Source of the DNA: Planococcus plakortidis | GTDB lineage: Bacteria > Bacillota > Bacilli > Bacillales_A > Planococcaceae | Assembly (NCBI RefSeq): GCF_001687605.2 | Contig: NZ_CP016539.2 | Location: forward strand, 1,394,501 to 1,458,500 | DNA: 64,000 nucleotides | Direction of reading: 5' to 3' | Part shown: piece after piece, positions 1-64,000 of the stretch | Layout: the number at the start of each line of letters is the position of its first letter | How positions within the stretch are numbered: position 1 is the first letter of the stretch | Position numbers and translations under genes: made by a program | The notes under the pieces: generated by a model | The model's database searches: none | Seen by the model: the letters and a program-made list of their open reading frames with translations, nothing else | Told to the model about the DNA's origin: nothing

Positions 1-390
1 GAAGCGGGCTATGTCGAGAAAATCATCTTTACAGGCGGCATTACAGATGGGGCGGATTTTGCCGAGTCGGTCGTGAGCCGGGATTTCGCGATCCGCAATA
101 ATATCCCTGAAGAAGATATCCTGATCGAGACCGAATCGCTCATAACCGAAGAGAACTTCCTCTTCGCCGGTGAAGTAGCCAAAGAAAATGGCTTGTCGAG
201 TTTTCTTGTCGTCAGCGATCCCTTACATATGAAGCGTGCGCTGCTCATGGCAGAACACGCCGGAATCGACGCCCATTCTTCGCCGACGCCATCAACCGAA
301 TTCAAGGATTTTACGAACATCGCCCCGTTCTTCGCGCGTGAAGTCGTCTGCTATATGGCGTATGTTGCAATGCATACTATCATTTCATGA
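1..390 (+). CDS. YdcF/SanA-family (DUF218) protein, C-terminal part
   Basis: The reading frame is open from the first base, so only the last 129 residues are present. The sequence GGITDGADFAESVVSRDFAI, then the acidic stretch ILIETESLITEENFLFAGEV and VVSDPLHMKRALLMAEHAG match the second half of DUF218 (YdcF/SanA/ElyC) proteins, where a conserved E-S-x-x-T-x-E-N pattern precedes a strand with S/TDPLHxxRA. Family members are usually membrane-anchored envelope proteins of unclear enzymatic role; any N-terminal membrane segment lies outside the window. A rho-independent terminator follows directly after the stop codon. Family assignment is by motif recognition. Confidence 0.75.
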   Translation, partial: EAGYVEKIIFTGGITDGADFAESVVSRDFAIRNNIPEEDILIETESLITEENFLFAGEVAKENGLSSFLVVSDPLHMKRALLMAEHAGIDAHSSPTPSTEFKDFTNIAPFFAREVVCYMAYVAMHTIIS

Positions 391-422
391 AACTGTCCCG
401 CTGATGCGCGGGCAGTTTTTTC
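391..422 (+). terminator. Terminator after the YdcF-like gene
   Basis: AACTG-T-CCCGC pairs with GCGGG-CAGTT around a short loop, with one bulged T, and is followed by a run of six T. It begins directly after the stop codon at 388-390. Confidence 0.8.
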
Positions 423-489
423 ATTTAACAGATGAACACCGCAGCTTCAGGTGATACACTAATAAAAAGCTGTGAGGGGTGTGTTGTGC

Positions 490-924
490 ATGGAAACCGA
501 TCAACTGAAACTCAGCACGAAATGGCAAGGGGATTTTGTATTTGAAGCTACGGGACAGGGTGGGCACACCCTCCGGATGGATGCCCATCAAGGAGTCGGG
601 AACGATCAAGGAATCCTTCCGATGCAAGCGATGCTCGGATCGCTTGCCGGATGTGTCGGCATGGACGTCGTGATGATCTTGCGCGCAAAGATGAAAGTCG
701 TGCGCTCCATCGAAATCGTCACGGAAGGAGACAAGCGCCGGAACCCGCCGAAGGAATTATTGGCGATCATGGTGACGTTTATCATTGAAGGCGACATCGA
801 CCAGGAGAAAGCCTGGCATGCCATCGAAGTGAGCGGGGAGAAGTATTGCCCGGTGGCCCATTCCTTGAAAGCGGAAGTCACTTACAAACTGGTCTTGAAC
901 GGCAAGGAAGCTGGCGCAAAATAG
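490..924 (+). CDS. OsmC family peroxiredoxin-like protein
   Basis: A 144-residue OsmC/Ohr-fold protein. The two cysteines typical of the family are visible: one in SLAGCVGMDVV at the start of the long central helix and one in EKYCPVAHSL. In OsmC/Ohr enzymes this pair reduces organic hydroperoxides with thiol reductants; many Bacillales paralogues of the YhfA type are uncharacterised. ATG 490 is preferred over GTG 472 because GAGGGGTG (474-481) is a good ribosome binding site 8 nt upstream of it. An extended -10 (TGa-TACACT, 452-460) lies just upstream, and the gene appears monocistronic because a terminator overlaps its stop codon. Confidence 0.8.
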   Translation: METDQLKLSTKWQGDFVFEATGQGGHTLRMDAHQGVGNDQGILPMQAMLGSLAGCVGMDVVMILRAKMKVVRSIEIVTEGDKRRNPPKELLAIMVTFIIEGDIDQEKAWHAIEVSGEKYCPVAHSLKAEVTYKLVLNGKEAGAK

Positions 925-940
925 CGCCGGCTTTCGTTTT
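910..940 (+). terminator. Terminator overlapping the osmC-like stop codon
   Basis: GCTGGCGC (910-917) pairs with GCGCCGGC (924-931) and is followed by TTTCGTTTT. The stop TAG (922-924) sits at the edge of the loop. Confidence 0.7.
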
Positions 941-988
941 CACAGTGCATTTTCCTATGGTATGATGAATGGACAAAGAGGTGGTAGG

Positions 989-1969
989 ATGCGGAAGAAG
1001 TTTGGGGATTTGAAGCGCAGGGGCAATGTCATCGTTTTCCCGACGACAGTCACACGGCTGCTATCGGAAGGGATGACCAGTTTAAAGAATGAACAATACG
1101 ATGATGCGCGCGATAAGTTATACCAAGTGCTCGTCTACGAGCCGGAACATGCAGCGGCGCTAGGTGGCTACGCATACAGCTTGTACGAGCTGGGGGAATT
1201 CGAGGAAGCGCTCGAAGTGGTACAGGAATTGCTGCGCATTGGGCCGATCCATTATTTGGAGACGATGGAGCTATACATAAGCATTTTAATGCAAGTGAAG
1301 GAATTCGAGGAAGCCGAGAAGATGATCGAAGTGCTGATTGAGGAAAATGTCCTGCCGAAAGAGCGTTTGGAGCAATTCCACCAATTGCGCGATCTGAACG
1401 AACGCATTGCCGAAAGCACCGCCTCGGCCAAAAAGGAAACGGGCCAATTCAGCTTGGAGCAATTTCTGCCGCTCAGCGCTGCCGAGCAAGAGCAACGTGT
1501 GACCGAATTGCCGAAAGAAGCTTATGAAGCCATGAAGAACCAATTGATAGAACTGATTGGGCACCCTGAAGTGGATTGGGTGGCAAAATCCTATTTGCTG
1601 CTCATGCTTCGTGAACAACAGATAAGCGGGACTGTGCGCGTAGAAAAATTCTACTATCACAATGAATTGGCAATCGAGGAATTGCCAGACCCATTGAAAG
1701 ACAGCCGGCTGCTCGGGATCCGCATGCGTTTGGAAGAGTCTTTGGAAAAAGAGCCGGCCAAGCTGCAGATGGCGATGGAACTTGTCGACCGGCACATCTA
1801 CCTGCTCTATCCGTTTTTCTGGGAAGAGTTCGAGGAAGCGGAGATTGCCGAAGCTTACCATGCGTATCTCGATAGTCTGTTCAGCGTTGAAGCGGCAGCA
1901 AAAGCCGATCCCAAACTGCTGGAAATGCTCATGCAGGCCGAGGCATACATAGAATTGCGCAATGGATAG
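989..1969 (+). CDS. ysoA: TPR-repeat protein (YsoA position)
   Basis: A 326-residue acidic protein with at least two tetratricopeptide repeats near the N-terminus: residues about 28-61 (GMTSLKNEQYDDARDKLYQV, then PEHAAALGGYAYSLYELGEF) and about 62-95 (EEALEVVQELLRIGP...). The C-terminal half is helical with no clear family signature. In B. subtilis the TPR protein YsoA is encoded directly upstream of tig, and length and position agree, so the symbol is given by synteny. The start at 989 follows AGAGGTGGTAGG; the in-frame ATG at 962 has no ribosome binding site and overlaps the likely promoter, an extended -10 TGG-TATGAT at 958-966. Function is unknown, presumably protein-protein interaction. 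Confidence 0.75.
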   Translation: MRKKFGDLKRRGNVIVFPTTVTRLLSEGMTSLKNEQYDDARDKLYQVLVYEPEHAAALGGYAYSLYELGEFEEALEVVQELLRIGPIHYLETMELYISILMQVKEFEEAEKMIEVLIEENVLPKERLEQFHQLRDLNERIAESTASAKKETGQFSLEQFLPLSAAEQEQRVTELPKEAYEAMKNQLIELIGHPEVDWVAKSYLLLMLREQQISGTVRVEKFYYHNELAIEELPDPLKDSRLLGIRMRLEESLEKEPAKLQMAMELVDRHIYLLYPFFWEEFEEAEIAEAYHAYLDSLFSVEAAAKADPKLLEMLMQAEAYIELRNG

Positions 1970-1975
1970 AAATAG

Positions 1976-2003
1976 TTGAACCTGCTCGTATGTATGATAT
2001 AAT
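1976..2003 (+). promoter_or_regulatory. Sigma-A promoter of tig
   Basis: TTGAAC (1976-1981), a 16-nt spacer ending in TGa, then TATAAT (1998-2003). The combination of a perfect -10 box with an extended TGn is strong. It starts just after the ysoA stop codon and leaves a 5' leader of about 60 nt before tig. Confidence 0.75.
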
Positions 2004-2072
2004 GTGGAGGTTGTCAAAAATCGTACAAAATTCGTACATGACTTTGTAAAAAATTGTTTGGAGGGCTTATAC

Positions 2073-3374
2073 ATGTCAGCAAAATGGGAAAAGCAAGAAG
2101 GTAATGTCGGAGTTCTTACAGTAGAAGTACCGGCTGAAGAAGTAAACGGCGCGCTCGATAAAGCGTTTAAAAAAGTCGTTAAGGAAATTAACGTACCAGG
2201 ATTCCGCAAAGGGAAAATGCCGCGCCAAATGTTCGAAAAACGTTTCGGCGTAGAATCTCTTTACCAGGATGCTCTTGATTTCATCTTGCCGGACGCTTAC
2301 GCGAACGCAGTCGAAGAAGCAGGCATCAACCCGGTTGACCGCCCTGAAATCGACATCGAGAAATTGGAAAAGAACGAGCCATTGGTCTTCACAGCTAAAG
2401 TGACTGTGAAACCTGAAGTGGAACTCGGCGAATACAAAGGGCTTGAAGTTTCCAAAGAAGACACGGACGTGACGGATGAGGAAATCGAAGAGCAATTGAA
2501 ACAAAGCCAGGAGCGCATGGCTGAATTGACTGTCAAAGAAGACGGGCAAGTTGAAAACGGCGACACAGCTGTCATCGACTTCGAAGGATTCGTAGACGGA
2601 GAAGCGTTTGAAGGCGGAGCAGGCAACGACTACTCGCTTGAAATCGGATCCAACTCATTCATCCCAGGCTTCGAGGAGCAATTGATCGGCGCTAAAACAG
2701 GCGAACAAAAAGACGTTGAAGTCACTTTCCCTGAAGAGTACCACGCTGAAGAGCTTGCTGGAAAGGCGGCAACTTTCAAAGTGACGGTAAACGAAGTGAA
2801 AGCGAAAGAATTGCCTGAGCTTAACGACGAGTTCGCTAAAGAACTTGACGAAGAAGTAGAGGGCCTAGACGCGCTTCGCACGAAAATGAAAGAAAACTTG
2901 AAAGCGGAGAAAGAAAACGCTTCTGAAACACAAATGCGCGATCAGCTTGTCCAAAAAGCTGCAGAAAACGCTACAGTTGAAATTCCGCAAGCGATGATCG
3001 ATTCCGAAATCGACCGCATGATGCAAGACTTCGAACAACGCCTAAGCCAGCAAGGCATGAACAAGGAATTGTACTTCCAGTTCTCAGGCCAAGACGAAGA
3101 TGCGCTTCGTGAGCAAATGAAAGCTGACGCTGAAACACGCGTACGCGTATCATTGACGCTTGAAGCGATCGCAAAAGCGGAAAACATGGAAGTCACTTCT
3201 GAAGACATCGACAAAGAGCTTGAGAAAATGGCTGGCCAATTCAACATGGACGCTGAACAGATCAAAACAGCCCTTGGCGGCACTGAAATGCTAGAAAACG
3301 ACATCCGCATGCAAAACACGGTTGAGTTCCTAGTGGAGAACGCTAAAATCTCTGACGCAAAAGCGGCTGAATAA
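2073..3374 (+). CDS. tig: Trigger factor, ribosome-associated chaperone
   Basis: A 433-residue, full-length trigger factor. The N-terminal ribosome-binding domain shows the GFRxGxxP signature as [15 protein letters not shown] (about residues 44-58), which docks on L23 at the exit tunnel. The central FKBP-type prolyl isomerase domain (about 150-245) starts at [20 protein letters not shown]. The helical C-terminal domain forms the chaperone arms. ATG 2073 follows GGAGGG at a normal distance; the frame extends upstream to 2004, but that stretch lies in the promoter and leader. It is followed by a perfect terminator, so clpX is transcribed separately, as in B. subtilis. Codon use is rich in A/G with strong bias, as expected for an abundant protein. 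Confidence 0.97.
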
Positions 3375-3394
3375 CACATAAGTTTTTTAATAGG

Positions 3395-3423
3395 ACAAGG
3401 TGCGGCAACCGCACCTTGTTTTC
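3395..3423 (+). terminator. Terminator of tig
   Basis: An 11-bp perfect stem, ACAAGGTGCGG / CCGCACCTTGT, with a CAA loop, followed by TTTTCT. Confidence 0.95.
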
Positions 3424-3473
3424 TATACATAATGGCAAACAAATTCAAGTTCCTACATATAAAGTCAGTTTCT

Positions 3474-3502
3474 TTGGCATAGTTCTAATTAGTTGATACA
3501 AT
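3474..3502 (+). promoter_or_regulatory. Sigma-A promoter of clpX
   Basis: TTGGCA (3474-3479), a 17-nt spacer ending in TGa, and TACAAT (3497-3502). This places a start site about 35-40 nt upstream of the clpX start codon. Confidence 0.7.
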
Positions 3503-3546
3503 CAAAATAATCTTGTAACATAATGGCTTGAATAGGGGTGACTACA

Positions 3547-4818
3547 TTGTTCAAATTCAATGATGAAAAAGAGCATTTGAAATGCTCGTTTTGCGGCAAA
3601 CCGCAGGAACAAGTACGTAAACTGGTCGCAGGGCCAGGTGTATATATTTGCGACGAGTGCATCGAACTTTGCACGGAAATCGTAGAGGAAGAACTCGGGA
3701 CAGAAGAGGAAACTGAGTTCAAGGAAGTGCCAAAACCGAAAGAGATTTTGGACATCCTGAACGGCTACGTCATCGGACAGGAAAAAGCGAAGAAATCCTT
3801 GGCGGTAGCGGTTTATAACCATTACAAACGTGTCAATTCCAACAGCAAGATCGACGATGTCGAGCTTTCGAAATCGAATATCGTCTTGATCGGGCCTACA
3901 GGGAGCGGGAAGACTTTGCTCGCGCAGACACTCGCGCGCATCCTGAACGTGCCGTTTGCGATTGCCGATGCGACATCGCTCACTGAAGCCGGTTATGTCG
4001 GGGAGGATGTCGAAAACATCTTGCTCAAATTGATCCAGGCGGCAGACTACGATGTAGACCGCGCAGAAAAAGGCATCATCTACATCGATGAAATCGACAA
4101 AGTGGCACGCAAATCCGAGAACCCGTCGATTACACGCGACGTTTCCGGTGAAGGCGTACAGCAAGCCTTGCTGAAAATCCTGGAAGGCACGACAGCAAGC
4201 GTCCCACCACAAGGCGGGCGCAAGCATCCTCACCAGGAGTTCATCCAGATCGACACGACGAATGTCCTGTTCATCGTGGGCGGCGCATTTGACGGTGTCG
4301 ACCAAATCATCAAACGCCGCCTCGGCAATAAAGTCATCGGCTTCGGGGCTGACCCGAACAAAGACGAAATGGATGAAAAATCCCTTCTTAGCCAATTGAT
4401 TCCAGAAGACTTGCTGAAATTCGGCCTGATCCCGGAATTCATCGGCCGTCTGCCGGTACTCGCAAGCCTTGAGCAATTGGACGAAAATGCACTTGTGCAG
4501 ATTCTGACAGAGCCGAAAAACGCACTCATCAAGCAATACCAGAAAATGATGGAGCTTGATGGAGTGAAATTGACATTCGAACACGATGCGCTCATCGAAA
4601 TTTCCCGTCTTGCCATCGAGCGGAAGACAGGCGCCCGCGGACTGCGCTCAATCATCGAGAACATCATGCTTGATGTCATGTATGATTTGCCATCCCGTGA
4701 AGACATCGTCGAATGTATCATCACGAAAGAAACAGTGACCGAGAATTCACAGCCGAAACTGATGCTGGAAGATGGCACTGAATACGATAACGGCAATAAT
4801 GAAAAAACATCCGCTTGA
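3547..4818 (+). CDS. clpX: ATP-dependent Clp protease ATP-binding subunit ClpX
   Basis: A 423-residue AAA+ unfoldase that feeds substrates to ClpP. The N-terminal zinc-binding dimerisation domain is clear (CSFCGK then CDECIELC), followed by Walker A GPTGSGKT, Walker [10 protein letters not shown], the pore region, the ClpP-docking IGF loop in KVIGFGAD, and the arginine/sensor-2 region [13 protein letters not shown]. The likely start is TTG 3547, giving MFKFN as in other Bacilli; AGGGGTG (3534-3540) is its ribosome binding site at 6-nt spacing. An upstream in-frame GTG at 3538 lies inside that binding site and is unlikely to be used. It is followed by a terminator and then directly by lon, without the lonB gene that B. 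subtilis carries here. Confidence 0.97.
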
Positions 4819-4850
4819 TTTTTGGCTGATGCACAAGAATAGGATGATAC

Positions 4851-4901
4851 GGGCTGACTCTGAATCGTGCACATCCGCGCGTATGGGGGTCAGCCCTTTT
4901 T
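4851..4901 (+). terminator. Terminator of clpX
   Basis: GGGCTGAC (4851-4858) pairs with GTCAGCCC (4889-4896) and is followed by TTTTT. The loop is unusually long (30 nt) and may hold further structure. Confidence 0.65.
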
Positions 4902-4980
4902 CAACGAAAAAACGATAGTCTGCCTGGACCTTGACACAGGCTGATAGAGAGAAAGAGAATTGACGGAGGTGCACTTAGTT

Positions 4981-7308
4981 ATGGCGAAGAAAAAAGTGAC
5001 AAAACAAGTCCCGCTCTTGCCGCTCCGCGGTTTGCTCGTTTTCCCGACGATGGTCTTGCATATTGATGTCGGACGGGAACGTTCTGTAGCTGCGCTCGAG
5101 CAAGCGATGATGGATGACCAGATCGTCTTTTTGGCGACACAAAAAGACATGGCAGTGGAACACCCGGAGAAAGACGATTTGCATAAGATCGGCACCCTGG
5201 CATATGTGAAACAAATGCTGAAACTGCCGAACGGCACGATTCGCGTGCTAGTCGAAGGCCTTGAACGCGGCCAGTGGAACCAATACGAGGAAGGCGAAAA
5301 GTTCACGCAAGTGGAAGTGACTTCGTTCCCGGATGAGCCCGAGCGCGATGCCGAACAGGACGCCTTGATGCGCATCTTGCTGGAGCAATTCGAAATCTTC
5401 GGGAAAGGCTCCAAGAAAGTGACGACCGAGACTTTCAATACGGTAGCGGATATCGAAGAGCCGGGCCGTTTGGCGGATATGGTGGCATCCCACCTATCGC
5501 TGAAGTTGCCGGCAAAGCAGGAAGTGCTGGAAACTTTCGATATCACGAAGCGCCTGGAATTACTGATCAGCCGCCTGCACAATGAGCAGGAAGTGGCCGA
5601 TATTGAAAAGCGCATCAATGACCGCGTGAAAAAAGCGATGGAACAGACACAAAAAGAGTTCTATCTCCGCGAACAGATGAAAGCGATCCAAACCGAACTT
5701 GGCGACAAGGACGGCAAAGGCGCAGAAGTGGCCGACCTGAAAAAACGCATCGAGGAAGCCGGCATGCCCGAATCGACCGAGAAGACGGCATTGAAGGAAT
5801 TGGACCGCTATGAGAAATTGCCATCCGCTGCGGCGGAAAGCGGCATCATCCGCAATTACATCGAATGGCTCGTGACGATTCCTTGGTCTGAAGCGACAGA
5901 AGACAGACTGGATATCAATTACGCAGAAGAAGTGCTGAATCGTGACCACGATGGCCTTGAAACGGTCAAAGAACGCGTGCTTGAATATTTGGCAGTCCAG
6001 CAAATGACCAAGTCGCTGCGCGGGCCGATCCTGTGCCTCGTCGGCCCTCCGGGTGTCGGGAAGACATCGCTTGCCCGTTCGATCGCCGATTCACTCGACC
6101 GCAATTTCGTCCGCATCTCGCTCGGCGGCGTGCGCGATGAGTCCGAAATCCGCGGGCATCGCCGCACTTATGTCGGCGCCATGCCGGGCCGCATCATCCA
6201 AGGCATGAAGAAGGCGGGCACTGTCAATCCGGTCTTCCTGCTGGATGAAATCGATAAGATGTCCAACGACTTCCGCGGAGACCCGTCATCAGCGATGCTT
6301 GAAGTATTGGATCCGGAACAGAACAATTCCTTCAGCGACCATTACATCGAAGAAAGCTATGACCTTTCGAATGTGCTGTTCATCGCGACCGCCAATGACC
6401 TTGGATCGATTCCAGGGCCGCTGCGTGACCGCATGGAAGTCATTTCGATTGCCGGCTATACAGAACTGGAAAAGAAATTGATCGCCAAAAACCATTTGGC
6501 GCCGAAACAATTGAAAGAACACGGCTTGACGCCGGAACAATTGGATTTCCAGGAAGACGCCTTTGTTTCCATGATCCGCTATTATACCCGCGAAGCTGGC
6601 GTACGCGGGTTGGAACGCCAAATCGCTTCCGTCTGCCGCAAAGTGACCAAGCAGATTGTCTCAAAAGAAAAAGAGCAAGTGACGGTCGGCGCAAAAGAAG
6701 TCGAGGAATACCTCGGCAAGAAGAAATTCCGCTACGGCGTAGCTGAAAGCGAAAACCAGATCGGTGTGGCGACTGGCCTTGCGTATACCGCTGTCGGCGG
6801 CGATACATTGCAGATCGAAGTATCGTTGTCTGCAGGCAAAGGCAAGCTGCAATTGACCGGTAAACTGGGTGATGTCATGAAAGAGTCGGCACAGACAGCG
6901 CTATCGTTTGTCCGTGCACAGGCAGAGGAGCTTGGCATCGACCCGAATTTCCAGGAAGCGCATGATATCCATATCCACGTGCCGGAAGGAGCTGTCCCGA
7001 AAGACGGCCCTTCCGCCGGTGTGACGATTGCCACAGCGCTCGTATCTGCACTTACGAAGCGGCCGGTGCGCCGCGACGTCGGCATGACAGGGGAAATTAC
7101 ATTGCGTGGCCGCGTCTTGCCGATCGGCGGGCTGAAGGAGAAAACCTTGAGCGCCCACCGAGCAGGGTTGAAGACGATCATCGTCCCTGCAGAAAATGAA
7201 CGCGACCTCGACGATATTCCGGAAACGATCCGGGAAGAACTGGAATTCCACCTCGTCAGCCAGGCGGAACAAGCGCTTGAAATCGCGCTGGAAGGAGCAA
7301 AACAATGA
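4981..7308 (+). CDS. lon: ATP-dependent protease Lon (LonA)
   Basis: A 775-residue complete LonA, cytosolic. The N-terminal LON substrate-binding domain starts [21 protein letters not shown] coiled region (about 190-250) precedes the AAA+ module with Walker [10 protein letters not shown], Walker [11 protein letters not shown], and sensor regions. The C-terminal protease domain has the catalytic serine in [14 protein letters not shown] and the catalytic lysine in [14 protein letters not shown]. The start follows GGAGGTG at 9-nt spacing. The 3' end overlaps engB by 4 nt, so the two are translationally coupled. A TTGACA (4931-4936) upstream could be the -35 of its promoter and lies inside a small palindrome, GCCTG-N10-CAGGC. 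Confidence 0.97.
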
Positions 7309-7886
7309 ATGTCAACAATGTAGAGCTGGTGATCAGTGCCGTGCGCCCTGAGCAGTATTCCGAGGGGGAGCTGCCGGAATTTGCGCTGGCCGGGCGTTCG
7401 AACGTCGGAAAGTCATCGTTCATCAATAAAATGATTGGCCGCAAGAGCATGGCCCGCATTTCATCCAAGCCGGGCAAAACGCAAACCTTGAACTTCTACA
7501 AGATCGAAGAGGACCTGTTCTTCGTCGACGTTCCGGGTTATGGGTATGCGAAGGTATCGAAAAGCGAACGCGAAGCCTGGGGCAAGATGATCGAAACCTA
7601 TATCACAGGCCGTGAACAATTGCGCGCCGTCGTGCAGATCGTCGACTTGCGCCACCCGCCGAGCGCGGATGACCGCATGATGTATGATTTCATGAAGCAT
7701 TACGGCATCCCTTGCATCATCATCGCGACAAAAGCCGACAAGATCCCGAAAGGCAAATGGGACAAGCACAAGAAAGTCGTCCGCGAAACACTCGACATGG
7801 ATAAAGGCGATCCATTGATCGTTTTCTCTTCCGAAACAGGCCTTGGCAAAGATGCTGCCTGGCAGGAGATCGAAAAACGCATGTAA
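7305..7886 (+). CDS. engB: Ribosome biogenesis GTPase EngB/YsxC
   Basis: A 193-residue TRAFAC-class GTPase needed for assembly of the 50S subunit. The G1 motif is [10 protein letters not shown]3 is DVPGYGYA, and G4 is TKADK; the length is typical. ATG overlaps the lon stop codon (ATGA), implying coupled translation, as in B. subtilis lonA-ysxC. A long hairpin terminator 40 nt downstream ends the transcript before a gene-free block of about 870 bp. Confidence 0.96.
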
Positions 7887-7922
7887 GCAAGCAGGCAATA
7901 CACCTGAACGGCTTGAAATAAG

Positions 7923-7964
7923 ACAGGGCCCGGAAAATCATTGATTTTCCGGGCCCTGTTTTTA
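7923..7964 (+). terminator. Terminator of the lon-engB unit
   Basis: Two 18-nt complementary arms (7923-7940 and 7942-7959) built around ACAGGGCCCGG / CCGGGCCCTGT are followed by a T-run. The near-symmetric A/T sides could allow it to work in both directions. Confidence 0.95.
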
Positions 7965-8054
7965 GTTGCAGCGAATAGCTGACACAGATTGTAGACGAGA
8001 TAATTAGAAAAGTGAGCGAGGTAGATTGTTTTTTTGTAGGATTCGTCGCAAGAT

Positions 8055-8145
8055 AGCCGCCTCCCGCTTGGGGCATGCCTCCCACAATAAGCCAAGAAGA
8101 ACACTTGTCTTATTGCTCCGGCTCGCCCGTGTACGCGGTTCGGCT
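8055..8145 (-). repeat. Dispersed copy of the structured ~90-nt element (copy E)
   Basis: Read on the minus strand this block aligns over about 100 nt with each of the four tandem units at 44.6-45.5 kb, including near-identity over the apical hairpin. It can fold as a closing stem AGCCG/CGGCT, then GGGC/GCCC, GCC/GGC, and a long hairpin GCAATAAG-A-CAAG ... CTTG-G-CTTATTGT. Several base pairs differ from the tandem copies but remain paired, which argues for a structured RNA. It has no obvious promoter or T-run of its own. Confidence 0.75.
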
Positions 8146-8344
8146 TATAGATTTCTTTGAATGTTAGGTGCGAAGAAGTGTCACTGTTAATTGTTTTTAT
8201 CTGTTCTTGGCGACGCTTAGCTGGACTTGATATTGCAGAGAACTTCCGTACGCTATTCAATTTGAATTTACGAAGACAATTAAGTTTTTCACGCTTACTT
8301 CAGTGTATGATGAATTTCATTTCTTCTTTAAAACTAGAGATGAA

Positions 8345-8456
8345 GCGGAAAGGGGCGACTCTGGAGGGATCAGGACGAGCTGAAGACCCTGGACTGAGCG
8401 CTAGCGAGGGAAGCGGCTGAAGCCGGCCCCCTCAGAAAGCGTCCCCTTGAAGCGAT
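8345..8456 (+). repeat. Interspersed palindromic repeat, long form (copy R1)
   Basis: Terminal arms AAAGGGGCGAC and GCGTCCCCTT are complementary. The interior carries the family hallmarks in diverged form: GACTC near the left end, GAAGACCCTGG, a central GCGCTAGCGAGG, and GAAAGCGTC near the right end. It matches the better preserved copies at 36.8 and 55.2 kb. Confidence 0.7.
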
Positions 8457-8786
8457 ATCTCCACCAAATGCATTTCCTATTTAAATTCGTTAATTACAAT
8501 TTTTCCTAATTCAACATCATGAAAATCACCATTCATTGTGCATAAGTTCACAGTCAATTCCGACTACGAGCGTTATACTTGTGACTGCATAATCGCTTTG
8601 CTAGAATTGTAATCAAGTTAAGTTTAGAATCATTATAAAGTGGAGTTTCCGAAGTGGAAACCCTTTCAGGATAAAGCAATGTTCGAGCAGGTTCATGCCT
8701 TGTTCACAAAATCGCAGGCATAATCTGATGGAAAAGTGGTATACTTAGGGAAATGAAATATGGAACGCGAAAGGTGTTTTAAACCC

Positions 8787-10169
8787 ATGCATACACTCGT
8801 AGTCGGGGTCAACTATCGTTCAGCGCCTGTATCGATCCGCGAGAAGCTGTCGTTCATCGAAAGCGAGCTTCCGAAAGCGATGCAAGCCCTGCAACAACAA
8901 AAAAGCATATTGGAGAACGTCATCGTATCGACATGCAACCGGACGGAAATCTATGCCGTCGTGGACCAGCTGCATACCGGGCGTTTTTATGTGAAGCAAT
9001 TTTTGGCTTCTTATTTCGACATTCCGATGGAACAGTTCTCCCAGTATCTGTTCATCCATGAACAGGACGAAGCGATTGATCATTTGTTCCGTGTCACTGC
9101 CGGAATCGATTCGATGGTCCTTGGCGAGACGCAGATTCTCGGCCAAGTGAAATCCAGTTTCCTCGCAGGCCAGGAGATCGGCACGACGGGAACGGTATTC
9201 AACCAATTGTTCAAGCAAGCGGTGACGCTGGCGAAGCGTGCGCACAGCGAAACGGCGATCGGCGAGAACGCCGTTTCGGTTTCGTATGCGGCAGTCGAAC
9301 TTGGCAAGAAAATCTTCGGTTCATTGAAGAACAAGCATGTCGTCATTCTCGGCGCTGGGAAGATGGGCGAACTCGCCATCAAGAACCTGCAAGGGAGCGG
9401 TGCAGACCGCATCACGGTCATCAACCGCACGTTCGAGAAAGCGGAAGTGCTGGCGGATAAATTCGGCGGCACGGCGAAACCCTTGAATCAATTGCAATGC
9501 GCTTTACTGGAAGCGGACATCCTCATTTCGTCAACGGGATCGACGGATTTCGTCATCGATCTCGAATTGATGCAGTTTGTCGAGAAGCTCAGAAAAGGCA
9601 AACCTTTGTTCATGGTCGATATCGCGGTACCGCGCGACATGGATCCGCGCATCGGCGACCTCCAGAATGTCTTCTTATATGATATCGATGATATGCAGGG
9701 CATCGTCGAAGCGAACCTTGCTGAGCGCGAACGGGCGGCCAGGCAGATCGCCGGCATGATCGAGGATGAAGCGGAGCAGTTCAACGACTGGCTTGGCACG
9801 CTCGGCGTCGTACCGGTCATCTCTGCACTCCGCGAGAAAGCACTTGCGATCCAGGCGGAAACGATGGAAAGCATCGAGAACAAGATGCCCGATTTGACGG
9901 CTCGCGAGAAGAAAATCCTCAACAAGCATACGAAATCGATCATTAACCAATTATTAAAAGAGCCGATTTTGCAGGCCAAGGAAATGGGCACGGCGAAAAA
10001 ATCGCGCGAACAGCTTGAATTGTTCATGCAGATTTTCGGCATCGAAGAAGAAGTCGAAGAGCAGCGTGAAAAACAAGCGCTTGCGGCGCGCCAAAAGGCA
10101 GAGCGTGTACGCCTTGAAAAGCAACAGGAATCGCTGCAGGGGCAGGAAAGCCCGGGCTATACAGTATAA
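8787..10169 (+). CDS. hemA: Glutamyl-tRNA reductase
   Basis: A 460-residue enzyme that makes glutamate-1-semialdehyde from glutamyl-tRNA, the first committed step of the C5 tetrapyrrole pathway. The catalytic cysteine is Cys50 in [11 protein letters not shown]; the NADPH-binding Rossmann motif is [13 protein letters not shown], and the dimerisation domain forms the helical C-terminus, ending in a charged tail. ATG 8787 ([14 protein letters not shown]) aligns with other Bacillales HemA and follows AAGGTG; the in-frame ATG at 8760 would add nine atypical residues. It is the first gene of hemAXCDBL. A gene-specific leader of about 40 nt lies between the extended -10 and the start. Confidence 0.96.
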
Positions 10170-10330
10170 AACCACTTCCGCTTGCCTTGGATTCCCATCG
10201 GCAGCGTCTAAAGTGACCCAATCGGACCGCGCAGGCGGGCACAAGCTATCTTATAATGAGGCGTTTTCGAATCTATATGTTAAAATGTAGAGGCGAAACG
10301 CCTTTAATTATGGAAACGAAGGGGAATAGG

Positions 10331-11161
10331 ATGGCTGATATAACAATGGCAAGGCTGCATGAAGCTATGGTTATACTATATGCTGTCAGCCTTGTCTTTT
10401 ATTTTGTCGATTATTTATATACTACGAAAAAAGCCATCCGGATCGCCATGTCATTTCTTGGGGCCGTGTGGTTATTGCAGACCGTGTTCCTGGTGCTCTA
10501 TATCATCGAGACGCAGCGTTTCCCGGTTCTGACTTTGTTTGAAGGCATTTATTTCTATGCGTGGCTGTTGGTTACGCTATCGCTGGTCCTGCGGATTTTC
10601 TACCGTTTCGACTTTGCGGTATTTTTGATCAATATCATCGGATTCATCTTTATGGTCATCCACACGTTTGCGCCGGTCCAGATCGAACGCTCGCCGGTGG
10701 GGGAAGCGTTGGTGTCGGAGCTGTTATTCATCCACATCACGTTCGCCATCCTGTCCTATGCGGCCTTTTCGCTATCGTTCGTCTTTTCCGCGCTGCATCT
10801 GATTTTGTATCGACTGTTGAAGCAGAAGAAATGGACGAAGCAATGGAGCAGCTTGCCGTCACTAGGGCAGACCGAACAGGGCATGACCATTTCCATCCTG
10901 GTCGGGATCCCGTTGCTGTTCGTCTCGCTCGTCCTCGGGTTCCAATGGGCCGTCGTATCGTTGGAGGAATTTTCCATAATGGATGTGAAGATCGTGGGTT
11001 CGTTCATCCTGCTGGTCGTTTATAGTTTTATTCTATGGCGTCACCGGCGGGGGAACTTGAATGGCATGAATTATGCCTGGGCCCACCTGTATGCATTTTT
11101 GTTATTGCTGCTTAATTTCTTTTTTGGCAGCCGTTTATCGGAATTTCATTTTTGGTATTAA
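10331..11161 (+). CDS. hemX: HemX/CcsA-family membrane protein
   Basis: A 276-residue protein with about eight predicted membrane helices and the cytochrome c assembly (CcsA-like) pattern. In B. subtilis, HemX is encoded second in the hem operon and lowers the cellular amount of HemA. The start at 10331 (MADITMARLHEAM) follows AAGGGGAATAGG; the frame is open further upstream (to 10256), but that part lacks a ribosome binding site. The gap to hemA is about 160 nt without a gene. A HemA-regulatory role is inferred from position. Confidence 0.9.
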   Translation: MADITMARLHEAMVILYAVSLVFYFVDYLYTTKKAIRIAMSFLGAVWLLQTVFLVLYIIETQRFPVLTLFEGIYFYAWLLVTLSLVLRIFYRFDFAVFLINIIGFIFMVIHTFAPVQIERSPVGEALVSELLFIHITFAILSYAAFSLSFVFSALHLILYRLLKQKKWTKQWSSLPSLGQTEQGMTISILVGIPLLFVSLVLGFQWAVVSLEEFSIMDVKIVGSFILLVVYSFILWRHRRGNLNGMNYAWAHLYAFLLLLLNFFFGSRLSEFHFWY

Positions 11162-11179
11162 TAGAAAGGTAGGATTCAG

Positions 11180-12109
11180 TTGAGAAAAATCATTGTAGGG
11201 TCAAGAAGAAGCAAGCTTGCGTTGACGCAAACCAATCAATTCATCGAGAAAATGAAAGCGGCAGGTGCGCCGTTTGAATTCGAGATCAAGGAAATCGTCA
11301 CGAAAGGCGACCGCATCCTGGATGTGCAATTGTCGAAAGTGGGAGGCAAAGGGCTTTTCGTCAAGGAAATCGAACAGGCGCTTTATGCCAAGGAAATCGA
11401 TTTCGCCGTCCACAGCATGAAAGACATGCCGGCCGTTCTTCCGGAAGGGTTCGTCATCGGCTGCATCCCGGAGCGCGAGGACCCACGGGATGCGTTCATT
11501 GCCAACGATCACGTGAAATTGATGGACTTGCCGGTCGGCGCTGTCGTCGGCACAAGCAGCTTGCGCCGGAGCTCACAACTTCTTTTGTTGCGCCCGGACC
11601 TTGACGTCCAGTGGATCCGCGGAAACATCGACACGCGTCTTGCAAAACTCCATTCAGGCGATTTCGATGCCATCATCCTGGCGGCCGCCGGATTGAAGCG
11701 CATGGGCTGGGGCGATGACATCGTCACGGAATTCATGGATACAGAAGATTGCCTGCCGGCGATCGGCCAAGGCGCACTTGCGATCGAATGCCGTGAAGAC
11801 GACGAAGAGCTTCTTGCGGAACTGGCAAAAGTGAACGATAAGGAAACTGAACTGGCTGTCACGGCGGAACGCAAATTCCTCAAAGACATGAACGGCAGCT
11901 GCCAAGTGCCGATCGCAGGCTACGCAACGGTTGCGGGCGAGGAAGTGTCTTTCACCGGTCTCATCTCCTCACCTGAAGGCGACCAAGTGTATAAAGAGTC
12001 AGCTGCGGGTACGGACCCGGTTGAAGCGGGCCGCATCGTGGCTGAGAAGATCAGTGCCCAAGGCGGCTACGATCTGATCCAGCGCGTCATCGCCGAAAGC
12101 AATGTGTAA
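11180..12109 (+). CDS. hemC: Hydroxymethylbilane synthase (porphobilinogen deaminase)
   Basis: A 309-residue enzyme that joins four porphobilinogen units into hydroxymethylbilane. It shows the N-terminal [14 protein letters not shown] motif, the basic substrate-binding loop [11 protein letters not shown], and the dipyrromethane cofactor cysteine in [12 protein letters not shown] near residue 241. It starts with TTG at 11180, preceded by AAGGTAGGA. It overlaps the downstream hemD by 8 nt, consistent with coupled translation. Confidence 0.96.
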
Positions 12110-12788
12110 GAAAAAACCGGTCATCATTTTCACCGGCAGCCGATTGCCGCGGGAAGCTGCAAGATTGGCACGGGAAAAAGGCGCGGACGTGGAGTATCTG
12201 CCATTGATCGAAACAGTGGTGCGAAACACGGACGCGCCGGACTTCAGCCGCTACGGCTGGCTTATTTTCACGAGCCGCAACAGCGCAGAAGCTTTTTGCA
12301 AGCTGCATCCTGAAACCGATGCGAAAATAGCGGCTGTCGGCGATAAGACCGCTGAAATGCTGGAACAACACGGCTATACGGTCGACTTCATCCCATCAAC
12401 GTTCAGTGCCGATGTCTTTGTCCAGGAATTCCCAGACATCGCCGGCAAGGAACGCTGTTTGTTTGTCCGGGGGGCACTCGCCAAAGACACGATTTTGTCG
12501 ATGCCGCTCGCGATCGATGAATGGACCGTCTACGATACCGTCAAAAAGCGCAATAATGCACAAGCACTCGCCCGGATGTCCGATGTCACGATCATTTTCG
12601 CCAGCCCCTCAGCAGTTGCTGCTTACCGGGAAGCAGGCGGGAATTTCCAGGGTGTCCAGACAGCCGCCATCGGCCACATTACCGAACGGGCGATCATCGA
12701 AGCAGGGGGAGAAGTCCATTTCCGCCCTGAAACCTATACGTATCTAGAAATCATCCAGACAATAGCGAAAGGAAGATGCAGCTTATGA
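12102..12788 (+). CDS. hemD: Uroporphyrinogen-III synthase
   Basis: A 228-residue protein in the standard hemD position. The family diverges strongly, but the two-domain pattern is visible: [20 protein letters not shown] at the start, [13 protein letters not shown] in domain 1, and [12 protein letters not shown] with [14 protein letters not shown] in domain 2. The enzyme closes and inverts ring D of hydroxymethylbilane. The start codon lies inside the end of hemC, and the stop overlaps the start of hemB. Confidence 0.92.
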
Positions 12789-13765
12789 AAGACTTGAAAT
12801 TCGACCGCCACCGCCGCCTGCGCGGTTCAGCGAATCTTCGTGCAATGGTCCGTGAAACCTCCGTACAGAAAGAGGATTTCATCTATCCGATCTTTGTCGT
12901 GGAAGGCGAAGACTATAAACAAGAAATCTCCTCGATGCCAGGCGTCTACCATTATTCAATCGACCGCCTTGGCGAGGAATTGGATGAAGTGGTCGAGCTC
13001 GGCATCCCGTCCGTCATTTTGTTCGGTGTCCCGAAAGACAAAGACCCGGTCGGCTCGCAGGCTTACCACGATCACGCCATCACGCAGGAAGCGATCCGTT
13101 TTGCCAAACAGCGCCATCCGGAACTCGTCGTCATCGCCGATACGTGCCTGTGCCAATATACAGACCACGGCCATTGCGGCGTCATCGAAGACGGCGTCAT
13201 CCTGAACGATGAGTCGCTCGACCTGTTGGCGCGCACCGCTGTGTCCCAGGCGAAAGCCGGGGCAGACATCATCGCCCCGTCGAATATGATGGACGGCTTT
13301 GTCGCAGCGATCCGCTACGGCCTTGATGAAGCGGGATTCAGCCATATCCCGATCATGTCCTACGGCGTGAAATATGCTTCCGCTTATTACGGCCCGTTCC
13401 GTGAAGCGGCACACTCAACGCCTCAATTCGGTGACCGCAAGACCTACCAGATGGACCCGGCGAATCGCATGGAAGCGCTTCGTGAAGCCTCGTCCGATGT
13501 CAATGAAGGCGCAGATTTCATGATCGTCAAACCGGCATTATCCTATCTTGATATCATCCGCGAAGTACGCGATAACTTCGATATCCCAATCGTCGCTTAT
13601 AATGTATCGGGCGAATACGCGATGGTCAAAGCAGCCGCTCAAAACGGCTGGGTCGATGAAGAAAAAATCGTCCTTGAAACATTGCTCAGCATGAAACGTG
13701 CAGGAGCGGACATTCTGATGTCGTACCACGCAAAAGACGCGGTACGCTGGCTGGAGGGGAAATAA
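12785..13765 (+). CDS. hemB: Delta-aminolevulinic acid dehydratase (porphobilinogen synthase)
   Basis: A 326-residue enzyme that condenses two 5-aminolevulinates. The zinc-ligand cysteines are in [14 protein letters not shown], so this is a Zn-dependent type; the two active-site lysines are in [15 protein letters not shown] and [14 protein letters not shown] 12785 is preferred over 12776 because the AAAGGAAG ribosome binding site abuts the earlier codon. hemL follows after 1 nt. Confidence 0.96.
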
Positions 13766-13766
13766 T

Positions 13767-15053
13767 ATGGGATACGAACACTCGAAACAAGCATTCGAAG
13801 AAGCGAAAACATTGATGCCAGGCGGCGTCAACAGCCCGGTGCGCGCATTCAAATAGGTCAATATGGACCCGATTTTCATGCAGTCCGGAAACGGCGCGAC
13901 CATCACGGACATTGACGGTAATACGTATATCGATTATGTCCTGTCCTGGGGCCCGCTGATTTTGGGCCACGCCCATCCGGAAGTGGTGAAAGCCATCCAG
14001 GAACAGGCGACACTCGGCACATCTTTCGGCGCACCGACCGTCCTTGAGAACGACATGGCGAAACTCGTCCAGGAACGGGTGCCATCGATCGAAATGGTCC
14101 GCATGGTATCGTCGGGCACAGAAGCGACGATGAGCGCACTGCGCGTCGCACGAGGCTATACGGGCCGCAATAAGATCCTGAAATTCGAAGGCTGCTACCA
14201 CGGGCATGGCGACAGCCTGTTGATCAAAGCAGGATCGGGTGTTGCGACACTCGGATTGCCGGATTCACCAGGCGTTCCGGAATCGGTGGCGAAAAACACG
14301 ATCACCGTTCCGTATAACGATTTGGAAAGCGTGCGTTTGGCGTTCCAGGAATTCGGCGATGACTTGGCGGCCGTGATCGTCGAGCCGGTTGCCGGCAATA
14401 TGGGCGTCGTGCCTCCAGCTGAAGGCTTCCTTCAGGAACTGCGCAATTTGACGCATGAAAACGGCACCGTCCTGATCTTCGATGAAGTCATGACCGGCTT
14501 CCGTGTCGGCTTTAATTGCGCACAAGGCCATTACAGCGTTACGCCGGACATGACGTGCCTCGGCAAAGTCATCGGTGGCGGTTTGCCTGTCGGCGCCTTC
14601 GGGGGCAAGCGCGAAATCATGGAGCAAGTCGCACCGAGCGGCTCGATCTACCAGGCGGGCACTTTGTCCGGCAACCCGCTCGCGATGCGTGCAGGTTATG
14701 AAACTTTGTCCCGCCTTGATGAAGCGAGCTATGAGACGTTCAATGAACGCGCGGACCAGCTCGAAAAAGGCTTCCGCGAAGCGGCGGAAAAATACAATAT
14801 CCCGCATACGGTCAACCGTGCCGGCTCGATGATCGGCTTCTTCTTCACGAATGAGGAAGTGACGAACTTCGAGACCGCTTCGAGTTCCGACCTGGAACTG
14901 TTTGCGGATTATTACCGCTTGATGGCGGAAGAAGGCATTTTCCTGCCGCCATCCCAGTTTGAAGGCATGTTCTTATCGACTGCCCACACACCTGAACATA
15001 TCGAACGCACAGTCCAGGCATTCCATAATGTGTTTGCGAAACTGGCGAGATAA
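13767..15053 (+). pseudogene. hemL: Glutamate-1-semialdehyde aminotransferase, interrupted by TAG at codon 30
   Basis: From ATG 13767 the frame gives [20 protein letters not shown], then VNSPVRAFK, and meets TAG at 13854-13856. After the stop the same frame continues without damage for 396 codons from ATG 13863 to the normal end, with the PLP lysine region in [17 protein letters not shown]. Related HemL proteins have serine at this codon, so one C-to-A change in TCG would explain it. The lost part includes NSPVRAFK, whose Ser and Arg bind the substrate carboxylate in the Synechococcus enzyme, so restart at 13863 (only a weak AGGT upstream) would probably give an inactive protein. Alternatives are a sequencing error, amber suppression, or a spare gsaB-type paralogue elsewhere. 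It is the last gene of the haem operon, which ends at a terminator. Confidence 0.9.
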
Positions 15054-15061
15054 ATGAAGCG

Positions 15062-15109
15062 AACCGTCCTTGAAGGCCATTGTGATTGGCTTTTGGGGGC
15101 GGTTTTTTT
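15062..15109 (+). terminator. Terminator of the hem operon
   Basis: AACCGTCC pairs with GGGGCGGTT (with G-T pairs) around an inner GGCCAT/ATTGGC-like hairpin, followed by seven T. Confidence 0.75.
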
Positions 15110-15306
15110 ATGAATGAATGAAAACTTCGATGCCCATTGCTTCATTTACCTTGATTGGGCCACGGAAGAAGAGTGAAGCTTGAAAGGTGAAAGTAAAAAG
15201 ATAAATAATTAATGAAAGGATAATTTGAATGGAAGTTCATTTTCTGTCTGATTGTCTGGTAATATAAAACTAATGGATATTTTAATTAGCGAAAGTTGGT
15301 AACGAA

Positions 15307-16356
15307 TTGAAACGTTTTCTTATAACCTTGGCCATCGCACTCGGAGCCGGCTTTTTGTTCAGCCTGACCGGCTTGTTCCTGCCGTGGCTATTGGGCCCGA
15401 TGGCAGCTTTTCTCATTTTGCGCCAAATGACCGATATGAAGTTCCATTGGCCGAAAGTGTTCCGCACGCTCGGGTTGTTGCTGCTTGGCATCCAGATCGG
15501 CGCGGCATTCACCCAGGAATCGGTGTTGTTGATGGCGGCGGACCTGCCGTATATGTTCGTCATGACCGTTGCGGTCGTCGCGTTTTCCATCGGCCTTGGC
15601 TGGTTGTTCCAGCGCATGACGCGCGTGTCGATGTCGACGGCATTGCTCGGCTCGATGCCGGGCGGCTTGTCTCAGATGGTATTGATCGCTGAAGAAGTGA
15701 AATCCGCCAATGTGACGGTCGTATCGGTCATGCAGACCTTTCGTATCCTGCTCATCGTCTTCACTGTGCCACTCTTTGCGGGATTGCTGTCGGGACGGTC
15801 ACCGGGAGAAATGGCGGAAGCGAGTTTCCGGTTCTCGCCTTATGCATTCGGCATCGCGCTCATCCTCGGCTACGTATTGTATTGGATCATGAAGCGCATT
15901 TCGTTCCCGGCCCGTGAATTGATGGCGCCTGTCCTTGCGATGGCGGTCGTCCAGACCGTGACCGGCAGCGATCTTGTCGACCTTCCGAACCTGGTCATCA
16001 TCATCGCGCAAGTATTGATCGGCACGCATCTCGGCTTATCGATGGAAAAGCTCGGCGATTCGATGGACGGTCGGATTGCAGGTGCGGTTTTCCTCAATAC
16101 GGTACTGCTCATCGCGTTTTCGGCAGGGATTGCTTACGGGCTCGAGCTGGTGTTGCCGGATTACCTCTTCCTGGACTTTTTCCTGAGTGCGGCTCCTGGC
16201 GGTATGGCAGAGATGACGATCACGGCGCTTGAAGCAGGGGCGGCCGTTCCGCTCGTGACGAGCTTCCATTTGTTCCGTTTGTTCTTCATCCTGCTCGTCG
16301 CGGCGCCACTCGTGACATACTACGTGAAAAAGCTTGACGCTAAATCAGGCTATTGA
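15307..16356 (+). CDS. AbrB-family membrane protein (AbrB duplication domain)
   Basis: A 349-residue hydrophobic protein with nine or ten predicted membrane segments arranged as two similar halves. Each half has a conserved glycine-proline signature: LLGSMPGGLSQMVLIAEE in the first and FLSAAPGGMAEMTITALEAG in the second. This is the membrane AbrB family once misnamed ammonia monooxygenase, unrelated to the AbrB transition-state regulator. Substrate is unknown. The start is a TTG at 15307 with a weak ribosome binding site. In B. subtilis the hemL-valS interval holds spoVID and ysxE; here this gene takes that place. The promoter of the valS leader overlaps its 3' end. Confidence 0.8.
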   Translation: MKRFLITLAIALGAGFLFSLTGLFLPWLLGPMAAFLILRQMTDMKFHWPKVFRTLGLLLLGIQIGAAFTQESVLLMAADLPYMFVMTVAVVAFSIGLGWLFQRMTRVSMSTALLGSMPGGLSQMVLIAEEVKSANVTVVSVMQTFRILLIVFTVPLFAGLLSGRSPGEMAEASFRFSPYAFGIALILGYVLYWIMKRISFPARELMAPVLAMAVVQTVTGSDLVDLPNLVIIIAQVLIGTHLGLSMEKLGDSMDGRIAGAVFLNTVLLIAFSAGIAYGLELVLPDYLFLDFFLSAAPGGMAEMTITALEAGAAVPLVTSFHLFRLFFILLVAAPLVTYYVKKLDAKSGY

Positions 16357-16363
16357 GTACAAT
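16334..16363 (+). promoter_or_regulatory. Candidate promoter of the valS T-box leader
   Basis: TTGACG (16334-16339), 18-nt spacer, TACAAT (16358-16363). It lies across the end of the upstream gene and would start the transcript just before the T-box stem I. Confidence 0.6.
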
Positions 16364-16374
16364 GAATTTAACAG

Positions 16375-16617
16375 GATATTGATGCGTTGATGAGGATAGT
16401 AAAGTGTCGGGGACATTTCAGAGAGAAAGCCGAGTGGTGAGAGGCTTTCATGTTCCGCATTTGAATGTCACCTCGGAGCAGTTGCCGTGAACAGAGTAGC
16501 GGAAACCGGATGTGAATCCGTTATCGAACTTGAGAGCCAGGCGAATTCTGCCTGTGTATAAAGGTGGTACCGCGAAAAACTCCTTCGTCCTTTACGTGAC
16601 GACAGGAGTTTTTTTGT
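16375..16617 (+). promoter_or_regulatory. T-box riboswitch (tRNA-Val sensing) upstream of valS
   Basis: The antiterminator T-box sequence AAGGTGGTACCGCG is present at 16561-16574, preceded by about 190 nt of structured leader with a stem I whose 3' side contains the likely specifier GTC (16467-16469) in GAATGTCACC. It is followed by an intrinsic terminator, AACTCCT/AGGAGTT plus a T-run (about 16576-16617). Uncharged tRNA-Val would pair at the specifier and the bulge and stabilise the antiterminator, raising valS expression on valine starvation. Confidence 0.95.
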
Positions 16618-16676
16618 ATCCATTTTTAAGTTCGACAGAAAACAGGGCCGCATGTTGGCCAAGAGGAGGAATTTGG

Positions 16677-19310
16677 ATGAGCAAGCAATTATCAACGAAA
16701 TACGAACCGCAGGCGATCGAACAAGGGCGTTACGACTGGTGGGTGGACAATAAATTCTTCGAAGCGAAGCCGGAAAGCGGCAAGACGCCGTACACGATCG
16801 TCATCCCGCCGCCGAACGTAACGGGCAAGCTCCACCTGGGGCACGCCTGGGATACGACTTTGCAGGACATCATGACGCGCATGAAGCGCATGCAAGGCTA
16901 TGACGCACTGTGGCTGCCGGGGATGGACCATGCCGGCATCGCAACACAGGCGAAAGTCGAAGGCAAGCTGAAAGAAGAAGGGCGTTCACGACACGACATG
17001 GGCCGCGAAGCCTTCCTGGAAGAGTCATGGAAATGGAAAGAGGAGTACGCCGGCCATATCCGCCAGCAATGGTCGAAGCTCGGGCTTGGGCTCGATTATT
17101 CCCGCGAGCGTTTCACGTTGGATGAAGGCTTGTCAAAAGCGGTACGCGAAGTATTCGTCAAATTATACGAAAAGAAACTAATTTACCGCGGCAAATACAT
17201 CATCAACTGGGACCCGGCAACGAAAACGGCGATCTCCGATATCGAAGTCATCTACAAAGACGTACAAGGCGCGTTTTACCATATGCGCTATCCGTTGGCA
17301 GATGGATCGGGCCATATCGAAATCGCGACGACCCGCCCGGAGACGATGCTCGGCGATACGGCAGTCGCGGTTCATCCGAAAGACGAACGCTACCAGCATT
17401 TGGTCGGTAAAAAAGTCATCTTGCCGATCATCGGCCGTGAAATTGAAGTCGTGGCAGACGATTATGTCGACCGTGAATTCGGAAGCGGCGCCGTGAAGAT
17501 CACGCCGGCACACGACCCGAACGACTTCGAGATCGGCAATCGCCACAACCTGGAGCGCGTCCTCATCATGCACGAAGACGGCTCGATGAACGAAAACGCC
17601 GGCAAATATGAAGGCATGGATCGCTTCGAATGCCGCAAAGCGATCATCAAGGACCTCCAGGACATGGACGTATTGTTCAAGATCGAAGAGCATCTTCACT
17701 CGGTCGGGCATTCCGAGCGCAGCGGCGCAGTCGTGGAACCGTATTTGTCGACGCAATGGTTCGTGGACATGCAGCCGCTCGCAAAGAAAGCGGTCGACAG
17801 CCAGAAGAGCGAAGACGGCGTCAATTTCGTGCCGGACCGTTTCGAGAAAACCTACCTACACTGGATGGAAAACATCCGTGACTGGTGCATCTCCCGCCAA
17901 TTGTGGTGGGGCCATCAAATCCCGGCTTGGTACCATAATGAAACCGGCGAAATCTACGTTGGCCATGAAGCACCAGCTGACGCTGAAAACTGGACGCAGG
18001 ACGAGGACGTACTCGATACGTGGTTCTCATCCGCACTATGGCCGTTCTCGACACTCGGCTGGCCGGAAGAAAACGATGAGTTGAGCCGTTATTACCCGAC
18101 CGATGCACTCGTGACGGGCTATGACATCATCAATTTCTGGGTATCGCGCATGATTTTCCAGGCACTTGAATTCACAGGCGAGAAGCCGTTCAAAGACGTG
18201 CTCATCCACGGCCTCGTACGGGATGCAGAAGGCCGCAAAATGTCGAAATCACTCGGCAATGGCGTCGACCCGATGGATGTCATCGAACAATACGGCGCGG
18301 ATTCCTTGCGCTACTTCCTCGCGACGGCATCATCTCCAGGGCAGGATCTTCGCTACTCGAACGATAAAGTCGAGTCGGTATGGAACTTCGCCAATAAAAT
18401 CTGGAACGCCTCGCGCTTTGCGATGATGAACATGGAAGGCATGGAGCATAAAGACATCGATTTGACAGGCGAGAAATCCGTAGCCGATACGTGGATCTTG
18501 ACGCGTCTCAACGAAACGATCGAGCAAGTGACAAATCTTGCAGAACGTTACGAGTTCGGGGAAGTTGGGCGACTGCTTTATAACTTTATCTGGGATGATT
18601 TCTGTGACTGGTACATCGAAATGGCGAAATTGCCATTGTACGGTGAAGACGAACAGGCGAAAGCGATGACGCGCTCCGTGCTCGCGTATGTGCTCGATAA
18701 CACGATGCGCTTGCTGCATCCGTTCATGCCGTTCATCACGGAAGAAATCTGGCAAAACCTGCCGACAGAAGGCGAATCGATCACGATCGCCGCTTGGCCG
18801 GCAGTGAACGCTGAACTTAGCGACAATAAAAAAGCTGATAGCATGAAGCTATTGATGGACGTCATCCGTTCTGTCCGCACGATCCGCGCGGAAGTGCAGA
18901 CGCCGATGAGCAAGAAAGTGCCGATGACGATCAGCGCGAAAGACGAGACGACGTTGTCGGTGCTCGAAGAAAACGCAGCGTATATCGAACGTTTCTGCAA
19001 CCCGGAAACCTTGACGATCGGGCTCCATATCGAAGCGCCCGAAAAATCGATGTCCGCGGTCGTATCCGGAGCGGAGCTGTTCATGCCGCTCGAAGGCTTG
19101 ATCGATATCGAAGAAGAGCTAAAACGCCTGCAAAAAGAACTCGATAAATGGGCGAAAGAAGTCAAGCTCGTCCAAGGCAAATTGTCGAACGAACGCTTCG
19201 TGTCGAAAGCACCGGAAGCGGTCGTGGCGGAGGAGCGCAAGAAAGAAGCGGATTACCTCGAGAAGCACGCAACCGTAGAGAAACGCATGGAAGAATTGAA
19301 GAACCTGTAA
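16677..19310 (+). CDS. valS: Valine-tRNA ligase
   Basis: An 877-residue class Ia synthetase. The HIGH-type motif is in [16 protein letters not shown], the KMSKS motif in [14 protein letters not shown], the CP1 editing domain lies between ([13 protein letters not shown]), and the C-terminal coiled coil typical of ValRS ends the protein. ATG 16677 follows AGAGGAGGA. The frame is open upstream to 16512 but that part is the T-box leader. It is transcribed alone: a T-box precedes it and a terminator follows. Confidence 0.97.
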
Positions 19311-19314
19311 TAGG

Positions 19315-19349
19315 AAAAAGCGATTCCCAACGAGGGGATCGCTTTTTTT
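19315..19349 (+). terminator. Terminator of valS
   Basis: AAAAAGCGATTCCC pairs with GGGGATCGCTTTTT around AACGA; T-run of seven. Confidence 0.92.
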
Positions 19350-19495
19350 CAGGCTGACGGGAAAGTGAAGAAGCCGTATTTTCCGAAGCTTATTGTGCGC
19401 TTTCCGCGGGGTTAGATAGACCTTTGAATTATAAAGAGTAGAAAGAATAACTTTCGCTTTAATTATAGATGTTCTTAGATTTCTTCAACACATTG

Positions 19496-19530
19496 AGCGA
19501 TTTCCCGTAAAGGGGGAATCGCTTATTTTA
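19496..19530 (+). terminator. Second terminator-like hairpin between valS and the ATP-grasp genes
   Basis: AGCGATTTCCC (19496-19506) pairs with GGGGAATCGCT (19513-19523), followed on the plus strand by TATTTTAATT. The stem resembles the valS terminator 180 nt upstream and may be a duplicate. On the minus strand, where two genes converge on it, no T-run follows, so it would be a weak terminator in that direction. Confidence 0.5.
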
Positions 19531-20322
19531 ATTCCGGTCATTTTCCCGGAACGGATAGTTTTCTTCGAGTTTCGTGAAATGCCTTGCCAAGAGCTCGGCG
19601 ATATTGTCCTCATGTGTTTGATAAAACGAGCGGGCGCCGACCGGGTCTTCGATTTCGTTGAACAGATGACGGCCGTCGTCCAGCAGCAGGAAATCCACGC
19701 CGATATAATCGCTCTTCAAGGCTTCAGCGATTTTCTTGGTATCTTCCCGTTGTGCGGAAGTCAGTTCAAAGCGTTCGACGGAAGCACCGAGCGAATAATT
19801 CGCTTTAAAGGAATCATGTGCGCTGCGTTTAACCGCGCCGACGATTTCCTTGCCGATGACATACGCCCGGACATCCGCCGTGTGTGGCACCACTGGCTGA
19901 TAGAGGAGGGTGGCTTCGGTATCCGCCACATCCTGTTCCGATTTGACGAGCCACACTTCCGAACCGCCGTGGCCGCCTGCGGTTTTTACGATATACGGGA
20001 GAGCGAGCGGTGTTTTTTGTGTCGGGATCACCGGCACACCGAGCAGCTGGAATAATTGATAGCTCTGCCATTTATCGTTCGCGATGCGGTTCACTTCCGC
20101 GCGGTTGATGAGCCGTACGCCATGGTCTTCCAAGAAGCGGGCGGCATGCGGCTGGCGGACACGGAAAAAAACGGACTGTCCCTTGAGGCGCGGCAACAAA
20201 TCTTCGAGCCCCGCTTCGCTCCAGTCATCCCAGGTGAGCAACTCGATCGAACAAAAGCGCTTCAATTCATCGATAAATCCCCGATTGTGTTGTGCGGATG
20301 CCGTTTCGTACAGAACGATCAT
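19528..20322 (-). CDS. ATP-grasp protein, RimK-like (second gene of pair)
   Basis: A 264-residue protein with an ATP-grasp fold: a nucleotide-binding strand LPYIVKTAGGHGGSEVWLV, the DVRAYVIGKEIVGAVKR strand pair seen in RimK-type ligases, and a metal-binding end IGVDFLLLDDGRHLFNEIED. The usual E-x-N near the end is E-I-E-D here, so one Mg-ligand position seems changed. RimK-like enzymes add amino acids, often glutamate, to a carboxylate through an acyl phosphate; the substrate here is unknown. Its start overlaps the stop of the upstream ATP-grasp gene by 4 nt, suggesting that the two proteins act together. Confidence 0.75.
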   Translation of the reverse strand: MIVLYETASAQHNRGFIDELKRFCSIELLTWDDWSEAGLEDLLPRLKGQSVFFRVRQPHAARFLEDHGVRLINRAEVNRIANDKWQSYQLFQLLGVPVIPTQKTPLALPYIVKTAGGHGGSEVWLVKSEQDVADTEATLLYQPVVPHTADVRAYVIGKEIVGAVKRSAHDSFKANYSLGASVERFELTSAQREDTKKIAEALKSDYIGVDFLLLDDGRHLFNEIEDPVGARSFYQTHEDNIAELLARHFTKLEENYPFRENDRN

Positions 20323-21182
20323 GACAAATCCTCCTGGATATAACGGATCATCGCGTCTCCGACATTGATGCCTGTCACATTGAGGATATTGCGGATATGC
20401 GCAGCCGCATTGACTTCACAGACGAGCGGTTGGCCATTCGGGCCGTATAACAGGTCGACACCGGCAAAGACCGCACCGACAGCCTCGGCCGCCTCCAAGG
20501 CGAGCTGTTGTTGTTCAAGTGTCAATTCAACCGGGAATGCGCGGCCGCCGTTCGTGATGTTTGCGCGGAAGTCTGTATCGGACTGCCGTTTCATCGCCGC
20601 GACGATCTTTCCGCCGACGATATTGACGCGGATATCGCGCCCGTGGCTTTCCGCGATGAATTCCTGGAACACGTAATCGACGCCGGACAGGCTCTCGACT
20701 TTTTCATAAAACTCATTTTCCGTTTCAATCAAATACACTTTCATGCCGAACGACCCGTGCCCTTCCTTGATGATCATCGGCAAGCCGAGGTCATCCAGCA
20801 CCCCTTCGAAATAGCCGGAATCCCGGATGGAGAATTTCGGATAGACTTTCGGCGCGACGATCGTCTTCGGCATCGGGATGTCCCGTTCTGCCAGCCGGAT
20901 GTATTGCGTCGCCTTATTGTCGCATAAATCGATGATCGCGGGATCGTTATAGACGGGGACCCCGCGGCTTTTCAGGAAGTAGCCGAGCAGGATGTCCTTG
21001 TCGAGCAGCACCGCAAAATCCGGGAACTTCTGCTGGTGCGATAAGGACATCGGGATTTCATAATTCTTCTTGATTTCCGCTTGTATTCCCTGGCGCTCGG
21101 CGGCTTCGGCCATCAATTGCGCCTGGTCTTGAAATTTATCGGAAACGAGGCTTCCGTTATAGATCACCCAACAACTCAACAT
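20319..21182 (-). CDS. RimK-family ATP-grasp ligase (first gene of pair)
   Basis: A 287-residue ATP-grasp ligase with an intact signature: MIIKEGHGSFGMKVYLIE (nucleotide-binding loop), GRDIRVNIVGGKIVAAMKR, and the metal-binding end VCEVNAAAHIRN. Such proteins include RimK, CofF and MptN, which ligate L-glutamate or a related amino acid; no substrate can be read from the sequence. ATG 21182 is preferred because GAAGGTGG ends too close to the in-frame ATG at 21188. It is divergently arranged with folC across a 73-bp interval containing an imperfect palindrome, and forms a two-gene unit with the ATP-grasp gene downstream. Confidence 0.8.
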   Translation of the reverse strand: MLSCWVIYNGSLVSDKFQDQAQLMAEAAERQGIQAEIKKNYEIPMSLSHQQKFPDFAVLLDKDILLGYFLKSRGVPVYNDPAIIDLCDNKATQYIRLAERDIPMPKTIVAPKVYPKFSIRDSGYFEGVLDDLGLPMIIKEGHGSFGMKVYLIETENEFYEKVESLSGVDYVFQEFIAESHGRDIRVNIVGGKIVAAMKRQSDTDFRANITNGGRAFPVELTLEQQQLALEAAEAVGAVFAGVDLLYGPNGQPLVCEVNAAAHIRNILNVTGINVGDAMIRYIQEDLS

Positions 21183-21198
21183 TTCCATTCCACCTTCA

Positions 21199-21228
21199 TG
21201 ATATACTCATACTAAAAAAAGTGTATCA
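21199..21228. promoter_or_regulatory. Imperfect palindrome in the divergent ATP-grasp/folC intergenic region
   Basis: TGATATACT (21199-21207) and AGTGTATCA (21220-21228) are inverted repeats matching at 8 of 9 positions with a 12-nt spacer, in the 73 bp between two divergent start codons. It could be an operator or simply overlapping A/T-rich promoter elements. Confidence 0.35.
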
Positions 21229-21255
21229 CGTTTAGCAGAGAAAAGAGGCTGGAAA

Positions 21256-22446
21256 ATGATTAATGGCTTAGCTGAATACAAAAAGAGATGGGATATAGAA
21301 ACGGATAATGCGATCAAGCCCGGGCTGGATGCCATCCGTTCAGCACTCGGGGAACTCGGGAGCCCGGAAGCCGAAGGGCGTTTTGTTCATATAGCGGGCA
21401 CCAATGGCAAAGGCTCGACCGCTGCGATGCTGTCGGCGGTATTGCAGGCGCATGGGAAATCGGTCGGTACATTCTACTCTCCGGGCATCATCGACCTTCA
21501 CGACCAGATCCAGATCAACGGCGAGCCCATCTCCCCGCAAGCTCTGGACGAAGCCATGAAGGAACTGTCGGGAATCGAGACGGCGCTCACGGATTTCGAA
21601 TTACTGACGGCTGCCGCTTATGTGCACTTCCGCAATGCATCGCCTGATTACGTGATCATCGAAGCGGGGATGGGCGGCCGTTTCGATTCGACGAATGTCA
21701 TCGACCCTGAAGTCGCGATCATCCCGTCCGTTTCCAAAGAGCATACGAATTTCCTCGGCGAAGACATCAAAGACATCGCCTGTCATAAAGCGGGCATCAT
21801 CAAAAAATGGCGGCCGGTCGTCGCCGGCCCACTTGAAGAACAGGTGATGGAAGTCATTCGTGAGGAATCGCAGAAGCAGCACGCGGAACTTATCGTGCCC
21901 GGAACGCCCTATCAGGGGATGCTTTCATTAAAGGGGGCGCACCAACAATGGAACGCGCAAATCGCCCTGGAAGCGGCAAAGGAACTGCTTGGCACAAGCT
22001 TTGATGGGCAGCTAGCGCAAGTGGCCTTATCAAAGGCTTCGATCCCGTACCGATTCGAGGCTTACGCGGAAGGCTTGATATTTGACGGGGCCCATAACGA
22101 AGCGAGCATCGACGCGCTGGTCGAGACGATCCGGGCGGAATTCCCGGAAAAAAGCATCCGGATTGCCATGGGCATGCTGAAGGATAAACCATATGAAAAA
22201 GTGTTGCGCAAGTTGGAGGCGATCAGCGATGACTTCGTTTTTCTGGATTTCAACAACCCCCGTGCACTCCCGGCTGAAAAATTATTTGCTGTTAGTAACA
22301 GTAAAATAAAGACAATTAAAAACATTTATGATATATTACCTGTTAACGGATACGGTGAAGTGACTATAGTCACAGGTTCTCTTTACCTCCTTTCGACCCT
22401 CAAAAACCCCGATGTACTTTTTCTAAAACATTACCGAAACAATTGA
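21256..22446 (+). CDS. folC: Folylpolyglutamate synthase / dihydrofolate synthase
   Basis: A 396-residue Mur-ligase-type enzyme with the P-loop FVHIAGTNGKGSTAAML and the signature FDGAHNEAS in the C-terminal half. It adds glutamates to folate and may also make dihydrofolate from dihydropteroate. It is in the conserved place after valS, but separated from it by two inserted minus-strand genes. It is somewhat shorter than typical FolC (about 420-430 residues). The last 60 codons are visibly more A/T-rich than the rest. Confidence 0.93.
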   Translation: MINGLAEYKKRWDIETDNAIKPGLDAIRSALGELGSPEAEGRFVHIAGTNGKGSTAAMLSAVLQAHGKSVGTFYSPGIIDLHDQIQINGEPISPQALDEAMKELSGIETALTDFELLTAAAYVHFRNASPDYVIIEAGMGGRFDSTNVIDPEVAIIPSVSKEHTNFLGEDIKDIACHKAGIIKKWRPVVAGPLEEQVMEVIREESQKQHAELIVPGTPYQGMLSLKGAHQQWNAQIALEAAKELLGTSFDGQLAQVALSKASIPYRFEAYAEGLIFDGAHNEASIDALVETIRAEFPEKSIRIAMGMLKDKPYEKVLRKLEAISDDFVFLDFNNPRALPAEKLFAVSNSKIKTIKNIYDILPVNGYGEVTIVTGSLYLLSTLKNPDVLFLKHYRNN

Positions 22447-22477
22447 AACAGCTTGAATCCCGCGAGGAGTAGATGTC

Positions 22478-24181
22478 ATGAAAAATAGCCAAAAAAGAAT
22501 ACCGCTGTTATGGTCGCTTTGGGCCTTGATCGTTCCTGCCGGTTTGTATATTGTGTACGCGCAGTACCCGCCTGAGGTGCTGTTGGACTGGGAATTATTG
22601 GCGTTCATCGCATTTGCAGTCTTGACGTCTTTATTGCCGCTCAATATCAACGGCACGCCGATGTATCTCGTGCAATGGGTGACCATTGCGGTGTTCTTGA
22701 AGTATGGGCTATTCGTTGAAATCCTCGTTTCCCAATTGACCATGCTCATCCTCCTGTTCCGTACGAGAAGCGCATCGCCGCGCACGGAACGCTTCCCGTT
22801 CAATTCGCTCATGTTTTTCGTGTTGTCGGCCTTCACAGGAATCGTGTTTTTCTCGGTAGGCGGCGAAATCGGGTCGGTGGAGTTTTCGCATATCGTCATC
22901 TATGGCCTGCTCTACCAGCTGGTATACCTCATAGCGAATCATCTCTACCTGTATGTGGACGATGTGCTGATGAAAACATCCAAAACCTTCATCACTCTCG
23001 ATACGATCTGGGATTTCCTCATCACCCTGTTGGTCTTTCCGTATGCCATTACGCTTTACGTCCTTGAAGCCTCGATCGGCATCTATGCCCCGATGCTGCT
23101 CGGCTTGCCGTTCATGGTCATGACCGTCGTGCTGCGGCTCTACAACAGTTCGGAGAAAATCAATATCGACTTGAAAAAGGCCGGGGACATCGGCCATCAA
23201 CTGGCCGACCGGCTGACACAGAATGAAGTGATCGACCAATTCGTCGAACAGGTATCGACGATGTTCAAAACCGATTACGCTTACGTCATCGATTACCGCG
23301 ACAATCAGCTGCTCGTCTTGCGGATGTTCGAGGACGGCAAGTTTGTCGAAATGGACATGCCCGCCCTCCCGTACACAAAAGGGATCGCCGGGCAAGCCAT
23401 TGCCTATAATGCCCCATTGTTATACGGCAAGAAAAGGCAATGGGCCGACCTTGTCACGGTACAGATGCGGGAAGATATCGAAAGCATCATGGCGACGCCG
23501 ATTTCAAGGAACAATAAAATAGAAGGCGTATTGCTCGTCGGCTCGAGAAAGCCGTTCGCTTTTTCCGAGAACCAATTGCAGATCATGGAAATCCTCAGTA
23601 CCTATTTCGCGGTATCGCTTGAAAAGGCGGGCTATATGGAAAAAGTCATCGCCAAAAGCGAGCGTTGCGGCTTGACCAAGCTCTATAATTACCGCTACCT
23701 GGACGAAACGCTCGAAAACTCCATGAAAGAAATCCATGCCGGCACTTTGGGCCAACTGTCGCTCATCATGATGGACATCGACCATTTCAAATCGATCAAT
23801 GACACATACGGCCACCAGAGCGGCAATGAAATCCTCATCCAACTGGCAGATTTATTGAGGGAGGCAATCGGCGATGAAGGCACGGTCGCGCGATATGGCG
23901 GGGAGGAATTCGTCATCTTGCTGCCTCATTACAGCAAAGAGCTGGCATTGATCCTGGCTGAAAACCTGCGCAAGGAAATCGCAAACCACGCATTCAAGAT
24001 CCAACAGAGCATCCAAAATGAAAAACAAGCCGATGAACTCCACATCACCATGAGCATCGGCGTCGCATCCGCACCGGAAGACGCGGAAGACGGCACCGGC
24101 ATCATCCGCAACGCTGACCGCGCCCTATACACAGGCGCCAAACAAGCGGGCAGGAATAAAGTTGCAGCCTACACGAAATAA
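22478..24181 (+). CDS. Membrane diguanylate cyclase (TM-GAF-GGDEF)
   Basis: A 567-residue protein. The first about 220 residues hold six or seven membrane helices of an uncharacterised sensor domain, followed by a GAF domain (about 240-385) and a GGDEF domain with the active-site motif YGGEEFVILLP near residue 474. The position where many cyclases have the RxxD inhibitory site does not fit, so product inhibition may be absent. It should make c-di-GMP from two GTP at the membrane. The architecture resembles B. subtilis DgcP. Its place directly upstream of the pilus genes suggests a link between c-di-GMP and pilus output, although a terminator separates them. Confidence 0.88.
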   Translation: MKNSQKRIPLLWSLWALIVPAGLYIVYAQYPPEVLLDWELLAFIAFAVLTSLLPLNINGTPMYLVQWVTIAVFLKYGLFVEILVSQLTMLILLFRTRSASPRTERFPFNSLMFFVLSAFTGIVFFSVGGEIGSVEFSHIVIYGLLYQLVYLIANHLYLYVDDVLMKTSKTFITLDTIWDFLITLLVFPYAITLYVLEASIGIYAPMLLGLPFMVMTVVLRLYNSSEKINIDLKKAGDIGHQLADRLTQNEVIDQFVEQVSTMFKTDYAYVIDYRDNQLLVLRMFEDGKFVEMDMPALPYTKGIAGQAIAYNAPLLYGKKRQWADLVTVQMREDIESIMATPISRNNKIEGVLLVGSRKPFAFSENQLQIMEILSTYFAVSLEKAGYMEKVIAKSERCGLTKLYNYRYLDETLENSMKEIHAGTLGQLSLIMMDIDHFKSINDTYGHQSGNEILIQLADLLREAIGDEGTVARYGGEEFVILLPHYSKELALILAENLRKEIANHAFKIQQSIQNEKQADELHITMSIGVASAPEDAEDGTGIIRNADRALYTGAKQAGRNKVAAYTK

Positions 24182-24183
24182 GG

Positions 24184-24219
24184 CTACAGAACGGCATTTG
24201 CCGTTTCTGTAGTCTTTTT
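24184..24219 (+). terminator. Terminator of the diguanylate cyclase gene
   Basis: GCTACAGAACGGCA pairs with TGCCGTTTCTGTAG around a 2-nt loop (one bulge) and is followed by TCTTTTT. Confidence 0.88.
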
Positions 24220-24403
24220 CTCTTATGAAATATGGGAATAAAAGCTAAAGTTTTATTAAAAAGTATAGATTATCCTGTAAAAATACCGTGTCAAAAGCGA
24301 GTAAACATGCAATAATATAGGCGTAGTATGATTTAGATAAAAAGACTTCAGTAAAAGGAAATTACTAACAATAAAACAGACGAAAATAGGGGGAATGCTG
24401 GAA

Positions 24404-24922
24404 ATGAAAAAGCTGAAATCGCAACAAGGCTTAACGCTGGTCGAAGTACTGGCGGCGCTCGTTATCCTCGGGATCGTCTTTATCGGCATCATGACCGTAT
24501 TTCCCCAGATGACCTTCTTCAACAACAAGACCGAGGCGAAGCTCGATACGATGAACTTGGCGAGGCAGGAAATGGCGATGATCACGAATGCTGACTGGCT
24601 GGGGGACCGGGACGAACTAGATCCGGTCATTTATGAAAAGTTTATCGATAACTATGAAAGTACAATGAACAGTTTGGGTTATACAAAAGTTTCTGAGGAA
24701 AACGGTTATGCTCGTTTCGAAAAGCAGGATGGCTACACGTACGAAGTCGAACTTGCGCTTGAGTGCACCCCGTTCCTGACCGAAACAGAAACCAGCCTTC
24801 TTCAATGCGACGATCCCACACTTGCCCAATTGCATAAAACCCACTTGAAAATTTATGAAGAAGGCCGAGTGAGCAGTGAGACCTACGGATATATCCAATA
24901 CCGCATAGAGGAGCAAAACTGA
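24404..24922 (+). CDS. Type IV pilus minor pilin, PilV-like
   Basis: A 172-residue protein beginning with a class III prepilin leader: a short basic stretch, SQQG, then LTLVEVLAALVILGIVFIGI, with Glu at +5 and a hydrophobic helix. Cleavage after Gly by the prepilin peptidase is expected. The globular part has two cysteines (LECTPF and LQCDDP) that could form a disulfide. ATG 24404 is preferred; AGGGGGA lies too close to the in-frame ATG at 24395. It is the first gene of the pilus cluster; its stop overlaps the next start by one base. The PilV label is by size and position only. Confidence 0.8.
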   Translation: MKKLKSQQGLTLVEVLAALVILGIVFIGIMTVFPQMTFFNNKTEAKLDTMNLARQEMAMITNADWLGDRDELDPVIYEKFIDNYESTMNSLGYTKVSEENGYARFEKQDGYTYEVELALECTPFLTETETSLLQCDDPTLAQLHKTHLKIYEEGRVSSETYGYIQYRIEEQN

Positions 24923-25380
24923 TGGAGAGGCTCGATGAAAAAGGGGTAAGCCTCGTCGAAGTGCTGGCGGCGCTTCTTCTCGTATCCATCATCGCGACCG
25001 CAGCATGGACCGCGCTGTCGATCGGAATGAAACATACCACTGCAGAAACGAGCAAAACTGAAATCCAGCAGGACGCAAATCTCATTATCGCTAAGCTATC
25101 AGCTGCCCATCGCCAGAGCGATTCATACACGATCAAGTTTGAAAACGGCCAAATGATGCTGGGAACGGTTGATGCATCGGGATCGGGAAATTTTGAGCGG
25201 GTGCTGGACAAAGACTATGACTACACCGGCACTGTAATAGCAGGAAACGCGAATTTAACTGCCGAAACATTGATCGAACCGAAAAAGAACCATGCAAATA
25301 TCGACCTGAACTTAACCAAAAACGGCCGCAGCCTGAACATCCAGACGACGTTGACACGCATCCGCACTGACCGGCCATAG
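24922..25380 (+). CDS. Pseudopilin/minor pilin of the type IV pilus cluster
   Basis: A 152-residue prepilin-like protein with leader MERLDEKG followed by VSLVEVLAALLLVSIIATAA, Glu at +5. The rest is a short beta-rich globular domain without cysteines. It is translationally coupled to the upstream minor pilin (TGATG). It probably belongs to the tip complex that primes pilus assembly, comparable to PilW/GspJ-type proteins, but the exact class cannot be set from sequence alone. Confidence 0.78.
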   Translation: MERLDEKGVSLVEVLAALLLVSIIATAAWTALSIGMKHTTAETSKTEIQQDANLIIAKLSAAHRQSDSYTIKFENGQMMLGTVDASGSGNFERVLDKDYDYTGTVIAGNANLTAETLIEPKKNHANIDLNLTKNGRSLNIQTTLTRIRTDRP

Positions 25381-25390
25381 GAGGCGCAAT

Positions 25391-26899
25391 ATGGAGAAGA
25401 TAAAAAACGAAAGAGGCTATGCGCTCGTCATCGTCCTGCTCATCATCGTGCTGTTTATGGGGTTGGCGGCCACGTTCATGGCGGGCTCATTAAATCATGC
25501 GAAACAGGAAAAAATCGTGGATACAGGAAACCAAGCGGTAGCGGCCGCAGAAATGGGAACTATCTATTATAGTTCGGACTTTGAGCGCGAATTGAAACTA
25601 CTGAAAGAGGAAATGCAGCAGGAAACACAACTCAAATTGAACGAACTCATTGCATGCATTGAATTGCCATTAGGGACAACTTGCGATAGCGAACTAGAAC
25701 GCACTATGTGGGAAGAAAAAATCGATAGAGAAATGAAAGAACTTTACGTCGAAAAGATTCTCGAAAAAAGCAATGAGTTAGATGCATTAAAATTAGCTGC
25801 TGAAGAAAATCCTTTTGATGGAGAACAAGTTCAATACCATGTCAAATCAGCAACTGCCAAGAAAATGAATGCAGCACAAAATGATGTGAACGATATTCTG
25901 GTCGTCGACAAACAAGTCAAATGGATAGAGATCGCCCTAAATGTTGAAGGAAAAGCATTGAATAACCAAAAAGAACTAAACGCAATTTTTCAAGTGGAAA
26001 TTCCAGATAGTTTTCTCGACAGCATAGAAACCCGAAAGATTAACACCATAGTCATTACTGAAGATGAAGATTTGACATACGATAAAGTGTTTTCACTAAC
26101 ACCGCCTACAATCTCGTGTGCAGAATTAGTAACTGCTGTTAAGTACAAGACAGCGGAAGCACCTTATGAATGCAAAGCACAGGCCAATGAAACGTTAAAA
26201 GGATTTTTAGCCTCACTTGATGATGATATGGATCCTAAAGATTTTCGTGTTTTTACAAATGACTATGCGGAATTTGTTTGTGAGAAAAATTGTAATAATA
26301 CAGATTTCCAAGGTATCAATATAGTCGTGAATGAAAATGATGCAGGGGCCCCTAACAATATGAATAATCTAGTCAATGCAAATTTGTTTATTTCGGGCAA
26401 GCTCTCAGTCGGAAATAATATTATAAACCTTGGCAAGAACGGAGAAAAACAGACAATTGTCGTAAAAGAGCTGGATGTCGATGTAAATTTGAAAAACATG
26501 TACAACACAAATTTTCTCGTATTGGGGTACCAAGACAAAACGAGAAAAGCGCAAATAGATTGGAAAAACCATATTGAAGTCTCGAATCATTCCAACTTTT
26601 GCATAGATATTGACCGAATTGATCCGGATGATCTGTCACGTTTGGAGAGAGAGGTCGCGTTCTCGGATAGCGGTCATTTAATATATTATACGGAAGTGGC
26701 AGAGAAGAACTTTGTTTTAAGGGATAAAAAAGGAAGAACCAATCAAGAACTAACTAGCATTTATGTAACGAGAGCCAGCGATTATTCAACATTCTTAGAA
26801 AACTGCGGCATCTCGATGAAAGAAAGCAAAATCGTCCCGATTGATGTCTCGGTTCCAGAACCGATCGGATCCGGTTTTGGTCTGGAAGTTGAATATTAA
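25391..26899 (+). CDS. Large PilX-like pilus protein, AT-rich
   Basis: A 502-residue protein with a short basic leader NERG, then a hydrophobic segment YALVIVLLIIVLFMGLAATF; it lacks Glu at +5, as PilX/GspK-type minor pilins do. The long extracellular part is not recognised. It has several cysteines (IACIELP, TTCDSE, ISCAEL, YECKA, FVCEKNCNN, NFCID) that could form disulfides. From about codon 70 the base composition becomes clearly more A/T-rich than the flanking genes, and codon use shifts to AAT, AAA and TTA, a sign of transfer or rapid surface evolution. Likely a pilus tip adhesin-type component, by inference. AGGAGG precedes the start. Confidence 0.7.
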   Translation: MEKIKNERGYALVIVLLIIVLFMGLAATFMAGSLNHAKQEKIVDTGNQAVAAAEMGTIYYSSDFERELKLLKEEMQQETQLKLNELIACIELPLGTTCDSELERTMWEEKIDREMKELYVEKILEKSNELDALKLAAEENPFDGEQVQYHVKSATAKKMNAAQNDVNDILVVDKQVKWIEIALNVEGKALNNQKELNAIFQVEIPDSFLDSIETRKINTIVITEDEDLTYDKVFSLTPPTISCAELVTAVKYKTAEAPYECKAQANETLKGFLASLDDDMDPKDFRVFTNDYAEFVCEKNCNNTDFQGINIVVNENDAGAPNNMNNLVNANLFISGKLSVGNNIINLGKNGEKQTIVVKELDVDVNLKNMYNTNFLVLGYQDKTRKAQIDWKNHIEVSNHSNFCIDIDRIDPDDLSRLEREVAFSDSGHLIYYTEVAEKNFVLRDKKGRTNQELTSIYVTRASDYSTFLENCGISMKESKIVPIDVSVPEPIGSGFGLEVEY

Positions 26900-26932
26900 T
26901 AAAGAAATGCGCAAGTCGTAGGGGGAAAAGAA

Positions 26933-27343
26933 ATGATTAAATTATTGATTTGGCTCATGATTGCGGCGGCAGTCATGGCAGGCGTGGTCTTCTTCAAGAA
27001 AACAGAGAATAAGAAAAAGACCTATATCGTGGCGGTCGGCAGTCTTTTGGCGGCGGCTGTCGCGCTTTGGATGCAGGGCAGTTTCGCCTGGCATATGAGC
27101 CTGCTTGCGATTCTCGGGCTGTCGCTCGTGACGGCGCTTCTTTTCATGAAAATGGAAGAGCGGGAGCAGCAGGAGAAAGAGCGTTTGAAACAGGAACGCA
27201 AAGATCGCAAGAAGCAAGCGGTCGAACCGCCGAAACCGCCAAAAGCGGAAAAGGAAGCCGAAAATGAAGCGCAACCGATAAGAGAAAAATCCGAGAGGGT
27301 ATTTGGCATGGAGTCCATCGGCCCGGTCGGAAAGGGGAGTTAA
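26933..27343 (+). CDS. Small membrane protein in the pilus cluster, unknown
   Basis: A 136-residue protein with two or three membrane helices (residues about 4-21, 33-46, 52-69), followed by a highly charged, Lys/Glu-rich cytoplasmic tail from about residue 72 that may form a coiled coil (KMEEREQQEKERLKQERKD). I do not recognise the family. AGGGGG precedes the start. It abuts the VanW-type gene by 1 nt and is probably co-transcribed with the pilus genes. Confidence 0.65.
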   Translation: MIKLLIWLMIAAAVMAGVVFFKKTENKKKTYIVAVGSLLAAAVALWMQGSFAWHMSLLAILGLSLVTALLFMKMEEREQQEKERLKQERKDRKKQAVEPPKPPKAEKEAENEAQPIREKSERVFGMESIGPVGKGS

Positions 27344-27344
27344 G

Positions 27345-28778
27345 ATGGACAATAAGCAATTCGGAAAAGTGTTCGGTGGCGTATTCGGTGCCGCCCTTGT
27401 GGTCTTCGGGACAGCCAATGCCGGCGCATATGCGGTGGATGAATGGGTGTTTCCGTCGGCTGAATACGGCGATTACACCTATATAGGCACGACCGATGTA
27501 TCGAATATGGAAGTCGCCGATGCCAAGACCCTGTTCTTAAGCCAGGCTTCCGCCATCCGTGAATCTTCGGAACTGCATGTCAGCTATTTGGATGCAACGG
27601 CGAAGTATCCGCTCAAAGACGTGAAAATCTCACTCGATGAAACTTTGGAAAGGGCACAGAGCGGCGCGCAGAATGATTTCGTTTTCGATCTATCCGAAAC
27701 GACGACGCGCTCGTTCCTGAAAAAGCAATTCACCGATGTGCCGTTTACGGAAGCGGACATCGCCAGTATCCACCAGCAGCTCGAAACCGCACTTGAAGGC
27801 GGGCAGTCGGTAACGCGTGTCGACATCAGCAGCGATTCGCTCCAGATGCCACAGGTCACCGTCGCCGAGTCGAGCTTTTCACATGATATCGAAAGCGGCT
27901 CCGCAAGAGAAATCATCGAGGCGCTCGACGGGACGGTCATCGCGCCGAATGAACAATTCAACTTCCTGCCCAGATTGGAAGAAGTGGCATTGCTCGATGC
28001 AACGGATGCGGAATTGACGGAAATCGCTTCCGCCATTTATGGGGCCGTGCTGCGGACGAATTTCCTCATCGAACAGCGCAGCATCGGGGAACAAGTGCCG
28101 AAAAATGTGCCCGCGGGGGAAGAAGCGGCAATCAACCGCTCACTCGGAGTCGATTTTGCGTTCTCGAACCCGAATGCGAGCTCTTTTACATTGAACGTCT
28201 ATATCGAGAACGGCAAACTGGTTGCATCGATCCACGGGCAGCCGTTCGTCAACGAATATTTCATTTCCGCGGCAAGCGATAAGGAAGTCGAACCGCGTTT
28301 GATCAAGCAGTACAGCGCGTTCGTCTCGAGCGGCAAGAAAGTGAAGGAACAAGGCCGCGACGGCAAGCGCATCGAAGTCGTCAAGACCATCGTCGAGGAC
28401 GGCAAGGAAGTAAGCGTCGAGCCGGTGTCGAGCGATTTCTACCCGCCGATCCACCGCATCGAAGTATATCCGCTCAAAGTGCCTGAAGCGCCGGCGACGG
28501 ATGCGGACGGCCAGCCCGTGCCACAGCCAGGAGATGAAGGGTTTGTGGACGAAAATGATAATGGCGTCCACGACCCGGCAGAACAAAATCCGGAAAGCGG
28601 CACCCCATCTGGAAGTGAAGATGGCAGAAGCGGCGAAACGGGCGGCTCAGGGCAAGGTTCCGGAACCGGAACCGAAACGAATGACGATAACGAGATCGAA
28701 ACCGATCGCGATGAAGACGGCGACCAGAAAGATAAAGAAGCCGTATACGATAAAGGCGGCAACCGGGTCAGCAAGTAA
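27345..28778 (+). CDS. VanW-family protein with acidic C-terminal tail, in the pilus cluster
   Basis: A 477-residue secreted or membrane-anchored protein. The N-terminus (GKVFGGVFGAALVVFGTANA) is a signal anchor. The VanW core is suggested by SSFSHDIESGSAREIIEALD, GTVIAPNEQFNFLP and EIASAIYGAVLRTNFL, followed by a G5-like stretch SSGKKVKEQGRDGKRIEVVK. The last about 90 residues are low-complexity, rich in D, E, G, N, with a calcium-loop-like DENDNGVHDPAEQ. VanW proteins are named after vancomycin resistance clusters, but their activity is unknown. Its place between minor pilins and pilB suggests a role in passing the pilus through the wall. ATG 27345 follows AAGGGGAG. Confidence 0.75.
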   Translation: MDNKQFGKVFGGVFGAALVVFGTANAGAYAVDEWVFPSAEYGDYTYIGTTDVSNMEVADAKTLFLSQASAIRESSELHVSYLDATAKYPLKDVKISLDETLERAQSGAQNDFVFDLSETTTRSFLKKQFTDVPFTEADIASIHQQLETALEGGQSVTRVDISSDSLQMPQVTVAESSFSHDIESGSAREIIEALDGTVIAPNEQFNFLPRLEEVALLDATDAELTEIASAIYGAVLRTNFLIEQRSIGEQVPKNVPAGEEAAINRSLGVDFAFSNPNASSFTLNVYIENGKLVASIHGQPFVNEYFISAASDKEVEPRLIKQYSAFVSSGKKVKEQGRDGKRIEVVKTIVEDGKEVSVEPVSSDFYPPIHRIEVYPLKVPEAPATDADGQPVPQPGDEGFVDENDNGVHDPAEQNPESGTPSGSEDGRSGETGGSGQGSGTGTETNDDNEIETDRDEDGDQKDKEAVYDKGGNRVSK

Positions 28779-28800
28779 CGACGCAGCAAGGGGGATTTGA

Positions 28801-30459
28801 ATGGCGATACAACGGAGACGGCTCGGCGATATTCTCGTCGAGCAAGGATTATTGACGCAAGCAGATCTGCAAGGGACGCTCGATACGAAACAGAATGACC
28901 AGAAACTCGGGGATGCGCTCCTGTCGCGCGGGCTCATCACCGAACAGCAATTGATCGAAACGCTCGAAGTGCAGCTCGGCATTCCGCATGTCTCGCTGTT
29001 CCGCTATCCATTCGACCCGATGCTGTTCAATGTCGTGCCGAAGGAATTCGCGAAGCGCAAATTGCTGGTGCCGCTCAAGACGGAAGGCGACCGGTTGTTC
29101 ATCGCGATGACCGACCCGACCGATTTCATCACGATCGATGATTTGCGCCTGGCGACCGGCTTCCAGATCGAGCCGACGATCGCCTCCAAAGAAGACATCA
29201 TGAAAACGATTGCCAAGTATTACGAAGAGGAATCCTATGATGAGCTGCTGGAGGAACTGCCGGATGCCAAGGAGGACAAGGAAGATGCACTGACCGACCT
29301 CGATGCGCCGATCGTGCGGCTTGTCAATCAGCTGCTGTCGAACGCGGTCGCGATGAAGGCATCCGACGTCCATCTCGACCCGCACGAAAGCAAATTATTA
29401 GTGCGTTACCGGATTGATGGGACGCTTAGGACCGAACGGGTATTGCCGAAATCGATGCAGCAAATGGTGACAGCGCGCATCAAGATCCTCGCCAATCTCG
29501 ACATCACCGAAAACCGCATCCCGCAAGACGGCCGCATCAAGACGACCGTCGACTTCCGGGCGATCGATTTGCGCGTGTCGTCCTTGCCGACGGTGTTCGG
29601 GGAGAAAATCGTCATGCGGATTCTGGACTTGAGCCAGAACTTGACCGATATCTCGAAACTGGGTTTCAACGAGCTCAATATGGAACGCTTCATGCGGGAA
29701 ATCGAGAAACCGAACGGCATCGTCCTGATTTCCGGCCCGACCGGTTCCGGGAAATCCTCTACATTGTATGCAGCGCTCAATAAACTCAATTCCGAAGAAG
29801 TGAACATCATCACCGTCGAAGACCCGGTCGAGTATCAATTGGAAGGCATCAACCAGATCCAAGTGAACGCCAATGTCGGACTTAGCTTCGCCGCCGGATT
29901 GCGCTCGATCTTGCGCCAGGATCCGGATATCGTCATGGTCGGGGAGATCCGCGACAAGGAAACGGCGGACATCTCAATCCGCGCCTCGCTGACCGGCCAT
30001 TTGGTGCTCAGCACGATCCACACGAATGACTCGATCGCCTCGATCACGCGCCTGATGGATATGGGCATCGAACCGTTTCTCGTCACGGCATCACTCAATG
30101 CGGTCATCGCCCAGCGCCTGATCCGCCGCGTGTGCCGTGATTGCCGGGAAACCCAGCCCGCCAGTGTGCGCGAAAAAGAGATCTTCGCGAAAAGGGGCTT
30201 GTCGATCGACACCATTTCAAGAGGCGCCGGCTGCCCGCAATGCAATATGAGCGGCTATAAAGGGCGCATGGCGATCCACGAAGTGCTCGTCGTCGATGAT
30301 GCGATGAAAGATGTCATCAACCGCGGCGGCTCGGCTGCAGAGATCCGCAAGATCGCCATCGCCAACAAGACGATTTTCCTCATTGATGACGGCTTATTAA
30401 AAGTAAAGGAGGGCATGACGACGACGGAAGAAGTGCTCCGCGTTGCCATGAGTGACTAA
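28801..30459 (+). CDS. pilB: Type IV pilus assembly ATPase PilB (GspE/PulE family)
   Basis: A 552-residue hexameric ATPase that drives pilus extension. N-terminal GspE/MshEN domain (LGDILVEQGLLTQADLQ repeated as LGDALLSRGLITEQQLIE) is a possible c-di-GMP-binding MshEN module. The core has Walker A ISGPTGSGKSST, Asp box, Walker B region IVMVGEIRDKETA, His box LSTIHTNDS, and the tetracysteine zinc site CRDC ... CPQCNMSGYKGR. AAGGGGG precedes the ATG. The 3' end overlaps or touches pilT. Confidence 0.95.
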   Translation: MAIQRRRLGDILVEQGLLTQADLQGTLDTKQNDQKLGDALLSRGLITEQQLIETLEVQLGIPHVSLFRYPFDPMLFNVVPKEFAKRKLLVPLKTEGDRLFIAMTDPTDFITIDDLRLATGFQIEPTIASKEDIMKTIAKYYEEESYDELLEELPDAKEDKEDALTDLDAPIVRLVNQLLSNAVAMKASDVHLDPHESKLLVRYRIDGTLRTERVLPKSMQQMVTARIKILANLDITENRIPQDGRIKTTVDFRAIDLRVSSLPTVFGEKIVMRILDLSQNLTDISKLGFNELNMERFMREIEKPNGIVLISGPTGSGKSSTLYAALNKLNSEEVNIITVEDPVEYQLEGINQIQVNANVGLSFAAGLRSILRQDPDIVMVGEIRDKETADISIRASLTGHLVLSTIHTNDSIASITRLMDMGIEPFLVTASLNAVIAQRLIRRVCRDCRETQPASVREKEIFAKRGLSIDTISRGAGCPQCNMSGYKGRMAIHEVLVVDDAMKDVINRGGSAAEIRKIAIANKTIFLIDDGLLKVKEGMTTTEEVLRVAMSD

Positions 30460-30460
30460 T

Positions 30461-31513
30461 ATGACAGAAACCGCTATTGATTTTATCGATAAAGTATTGA
30501 CCGCGGCGCGTGAACTGGGCGTCTCCGATATCCATATGACGACCGGCATCCCGCCGGTATTCCGCATGCACGGATCGCTCAAGCGCTTCGGGGAGGAGCG
30601 ACTGTTGCCGGAAGATACCGAATCAATCGCGAAAGCCTTGATGCCGGAAAGCCTGTGGGACACGTTCCTGCAAAAAGGCGAGATGGATTATTCCTACTCG
30701 ATTCCTGGCGTCGCCCGTTTCCGCGTCAACTCATTCCACCAGCGCGGATCCATCTCCCATGCGTTCCGGACCATCCCGACGGTCATCCCATCGATCGATG
30801 ATCTGAAAATGCCGGATACTTTAAAGAAACTGGCCGACACGCACCAAGGCCTGATCCTCGTCACCGGCCCGACCGGTTCCGGGAAATCGACGACTTTGGC
30901 GGCGATGATCCGCCATATGAATGAACATTTGACGAAGCACATCATCACGCTCGAAGACCCGATCGAGTATATGCATAAGCACGGTTCATCGGTCATCGAC
31001 CAGCGCGAAGTCGGATTCGACACGAAATCATTCGCCAACGGCTTGCGCGCAGCACTGCGCCAGGATCCGGACGTCATTTTGGTCGGTGAGATGCGTGACC
31101 TCGAGACGATCACGACCGCAATCACCGCAGCGGAAACCGGCCACTTGGTCATGGGGACGCTCCACACCTCGAGCGCCGCCTCGACCGTTGAACGGATCAT
31201 CGACGTCTTTCCACCGGAACAGCACGCCCAGATCCGCACGCAGCTCGGCGGCATCCTGAAAGCGGTCATCTCGCAGCGCCTGCTTCCGACGGCGGACGGC
31301 AAAGGGCGCGTTGCCGCGACCGAGATCATGATCCACAACACGGCGATCGCGAACTTGATCCGCACCGAGAAAGTCCACCAGATCCCGAACGTCATCCTGA
31401 CGAACCGGGCGGCGGGCATGCATCTCATGCAGACCTCCGTCCAGGACTTGCTCAATAAAGGACGCATCACGAAACAGATCGCGGCGCCTTATTTGATCGG
31501 AGGCGAAGAGTAA
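30461..31513 (+). CDS. pilT: Twitching motility/retraction ATPase PilT
   Basis: A 350-residue retraction ATPase. Motifs: LGVSDIHMTTG (N-terminal), Walker A VTGPTGSGKSTT, Walker B VILVGEMRDLETI, His box VMGTLHTSSA, and an AIRNLIRE-like element AIANLIRTEK that is needed for retraction in known PilT. It has no tetracysteine site, which separates it from PilB. An alternative GTG start at 30452 lies inside pilB; neither start has a clear ribosome binding site, so coupling to pilB translation is likely. A PilT implies a retractile pilus and possibly twitching or DNA uptake. Confidence 0.94.
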   Translation: MTETAIDFIDKVLTAARELGVSDIHMTTGIPPVFRMHGSLKRFGEERLLPEDTESIAKALMPESLWDTFLQKGEMDYSYSIPGVARFRVNSFHQRGSISHAFRTIPTVIPSIDDLKMPDTLKKLADTHQGLILVTGPTGSGKSTTLAAMIRHMNEHLTKHIITLEDPIEYMHKHGSSVIDQREVGFDTKSFANGLRAALRQDPDVILVGEMRDLETITTAITAAETGHLVMGTLHTSSAASTVERIIDVFPPEQHAQIRTQLGGILKAVISQRLLPTADGKGRVAATEIMIHNTAIANLIRTEKVHQIPNVILTNRAAGMHLMQTSVQDLLNKGRITKQIAAPYLIGGEE

Positions 31514-32725
31514 GTGGCGCGCTTTAAATACGAAGGCCGTGACCGGAAAAAGATCCGTGCCGGCTACGTCACATCAGCCAACCGGCGCGAAGCGGTGCAG
31601 AAACTGCGTGAAGAAGGCATACGTGTTATCGATATCCGCGAAGTGCCGGTCGGCGCCTTGCAAAAAGATATCAGCTTCGGCAGCCCGGTCAAGCGCGACC
31701 AGTTCATTATGTTCCTGCGCCAGTTCTCGACTTTGATGCGCGCAGGGGTCACGATCGTCGATTCGGTGAAGATTTTGTCCCAGCAAGTCGAATCAAAACA
31801 GCTGCGCAAGACACTCGCTGAAATCGAGGAGGAGCTGCGAAAAGGGAATTCCTTATCCGATTCACTGGCCAAATACCCGAAGATCTTTGAACCGCTGACG
31901 GTCAATTTGGTGCGTGCCGGAGAACTGTCCGGGAACATCGACGACTCACTCGACCGGCTCGCGACGCATTACGACAAAGCCTACCAGACGAGGCAGAAAG
32001 TCATCTCGGCAATGAGCTATCCGGTCGTCGTCGGCATCCTCGCGATCGGCGTCGTCATTTTCCTGTTGTCGACGATCGTCCCGATGTTCGTCGATATGTT
32101 CCAGGGCTTCGGAGGCGAATTGCCGCTTGTCACGCAACTCGTCATGGGGGCGAGTGAGTTCACCGTCCAGTATTGGTATTTGCTTATCTTGTTTGGATTG
32201 ATATTCGCCGGTACGATTTGGCTGATGAAACGTAGCGAGCAAGGGCGCATGGTGCTCGATACCGTCGTCTTGAAAATCCCGATTTTCGGGAAGCTGCTGC
32301 AGAAATCAGCGCTCGCGAGGCTCACCCGGACGCTCAGTTCCTTGTTCACCAGTTCGGTGCCGATCCTGCAGGCGATGACGATGACCGAGAAAGTCGTCGG
32401 TAATGCCGTCATGTCGAAAGTGCTGTTGGCTTCACGCGATTCGTTAGAGCGCGGCGGCTCATTAACGGCGCCGATGAAGCAGCACTGGGCCTTCCCGCCG
32501 CTCATCCCGCATATGATCGCGATCGGCGAACAGACCGGCTCGCTCGATCATATGCTTGCCAAAGTAGCGGAATTTTACGAGAAAGAAGTCGAAGCGGAAA
32601 CCGACCGCCTGAAAGCCTTGATCGAACCCTTGATGATCGTCGTGTTGGCGGCGCTTGTCGGGACTATCGTCTTGGCCATCATGATGCCGATGTTCGAGAT
32701 GTTCAATAATGTGGACAATTTGTAG
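31514..32725 (+). CDS. pilC: Type IV pilus inner membrane platform protein PilC
   Basis: A 403-residue GspF/PilC-family protein with two repeated T2SSF domains (FLRQFSTLMRAGVTIVDSVK and LTRTLSSLFTSSVPILQAM) and three membrane helices (about 170-190, 220-240, 375-395). It connects the ATPases to pilin assembly in the membrane. GTG start at 31514 directly follows the pilT stop, with GGAGGCGAAG upstream. It is followed by a 134-bp gap with the pilin promoter. Confidence 0.94.
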   Translation: MARFKYEGRDRKKIRAGYVTSANRREAVQKLREEGIRVIDIREVPVGALQKDISFGSPVKRDQFIMFLRQFSTLMRAGVTIVDSVKILSQQVESKQLRKTLAEIEEELRKGNSLSDSLAKYPKIFEPLTVNLVRAGELSGNIDDSLDRLATHYDKAYQTRQKVISAMSYPVVVGILAIGVVIFLLSTIVPMFVDMFQGFGGELPLVTQLVMGASEFTVQYWYLLILFGLIFAGTIWLMKRSEQGRMVLDTVVLKIPIFGKLLQKSALARLTRTLSSLFTSSVPILQAMTMTEKVVGNAVMSKVLLASRDSLERGGSLTAPMKQHWAFPPLIPHMIAIGEQTGSLDHMLAKVAEFYEKEVEAETDRLKALIEPLMIVVLAALVGTIVLAIMMPMFEMFNNVDNL

Positions 32726-32778
32726 GTATTTTAGTGAAAATAAAAAGAAAAAATTTCTAAAAAAATATTAAAAAGATA

Positions 32779-32806
32779 TTGTGTAATCTGCGACCATTGA
32801 TATAAT
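32779..32806 (+). promoter_or_regulatory. Promoter of the major pilin gene
   Basis: TTGTGT (32779-32784), a 16-nt spacer ending in TGa, and TATAAT (32801-32806) within an A/T-rich upstream region (32730-32785) that could act as an UP element. A separate promoter fits the higher demand for the structural subunit. Confidence 0.72.
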
Positions 32807-32859
32807 TAAGCTGTACTGAAATTGGTACTTACTTAACAAAATGATAGGGGGAAAAGAGA

Positions 32860-33288
32860 ATGAAAAAATTCTTGCAAAAGAAATTGAAAGATCAAAAAGG
32901 GATGACGCTGATCGAGCTTTTGGCAGTTATCGTCATCATCGCGATTATCGCAGCAATTGCGATTCCGGCGATTAGCAACTTGATTCAGAATTCACGTGAG
33001 GATGCACTAGTTGCTGATGCACAAAATGTATTGTCTGCTGCAAGTTTGTATTTTGCGGAAAATGGTGGAGCTACCGCATTTGCTGATGATACTCCAAACG
33101 TTAATAATTATATTGAAACAACAGGTGAAATTACAGATTTTAATGTTACAAAAGGAACTCCAAACTCTATAACGTTTACCGGCACAGCTGGCAGTGAATC
33201 ATTTACAGTGACTGCTACAAAAGAGCAGCTTGATGCAGGTAGATCAGTATTAGGCTCAGCAACAACACCAGCTGGTGACGGAAGCTAA
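32860..33288 (+). CDS. Major type IV pilin
   Basis: A 142-residue prepilin: basic leader MKKFLQKKLKDQKG, cleavage before MTLIELLAVIVIIAIIAAIA (Glu+5 present), then a small globular domain without cysteines. The conserved N-terminal helix drives filament packing. The globular part (codons about 45-142) is A/T-rich and Thr/Ala/Asn-rich, unlike flanking pil genes, as expected for a variable surface domain. Its own promoter and AGGGGG ribosome binding site suggest it is the abundant subunit. pilM follows after 25 nt. Confidence 0.88.
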   Translation: MKKFLQKKLKDQKGMTLIELLAVIVIIAIIAAIAIPAISNLIQNSREDALVADAQNVLSAASLYFAENGGATAFADDTPNVNNYIETTGEITDFNVTKGTPNSITFTGTAGSESFTVTATKEQLDAGRSVLGSATTPAGDGS

Positions 33289-33313
33289 CTTTACAAACTT
33301 AGGAGCTGATCAA

Positions 33314-34249
33314 ATGGCTTTACCGTTTTTCCAGAAAAAAGCGCGCGTAGCGACGATTACGATAGAAGAAGATGCAATCCGCTATGTTGAGTTGAAGTCT
33401 GCGGAGCCGGTGTCCTTGATCCAGGCGGAAGAATTATTTCTTCCAAAAGGGATCATGGACAGCGGCAAAATCGCAGACCCAGAAGCGCTTGCTGTGGAAC
33501 TCGGTAAGGCGGTCGATCAGTGGGGTCTCTCCAAGAAGTCAGTCCGATTCCTCGCCCCTGACGAATTTGTTATCATCCGCAAAGTCCCTTACCCCGAAGA
33601 CGTCGAAGCCGACGAATTAAAAGGGCATTTCTTTATCGAAATCGGATCCACTCTGTACCTGCCGTTCGAAGACCCGGTGTTCGATGTAGTGCCTTACCAT
33701 GTGGATTCCGATGAACCGGAAGCGATCATCATCGCGTCGAAAGAGTCGGTCATTAAAGATTACGAAGACGTCTTCGACGGTGTGAAACTGAAACCGCTCG
33801 TCGCCGACATTACGCCGCTCGCGCTTTACCGCTTGGCGTATCTCGAACACGATTTCCCGGAAGATGAACACATCATGCTCATCGATATGCATGGCAAGAA
33901 AATGACGGTATCGATTTTCCATGAGCATTTCCCGATGTTCATGCGGCCGGTCGACCTCGAGGTGCTCGTCGCCGACCCGGAAGATTCTTCCCAACTCCTT
34001 GCGGCAGTCGAGGAGGAAGCCGAAAAGCTCGGCAATTTCTACCGCTACAATATGAACGAAGGCGAACAAGGCATCACGAAAGTCATCTGCAACGGCGAGT
34101 TCGGCGATTGGCACGCATTTTGCGGGCGCTTGTCCGAACGCTTCCAATTGGACGTTGAGCCGCTCGTGAAAGGCGGCATTGAAGCGGACGGCAAGACCGT
34201 GCCGCCGCGTTTTAACCGGGCGATCGGCCTGGCGTTGAAAGAGGTGTAG
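33314..34249 (+). CDS. pilM: Type IV pilus assembly protein PilM
   Basis: A 311-residue actin-like cytoplasmic protein. It shows the PilM start LPFFQKKARVATITIEEDAIRYVE and the ATPase-fold pattern with VADITPLALYRLAY and MLIDMHGKKMTVSIFHE; it is somewhat shorter and diverged compared with Gram-negative PilM. It should bind the cytoplasmic N-terminus of PilN. ATG 33314 follows AGGAG; the upstream in-frame ATG at 33275 overlaps the pilin gene. Confidence 0.85.
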   Translation: MALPFFQKKARVATITIEEDAIRYVELKSAEPVSLIQAEELFLPKGIMDSGKIADPEALAVELGKAVDQWGLSKKSVRFLAPDEFVIIRKVPYPEDVEADELKGHFFIEIGSTLYLPFEDPVFDVVPYHVDSDEPEAIIIASKESVIKDYEDVFDGVKLKPLVADITPLALYRLAYLEHDFPEDEHIMLIDMHGKKMTVSIFHEHFPMFMRPVDLEVLVADPEDSSQLLAAVEEEAEKLGNFYRYNMNEGEQGITKVICNGEFGDWHAFCGRLSERFQLDVEPLVKGGIEADGKTVPPRFNRAIGLALKEV

Positions 34250-34251
34250 GC

Positions 34252-34986
34252 ATGTTAGTCGATATCAATTTACTCCCACAAAAAGAGCGCGACCGGCCAG
34301 CTGTTTTAATCGCGGCGGTCGCGATTTTATTATTGGCGGTCATCATTTGGGCGGCGTTCTTCATGATGGCAAGAGCCGAGGCGAACGAGCAGCAGGCACT
34401 CGAGGCCCAGGCGCAAGGCGTTATGGCCGAGCAGGCGCAGATCCGCAACGAACTCGAAGCGCGGCAAGGCATGAACGAAGAACAGCAATTGCAGGCGACG
34501 GTCGAGTGGGCGGAAAGCTACCAATTCGATACGATCCCGTTGTTGGAAGAACTCGTCTCTTTGCTTCCGGCGCGCGGTTTTTTCCAGACCTTCTCGTATA
34601 CAGGCCTCGACCAGGCGCAACTCGTCGTCCAGTTCGATTCGTCACGAGAAGCGGCCTATTATCTGGCGCAATTGAAATCATCTGAATTGCTTACGTCCGC
34701 AACGCTCGACAATGTCACGACGGAAATTTTCGATGAAGCTGAAGGGGAAGAAGTAATCACCGACCCAAGTGAACCGCGTTATTTGGCGACCTATACGTTA
34801 ATGTTCAAAGATGAACGCATCCCGGTTGAAGGCGAAGACGCAGCGGAAGGCGAAACTGCAGAAGCTGCGGCCCAACCGGCAGAGGTGCCGGAAGAGGGCG
34901 CGGAAACAGAAGCGAATGAAACGGATGTAGAAGTGGACGTCGAAGTCGAGACGGACGATGAACAATCAGGAGATGAAGCCGCATGA
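34252..34986 (+). CDS. pilN: Type IV pilus assembly protein PilN with acidic tail
   Basis: A 244-residue bitopic membrane protein. It starts with MLVDINLLPQKER, the PilN motif that binds PilM, then one membrane helix (about 18-42), a coiled coil (45-85) and the alpha-beta domain. The last about 45 residues are very acidic and repetitive, ending with ETDVEVDVEVETDDEQSG. PilN pairs with PilO in the periplasm-facing alignment complex. Its stop overlaps the pilO start by 4 nt. Confidence 0.86.
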   Translation: MLVDINLLPQKERDRPAVLIAAVAILLLAVIIWAAFFMMARAEANEQQALEAQAQGVMAEQAQIRNELEARQGMNEEQQLQATVEWAESYQFDTIPLLEELVSLLPARGFFQTFSYTGLDQAQLVVQFDSSREAAYYLAQLKSSELLTSATLDNVTTEIFDEAEGEEVITDPSEPRYLATYTLMFKDERIPVEGEDAAEGETAEAAAQPAEVPEEGAETEANETDVEVDVEVETDDEQSGDEAA

Positions 34987-35738
34987 GCAGCATGACGAAA
35001 AGCCAAAAAGAAAAAGCGCTCATCGCACTCGCCGTCTTGTTCTTGCTTGCCCTTGGGTTTTATTCTTATTTTCTCATGTACGCACCGGCAAAAGAAGCGC
35101 GCGAACAAGCCCAGCAATCGCTGCGCTCGGAACGCGACGTATTGATGGCGCTGCAGACGCAAGTGAAGGAATTGCCGGAAGGCGAAGCCTTCAGCACGCT
35201 CGAACTGCAGAAAAAAGTATCGATCGATCCGCTGTCGGAATTGATGGTGCTGCAGATCGAAGAAGCGGAACTCATCTCCGGAACGCAAGTCGAAGCGATC
35301 CAGCTGGCGGAAGCGGACGTTTCATTGCCGGTGCCGGTCGAAGGTTTGGAAAACTTGAAGGAAGTCGAGACGACTGTCGCTTTTTCTGCGGATGATTATA
35401 ATCAGATCACCGACTTCATTACCGAAATCGAAACGATGGAACGCATTCTCGTCATCGAGTCGATCAATTTCGGCGCCAATCCGGAAGTGCGGGAAGTGGT
35501 CGAAGAAACCGAACGCCTGCAAGTGACGCTGTCGTTCGCGGCGTATTACCGCCCCGACCTCATCGCGCTTCAAGACACCGTACCGAAAATCGACGCGCCG
35601 GCACCTGCGGACAAGAAAGACCCACTGCCGGCAAACGACGGGACGGAATATGCGGCTGACGACGAAGAAGAAACAGATCCCGACGTGGACGTCGATGTCG
35701 AGATCACGGTCGAAGAAAGTGCATCAGGGGAAGAGTGA
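34983..35738 (+). CDS. pilO: Type IV pilus assembly protein PilO with acidic tail
   Basis: A 251-residue bitopic protein: a short cytoplasmic start, one membrane helix (about 12-32), a coiled coil, and an extracytoplasmic domain with PilO features (DYNQITDFITEIETMERILV). Like PilN it ends in an acidic repetitive tail, DPDVDVDVEITVEESASG. The tails resemble each other more than PilN and PilO do elsewhere. No PilP or secretin follows, as expected for a Gram-positive. It is the last gene of the pilM-pilN-pilO run, followed by a terminator. Confidence 0.84.
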   Translation: MSSMTKSQKEKALIALAVLFLLALGFYSYFLMYAPAKEAREQAQQSLRSERDVLMALQTQVKELPEGEAFSTLELQKKVSIDPLSELMVLQIEEAELISGTQVEAIQLAEADVSLPVPVEGLENLKEVETTVAFSADDYNQITDFITEIETMERILVIESINFGANPEVREVVEETERLQVTLSFAAYYRPDLIALQDTVPKIDAPAPADKKDPLPANDGTEYAADDEEETDPDVDVDVEITVEESASGEE

Positions 35739-35769
35739 AGGAAATCATCGCGATTTCCTTTTCTTCTTT
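35738..35769 (+). terminator. Terminator after pilO
   Basis: AAGGAAATC pairs with GATTTCCTT (9 bp, loop ATCGC), followed by TTCTTCTTTT. The stop codon lies at the left edge of the stem. Confidence 0.82.
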
Positions 35770-35847
35770 TACTGGGCAATCCTGCATTTATAATTTCGCT
35801 TTAATTACAAACCATCTTGAATCACAGAGTGAAATACACTTTATATA

Positions 35848-35895
35848 GCAAAGCTGCTGAGACTCCCGCAGGAAAGCGAGGTAGTTTTGCGAAAC
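35848..35895 (+). repeat. Interspersed palindromic repeat, short form (copy R2)
   Basis: Arms GCAAAGCTGC and GTAGTTTTGC pair with G-T wobbles; between them lies GAGACTCCCGCAGGAAAGCGA. It matches the copy at 50.7 kb and corresponds to the ends of the long form with the middle missing. Confidence 0.75.
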
Positions 35896-35960
35896 ATTTA
35901 AAGCTGGAAATATAAATTGTACTGATAGCTAACAAATTCTACTAGTAAAAGAGGGACATT

Positions 35961-36716
35961 ATGATTGCTGTCTATTCCGTTTTTGCTTCTGTCTTCGGCT
36001 TGGTGTTCGGCTCGTTCTATAATGTCGTCGGCTTGCGCGTGCCGAAAAACGAGTCGATCGCCTATCCGCCCTCGCATTGCACGACTTGCGAGCGGCGCTT
36101 GACGGCACTTGACCTCGTGCCGGTGTTTTCCTATCTGTTCCTGCGCGGCAAATGCCGAAGCTGCGGCTCTAGCATCCACTGGGTCTATCCTTTGATGGAG
36201 GCGATCACTGCCGTGTTGTTCGCCTCCGTGTTCCTGAAATTCGGCTTCACGCCGGAACTCGTCGTCGGATTATTGTTCGTATCGATGCTCGTCATCATCA
36301 CGGTATCCGACATCGCCTATATGCTCATCCCGGATAAAGTATTATTGCCGTTTGCGATGGTTTTGCTTGTGCTGCGCTTGTTCGTGCCGCTCGATCCGTG
36401 GTGGGATTCGCTGCTTGGCGCCGCTGTCGGTTTTTCGGTGTTATTGCTGATTGCGACGCTATCGAAAGGCGGCATGGGCGGGGGCGACATCAAGCTGTTT
36501 TTCGTCATCGGGCTCGCGCTCGGGACGGCGGGGACTTTGCTGACCTTGTTCTTAGCCTCGTTCATCGGCGCGGTTGCCGGCATCATTTTGCTGAGGGTGA
36601 GAAAACAAGGGCGGAAAACGCCGATCCCGTTCGGCCCGTCGATCGCATTATCCGCCGTCCTCGTCTATTTGTGGGGCGAACAATTTATCGGCTGGTATGT
36701 GAATTTGTTTATGTAG
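35961..36716 (+). CDS. pilD: Prepilin peptidase (type IV leader peptidase/methyltransferase)
   Basis: A 251-residue membrane protease with about seven helices. The N-terminal cytoplasmic loop has the zinc-binding pairs CTTC and CRSC. The catalytic aspartates are in SDIAYMLIPDK and GGMGGGDIKL. It cleaves the class III leaders of the pilins upstream and methylates the new N-terminus. In B. subtilis the homologue ComC sits at the same place between folC and maf, so this gene is the syntenic anchor around which the pilus cluster is built. Confidence 0.93.
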   Translation: MIAVYSVFASVFGLVFGSFYNVVGLRVPKNESIAYPPSHCTTCERRLTALDLVPVFSYLFLRGKCRSCGSSIHWVYPLMEAITAVLFASVFLKFGFTPELVVGLLFVSMLVIITVSDIAYMLIPDKVLLPFAMVLLVLRLFVPLDPWWDSLLGAAVGFSVLLLIATLSKGGMGGGDIKLFFVIGLALGTAGTLLTLFLASFIGAVAGIILLRVRKQGRKTPIPFGPSIALSAVLVYLWGEQFIGWYVNLFM

Positions 36717-36790
36717 ATTATAATTTTATTATGTAATCTAAAAAAGATATAAGTATGAATTAGTATTTTAAATAATAAACAAGATATGGA

Positions 36791-36900
36791 GCAGAACACC
36801 GGAGACTCTCGCGGGAAGCGAGAAAGATGAGACCCCGCAAGTCGAGAAGCGACTGAGGAGGCTCAGCGCTCGCCCGTAGGAAAGCGAAGGTGTTCTGCGG
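36791..36900 (+). repeat. Interspersed palindromic repeat, long form (copy R3)
   Basis: Perfect 10-bp terminal inverted arms GCAGAACACC / GGTGTTCTGC. Inside are GAGACTCTCGCGGGA, TGAGACCCCGC, CTGAGGAGGCTCAG and GGAAAGCGA. This is the best preserved copy for defining the ends of the family. Confidence 0.85.
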
Positions 36901-36925
36901 AATATCAACACGCTAAATCCATAAA

Positions 36926-36964
36926 AAAAGCGACAGAACCAAATGGGTTCTGTCGCTTTTTATA
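36926..36964 (-). terminator. Bidirectional terminator at the end of the AbgT gene
   Basis: AAAAGCGACAGAACC pairs with GGTTCTGTCGCTTTT (15 bp) around a short loop, with A-run upstream and T-run downstream. It serves the minus-strand transporter gene and can also stop plus-strand transcription from pilD. Confidence 0.93.
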
Positions 36965-38491
36965 TTATCCGTTATAGCGGATCGGTGAAGCCGGCCCAAG
37001 ATCAAGGCCGAACAACATCCAGACAATCAACATCGCTGTCCAGAAGATCATGAAGAAAATCGAGTACGGGAACATGACCGAGATCAATGTACCGATGCCC
37101 ATTTTCTTGTCGTATTTCTGTGCGAACGCGATGATGATCGCGAAATACGTCATGAGCGGCGTGATGATATTTGTCGATGAATCGGCGATGCGGTACGCCA
37201 TTTGCGTCAGTTCCGGCGAATAGCCGAGCTGCATCATGATCGGCACGAAGACCGGTGCAAGCATGGCCCATTTCGCGGAAGCGGAACCGATGAACAAATT
37301 GATGATCCCAACGACGATGACGAAGCCGATGATCAACGGGATGCCCGTCAGGCTCATGGATTCGAGCGCTTGTGCGCCGTAGACGCCGAGCACCATGCCG
37401 ATGTTCGATTCAGCGAAGTAAGCGACGAACTGTCCGGCAGTGAACGCCAGGACGATGAAGACGCCCATCGACGCCATCGTGTCAGACATTTGCGCAGCGA
37501 CGTCTTTGTCGCTCTTGATGTTCTTCGTGGCGATGCCGTATGCAAGGCCCGGCAAGAAGAACAAGATCGTGATGATCGGGACGAGCGAGCTCATGAACGG
37601 AGATTGGACGATGCCGCCATCTTCCCCGCGCAAGACGCCGCTTTCCGGAACGATGAGAAGGGCTGTCAAGATGACGCCGACAAGAGCCGTGATTCCAGCC
37701 CATAGCAAGCCTTTTTTCTCAAGCGTCGTCAAGCCGGTCATTTCTTCGCGGAATTCGCCTTTGTATTCGCCAAGGCGTGGTTCGACGACTTTTTCCGTTA
37801 CGACAGCGCCGACGATCGTCAACAAGAACACGGAAACGATGATGAAGTAATAGTTCATCGCGATATTCATGCCTTCAGCGTAGCCCGGGTCGATGATCGA
37901 AGCGGCTGCGATGGTCAGTTCCCCGAGCATCGCGTCCGTTGCGGATAAGAGCAAGTTGGCAGAGAAGCCGGCAGAGACACCGGCAAACGCTGCGGCAAGG
38001 CCGGCTAGCGGATGGCGCCCGAGTGCGATGAAGATCACTGCGCCGAGTGGGGGCAAGACGACATATCCAGCATCGGATGCGACACTCGACATGATACCGG
38101 CAAACACCAAACCGCCGGTGATCAGGAATTTCGGAATCGACAAGACGAATCCACGCAGCACGGCAGAGATGAGGCCTGTGCGTTCCGCGACCCCGATCCC
38201 GAGCATCGTGACGAGCACGACGCCGAGCGGTGCGAAGCCGATGAAGTTATCGACCATGCTTGCGAAGATGTATTGAATGCCTTCAGCGTTCAATAAGTTC
38301 TTCACTTCCACGATTTCGCCTTCTTGGCCCGGATGCTCGACGGAGATGCCGAGGTTTGCGAGGATGGCGGAGATCACGAGTACTATGATCGCAAGGCCTG
38401 CGAACAAAGTCACCGGATGCGGCAGTTTATTACCGATCGTTTCGATGCGGTCGAGGGATTTTTGGAAAAATCCTCGTTTTTGGTTTTTCAA
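36965..38491 (-). CDS. AbgT-family transporter (aminobenzoyl-glutamate/MtrF type)
   Basis: A 508-residue inner membrane protein with about eleven to twelve helices. The AbgT signature is visible in SSVASDAGYVVLPPLGAVIF and SANLLLSATDAML, and again in LFIGSASAKWAMLAPVFVPI and YRIADSSTNIITPLMTYF. Family members import p-aminobenzoyl-glutamate or act as sulfonamide efflux pumps; substrate cannot be told here. The likely start is TTG 38491 (MKNQKRGFFQ) with GAAGGGAG upstream; the frame is open to 38536. A minus-strand TATAAT at 38581-38586 is a promoter candidate. It is inserted between prepilin peptidase and maf, opposite to its neighbours. Confidence 0.88.
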   Translation of the reverse strand: MKNQKRGFFQKSLDRIETIGNKLPHPVTLFAGLAIIVLVISAILANLGISVEHPGQEGEIVEVKNLLNAEGIQYIFASMVDNFIGFAPLGVVLVTMLGIGVAERTGLISAVLRGFVLSIPKFLITGGLVFAGIMSSVASDAGYVVLPPLGAVIFIALGRHPLAGLAAAFAGVSAGFSANLLLSATDAMLGELTIAAASIIDPGYAEGMNIAMNYYFIIVSVFLLTIVGAVVTEKVVEPRLGEYKGEFREEMTGLTTLEKKGLLWAGITALVGVILTALLIVPESGVLRGEDGGIVQSPFMSSLVPIITILFFLPGLAYGIATKNIKSDKDVAAQMSDTMASMGVFIVLAFTAGQFVAYFAESNIGMVLGVYGAQALESMSLTGIPLIIGFVIVVGIINLFIGSASAKWAMLAPVFVPIMMQLGYSPELTQMAYRIADSSTNIITPLMTYFAIIIAFAQKYDKKMGIGTLISVMFPYSIFFMIFWTAMLIVWMLFGLDLGPASPIRYNG

Positions 38492-38499
38492 AATAGACA

Positions 38500-38814
38500 A
38501 ACTCCCTTCAAACAAAAATGTGAAAACGACTATCAAATTATTGTGTAATAGTAATTTTCAAAAAATTAAAGACTCTACCCATTATAAAACCTTGAGAAAC
38601 ATAAGAAAAGCAATTTACGGAAGTGCCAATTGCGTTAATTTTGTATAATGTTTGACAAGTCCCGGAAAAGCGATGATGGCGCGGATGAGGGAGCATGGAA
38701 TAATAATCTAAGGTGAATAATAATTTTCAGTGAGCCAGTCCAATCCGTGAAAGCGCTATCTTGAAAAGCGGGATTTATTCGCTCCTTCCTGGTCGAATTC
38801 AGTATTTCACCATT
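38500..38814. other. Gene-free interval between the AbgT gene and maf
   Basis: A/T-rich near the transporter start (a minus-strand -10 candidate at 38581-38586); otherwise no gene, repeat or terminator is evident. B. subtilis has spoIIB in this part of the chromosome; no trace of it is seen. Confidence 0.5.
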
Positions 38815-38843
38815 TTGCCGCTTCTTTTCGATAATGATATGAT
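38815..38843 (+). promoter_or_regulatory. Sigma-A promoter of maf
   Basis: TTGCCG (38815-38820), a 17-nt spacer ending in TGa, and TATGAT (38838-38843), 28 nt upstream of the maf start codon. Confidence 0.7.
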
Positions 38844-38870
38844 GGCTTGAAAAAAGGAGGGATCTTTCCC

Positions 38871-39482
38871 ATGAAGTTCACCGCGAAACACCCGCTCATC
38901 TTGGCGTCGCAATCGCCGCGCCGTAAGGAATTGCTGGCCTTGCTTGGCATTCCGTTCGACATCGTGCCGAGCGACATACCGGAACCGGATCCACAAGGGT
39001 TCAAGTCACCGGTCGATTACGTCCGCGCATGCGCCGAACAAAAAGCGGCGGATATTGCCGGAAGCCGCCCCGAAGCGCTGGTCATCGGCTCGGATACCGT
39101 TGTCGTGCTGGGAGAAGAGATTTTATTGAAGCCGAAAGACAGACAGCAAGCATCCCGCTATTTGCGCAAGCTGTCCGGCAAGGCGCACGAAGTCATCACG
39201 GCCGTATGCGTGCAACAAGGTGCGGAGGAAGTGTGTTTCCACGAAAGCGTCAAGGTGAAATTCTACGAATTGCCTGCCGCTTGGATCGATGCCTATGTCG
39301 ATACCGAAGACCCTTATGACAAAGCGGGAGCGTACGGCATCCAGACCGTGTCGGGCTTGTTCGTCGAAAAAATCGAAGGCGATTACAACGCGGTCGTCGG
39401 CTTGCCGGTCGCAAAATTGCTCCAGCAATTGACGCGCGCTGGTTACGTGAAAGTGGAAGGGGCGCATGATTATGCCAAATGA
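38871..39482 (+). CDS. maf: Maf family nucleotide pyrophosphatase
   Basis: A 203-residue Maf protein with the signature LILASQSPRRKELLALLG at the N-terminus and SDTVVVLGEEIL plus DPYDKAGAYGIQ in the active site region. Maf enzymes hydrolyse dTTP, UTP or modified nucleotides and affect septum formation. ATG 38871 follows AAAGGAGGGAT. It overlaps radC by 11 nt, so the two are coupled. Confidence 0.94.
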   Translation: MKFTAKHPLILASQSPRRKELLALLGIPFDIVPSDIPEPDPQGFKSPVDYVRACAEQKAADIAGSRPEALVIGSDTVVVLGEEILLKPKDRQQASRYLRKLSGKAHEVITAVCVQQGAEEVCFHESVKVKFYELPAAWIDAYVDTEDPYDKAGAYGIQTVSGLFVEKIEGDYNAVVGLPVAKLLQQLTRAGYVKVEGAHDYAK

Positions 39483-40164
39483 CCAGGCTATGATGATCCG
39501 TGACGTCCACATTGCCGACCGGCCGCGCGAACGCCTCATCAAGCAAGGCGCGGTGAGCTTGTCCAATCAAGAGCTCATCGCGATCCTGTTGCGCACCGGC
39601 ACACGCGAGGAATCGGTATTGCATCTCGCGAACCGGGTGCTCAAGCAATTCGAGCATCTCCATGAACTGAAGCACGCGGCGATCGAGGAAATGACCGCCA
39701 TCAACGGCATCGGCGAAGCGAAAGCCGTCCAGCTGCTCGCCGCCATTGAACTGGGGCGCAGGCTTGCTTCCAAACAGACTGATGAACGCTTCACGATCCG
39801 TTCCCCGAAAGACGCCGCCAGTTTTTTAATGGACGATATGACTTCCCTGAAGCAGGAGCATTTCGTCTGTTTATTCCTCAACATCAAAAACCAGGTGATG
39901 CACCGGCAGACCATCTTTGTCGGCAGCCTCAACGCCTCCATCGTCCATCCCCGCGAAATCTTCCGCGAAGCGGTCCGGCGCTCGGCCGCATCGATCGTCT
40001 GTGCGCACAATCATCCGTCCGGCAACCCTGCGCCGTCCCCTGAAGACATCGATGTCACGAAACGGCTGATGGAAGCCGGCTCGATCATCGGCATCGAATT
40101 GCTCGACCACATCATCATCGGTGACCATCAATTCACTTCATTGAAAGAAAAGGGGTTCATGTAG
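39472..40164 (+). CDS. radC: RadC family protein (JAMM/MPN+ domain)
   Basis: A 230-residue protein: helix-hairpin-helix region (TAINGIGEAKAVQLLAAIE) followed by a JAB1/MPN domain with metal site motif CAHNHPSGNPAPSPEDID. Once thought to be a repair protein; the true activity is unclear. The start at 39472 has GGAAGGGG at 9-nt spacing; the ATG at 39466 is too close. It lies between maf and mreB as in B. subtilis (ysxA). Confidence 0.92.
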   Translation: MPNDQAMMIRDVHIADRPRERLIKQGAVSLSNQELIAILLRTGTREESVLHLANRVLKQFEHLHELKHAAIEEMTAINGIGEAKAVQLLAAIELGRRLASKQTDERFTIRSPKDAASFLMDDMTSLKQEHFVCLFLNIKNQVMHRQTIFVGSLNASIVHPREIFREAVRRSAASIVCAHNHPSGNPAPSPEDIDVTKRLMEAGSIIGIELLDHIIIGDHQFTSLKEKGFM

Positions 40165-40258
40165 CACTGTATATTTTTTTTCGGATGTTCTATAATGGGT
40201 GGTATTGCGCAAAGCTGTTGCCGGTACCCCCGGTTTACATAAGAAAGGACCGATTCAT

Positions 40259-41287
40259 GTGTTTGGATTTGCTTCAAAAGATATCGGCATCGACCTCGGG
40301 ACGGCGAACACGCTCGTCTATTTGAAAGGGCGCGGCATCGTGCTCCGGGAACCGTCGATCGTCATCAAGAACACCCGCACGAATGAAATTGTCGCCGTCG
40401 GAAAGCGTGCGCGCGATATGATGGGCAGGACGCCTGCGAATATCGTCGCGCTGCGGCCGATGCAGGATGGCGTCATTTCCGATTATGATACGACGCTCGC
40501 AATGGTCAAACATTGCATCGCCGAAGCGACGGGCAAAGCGCCTGGCAAATGGCGTGGCGGCAAAGTGATGATTTGTGTGCCATACGGCGTGACATCCATC
40601 GAACAGCGCGCGGTTTTGGATGCTGCGCGTGCGGTCGGGGCGGCGGAAGCCTATACGATCGAAGAGCCTTTCGCTGCGGCAATCGGCGCAGGGCTGCCGG
40701 TCTGGGAACCTGTCGGCAGCATGGTCGTCGATATAGGAGGCGGAACGGCGGAAGTCGCCATCATCTCGCTCGGCGGCATCGTATCGAGTGAATCGATCCG
40801 CGTCGGCGGGGACGAGATGGACGAAGCGATCCAGCAATATGTCCGCAAGCGCTATAATGTCCTCATCGGGGAACGCACCGCCGAAAACCTGAAAATGGGC
40901 ATCGGCACGGCAGCTGTCCTGAGCAAGGAAGAAGCGGAGCTGGATATGGAAATCCGCGGGCGCGACCTCGTGAGCGGCTTCCCGAAAACCTTGACGATCA
41001 CGGCGCGCGAAATGGAACAGGCATTGAAAGAGCCCGTGAAGCGCATTGTCGACGGCCTAGGAGCCACGCTCGAGAAGACGCCGCCTGAGCTCGCGTCTGA
41101 TATCATGGACCGCGGCATCGTCTTGACGGGCGGCGGGGCATTGCTGAAGAACCTAGACAAAGTGATCGCGGATGCAGTCGGCATGCCCGTCTTCACGGCG
41201 GACGACCCGCTCGATTGTGTCGCGCTCGGGACCGGGCGCGCACTCGAGGATTTCGGGCGTTACCGCCATGCGATCGAAAGACGCTGA
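40259..41287 (+). CDS. mreB: Rod-shape determining protein MreB
   Basis: A 342-residue bacterial actin that guides peptidoglycan synthesis along the cell body. Phosphate-binding loops are visible: [35 protein letters not shown] and [18 protein letters not shown] 40259 ([14 protein letters not shown]) aligns with B. subtilis MreB and has AAAGGA upstream; the frame is open to 40199 but that part holds a TATAAT (40191-40196) promoter element. It heads mreBCD-minCD. MreB in this window argues for a rod or short-rod cell, or a coccoid species that retained the gene. Confidence 0.96.
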
Positions 41288-41333
41288 GTTTTACTGCTCG
41301 AAACGAGCCAATCAATAAGGAGGATGGCCTCAT

Positions 41334-42221
41334 ATGCCACAATTTTTATCGAATAAGCGGCTTATCCTGCTGTTGATCGGCGTCATCCTGCTCGTCGCCT
41401 TGATTTCCATGACGCTCCGGGACCGCGGCCAAGTGTCGCTGCCTGAACAGATCGTCAAGGAAGCGGTAGGCGCCGGGCAATCGGTATTTTCACGCCCTGC
41501 ACATTTCGTGACCGGCGTCTTTGACAATATCGACTCGCTGATCAACACATTTGAAGAAAACCGCCTGCTGAAAGCGCGCCTTGAGGAATTCGCGGGCGTG
41601 CAGGCAGAAGTGACCGATCTCCGTTCCGAAAACGAGGAATTGAAGGAACTGGTCGGCAAAGAGGAAGATCTACGTGAATTCAACCCGATCCAGGCAGTCG
41701 TCATCGCGCGCAACCCGGATCAATGGGAAGAGAAAATCATCTTGAACCGCGGCACCAACCACGGCGTCAAGGAAAATATGGCCGTTATGACCGCTGGTGG
41801 CCTGGTCGGCAAAGTGACGATCGTCACACCGACCACATCGACCGTAGAACTGGTGACGACACAAAACCCGAATTACCGTGTGTCGGCGATGGTGCTCGGT
41901 GAGGATGATGTCTTCGGGTTGATCGAAGGCTACGATGCGGAACGCCGCGAGCTGCTGCTCAAACGCATCGATTTTTCTGTCGAACTGAAAGAAGGCGACC
42001 AGGTCGTCTCGAGCGGGCTCGGCGGCATTTTCCCGAAAGGCATCGTCATCGGGGAAATCACGGAAGTGACGATCGACGAATTCGGCTTGACGAAACTCGC
42101 CTATGTCAAACCGGCCGCTGATTTCTCGATGCTCAATCATGTCGTCATCGCAGACCGGCTCGCGCCGGAAGTCGACGGCGAAGACAACGGCATGACGGAA
42201 GACGAGGAAGAGGAATCATGA
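41334..42221 (+). CDS. mreC: Rod-shape determining protein MreC
   Basis: A 295-residue bitopic protein: membrane helix at about 10-27, coiled coil about 62-105 (IDSLINTFEENRLLKARLEE), and the extracytoplasmic beta-barrel domain with RNPDQWEEKIILNRGTNHGV. The acidic tail (TEDEEEES) is short. It activates the elongasome together with MreD. It overlaps mreD by 4 nt. Confidence 0.94.
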   Translation: MPQFLSNKRLILLLIGVILLVALISMTLRDRGQVSLPEQIVKEAVGAGQSVFSRPAHFVTGVFDNIDSLINTFEENRLLKARLEEFAGVQAEVTDLRSENEELKELVGKEEDLREFNPIQAVVIARNPDQWEEKIILNRGTNHGVKENMAVMTAGGLVGKVTIVTPTTSTVELVTTQNPNYRVSAMVLGEDDVFGLIEGYDAERRELLLKRIDFSVELKEGDQVVSSGLGGIFPKGIVIGEITEVTIDEFGLTKLAYVKPAADFSMLNHVVIADRLAPEVDGEDNGMTEDEEEES

Positions 42222-42748
42222 TCCGCTTTCTCGTGCCCATCGTCTGCCTTGTGCTGTTTTTCGTCGAACCGATCTTTGGCTTGTTTTCGCCTTTATCGAT
42301 CGGCGGATCGCTGTATTATGTCGTCCCGCGGTTCCTCATTTTATTCCTGGTCTTTTTAACCGTTTTCTACGAACTGCGCCATGCGTTGTTTTACGGTTTG
42401 TTCTTCGGCCTCTTGTATGATGTCTTTTACATTGATATTATTGGATTATATTCTTTTCTGTATCCGGCCGTCTGCCTGATCGCCGCGTACTTTTTCAAAA
42501 AGATTCCACAAAATCTGCTGTCGGCAACGCTGCTGGCACTTGGTCTTCTGCTCGCGATGGAAGTGGCACTTTACCTGTTCTTCCAATTGATCGGCTTGAC
42601 CGATGCGCCAGCCGGGACGTTCCTCACATCCAGATTGTGGCCGACCTTAATCGCCAACTCCCTGTACTTAGGATTGCTTGGCTGGGTGTTCAGGTCGATG
42701 ATGGTTACGCAAGATCCAAAGCGTGGCACTAAGTTCGGGTTATATTAA
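42218..42748 (+). CDS. mreD: Rod-shape determining protein MreD
   Basis: A 176-residue hydrophobic protein with five predicted helices, typical MreD size, in the conserved place after mreC. The stop overlaps the minC start by one base (TAATG). The assignment rests on length, hydropathy and position. Confidence 0.9.
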   Translation: MIRFLVPIVCLVLFFVEPIFGLFSPLSIGGSLYYVVPRFLILFLVFLTVFYELRHALFYGLFFGLLYDVFYIDIIGLYSFLYPAVCLIAAYFFKKIPQNLLSATLLALGLLLAMEVALYLFFQLIGLTDAPAGTFLTSRLWPTLIANSLYLGLLGWVFRSMMVTQDPKRGTKFGLY

Positions 42749-43437
42749 TGAAAGCGCAGGTGACAGGTTTTTTGAAAAATACCGTGAATATCAAAGGAAC
42801 GAACAAAGGGCTTCTCATCCAGCTCAATGATATGGCCTCCTATGCGGAAATCCTTGATGAGCTAAAGAAGAAAGTTTCCGACCCTGCGCTCGAAGGGGAT
42901 GCGGAAGTGCAGGTCCAATTGGCGAAACGCCATTACAGCAACGGGCAATTGGAAGAAATCAAGAAAGTCATCCACGACAATTCGAAGATGAAAGTGATCG
43001 GCACGAAATGCGATGTCGTCACCGTCGAAGAATGCAACCGGATGATCAGTGAGCGCCAGTCGGAAACCTATGTCGGCATCGTCCGTTCCGGGCAAGTCGT
43101 CAAGGCAAAAGGCGATCTCGTCGTCATCGGCGACGTCAACCAGAACGGCCGCATCGAAGCGGGCGGCAACGTCTATGTGCTCGGCCGCCTCAAGGGCTTT
43201 GCCCACGCAGGCGCTAGCGGCAACAAGGAAGCGGTCATCGCCGCTTCCTGGCTCGAAGCGACGCATTTGAAGATTGCCGATGAACTCGAGACGATGACCG
43301 ATGAACTCGACAGCTTGTCGGAGCAACCCGAAATGGAATGCGCTTATTTACATACCAGCGGCAAGATCATCATTGACCGTTTGCAGGAACTGAGATTCCT
43401 GCGGCCGCAAATTTCTACGTTTAAAGGAGGAAGCTAG
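42748..43437 (+). CDS. minC: Septum site-determining protein MinC
   Basis: A 229-residue FtsZ polymerisation inhibitor. The N-terminal domain (about 1-100) is followed by the C-terminal beta-helix with repeating turns, VKAKGDLVVIGDVNQNGRIE and AGGNVYVLGRLKGFAHAG, which binds MinD. It is followed one base later by minD. Confidence 0.94.
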   Translation: MKAQVTGFLKNTVNIKGTNKGLLIQLNDMASYAEILDELKKKVSDPALEGDAEVQVQLAKRHYSNGQLEEIKKVIHDNSKMKVIGTKCDVVTVEECNRMISERQSETYVGIVRSGQVVKAKGDLVVIGDVNQNGRIEAGGNVYVLGRLKGFAHAGASGNKEAVIAASWLEATHLKIADELETMTDELDSLSEQPEMECAYLHTSGKIIIDRLQELRFLRPQISTFKGGS

Positions 43438-43438
43438 T

Positions 43439-44242
43439 GTGGGAGAAGCTATCGTAATTACATCAGGCAAGGGAGGCGTCGGTAAAACGACGACGACTGC
43501 GAACCTCGGCACTGCATTGGCTCTTCAAGGCAAAAAAGTGTGCTTGATCGATACCGACATCGGGCTTCGCAACCTCGATGTCATTTTGGGCCTCGAGAAC
43601 CGCATCATCTACGATTTGATCGATGTGCTCGAAGGCCGCTGCAAAATCCACCAGGCACTTGTCAAAGACAAGCGTTTTGAAGACAAATTATTCCTGCTTC
43701 CGGCAGCCCAGACGGCCGATAAGAACGACGTCAACCCGGAGCAGATGAAAGAATTGATCGAAGGGATGAAAACGGAATACGATTTCATCATCATCGATTG
43801 CCCGGCCGGCATCGAACAAGGCTATAAGAACGCCGTCGCCGGTGCAGACCGCGCAATCGTCGTGACGACGCCCGAGATTTCGGCCGTCCGCGACGCAGAC
43901 CGCATCATCGGCTTGCTTGAGCTGGAGGAAAACCTGGAAGCGCCGAAACTCATCATCAACCGCATCCGCCCGCATTTGATGGAAGCGGGGGACGCACTCG
44001 ATGTCAACGAGATCACGACACATTTATCGATCGACCTGCTCGGCATCGTGCCGGATGACGAACGTGTCATCTCGAGCTCGAACAAAGGCGAACCGGTCGT
44101 CATGGACCCATCGAACCCGGCAGCGCTCGGCTACCGCAACATCGCACGCCGCCTGCTAGGTGAATCGGTTCCGCTCATGACCATGGACAAGCCAAAACCC
44201 GGCATGTTCGGCAAGCTGAAATCCATTTTCTCAAGCAAATAA
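43439..44242 (+). CDS. minD: Septum site-determining ATPase MinD
   Basis: A 267-residue ParA/MinD ATPase with the deviant Walker A SGKGGVGKTTTTANLG, switch motifs DTDIGLRNLD and IIDCPAGIEQG, and a C-terminal amphipathic membrane helix (GMFGKLKSIFSSK). It recruits MinC to the membrane. GTG start with AAGGAGGAAG upstream. It ends the mre-min unit at a strong terminator. Confidence 0.96.
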   Translation: MGEAIVITSGKGGVGKTTTTANLGTALALQGKKVCLIDTDIGLRNLDVILGLENRIIYDLIDVLEGRCKIHQALVKDKRFEDKLFLLPAAQTADKNDVNPEQMKELIEGMKTEYDFIIIDCPAGIEQGYKNAVAGADRAIVVTTPEISAVRDADRIIGLLELEENLEAPKLIINRIRPHLMEAGDALDVNEITTHLSIDLLGIVPDDERVISSSNKGEPVVMDPSNPAALGYRNIARRLLGESVPLMTMDKPKPGMFGKLKSIFSSK

Positions 44243-44256
44243 TGTTCTTATAGTAG

Positions 44257-44288
44257 AAACGCCACTGCATTTGCGGTGGCGTTTTTGT
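44257..44288 (+). terminator. Terminator after minD
   Basis: A 12-bp stem AAACGCCACTGC / GCGGTGGCGTTT (one T-G pair) with loop ATTT, followed by TTTTGTTTT. Confidence 0.93.
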
Positions 44289-44327
44289 TTTGTAGAATTT
44301 GAGAAAGGAGAACTGTAGTGGTTGGCT

Positions 44328-44443
44328 TGCGCTCCGGGCGGATGCTTTCCGAGGGGTGGGAATCGAGCCTCCTCGTTCGCTTTGCTCTCTGCGGGGTCTC
44401 TCATACCCACTGATCCCTCAGGAGTCACCGCCCTGCGCTCCAG
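44328..44443 (-). repeat. Interspersed palindromic repeat, long form, inverted (copy R6)
   Basis: On the minus strand it reads GGGCGG-tGACTCCTGAGGGA, then GAGACCCCGC, CGAGGAGGCTCG, CGGAAAGCA and CCGCCC. The arms GGGCGG/CCGCCC are complementary. Same family as the copies at 8.3, 36.8 and 55.2 kb. Confidence 0.78.
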
Positions 44444-44661
44444 CCATTGTTGCATGTGAAAGCTCTAGAGCATCACAATTTATTTGTAGTGAGAGATCTA
44501 GTTAAAATTTCATCACAAGCTATCGATGCAGAAGTTTCTATTCATAGCTCGTTACTAGTGCTAAACCATGACATCATGAGAGGGAAGCGATTTCCCCACG
44601 AGCCGGAAATTAACTACAGAAACAGATTTGTTTGAACAAACACATATCAACGTAATCTTTC

Positions 44662-44752
44662 AGCCGACCAGCGCCGAGGGTGAGCCGATGCCGTAAGACA
44701 AGTGTTCTTCTTGGCTTATGGCAAGAGGCCAACCCAAAGCCAGGAGGCGGAA
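44662..44752 (+). repeat. Structured element, unit A
   Basis: Stems: AGCCG near the 5' end with CGG near the 3' end, GGGT/ACCC, GCC/GGC, and the apical hairpin GCCGTAAG-A-CAAG ... CTTG-G-CTTATGGC with loop TGTTCTT. The plus strand is chosen by likeness to units C and D; the transcribed strand is not known. Confidence 0.7.
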
Positions 44753-44905
44753 TTCCAATGTGAAGCAGAATTGAACAACTAGAACCTCTGTACATGCTTT
44801 ACGTAGCAAATCGTATAAGCCAGCAGGGAAGCGATTCCCCCACGAGCCGGCAACTACCTATAGAAGCAGAACTATCTAAACAAACATGAACCAATGAAAT
44901 CTTCC

Positions 44906-44997
44906 AGTCGACCAGCGCCCAGGGTGAGCCGAAGCAATGAGACAGATGTTCTTTCTGGCTCATTGTGAGAGGCCAAGCCAAAGCAGGGAGGCGGAAT
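44906..44997 (+). repeat. Structured element, unit B
   Basis: Apical hairpin GCAATGAG-A-CAGA ... TCTG-G-CTCATTGT. Compared with unit A, several pairs changed on both sides: C-G to A-T, A-T to G-C, and the inner CAAG/CTTG to CAGA/TCTG. The lower stem has one mismatch (GGGT with AGCC). Confidence 0.7.
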
Positions 44998-45147
44998 TCT
45001 AAAATGACAAAAACTCGAACACAAGCAATATTGCCACACACTTCATTCTGCAAATCGCATAACCTGACAAGGAAGCGATTCCCCCACGAGCCGGCAACTA
45101 ACTATAAAAGCAGATCTGTTTAAAGAAAATGAACCAATGAAATCTCC

Positions 45148-45242
45148 GAGCCGACCAGCGCCAAGGGTGAGCCGATGCCGTAAGACAAGTGTTCTTCTTG
45201 GCTTATGGCAAGAGGCCAACCCAAAGCCGGGAGGCGACGCTC
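45148..45242 (+). repeat. Structured element, unit C
   Basis: Same apical hairpin as unit A. The closing stem is GAGC with GCTC plus CG/CG around a 2-nt bulge. Lower stem GGGT/ACCC and GCC/GGC intact. Confidence 0.7.
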
Positions 45243-45392
45243 CAAAATGATGAAAATTTGAACACAAACGATATTGCCACATTCTTCATTCTGCAAATCA
45301 CATAACTAGATAGGAAAGCGATTCCCCCACTAGCCGGCCACTGCCTATAGAAGCAGATCTATTTAAACAAACCTGAATCAATGAAATCTCCC

Positions 45393-45485
45393 AGCCGACC
45401 AGCGTCCAGGGTGAGCCGATACCGTAAGACAGGCGGTCTTTCTGGCTTATGGCAAGAGGCCAACCCAAAGCCGGGAGGCGACGCT
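45393..45485 (+). repeat. Structured element, unit D
   Basis: Apical hairpin ACCGTAAG-A-CAGG ... TCTG-G-CTTATGG with a changed loop (CGGTCTT); inner pairs keep complementarity with one G-T. Lower stems GGGT/ACCC and GCC/GGC are intact, closing stem AGC/GCT. Confidence 0.7.
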
Positions 45486-45631
45486 CCAAAATGACGCAAA
45501 CTCGAACACAAGCAACATCACCACACTCTTCATTCCAAAAATCACAAGCTAGTAAAGAAACAATATTCCCTTCCTTTGACCACAATCCCAGGAATCGAAT
45601 GAACTCATCACCAACTCTTTTCAGTTCCCTG

Positions 45632-45661
45632 TTGACGCGGGTCTCTGCCGCATGATATTAT
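45632..45661 (+). promoter_or_regulatory. Promoter of rplU operon
   Basis: TTGACG (45632-45637), 18-nt spacer ending in TGa, TATTAT (45656-45661). Transcription from here would produce the L21 leader. Confidence 0.75.
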
Positions 45662-45667
45662 TCTAAT

Positions 45668-45772
45668 GTTATGTTTGTAGCGCACCCGTGCTACAACCGC
45701 TCGAACCGGGTCTTAAAGCATCGCGAGATCACCTGGAGAGGCGAGTCTTAGTCTAAGAGGAGGTGCAAGGAT
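45668..45772 (+). promoter_or_regulatory. Ribosomal protein L21 leader
   Basis: The leader of about 105 nt has a hairpin TTGTAGC (45675-45681) with GCTACAA (45690-45696), then a second hairpin in which CACCT (45730-45734) pairs with AGGTG (45765 end), covering the rplU ribosome binding site AGAGGAGGTG. This resembles the L21 leader known in Bacilli, where L21 is thought to bind its own mRNA and repress the operon. Family identity is from position and folding, not from a covariance search. Confidence 0.75.
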
Positions 45773-46081
45773 ATGTACGCAATTATTGAAACTGGTGGAA
45801 AACAAATCAAAGTGGAAGCTGGCCAAGAGATCTACGTTGAGAAAGTGAACGCAGAAGCTGGCGACACAGTAACATTTGACAAAGTTCTATTTGTAGGTGG
45901 AGACGATACTAAAGTGGGTGTTCCTTTCGTAGAAGGAGCAACTGTTACAGCGAAAGTTGAAAAACAGGGCCGCGGCAAGAAAATCACTGTCTTCAAATAC
46001 AAAGCGAAAAAGAACTACCACAAAAAACAAGGTCATCGTCAGCCATTCACGAAATTGACTGTTGATGCAATCAACCTGTAA
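45773..46081 (+). CDS. rplU: Ribosomal protein bL21
   Basis: A 102-residue 50S protein, full length. Typical start [18 protein letters not shown] and basic end [14 protein letters not shown]. It binds 23S rRNA. First gene of the rplU-prp-rpmA operon and probably autoregulated through the leader. Codon use is strongly biased, as for abundant proteins. Confidence 0.97.
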
Positions 46082-46083
46082 GA

Positions 46084-46413
46084 ATGATCCAGGTGACTAT
46101 TCATCAAACCGGCAGCTATATCAAAGGCTTTGAAATGTCGGGACATGCGGATTTTGCCGAACATGGCAAGGATCTTGTCTGTGCCGGGGCTTCCGCTGTT
46201 TCCTTCGGGGCAGTGAACGCCATTATGGAGCTGACGGGAATTGAACCGGACATCGAACAGGCGGATAGCGGTTTTTTGAAAATCGCCTTTCCGGAGAACA
46301 TGGACAAAAAGACGGATGAGCAGGTTCAACTGCTTGTACGCGCTATGGTCATTTCTCTGGAAACGATTGAACACGAATATGCAGACTTTATAAAAATAAC
46401 CTTCACAGCTTAG
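46084..46413 (+). CDS. prp: Ribosomal-processing cysteine protease Prp (YsxB)
   Basis: A 109-residue protease that removes the N-terminal extension of L27 in Firmicutes. The catalytic histidine and cysteine are in SGHADFAEHGKDLVCAGASA (His about 22, Cys about 34). It lies between rplU and rpmA, as usual, and its substrate is the next gene product. Two bases separate it from rplU. Confidence 0.94.
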   Translation: MIQVTIHQTGSYIKGFEMSGHADFAEHGKDLVCAGASAVSFGAVNAIMELTGIEPDIEQADSGFLKIAFPENMDKKTDEQVQLLVRAMVISLETIEHEYADFIKITFTA

Positions 46414-46716
<303 letters not shown>

Positions 46717-46725
46717 TAACAAACG

Positions 46726-46755
46726 AAAAGGGCTGCTTTCGCAGTCCTTTTTCTT
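46726..46755 (+). terminator. Terminator of the rplU-prp-rpmA operon
   Basis: AAAAGGGCTGC pairs with GCAGTCCTTTT (one G-T) with loop TTTC, followed by TTCTTTT. Confidence 0.85.
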
Positions 46756-46843
46756 TTGAAACAAGACCACCCAAAACCCGGTCAGGGAAATCCGGCCAGA
46801 AACTTGGTATAATGGCTAAAAGTGTGTGAAAAGGAAGTGCATT

Positions 46844-47356
46844 ATGGACGACAGGCTAACGGTGGCACAATCGCTTCGGCATGCGCGCCATGATTTCATG
46901 AATGAGTTGCAGATGATCAAATTGAATCTGGATTTGGGGCGCACAGATCGAGCCCAGGCGCTCATTCGTACGTATGCCGAAGCGGCTATGCACCAAAGCC
47001 GGCTGTCGGCTCTCTCTATGCCCGAAACGGAAGAGTGGCTATTGACGGCTGGCTGGCGTTTTCCGGAGTTGCGCCTAGCAATGTTCTGCGAAGCCCAAAG
47101 AGCGCCGCGCGAATTGGATGCGGCGCTCTCTAGCTGGCTCGAAGCATTCGCGGAAAGCGTGAAACAAGCGTTTTCCGACGCTTGGCCCTATACGCTGGAG
47201 CTGCACATAATGGAAGCGGGCGGCCGGTTTTCACTGGAACTGTCAGGTGACGGTGACTGGTCATCCCTGAATTTGGATTCACAGCAATTGGCAATTGGTA
47301 AAGCGTGCGGATCGGATCGCTCGAAAATTGAGATCCACGCACAGATGGAGGGATAA
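46844..47356 (+). CDS. Spo0B-like phosphotransferase domain protein
   Basis: A 170-residue protein whose first helix has [20 protein letters not shown], matching the phosphorylated-histidine helix of Spo0B (RHDWMNKLQLIK); His16 would be the phosphoryl carrier. In B. subtilis Spo0B passes phosphate from Spo0F to Spo0A to start sporulation, and sits between rpmA and obg as here. The rest diverges a lot, and neighbouring sporulation genes are missing. It could serve a Spo0A-like or other two-component relay, or be a relic. ATG 46844 has AAGGAAG upstream; a TATAAT with extended TGg (46805-46813) is present. It is one base away from obg. Confidence 0.85.
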
Positions 47357-47357
47357 T

Positions 47358-48647
47358 ATGTTTGTCGATCACGTAAAAGTATATGTAAAAGGTGGCGACG
47401 GCGGGGATGGCATGGTAGCATTCCGCCGCGAAAAATATGTGCCGAACGGCGGGCCAGCCGGAGGCGACGGAGGGAAAGGCGCAGACATCGTCTTCCAGGT
47501 CGATGAAGGCTTGCGCACCTTGATGGATTTCCGCTTCAAGCGGATCTTTAAGGCCGAGCGCGGGACGCACGGCATGAGCAAAAACCAGCACGGCGCAAAA
47601 GCGCATGATACGATCATCAAAGTTCCGCCGGGCACGGTCGTAAAAGATGCCGATACCGGCGAAACGATCGCCGATTTGGTGGAAGACGGCCAAACGGCGA
47701 TCATCGCTCGCGGCGGGCGCGGTGGGCGCGGCAACTCGCGTTTCGCGACGCCGCAGAACCCGGCTCCGGAACTGTCGGAAAAAGGCGAACCGGGCTTGGA
47801 GCGTAATGTCATCCTGGAATTGAAAGTGTTGGCGGATGTCGGCCTCGTCGGTTTCCCGAGTGTCGGCAAATCGACATTATTGTCGGTCGTCACGGCAGCC
47901 AAACCGAAAATCGGCGCGTATCATTTCACGACGATCGTCCCGAACCTCGGGATGGTCCAGACGGAAGACCAGCGCAGCTTCGTCATGGCCGATTTGCCGG
48001 GATTGATCGAAGGCGCACACGAAGGGATTGGGCTTGGCCATCAATTCCTGCGCCACATCGAACGGACGCGCGTCATCGTGCACGTCATCGATATGTCAGG
48101 CATGGAAGGCCGCGACCCTTACGAGGATTATGTGACCATCAATGAAGAATTGAAGCAATACAATATGCGCTTGACTGAACGCCCGCAACTCATCGTGGCG
48201 AACAAGATGGACATGCCGGATGCCGAAGAGAACTTGGAAGCGTTCCGCAAGAAATTGCCGGAAGACGCCAAAGTATTCCCGATCTCCGCATTGTCGAAAA
48301 AAGGCTTGAACAACCTGATGTTTGCGGTAGCCGATTTGCTTGAAGTGACGCCGGAATTCCCGATGGAAGAAGAGGCGGACCCGAATGCAGCGGATACGGT
48401 TCTTTACAAGCACGAAATGCAAGGCGATGGATTCGAGATCACGCGCGATCCGGATGGCGCTTTTGTCCTTTCAGGCTATGCGATCGAGCGGATGTTCAAG
48501 ATGACCGACTTCTCCCGTGAAGATTCGATTCGCCGATTCGCCCGCCAGATGCGCGGCATGGGCATTGATGATGCGCTTCGCGAACGCGGGGCGGAAAACG
48601 GCGATACGGTCCGTTTGCTTGAATTTGAGTTCGAATTCACCGATTGA
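47358..48647 (+). CDS. obg: GTPase Obg/CgtA
   Basis: A 429-residue GTPase involved in 50S assembly and stress response. The glycine-rich Obg fold is at the N-terminus ([20 protein letters not shown]), then the G domain with [21 protein letters not shown] and NKMD, and the C-terminal OCT domain (about 350-429). ATG 47358 follows GGAGGG. It follows the Spo0B-like gene as in B. subtilis. Confidence 0.97.
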
Positions 48648-48663
48648 TGCGGAGGGTACTTGA

Positions 48664-49116
48664 ATGAAGGATATTTCGGAACAACGTTATTACCTGGTGC
48701 GTGAAGATGTACTGACGGAAGCGATGGTCAAGACGCTGGAAGTGAAGAAATTGCTTCAGCGGGACCGCATGTCCATCCTGGATGCGGTCGCACAGACCGG
48801 ATTGTCGCGTTCGGCATTCTATAAATACCGTGACGCGGTTTTTCCGTTTCATTCCATCGTCAAAGAGCGGATCTTGACGGTTTTCCTGCAATTGGAAGAC
48901 CGTTCCGGCACGCTTGCGACTTTGCTTCAGGCGGTCGCGGAGATGGGCTGCAATATTTTGACCATCCACCAGACCATTCCGATCCAAGGGCGCGCCAACG
49001 TCACTTTGTCACTGGATGTGACGGCGATGGACGTTGACTTGGACATGTTCTTGCAGCAACTGAAAAAACTCGACTTTGTTGAGTCGGCCGACGTGGTATC
49101 GAGCGGTTCGTCATAA
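48664..49116 (+). CDS. pheB: ACT domain protein PheB (UPF0735)
   Basis: A 150-residue protein: N-terminal helix-turn-helix-like part with [21 protein letters not shown]-terminal ACT domain ([20 protein letters not shown]). ACT domains bind amino acids. Located between obg and pheA as in B. subtilis; role in phenylalanine control is inferred. Confidence 0.92.
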
Positions 49117-49135
49117 ATGTAGGGGGAATGAGTCC

Positions 49136-49996
49136 ATGACTGAAGAGAAAAAGAAAATTTCATTTTTAGGCCCGGAAGCGTCGTTTACGCATCTGGCCGC
49201 TGCCAAAGTATTTCCGGCAGAACAGCTGATGCCGTATACGACCATTCCCGAATGCATCGAGGCGGTCGCGGACGGCACGGTCGACTATGCGGTCGTGCCG
49301 CTCGAGAATGCGCTCGAAGGTTCGGTGCCGTTGACGGTGGATTATTTATTCCATGAAGCGGAGCTGTATGTGACCGCGGAAGTGCTGTCGCCGATCCAGC
49401 AGCATTTGCTGGCCCACCCGGAAAACCGCGGAACGGATTCGTTCGAAGCGATCTATTCGCATCCGCACGCCTTGGCGCAATGCCATAAGTTCCTGTTCTA
49501 CACGTATAAGAACACGCCACTTGAGCAGTACAGCTCGACGGCAGCGGCAGCCAAGATGGTCGCGGAATTGCCGGAGCGCAATATCGCGGCGATCGCCAAT
49601 GATTATGCGGCGGAAAAATACGGCTTGGACATCGTGCAGCGCGATATCCACGATTTTCATTTCAACCATACACGCTTTTTCGTGCTATCGAGAAGCAACC
49701 ATAAATTGACCGACCCGGAACACGAAGCGCAGATCAAGACCACTTTGATGATCACGCCGCCAGAAGACGACCGGTCCGGTGTCTTGCACCAGGTGCTGTC
49801 GGTATTCGCATGGCGCCAGTTGAACTTGTCGAAGATCGAATCGCGCCCGTTGAAGACAGGGCTCGGCAATTATTTCTTCATCGCCGATGTATTGGAAGAC
49901 GAGAACGCGGCGATGATGCGCGGCGCGTTCGAAGAGCTTAAGGCTCTCGGTTGCGGCGTCAAGACGCTCGGTTCCTACTATACCTATAATTCATGA
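49136..49996 (+). CDS. pheA: Prephenate dehydratase
   Basis: A 286-residue monofunctional enzyme turning prephenate into phenylpyruvate. Type II periplasmic-binding fold starts ISFLGPEASFTHLAA; the catalytic TRF motif is in FNHTRFFVLSR; ACT domain with the ESRP phenylalanine-binding motif (LSKIESRPLKTGLG) forms the C-terminus. ATG 49136 follows AGGGGGAATG. It ends at a terminator shared with niaR. Confidence 0.95.
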   Translation: MTEEKKKISFLGPEASFTHLAAAKVFPAEQLMPYTTIPECIEAVADGTVDYAVVPLENALEGSVPLTVDYLFHEAELYVTAEVLSPIQQHLLAHPENRGTDSFEAIYSHPHALAQCHKFLFYTYKNTPLEQYSSTAAAAKMVAELPERNIAAIANDYAAEKYGLDIVQRDIHDFHFNHTRFFVLSRSNHKLTDPEHEAQIKTTLMITPPEDDRSGVLHQVLSVFAWRQLNLSKIESRPLKTGLGNYFFIADVLEDENAAMMRGAFEELKALGCGVKTLGSYYTYNS

Positions 49997-50010
49997 TGAA
50001 ACGCACAAAA

Positions 50011-50050
50011 AAATCCCCCGGAGCCTGAGTGGCGCCCGGGGGATTTTTGC
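50011..50050 (+). terminator. Shared terminator between pheA and niaR
   Basis: AAATCCCCCGG (50011-50021) pairs with CCGGGGGATTT (50036-50046), with A-run before and T-run after, so it can act in both directions for convergent genes. Confidence 0.88.
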
Positions 50051-50584
50051 TTATTCCGCTTCTTCCAGCAGGTAGCCGTGCTGCTTCATCGCTTCGACTG
50101 CGTTTGCGAGCGTTTCCGGAAGGTCTGCCGTGATGGTGTGGATATGCGTGCCTTCTGTCAGCTCGAGCAAGTAACTGGCACCGGTATCGCGTATGCGCTG
50201 CATGAACAAATCGACATCCAGCGGCGTCGAGACGTGGATGCCGGCTGTCAGCTCGCCGTAAACGGGATGTTCGATCGAGACGTCTTTCACTGTGACGCCG
50301 CAATCGACGAGTAGGCGCAATTCCGCTTCCGTTTCTTCCGGGCGGTGGCTGCAGGCGATTCGCCGGCTCACTTGCTTATTGCCGCTCGGGTCCAGGTACA
50401 GATACCCTTGGCTCGTCGCGATGATCGGCTCTCCTTTCGCCTTCAGCAAAGTCATGTCGCCGACCACCACTTGGCGCGATACTTGCGCGAGTTTCGCAAG
50501 CGCGCTCCCGGTCATCGGCCGCCCCGCCTGCTTCAGCTCATCCAATAAAACATTCCGGCGCTCTTCGCCGTATAACTTTTTCAT
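50051..50584 (-). CDS. niaR: Niacin-responsive transcriptional repressor NiaR (YrxA)
   Basis: A 177-residue regulator: winged HTH at residues about 6-60 (RNVLLDELKQAGRPMTGSAL) and a 3H domain with three histidine motifs (SIEHPVYGEL, TAGIHVSTP, GTHIHTITAD). NiaR represses NAD-biosynthesis genes with nicotinic acid as co-repressor. B. subtilis has yrxA next to nadBCA and nifS close to pheA; here those genes are absent at this locus, so its targets are elsewhere. It is encoded convergently to pheA. Confidence 0.9.
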   Translation of the reverse strand: MKKLYGEERRNVLLDELKQAGRPMTGSALAKLAQVSRQVVVGDMTLLKAKGEPIIATSQGYLYLDPSGNKQVSRRIACSHRPEETEAELRLLVDCGVTVKDVSIEHPVYGELTAGIHVSTPLDVDLFMQRIRDTGASYLLELTEGTHIHTITADLPETLANAVEAMKQHGYLLEEAE

Positions 50585-50917
50585 GAAAACCCTCCGTTGA
50601 TTACCAAATTACATATTGTACTCTGAAATTGCCTTTCTGTAAAAATCATTTAAGGCCACTCTTGGTGTGTTCAGCAATATATATCAATGTAGCAAAACTG
50701 CGAAGACTTCCGCGGGAAAGCGAAGCAGATTTGCGGAATGCGTTGAGTGAGTGAATTTGACTTCACCATATAATTTTATTTTAACATAAAGATAAACTTC
50801 AATCAGCGGGGAGCTCTTTGAACGCGCCACAAGGACCAGCCAAACGGGATAGCTTTCTTCGTAGGAGCGGGCGGAATATGGTATAATCAATAGGTTGAAA
50901 ATGAAAGGGCGATTGCA
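50585..50917. other. Gene-free interval between niaR and ruvA
   Basis: It holds the niaR upstream region, a short-form palindrome (50692-50739), and an extended -10 for ruvA (TGg-TATAAT, 50879-50887) without a clear -35. The bofC gene found upstream of ruvA in B. subtilis is absent. Confidence 0.65.
50692..50739 (+). repeat. Interspersed palindromic repeat, short form (copy R4)
   Basis: Arms GCAAAACTGC / GCAGATTTGC (9 of 10 pair) enclosing GAAGACTTCCGCGGGAAAGC. Same short form as at 35.85 kb. Confidence 0.78.
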
Positions 50918-51514
50918 ATGTACGATTACATAAAAGGGCAAGTCACGCGTGTGACGCCTGAATATTTAGTGGTGGAACAGCAGGGAGTCGGCTGGCAGAT
51001 CTTTGCCCCGAACCCGTATTCATTCGGATCCGATGAACTGCAGATCTTTGTGCATCATCACGTAAGGGAAGACGCGCAGTTCCTGTTCGGCTTCCCGACG
51101 CTCGAGCAACGGGAGTTGTTCCGCAAGCTCATCAGCGTCTCGGGCATCGGCCCTAAAGGCGCTTTGGCGATTTTGGCATCCGGCCAGCCGCAATTCGTCA
51201 TCGAGGCGATCGAGCAGGAAGACGAGAAGTATTTGGTGAAATTCCCTGGCGTCGGCAAGAAAACCGCCCGCCAGATGATCTTGGACTTGAAAGGCAAGCT
51301 GACGGATTTCTTCGGGGAATCCTACGAGGAAGCGGGCCAGCCGGACTTGTTCGGCGGCGACGAAACCGAGCTCGAAGAAGCGATGCTCGCGCTCGGTGCG
51401 CTCGGCTATTCGGAACGCGAGATCACGAAAGTGAAGCCGCAGTTGAAAGGCCTGGAGCTCGACACGGAAGGCTATATGAAGAAAGCCCTTCAATTACTAT
51501 TGAAACAGACTTAA
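50918..51514 (+). CDS. ruvA: Holliday junction branch migration protein RuvA
   Basis: A 198-residue tetrameric DNA-binding subunit. OB-fold N-terminus [20 protein letters not shown]; two helix-hairpin-helix motifs ([16 protein letters not shown] and [16 protein letters not shown]); domain III at the C-terminus binds RuvB. Followed 16 nt later by ruvB. Confidence 0.96.
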
Positions 51515-51530
51515 CAAGGAGGCGAACGCC

Positions 51531-52525
51531 ATGGAAGAACGCATCATTGACGGCGAAATTTCGGAATTCGATGAGCGCTTTGAGCAATCGTTGCGGCCAC
51601 AGCGTTTGTCGCAATACATCGGCCAGCAGAAGGTAAAGCATAATTTAGAGATTTTCATCGAAGCAGCGAGAATGCGCAACGAATCGCTGGACCATGTGCT
51701 GCTTTACGGGCCGCCGGGTCTCGGGAAGACGACCCTTGCGACCGTCATCGCCAATGAAATGGAAGTCGGCGTCAAGATGACTTCTGGCCCTGCGATCGAA
51801 CGGCCGGGCGATTTGGCGGCGATCGTGTCGTCACTGGAGCCGGGGGATGTATTGTTCATCGACGAGATCCACCGGCTGAACCGCTCGATCGAAGAAGTGC
51901 TGTACCCAGCGATGGAGGATTTTTGCCTTGATATCGTCGTCGGAAAAGGGCCGACAGCGCGCTCGGTGCGTCTCGATTTGCCGCCGTTCACCCTGATAGG
52001 GGCGACGACGCGTGCAGGCGCTTTATCGGCGCCGCTTCGCGACCGTTTTGGCGTGTTGTCGCGGCTCGAGTATTACGACACGGAAGCGTTGACGGATATC
52101 GTCGAACGCAGCGCCGCTTTATTCGAGGCGGATATCGACCCGCATGCCGCGGGTGAAATCGCACGCCGTTCCCGCGGCACCCCGCGTATTGCGAACCGGT
52201 TGCTAAAACGCGTGCGCGATTACGCGATGGTGCGCGGCAACGGCTCGATCACGACCGATATGGCCGAGCAGGCGCTCGAGATGCTGCAAGTCGACCCGCT
52301 CGGGCTGGACCATATCGACCATAAGCTACTGACCGGCATGATCAGCCGTTTTAGAGGCGGGCCGGTCGGTTTGGACACGATCGCTGCAAGCATCGGCGAG
52401 GAATCGACGACGATTGAAGATGTTTACGAGCCGTATCTTTTGCAGATCGGCTTTATCCAACGGACGCCGAGAGGGCGCACTGTGACGCCTCTTGCATACG
52501 AACACTTTAAAATGGAGATGCCTGA

Positions 52526-52529
<4 letters not shown>
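51531..52529 (+). CDS. ruvB: Holliday junction helicase RuvB
   Basis: A 332-residue AAA+ motor. Walker [14 protein letters not shown], Walker [12 protein letters not shown], sensor LIGATTRAG, arginine finger region SAPLRDRFG, and C-terminal winged helix. ATG is preceded by AAGGAGG. It overlaps queA by 4 nt. Confidence 0.97.
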
Positions 52530-54744
<2,215 letters not shown>

Positions 54745-54785
54745 GTACGAAAACGATAGAGAACATGAAAGGGGGAAATTGAACA

Positions 54786-55043
54786 ATGGAAACATTAATT
54801 GCGTTATCACCTTTACTATTGATGTTCTTGCTGATGTGGCTCTTCATCATCCGCCCAGCGCAAAAACGCCAGAAAGCGACCGCTAACATGCAATCCGAAT
54901 TGAAACGTGGGGACCGCATCGTCACGATCGGCGGCTTGCATGGCCAAGTCGACGCTGTGGACGATACGACCATCTACATCACGGTGGCAGACGGCACGCG
55001 CATGCAATTTGAGCGCCAGGCGATTGCCCGCATTGTTGAATAA
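54786..55043 (+). CDS. yajC: Preprotein translocase subunit YajC
   Basis: An 85-residue protein: one membrane helix (about 6-23) followed by the typical IRPAQKRQKATANMQSELKR and GDRIVTIGGLHGQVDAVDD. It associates with SecDF-YidC in other bacteria. AAGGGGG precedes the ATG. It is followed by a terminator and a repeat-bearing gap. Confidence 0.93.
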   Translation: METLIALSPLLLMFLLMWLFIIRPAQKRQKATANMQSELKRGDRIVTIGGLHGQVDAVDDTTIYITVADGTRMQFERQAIARIVE

Positions 55044-55051
55044 GCAACCGC

Positions 55052-55086
55052 AAAAAACCGTCTTCCTTTCGGGAGGCGTTTTTTTC
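55052..55086 (+). terminator. Terminator of ruvA-yajC run
   Basis: CGTCTTCC / GGGAGGCG (two G-T pairs) with loop TTTC, A-run before and seven T after. Confidence 0.85.
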
Positions 55087-55463
55087 GTCCATTGGGAAAT
55101 CCACTATACTCTAACTGAACAAAGCTATTTAAAGCCTTTTTAAGAACAATATTATGCAACACAACTGAAGCTGTGGATTGAGTGACCTATTTTGGTTTAT
55201 TTCCCATCTAATGTATATACTCAAATGAAAGAGTGGAAGGCGGCGACTCCTGCGGGAATAGTATGAGTCTTGAGACCCCACAGGAAGCGAAGCGACCGAG
55301 GAGGCTCAAGCCATGCCCGCGGAAAGCGTCCGCCTGGAGCGATTTCATTAACTTATTTTAACCAAAATAAATTAAACAATTTTCCAAAAATTTTCATGCA
55401 TTTGTTCTAAAATTTCCACCTGGGAGTTACAATGGAAACAGAACTGCAGAAAGGAGCACCGAC
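55087..55463. other. Gene-free interval between yajC and comN
   Basis: It contains a long-form palindrome (55235-55342). B. subtilis has yrzE, yrbG and spoVB in this interval; none is seen. Confidence 0.65.
55235..55342 (+). repeat. Interspersed palindromic repeat, long form (copy R5)
   Basis: Arms AGGCGG (55238-55243) and CCGCCT (55330-55335). Interior: CGACTCCTGCGGGAA, TTGAGACCCCAC, CGAGGAGGCTCAAG, CCCGCGGAAAGCG. The inner TTGAG/CTCAA also pair. Confidence 0.83.
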
Positions 55464-55784
55464 ATGATGAGCTATCCGGAAAAATACGAGCAGGTGCTGC
55501 CCGCATTGGAGAGCAAATGCAGCGAATTCACGTATTTGCAATACGAAACATTCACCCCGGAAGCCTTGTGGGATTATTGTCTGAAAAAAGTGTGGAAAAA
55601 GAAACAGATCGAAGCGCTGCGTTTGCATGAAATGGTATCGGATATCATGGATCTGACAGCTTCCGATTTTGTCGCTTACCATCAAGTGGAAGCCTTTAAA
55701 ACCGCGAACTTTTTCACGGAAGACAGCATGGAGGACCTGCAGCAGCTTCTTCGTCCGGCGCGCCAGAAACCGCGCGGGATTTGA
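55464..55784 (+). CDS. comN: Post-transcriptional regulator ComN
   Basis: A 106-residue small protein with LWDYCLKKVWKKKQIEALRL and LHEMVSDIMDLTASDFVAYH, the pattern of the ComN/YrzD family. In B. subtilis ComN acts on comE mRNA localisation and lies directly upstream of secDF, as here. Two ATGs in a row are possible starts; AAAGGAG lies 7 nt before the first. The secDF promoter overlaps its stop codon. Confidence 0.85.
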   Translation: MMSYPEKYEQVLPALESKCSEFTYLQYETFTPEALWDYCLKKVWKKKQIEALRLHEMVSDIMDLTASDFVAYHQVEAFKTANFFTEDSMEDLQQLLRPARQKPRGI

Positions 55785-55809
55785 CACCTTTTGGCACGTC
55801 ACCGATAAT
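55781..55809 (+). promoter_or_regulatory. Sigma-A promoter of secDF
   Basis: Consensus TTGACA (55781-55786), a 17-nt spacer, and GATAAT (55804-55809), about 40 nt before the secDF start. The -35 overlaps the comN stop codon. Confidence 0.78.
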
Positions 55810-55847
55810 GTAAGTGCTGTGTTGTATATTGAGGAGGAACTATACAT

Positions 55848-58124
55848 ATGAAAGCAAGATCTCGCATCATCGCCTTTTTCCTGCTGGTATTCATGCTCGT
55901 CGGCCTGATCGGCACAACCAGCCTGCCGATCGCTAAAGACATCAATCTCGGGCTTGACCTGCAGGGCGGATTTGAAGTTCTTTACCAAGTCGAACCGCTC
56001 GAAGAAGGGCAGGAAATCACAGAAGAAGTCGTCTCCGACACGACGGATGCGCTGAGAAGCCGCATCGACGTGCTCGGCGTCAGTGAACCGAGTATCCAGA
56101 TCGAAAGCGGCAACCGGATCCGCGTCCAGTTGGCGGGCATCGAAGACCAGTCATCGGCCCGTGAGCTGCTCTCGACAGAAGCGAATCTATCGTTCCGCGA
56201 TGCGGACGATAATGTCATGCTGTCGGGGAACGATCTCAAACAAGGCGGTGCCACGGCCACTTTCAATCAGGAAGGCCAGCCGATCGTCACGCTTGAGCTG
56301 AACGAGCCGGGCAAATTCGCCGAAGTGACTGGCGAAATCGCCCAAAAGCCGGCACCGGACAATGTGCTGGTCATCTGGCTCGATTTTGAGGAAGGCGTCG
56401 ATTCCTATCAGGAAGAACGCCTGGAAGCGGACCCGAAATTCGTTTCCGACCCGCGCGTCCAACAGCGCATCAATTCACCTAGTGTGGAAATCTCGGGATC
56501 CTTCACAGTGGAAGAAACTCAAAACCTGGCAGGTATTTTGAATGCCGGTGCGCTTCCGGTGAAATTGGAGGAAGTGTATTCGACATCTGTCGGTGCACAG
56601 TTCGGTGAACAGGCGCTGGAGCAGACGACATTCGCAGCCGGCATCGGCATCGCGGCTGTCCTCATCTTCATGCTGTTGTTCTACCGCTTCCCTGGAGCGA
56701 TTGCAGCCATCACGCTTTCCGCATACGTCTATTTGATTCTCGTGATTTTCGAATGGATCGGCGGCGTGCTGACCTTGCCGGGCATCGCGGCAATCATGCT
56801 CGGTGTCGGGATGGCAGTGGATGCCAATATCATCACTTACGAACGCATACGCGAGGAATTGCGCACCGGTGAGTCCGTGCGGGATGCATTCCGTGCAGGC
56901 GCCAGATCATCGTTCTCCGCAATCATCGACGCCAATATCACTACGCTCCTCGCTGCGGCCGTATTGTTCTATTTCGGCACCAGTTCCGTCAAAGGCTTCG
57001 CGACGATGTTGATCATTTCCATTCTCGCCAGCTTCCTGACAGCCGTTTGGGGCTCCCGGCTCATGCTCGGCTTATGGGTATGGAGCGGGTTCCTCGACAA
57101 TAAGCCAGGCTGGTTCGGCTTATCGAAAAACAAGATCCACTCGAAAGAAGAGAATCTCCATATCACGGATTTGACGACGCCTTACGACCGCTTTGATTTT
57201 GCCGGCAACCGCCGCAAATTCTTCGCCGCGTCACTTGCGCTCATCTTATCCGGGCTGGCCGTCCTGTCGATCTTCCAGTTGAATCTCGGAATCGATTTCT
57301 CCAGCGGTACGCGCGTGGAAATCACTTCCGAATCCTCGCTTACCCAAGATGAAGTGGAGAGCTTCGTGGAAAGTGCCGGTTATCCGTCAGACGACATCGT
57401 TATGGCGGGAGAAGGCTCTTCCATCGGTGTCGTCCGTTACAGCGAGGAATTCAGCCAGCAGGAAATCGAGGAATTGAAATCCGCGGCTGTGGACGAATAC
57501 GGCATCGAACCTAATGTCTCCACTGTGTCGCCGACCGTCGGCATCGAACTCGCACAGAACGCCATGTATGCACTTGCCATCGCGGCAGTGGGCATCATCA
57601 TCTATGTGGCCTTCCGCTTTGAATGGCGCATGGGCGTGGCTTCGGTCGTTGCACTCCTGCACGATGCATTCTTTATCGTCGCGGCCTTCAGCTTGATGCG
57701 TCTCGAAGTGGACATTACGTTCATCGCCGCTGTCCTAACTATCATCGGTTATTCGATCAACGACACGATCGTCACCTTTGACCGGATCCGTGAGAACATG
57801 CGCCGCGTCAAGAAAATCGAAACCATCGACCAGTTGGAGAGAATCGTTAATACTTCGCTCCGGCAGACCTTGACGCGTTCGATCAATACCGTCATGACGG
57901 TTTTCCTCGTCGTGCTTGCGCTCTTGATCTTCGGTGCTGCATCGATCACGAACTTCTCGATCGCCTTGTTGATCGGCTTGATCGCAGGGACGTATTCTTC
58001 GATCTTCATCGCGGCCCAGATCTGGCTTGTCCTGAAAAAAGGCGAGCTGAAAAAGAAAGGGCCGATCGATATCGAGAAGAAAGAACAAGAGTCCAAATGG
58101 GGCTCCGACGAACCGGTCGTATAA
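55848..58124 (+). CDS. secDF: Protein translocase SecDF, fused
   Basis: A 758-residue fused SecD-SecF of the Bacillus type with about twelve membrane helices. The SecD half has LGLDLQGGFEVLYQV and helices after about residue 265; the SecF half starts near 450 (KFFAASLALILSGLAVLSIF) with LGIDFSSGTRVEI. The family RND-like structure uses proton flow to pull exported proteins. AGGAGG precedes the ATG. The length is slightly above the B. subtilis protein. Confidence 0.96.
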   Translation: MKARSRIIAFFLLVFMLVGLIGTTSLPIAKDINLGLDLQGGFEVLYQVEPLEEGQEITEEVVSDTTDALRSRIDVLGVSEPSIQIESGNRIRVQLAGIEDQSSARELLSTEANLSFRDADDNVMLSGNDLKQGGATATFNQEGQPIVTLELNEPGKFAEVTGEIAQKPAPDNVLVIWLDFEEGVDSYQEERLEADPKFVSDPRVQQRINSPSVEISGSFTVEETQNLAGILNAGALPVKLEEVYSTSVGAQFGEQALEQTTFAAGIGIAAVLIFMLLFYRFPGAIAAITLSAYVYLILVIFEWIGGVLTLPGIAAIMLGVGMAVDANIITYERIREELRTGESVRDAFRAGARSSFSAIIDANITTLLAAAVLFYFGTSSVKGFATMLIISILASFLTAVWGSRLMLGLWVWSGFLDNKPGWFGLSKNKIHSKEENLHITDLTTPYDRFDFAGNRRKFFAASLALILSGLAVLSIFQLNLGIDFSSGTRVEITSESSLTQDEVESFVESAGYPSDDIVMAGEGSSIGVVRYSEEFSQQEIEELKSAAVDEYGIEPNVSTVSPTVGIELAQNAMYALAIAAVGIIIYVAFRFEWRMGVASVVALLHDAFFIVAAFSLMRLEVDITFIAAVLTIIGYSINDTIVTFDRIRENMRRVKKIETIDQLERIVNTSLRQTLTRSINTVMTVFLVVLALLIFGAASITNFSIALLIGLIAGTYSSIFIAAQIWLVLKKGELKKKGPIDIEKKEQESKWGSDEPVV

Positions 58125-58136
58125 GTTTAATAGGAG

Positions 58137-58179
58137 AAAGGGACAGGGTATAGAGTAGTGATACCTTGTCCCTTTTTTT
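58137..58179 (+). terminator. Terminator of secDF
   Basis: AAAGGGACAGGGTAT pairs with ATACCTTGTCCCTTT (one G-T) and is followed by a T-run. Confidence 0.93.
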
Positions 58180-58230
58180 ATGGAGTCAGCGGCAAGGTAT
58201 ACGAAGCCTGAAAAAGAAGGGATGGTTCAT

Positions 58231-58671
58231 ATGAAAATGCAATGGCTCTTATTGCTCGGTCTTGTTTTTGCCATCATCATCGCTATTTTTGCCGTCTTTA
58301 ATGTCGATAATGTGCCGGTCAATTATGTGTTCGGCGAAGCTGAGTGGCCGTTGATTTTGGTCATTCTTGTCTCCGCATTGCTCGGGTTCCTGCTATCGAG
58401 CATCCTCGCCATGACGCGCAACTACCAATTGAAGCGCAAGGTAAAGACGCTCCAGAAGGAAGTGGCGGTCAAGGAATCGCTCATCGCGACACAGCAGAAC
58501 GAAATCGCTGAATACCAGAAAGCGGGCGTCACGCCTGACCCGATGGTGGTCACGGGAGAAGAGCGGGTGCATGATGAGGACGAAGCGCTCCGGTCGCAGC
58601 CCAAACGGGACGAGTTCACCACCACCGATACACAAGATCGCCGGACGGACACACGCCGCGACGAATTGTAA
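58231..58671 (+). CDS. LapA family membrane protein (YrvD position)
   Basis: A 146-residue protein with two N-terminal helices (about 4-22 and 38-60), the DUF1049/LapA pattern FAVFNVDNVPVNYVFGEAEW, a coiled coil (about 65-95), and a polar charged tail. E. coli LapA/LapB work in LPS assembly, but the Gram-positive role is unknown. Between secDF and recJ as yrvD in B. subtilis. ATG 58231 is best spaced from AGAAGGGAT. Confidence 0.78.
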   Translation: MKMQWLLLLGLVFAIIIAIFAVFNVDNVPVNYVFGEAEWPLILVILVSALLGFLLSSILAMTRNYQLKRKVKTLQKEVAVKESLIATQQNEIAEYQKAGVTPDPMVVTGEERVHDEDEALRSQPKRDEFTTTDTQDRRTDTRRDEL

Positions 58672-58677
58672 AAAATG

Positions 58678-58708
58678 AACCTTTCGGCTAAGCGCCGAAA
58701 GGTTTTTG
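58678..58708 (+). terminator. Terminator after the LapA-family gene
   Basis: AACCTTTCGGC / GCCGAAAGGTT, 11-bp perfect stem, loop TAAGC, followed by TTT. Confidence 0.88.
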
Positions 58709-58755
58709 TCTGCCCGCCGATGTTGTATAATGTACGGGTGAGGAAGTGAGAACCA

Positions 58756-61098
58756 ATGATTGAATCGAAAAAAAGATGGCAATTGACAAGCCCGGATGAA
58801 CAAGTCGTGCAGAGCTTGCAGGAAGCGCTGTCCTTATCTTCCGTGCTGGCGAAAATCCTCGTCACGCGGGGCATCGATACGGTCGGGAAAGCGCAGGAGT
58901 TTCTGGATGTGGAGTTGTCCGGCATACATAACCCGTTTCTGATGAAGGATATGGACGTCGCAGTGGCGCGTATCCAACAGGCGATTGAAGCGGAAGAGAA
59001 AATTCTCGTCTACGGTGATTACGATGCAGACGGAGTCACCAGTACGACGGTCATGATGACGGTGTTGCAGGATTTGGGTGCCGATGTCAGTTTCAAGATC
59101 CCGAACCGCTTCGACCATGGCTACGGCCCGAATGCGAAGCTGTTCAAGGAAGCGCACGCGGAAGGCATCAACTTGATCGTCACGGTCGATAACGGCGTAT
59201 CAGGAATCGAGCCGGTGCGCTTGGCGAATGAACTTGGGATGGACGTCATCATCAGCGACCACCACGATATCGGCGATGAACTCCCTGAAGCGCTCGCGAT
59301 CATCCATCCGCGCCACCCGGAAGGCGAGTATCCGTTTGGTGAACTGGCTGGCGTAGGCGTGGCCTTCAAGATTGCCCAGGCGCTATACGGAGATATCCCG
59401 GACCATTTGACCGAGCTGGTCGCGATCGGCACGATTGCCGATTTGGTGCCGTTGCATGGGGAGAACCGCGTGCTCGTCAAAGAAGGCTTGCGCGCCTTGC
59501 AGGATTCGCCGATGCCCGCGATTGCAGCGCTCGCGGATGTAGCGGGCGTCAAGCAGCGCGATATCACCGAAGAGACAATCGGCTTCATGTTCGGCCCGCG
59601 CATCAATGCGATCGGCCGTCTGCAATCGGCGGACCCGGCCGTACGGATGTTCATGACCGACGACCCAGCGGAAGCGAGATCGCTTGCGGACGGTTTGGAC
59701 GTCTTGAACAAAGAACGCCAGGCAATCGTCAAGGCGATTTCACAGCAAGCGATCGAACAAGTCGAGGCGCGTTACGGCGAGCAGCTGCCGCATGTCATCG
59801 TCGTGGCCCAGGAAGGCTGGAATCCAGGCGTGGTCGGCATCGTCGCTTCGAAATTGACCGAGAAATTCTACCGCCCGTCCATCGTCCTGTCGCTCGATTT
59901 GGCAAACGACAAAGCGAAAGGCTCGGCGCGCAGCATCGAAGGCTTCCATCTCTATAATGAACTTGCCAAAAACCGGGACATCCTGCCGCATTTCGGCGGG
60001 CACCCGATGGCAGCTGGCATGACGCTCGCTGCAGAACATGTCGATGAGCTGCGTGAACGTTTGAACGAACAAGCAAAAACTGTATTGACCGCTGAGGATT
60101 TGGTACCGGTCGTGTCGATCGATATTCCGGTTACCTTGGATGAGGTGAGCACGGATACCATCGAAGGCATGCGCCGCCTCGCCCCGTTCGGGATGGGCTT
60201 TGCCAAGCCGAAGTTTTATTTGAACGGCGTGAAAGTGGCGGGCATCCGTAAAATCGGTGCCAGCCAGGCTCATCTGAAGATGGAGCTGGCGCAAAACAGT
60301 TCCACCTTAGATGCGGTCGGTTTCGGCATCGGCGAGCTCGGCGATGAATTGACGCCTGATGTGAAGATCGATGTCATCGGTGATTTGCAGATTAACGAAT
60401 GGAACGGTCGTAAAAAGCCGCAGCTATTGGTGGAGGATATCCGCACGGACGAATGGCAATTGTTCGACATCCGCGGCATCCGCCAAGTGAGCCGCTGGTC
60501 GAAGCTCATCCCGAAACAGAACCAGGTGTTCGTCGCATTCCAGAAAGAGACCGAAGCGGTGTTCCGCTCGCTGCTCGACGGCCCGATCGTCCCGGCACAA
60601 TCCTTGTCGGAGTCCGGTTCTGCGCAAGACCATCTCGTGCTATTGGACCTGCCGGATTCAGAGGAGCAGCTGTCGTCCGTCCTTAAGCAAGTGCGGCCGA
60701 AGCGCGTCTATGCCCATTTCTATGCACAGGAATCCCACTATTTCGAGCGTATCCCGGACCGCGAGCAGTTCAAATGGCTATTCGGTTTCGTCAAGAAGCG
60801 CGGCAGCTTCGACTTCAAAAAGAACGGTGATGAACTCGCCAAACATAAAGGCTGGAGCCGCGAGACATTATTTTTCATGCTTCAGGTGTTTTTTGAACTT
60901 GGTTTTGTTACACTTAACAATGGAATTACCGAGATTGCACAGGCTCCGGGAAAACGCGACCTGTCGGAAGCGCCGGCTTATAAGAAGCGCGAGCGTCAGA
61001 TTGCCTTGGAACAGAAGCTCTTGTATGCATCCTATCGGGATCTAAAAGACTGGTTCGACGCCCAAGTGTCAGCCAAGGAGGAAGAATTATGGATTTAA
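58756..61098 (+). CDS. recJ: Single-stranded-DNA-specific exonuclease RecJ
   Basis: A 780-residue 5'-3' exonuclease. DHH family motifs: [33 protein letters not shown], and DHHA1 with [15 protein letters not shown] domain and a long Firmicute-specific C-terminal extension follow. A TATAAT (58726-58731) after the upstream terminator is a promoter candidate. It overlaps apt by 10 nt. Confidence 0.95.
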
Positions 61099-61601
61099 AG
61101 CAATATATTACGATTGTAGAAGATTGGCCGAAGCCAGGAATCAAGTTCAAGGATATTACATCCTTGATGGACAGCGGCGAAGCCTATAAATACGCAACGG
61201 ATCAAATCGTCGCCTATGCGAAGACGGTCGATGCAGAACTCATCGTCGGGCCGGAAGCGCGCGGCTTCATCATTGGCTGCCCTGTCGCTTACGCACTTGG
61301 AATTGGCTTTGCGCCAGTCCGCAAAGAAGGCAAGTTGCCGCGTGAAGTGATTCGCGCACAATACGGCCTGGAGTACGGCACAGACGTGTTGACGATGCAT
61401 AAGGATGCCATCAAACCAGGACAGCGCGTCTTGATCACGGATGACCTTTTGGCTACCGGCGGAACGATCAATGCGACGATCAACTTGGTTGAGCAGCTCG
61501 GCGGCGTTGTGGTCGGCTGCGCATTTTTGATCGAATTGACCTATTTGGATGGCCGCAAGAACCTCGACGGCTACGATGTCACGACTTTGATGCAATATTA
61601 A
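61089..61601 (+). CDS. apt: Adenine phosphoribosyltransferase
   Basis: A 170-residue purine salvage enzyme turning adenine and PRPP into AMP. PRPP motif [23 protein letters not shown] and [10 protein letters not shown] are typical. GGAGG upstream inside recJ. In B. subtilis apt is directly followed by relA; here another gene lies between. Confidence 0.97.
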
Positions 61602-61602
61602 G

Positions 61603-61640
61603 AAAATCACCTTGCCTTTTCGGGCAAGGTGATTTTTTTT
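61603..61640 (+). terminator. Terminator after apt
   Basis: AAAATCACCTTGCC / GGCAAGGTGATTTT, 14-bp perfect stem, followed by TTTT. Confidence 0.95.
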
Positions 61641-61690
61641 CTGAAGGTAGGGTATGGTAGAGAAAGAAACTTGCGAGAGGGGTGATTTCC

Positions 61691-63244
61691 ATGATCGAAT
61701 TGGACAGACGGTATGACCCTGTGCAAAACAATGAATTGATCGGGCAGCTGCTAAACGATGCGACTCCTCTAGAACAAACCACCAGGGAGACCGAAGCATT
61801 GTTCAATGACATCAAGAAAGACCTTCCCCGCGCTCGTATCAAACGGCCAGTCCATTTTTTCGAGAAGCTCTGGTCTGTTTTTGCCGATGAGTACGAAGTG
61901 GCCGATGACAACGGCTATGGCACCATCGTGTTCGGGCAGGACCTGTTTCCGGAGTGGAAAGGCAAGCTCGACCGCGAATACAAAAAACTTGATTCGACGA
62001 TTAACCGGCGCGTCAATATACGCGATTACGGCGCGGTCGGGGACGGCATCACCGATTGCACGGAAGCATTCAAAAAAGCGATCGGCAACGGCCGCGTGGA
62101 AGTGACGGTTCCGCCTGGCATCTATATCGTCAAAGGCATCCGCGTCCCGTCCTGGAGCCGGATCGTCGGGGCCGGAAAGACCGCTTCGGTCATCAAACTG
62201 CATCCAAAAGCACCGAAACGTTCCCGTTTATTGACGAACTCCAATTACGTGACCGGCAACCGCAATATCTCGATCGAAAGCTTGAGCCTCGATTGGAATG
62301 TGGAACGGCTCGGCCAGGCAGAACGCACGAGTGCCTGGGGCAATTATTCGAGCTGCGTGACGTTCGCCGGCGTCACCTATGGCTGGGTGCGCGATGTCGA
62401 AGCGATCAATCCCGGGCTGCACTGCGTCGATATCACATCGCCGCTTTATAATTACGCAGGCGACGGCATGCGCGGGAGGGGCGGCAGCAAGTATATTTGG
62501 GTCGATAAAGTGAACGGCTTCGGCTTCGGGGACGATGGCTTGACGACCCACCACAGCGATTATGTCTTCGTCTCGAACTGCCATTTTTCCGATCCAAGCG
62601 GAAAAGCCCATAAAAAAGGCTTTTCGAACTCCAACGGCATCGAAATCGATGACGGCTCGAGGCATATTTGGCTGTTCAATAATTCCACCACGCGCTGCTT
62701 CGGCGGCATCGAGATCAAAGCGCACGCAAACTCATCAGCTGCCTCCGGCGTCTTCATTTCCGGGCACCTGTCGGTCAACGACAACCGATCCTTCAACTTC
62801 CGCCATATCGGCCACCATCTCCGGGAAGACCCGGAATCCCTGTCGGCCTATAATATCAAAGCGCAACGGCTGGTGTCCCTGGCGCCGGTCGAGACGCGGC
62901 TGTACAAGGATTCATCTCCGCGCTCGCTGGTCATTTCCGGCTACCGCAATGTGGCCATCAACCGTTTCTTATTTGAAGGCGATCCGCTCTATGATTACAA
63001 AGGACGGCCGGCATCCGCCGTGCAATACCGGGCTGAGCATATTTCGCTGTCCAATGGCGTAGTACGCGGCTTCCGCACGGCGGGCTCGGACATCTCCATC
63101 ATGGGGGGGCAGCAAAGCGCGCGCAACGTCCGCGTCAAGAACATCCTGAGTGTCGACTCGGCGAACAAGACCGTCGCGGTCGGCGATGACAGCAAATGGA
63201 TCATGGTCGACGGCATCCGCAAGCAGAAAGCTGACCGCCTGTAG
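61691..63244 (+). CDS. Right-handed parallel beta-helix (pectate lyase-like) protein
   Basis: A 517-residue protein. Residues about 105-140 (RRVNIRDYGAVGDGITDCTE and VEVTVPPGIYIVKG) are the start of a pectate-lyase-3/glycosyl hydrolase 28-type beta-helix, and the following GFGDDGLTTHHSDYVFVSNC carries a GDD-x-x-T core that is like catalytic GH28 aspartates. No signal peptide is visible; the first about 100 residues are an unknown helical domain. Similar proteins include phage tail-spike/pre-neck appendage-like YobO. It is inserted between apt and rel with its own terminator upstream, so recent gain is likely. ATG 61691 follows GAGAGGGGTG. Confidence 0.78.
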   Translation: MIELDRRYDPVQNNELIGQLLNDATPLEQTTRETEALFNDIKKDLPRARIKRPVHFFEKLWSVFADEYEVADDNGYGTIVFGQDLFPEWKGKLDREYKKLDSTINRRVNIRDYGAVGDGITDCTEAFKKAIGNGRVEVTVPPGIYIVKGIRVPSWSRIVGAGKTASVIKLHPKAPKRSRLLTNSNYVTGNRNISIESLSLDWNVERLGQAERTSAWGNYSSCVTFAGVTYGWVRDVEAINPGLHCVDITSPLYNYAGDGMRGRGGSKYIWVDKVNGFGFGDDGLTTHHSDYVFVSNCHFSDPSGKAHKKGFSNSNGIEIDDGSRHIWLFNNSTTRCFGGIEIKAHANSSAASGVFISGHLSVNDNRSFNFRHIGHHLREDPESLSAYNIKAQRLVSLAPVETRLYKDSSPRSLVISGYRNVAINRFLFEGDPLYDYKGRPASAVQYRAEHISLSNGVVRGFRTAGSDISIMGGQQSARNVRVKNILSVDSANKTVAVGDDSKWIMVDGIRKQKADRL

Positions 63245-63361
63245 CCCCTGGGGTATTTTCCAGAGAGTTGTGAAAATATCCAAAAGCTTTACTTTTCAGC
63301 GGAAAGTTATCTATAATAAAGGAATACTCTTCTGGAAATAATTAAAGCAAGGTGGGCAATT

Positions 63362-64000
63362 ATGGCGAAAGATCAAGTGAGAACAGTTGAAGATGTATTC
63401 GAGATGGTTGCGTCCTATATGAATGCAGAACATGTAGGAACGATAAAAAAGGCGTACCAGCTTGCCTATGAAGCCCATGATGGCCAATTCCGGAAATCCG
63501 GCGAACCGTATATTGTGCATCCGGTGCAGGTGGCCGGGATCCTCGCAGAACTGCAAATGGATCCGGCCACCGTCGCAGCGGGTTTTTTGCATGATGTCGT
63601 AGAAGACACCGACGTCAGCCGCGAAGACATCGTCCGCGAATTCGATGAGGAAGTCGCATTATTGGTCGATGGCGTCACGAAACTCAGCAAGATCAAGTAC
63701 ATGTCGAAAGAAGAACAGCAGGCGGAAAACCACCGCAAGATGTTTGTCGCGATGGCGCAGGATATCCGCGTCATCCTCATCAAACTGGCCGACCGGCTGC
63801 ACAATCTGAGGACCTTGAAATACCAATCGGTCGAAAAGCAGCGCATCAAGGCGAACGAGACGCTGGAGATTTTTGCGCCGATTGCACACCGCCTCGGGAT
63901 CAATACGATTAAATGGGAGCTTGAAGACACGGCTCTCCGTTATTTGAACCCTCAGCAATATTACCGCATCGTCAATCTGATGAAGAAGAAACGCACGGAG
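63362..64000 (+). CDS. rel: GTP pyrophosphokinase/hydrolase Rel, N-terminal part
   Basis: The first 213 residues of the bifunctional stringent response enzyme; the rest is beyond the window. The HD hydrolase domain is intact: [12 protein letters not shown] and [21 protein letters not shown] at 63312-63317 is the likely -10; AAGGTGGG precedes the ATG. Confidence 0.95.

Follow-up and report, generated by a model that had tools for sequence, protein, structure and literature searches.

An undescribed family of composite hairpin repeats interspersed in Planococcus genomes, with a possible role as RNA at gene 3' ends

Interspersed repeats in bacteria are often taken as passive mobile debris. Bacteria also contain large modular structured RNAs, such as OLE, GOLLD and ROOL, and the composite repeat described here resembles them. 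What is the nearest described kind of element? Likened by description and not by sequence, it appears to be the bcr repeats (bcr1-bcr18) of the Bacillus cereus group, which are likewise multi-copy intergenic repeats of a Gram-positive group. According to the available part of the source (PMC3446304), the fold is conserved in bcr10 and bcr18. In two strains, 84 of 165 and 62 of 155 bcr copies were placed within transcripts, as parts of UTRs, of operon spacers or of non-coding units. Longer half-lives were seen for genes that share a transcript with bcr3, although the authors of that study consider it hard to draw a conclusion from this link.

The repeat analysed here was noticed as a tandem array in a stretch of 64,000 nucleotides from the Planococcus plakortidis chromosome, hereafter the window. 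None of the Rfam 15 covariance models reached its gathering score over the array or over the R2 module introduced below, and the sub-threshold matches were only to eukaryotic snoRNA and miRNA families, with E values of 1.5 to 8.5 that look like chance. A preliminary description had proposed this Rfam check. The composite was not found in the literature on repeats and structured non-coding RNAs of Planococcus, Planococcaceae and Sporosarcina, most subscription papers lying outside the search, and the terms planococc- and sporosarcina are absent from the main text of two non-coding RNA surveys, as far as these sources were accessible (PMC11109978, PMC8632094). Within the bounds of the literature and Rfam searched, the composite repeat has not been described before.

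The array consists of four direct copies of a unit of about 244 bp, as the preliminary description had claimed. These U units follow one another at start-to-start spacings of 244, 243 and 244 nt, span 44582-45524 in all by their profile-HMM limits (Table 1), and are 79.7-86.1% identical in pairwise BLASTN comparison, with a best E value between different units of 7.7e-75. The fifth copy that it mentions is present as well, elsewhere in the window and in diverged form. What the earlier account missed is that U is one module of a composite, in which a hairpin module of about 140 nt, R2, is followed by a linker and then by one to four U units. The U units are thus the 3' part of this composite, and the element reaches farther upstream than had been noted, to 44314. 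The gene upstream of the array, which we take to be MinD-like, is followed by a probable terminator whose 13-nt inverted repeat has a 2-nt loop, and which was not listed by a pattern scan that needs loops of 3-8 nt. The same scan of the window listed no promoter-like site between this terminator and unit 1. Downstream, the known L21 leader (RF00559; 45685-45758 in the Rfam search) adjoins the array, and the best promoter-like site in the window (45632-45661) lies between the array and rplU. This site and the L21 leader part the array from rplU, and the suggestion that the units form a tandem ligand-sensing leader is therefore not borne out here. The window also holds two more R2-like modules on the minus strand, at 36777-36886 and 55225-55346, which have no adjoining U match, and a T-box leader at 16378-16595 (124 bits, Rfam search).

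Table 1. Coordinates of the composite repeat and neighbouring features in the window
Feature	Position	Strand	Basis or remark
Inverted repeat then T-run, probable terminator of upstream gene (43439-44242)	44257..44284	+	
R2 module: extended hairpin with imperfect pairing; the composite's other covarying module	44314..44454	+	HMM match just 5' of unit 1
Linker, R2 to unit 1	44455..44581	+	
U unit 1	44582..44793	+	Profile HMM; structured core 44656-44758
U unit 2	44826..45037	+	Profile HMM; core 44900-45002
U unit 3	45071..45280	+	Profile HMM; core 45143-45245
U unit 4	45314..45524	+	Profile HMM; core 45387-45489; weak fold by itself
Tail past unit 4, at the would-be start of a next unit	45525..45555	+	
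Fifth U copy, diverged type, different 5' half	8034..8178	-	Core 8051-8151
R2 module on the strand of the fifth U copy, about 150 nt 5' of it	8328..8467	-	HMM match

Each U unit carries a core for which a fold plan had been drawn from the window alone. The closing stem, the GGGY/RCCC and GCC/GGC helices, the apical hairpin of 8 + 4 bp, its A.G mismatch and its 7-nt loop agree with the predicted plus-strand folds, with a correction to the closing stem: here it consists of GCC/GGC plus CC/GG with two non-standard pairs between, and the two columns concerned are both unpaired in all 27 distinct cores of the rplU locus. The claim that at least four pairs change on both sides holds in the alignment by eye, where units 1 and 3 differ from unit 2 at four pairs (C-G/A-U, A-U/G-C, A-U/G-C and G-C/A-U). 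We built a covariance model of the U core (R1; 102 positions, 28 pairs) from 43 copies. Matches that were short or split (8 of 51) were left out of alignment A2, and those spanning at most 175 model positions (18 of 53) were left out of alignment A1. Covariation was assessed on wider alignments against shuffled and slid controls, and the U core goes beyond them both with 43 copies and with 119 distinct cores. Among the 43 cores of the window's genome, the proportion of paired cells is 93.5%; shuffling lowers it to 87.3% (sd 0.5), and none of 500 shuffles attains the observed value. Pairing falls to 25-46% when the register is slid, and 14 of the 28 pairs show two-sided changes. The 119 distinct cores come from 120 matches at 72 chosen loci in other clades of the genus and in other genera. 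Fitted to the covariance model, an alignment that leans in the model's favour, they have 88.6% of cells paired, against 77.7% shuffled and 30-42% slid, with two-sided changes in 21 of 28 pairs and none of 500 shuffles reaching any of five measures. In this set the two long inner helices are paired in 96.9 and 97.9% of cells, and the weak parts are the closing stem (66.5%) and one apical pair (57.8%). The U core is a structured element with covariation beyond that of shuffled and slid controls, and we regard the existence of the repeat family and its fold as close to certain.

Which strand folds? G-U cells outnumber A-C cells over the whole core (41 to 16 in the 43 copies, 67 to 36 in the second set) and within the inner helices (32 to 10 in alignment A2, 44 to 17 in A4), which points to the plus strand. 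For a whole U unit from elsewhere the absolute energy favours the opposite strand (-84.2, against -77.1 for the plus strand), but in comparison with shuffles it is the plus strand that stands out (z -2.54, against -0.72). Unit 4 of the window, taken by itself, is hardly more stable than its shuffles (z -0.61; 48 of 200 equal or exceed it), and its absolute energy is lower on the opposite strand. These observations bear on a function at the DNA level, in which hairpins extruded from single-stranded or supercoiled DNA would serve as binding sites, as for REP/BIME. The extragenic, mostly 3' positions of the arrays and the inverted pairs in Sporosarcina-type genomes (both described below) would suit such a function, but the strand-asymmetric wobble pairs, the size of the domain and its internal loops point to one folded strand, and we consider a DNA-level role very improbable, although that one strand could be single-stranded DNA.

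The family is multi-copy, both tandem and dispersed, as had been proposed. Searched by BLASTN against the 3.26 Mb chromosome that contains the window, one U unit gave 52 matches with E values of at most 1, and the U-core covariance model gave 47 matches in this genome, which form 34 arrays (31, and those near 65.6, 2414.2 and 2421.1 kb). Of 31 arrays, 18 have one unit, 8 have two, 4 have three and one has four, where three units split by insertion were each counted as two pieces. U has two subtypes that share the core and differ in their 5' halves, and partial copies and end remnants occur. R2 came to light through recurring open reading frames upstream of the arrays, which proved to be translations of this second repeat. 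It lies upstream, on the same strand, of 28 of the 34 U arrays in the window's genome, with one match weak; this count combines 19 of 31 arrays, several of which had short flanks, with 7 more and with the arrays near 65.6 and 2421.1 kb. In 23 of the 28, R2 lies 109-168 nt from the array; in the other five, four of which match only part of R2, the distance is 389-474 nt. No opposite-strand R2 is listed among the array flanks searched for it in this genome. R2 shows compensatory changes across 23 sequences, the window's own copy at 44314 left out, and that copy folds well on both strands (z -3.93 plus, -3.49 minus). A leader hairpin before R2 is also conserved.

Both modules contain insertions. 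By eye, R2 is broken up by inserted hairpins in several arrays, and three U copies carry 83-104 nt of extra sequence in their apical part, which is 73-92% identical over 37-84 nt to stretches of R2 regions at other loci. U units with an apical hairpin insert lie near 2476.6, 2774.6 and 2823.6 kb of genome G000 (L041, L038 and L035), and a similar hairpin is found inside R2 regions near 264, 365, 408, 442, 2487 and 2631 kb, as hairpins nested in hairpins. We also note that R2-like cores occur in another composite, with CTTTTTCAG-like and CTGAAAAG-like ends (L134, L136-L142, L144-L149, L153), which by eye often sits at gene terminators.

The U core matches all 46 Planococcus genomes and 89 of 261 genomes of the family Planococcaceae, in 5 of 19 genera; an order-wide search returned the same 261 genomes, and no match was found in 24 genomes of other families of the class, under stricter filters that can lose weak matches. 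Ten chosen genomes counted more fully hold 2 to 140 U cores each. Among the matches listed, the core pattern occurs in at least 80 records, from Planococcus, Sporosarcina, Filibacter and three labelled Arthrobacter (L281, L284 and L289); L281 has 38-45% G+C per kilobase, so its label or assembly is doubtful. In Sporosarcina-type genomes the U cores can form inverted pairs, and direct pairs too (L107, L108, L109, L118, L128, L130); the inverted cores are 141-144 nt apart in four of the six pairs looked at, and 104 and 199 nt apart in the others. Phage records gave no match to the U core and viral contigs no exact-pattern match, and a phage origin was rejected. Spread by plasmids was rejected likewise: the sole matching record, plasmid-labelled, of 7,049 bp and with five matching places (L347, NZ_CP025126.1), has five annotated genes that include none for replication or transfer, and is perhaps a chromosome fragment rather than a plasmid.

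The main rival explanation, one that we hold to be a real possibility though not a probable one, is that the composite is a selfish non-autonomous mobile repeat of MITE or REP type. Its resident copies would then be without function, the fold would be needed only for copying by a transposase acting in trans, and the positions 3' of genes would reflect the harm done by insertion elsewhere. The numbers of cores (47 in the window's genome and 2 to 140 in ten others), positions that differ between clades, the partial copies and end remnants, the further hairpin module that occurs apically in three U units as well as in R2 regions, and the inverted core pairs all agree with a mobile repeat. By eye, however, terminal inverted repeats or target duplications were not recognised. 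An exact empty site was not found, since the close species retain U at the four loci described below and the others are too diverged. Nor does a partner gene stand out among 371 open reading frames in 85 flanking loci, many of which overlap. The two largest clusters, of 39 frames from 31 loci and 32 frames from 22, appear to be R2 and U in translation. They are followed by ABC-transporter ATPases, at 11 loci, and short-chain dehydrogenases, at 6, which we take to be common families, so that no transposase stands out. A RAYT partner was considered and rejected. A Y1-transposase (RAYT-like) gene is present in G000 at 2348288-2348623, but U and R2 are absent from eight loci around RAYT-like genes, whose flanks carry another repeat, and 7 of 18 same-genus genomes searched gave no Y1 match, one of them holding 66 U cores. 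Several flanks of the RAYT-like genes (about 200 aa; L220-L226) bear GTCCCTGTGT-type inverted repeats.

Where do the arrays lie with respect to genes? For 18 of the 34 arrays, gene orientation (from mechanical calls of open reading frames) and terminators were examined. The upstream gene is co-directional with the array in 15 of the 18, and by eye a terminator lies upstream of the array in 14. Eight arrays lie between convergent genes, seven have both neighbours co-directional, two have both opposed, and one, near 3244 kb, lies between divergent genes; this last is doubtful, for by eye a short co-directional gene, presumably a ribosomal-protein gene, seems to have been missed there. The abundance of convergent sites, with at most one doubtful divergent site, again agrees with a mobile repeat. 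With a co-directional downstream gene at only 8 of the 18 arrays, the proposed ligand-sensing leader fares no better elsewhere than in the window, and the mostly 3' placement of the arrays makes it unlikely. A metabolite riboswitch or other cis-leader, which would occupy the 5' UTR of a co-directional gene, is accordingly not supported. Alternatively, each array could be one gene for an independently transcribed small or long non-coding RNA, for example a multivalent sponge. The fixed order of R2, linker and U units, the conserved leader hairpin, the large covarying domains and the many paralogues are what such RNA genes would show, but the window scan lists no promoter-like site near R2, its strongest belonging to rplU, and the arrays follow co-directional genes in 15 of 18 cases; we judge this alternative unlikely. 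With a terminator ahead of most arrays, their transcription may also be slight, a point against an action as RNA.

The history of the composite can be followed at four conserved loci. For the minD-rplU locus, 30 loci were compared: one to four U units stand in place in 13 of them, three diverged units in another, and none in the remaining 16. R2 accompanies U in all 14 carriers, including the one with diverged units. U occurs in 12 of 30 loci at A (R2 too in 11), in 11 of 30 at B (R2 too in 8, three species having U pieces without R2), and in 13 of 18 analysed at C, where 20 were fetched (R2 too in 12). The flank matched 33, 41 and 46 of 46 genomes for A, B and C, so that the site was not found in some, and loci L161 and L352 end at contig ends, which does not imply absence of U there. 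The carriers of in-place U are the species nearest the window's genome, and no close species lacks U at rplU, A, B or C where its site could be located and is uncut by a contig end, with copy number moving between one and four across 11-13 close species. Units spanning fewer than 160 model positions (175 in the window's genome), including the three diverged ones of L089, were left out of a tree of 100 units. In this tree, the 28 units of the rplU locus, from 13 species, group in one clade (support 0.80) in which the species are mixed. The array at this locus therefore probably predates the species, and its copy number changed in place. At loci A and B, most but not all units cluster with others of their own locus, and some B units fall outside the locus clade. 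This presence of U in every close species with an uncut site found speaks against a selfish mobile repeat, as does the retention of pairing in old resident copies, though the flank was missing from some genomes and R2 is absent from three species at B. In distant Planococcus species, the same intergenic spots hold other short repeats by eye, TTCTATGATCACT-like or TTCATGTAGAA-like (L094, L097, L098, L101, L363-L365).

Is the fold maintained in these resident copies? In the 28 rplU-locus cores, which differ from one another by 14% on average, 98.6% of inner-helix cells are paired, whereas independent column shuffles give 93.1% (highest 94.7%). Neutral simulations matched for divergence (0.117, against 0.113 observed) give a mean of 84.5%, and the highest of 200 runs is 96.8%; with branch lengths halved (divergence 0.084, below that observed), the highest run reaches 98.5%. 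The simulations evolve independent sites along the tree from a fully paired ancestor, with an assumed transition bias and 200 runs per scale. At locus B, 98.1% of cells are paired, and matched runs give a mean of 90.2% and a highest value of 97.8%. Two-sided pairs are not above shuffles at either locus (five at rplU, reached by 193 of 500 shuffles; four at B, reached by 396 of 500). Thus, at rplU, pairing seems to be kept better than neutral drift predicts and the fold to be kept in place, and locus B shows the same less cleanly. Recombination between units could, however, keep the pairs intact without selection on each copy.

We tentatively favour, at somewhat less than an even chance, the view that the composite represents an undescribed family of interspersed modular RNA elements, with repeated binding domains, at or beyond the 3' ends of genes, a function suggested by sequence patterns. 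The data fit a dispersed family that multiplied by copying and whose members now largely stay where they are, with the fold preserved. The composite would work as RNA, as a folded stretch located at the 3' ends of the preceding genes or past them, and this RNA would arise by read-through or by weak autonomous transcription. Each U would offer a repeated site for binding of a putative protein or ribonuclease, and the bound factor would set the position of the transcript's 3' end, its stability or its insulation. Tandem duplication of U would then change the dose. The dispersal of the family points to spread by copying, as for a mobile repeat. Carried further, and here we are doubtful, one transcript with an R2 hairpin and one to four U units may form a multivalent binding array at gene 3' ends. 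The number of U copies at conserved loci would then tune the dose, and new modules would be gained as hairpins insert into other hairpins. Such insertion would be an unusual route of RNA growth. Since about a dozen species share these loci, with changing copy numbers and largely intact pairing, an RNA-level function is directly testable against selfish DNA.

How does this RNA-element reading compare with known systems? The L21 leader adjoins the array in the window but is a separate element, with a promoter-like site between the two. In comparison to OLE, GOLLD and ROOL, the array has no Rfam match and the composite has repeated domains and dozens of paralogues. REP/BIME elements with RAYT genes share with the family their extragenic hairpin repeats, the inverted pairs of Sporosarcina-type genomes and, in some U-family cores, a GTAG before the hairpin (L107). 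In contrast, the U core measures about 100 nt, against the 20-40 bp given in the accessible part of the source for REP (PMC3733652), and neither U nor R2 lies near the RAYT-like genes looked at. Finally, the bcr repeats belong to another taxon, and the present family differs from them in its composite of R2 and U, its tandem U units, and the variation in copy number at conserved loci.
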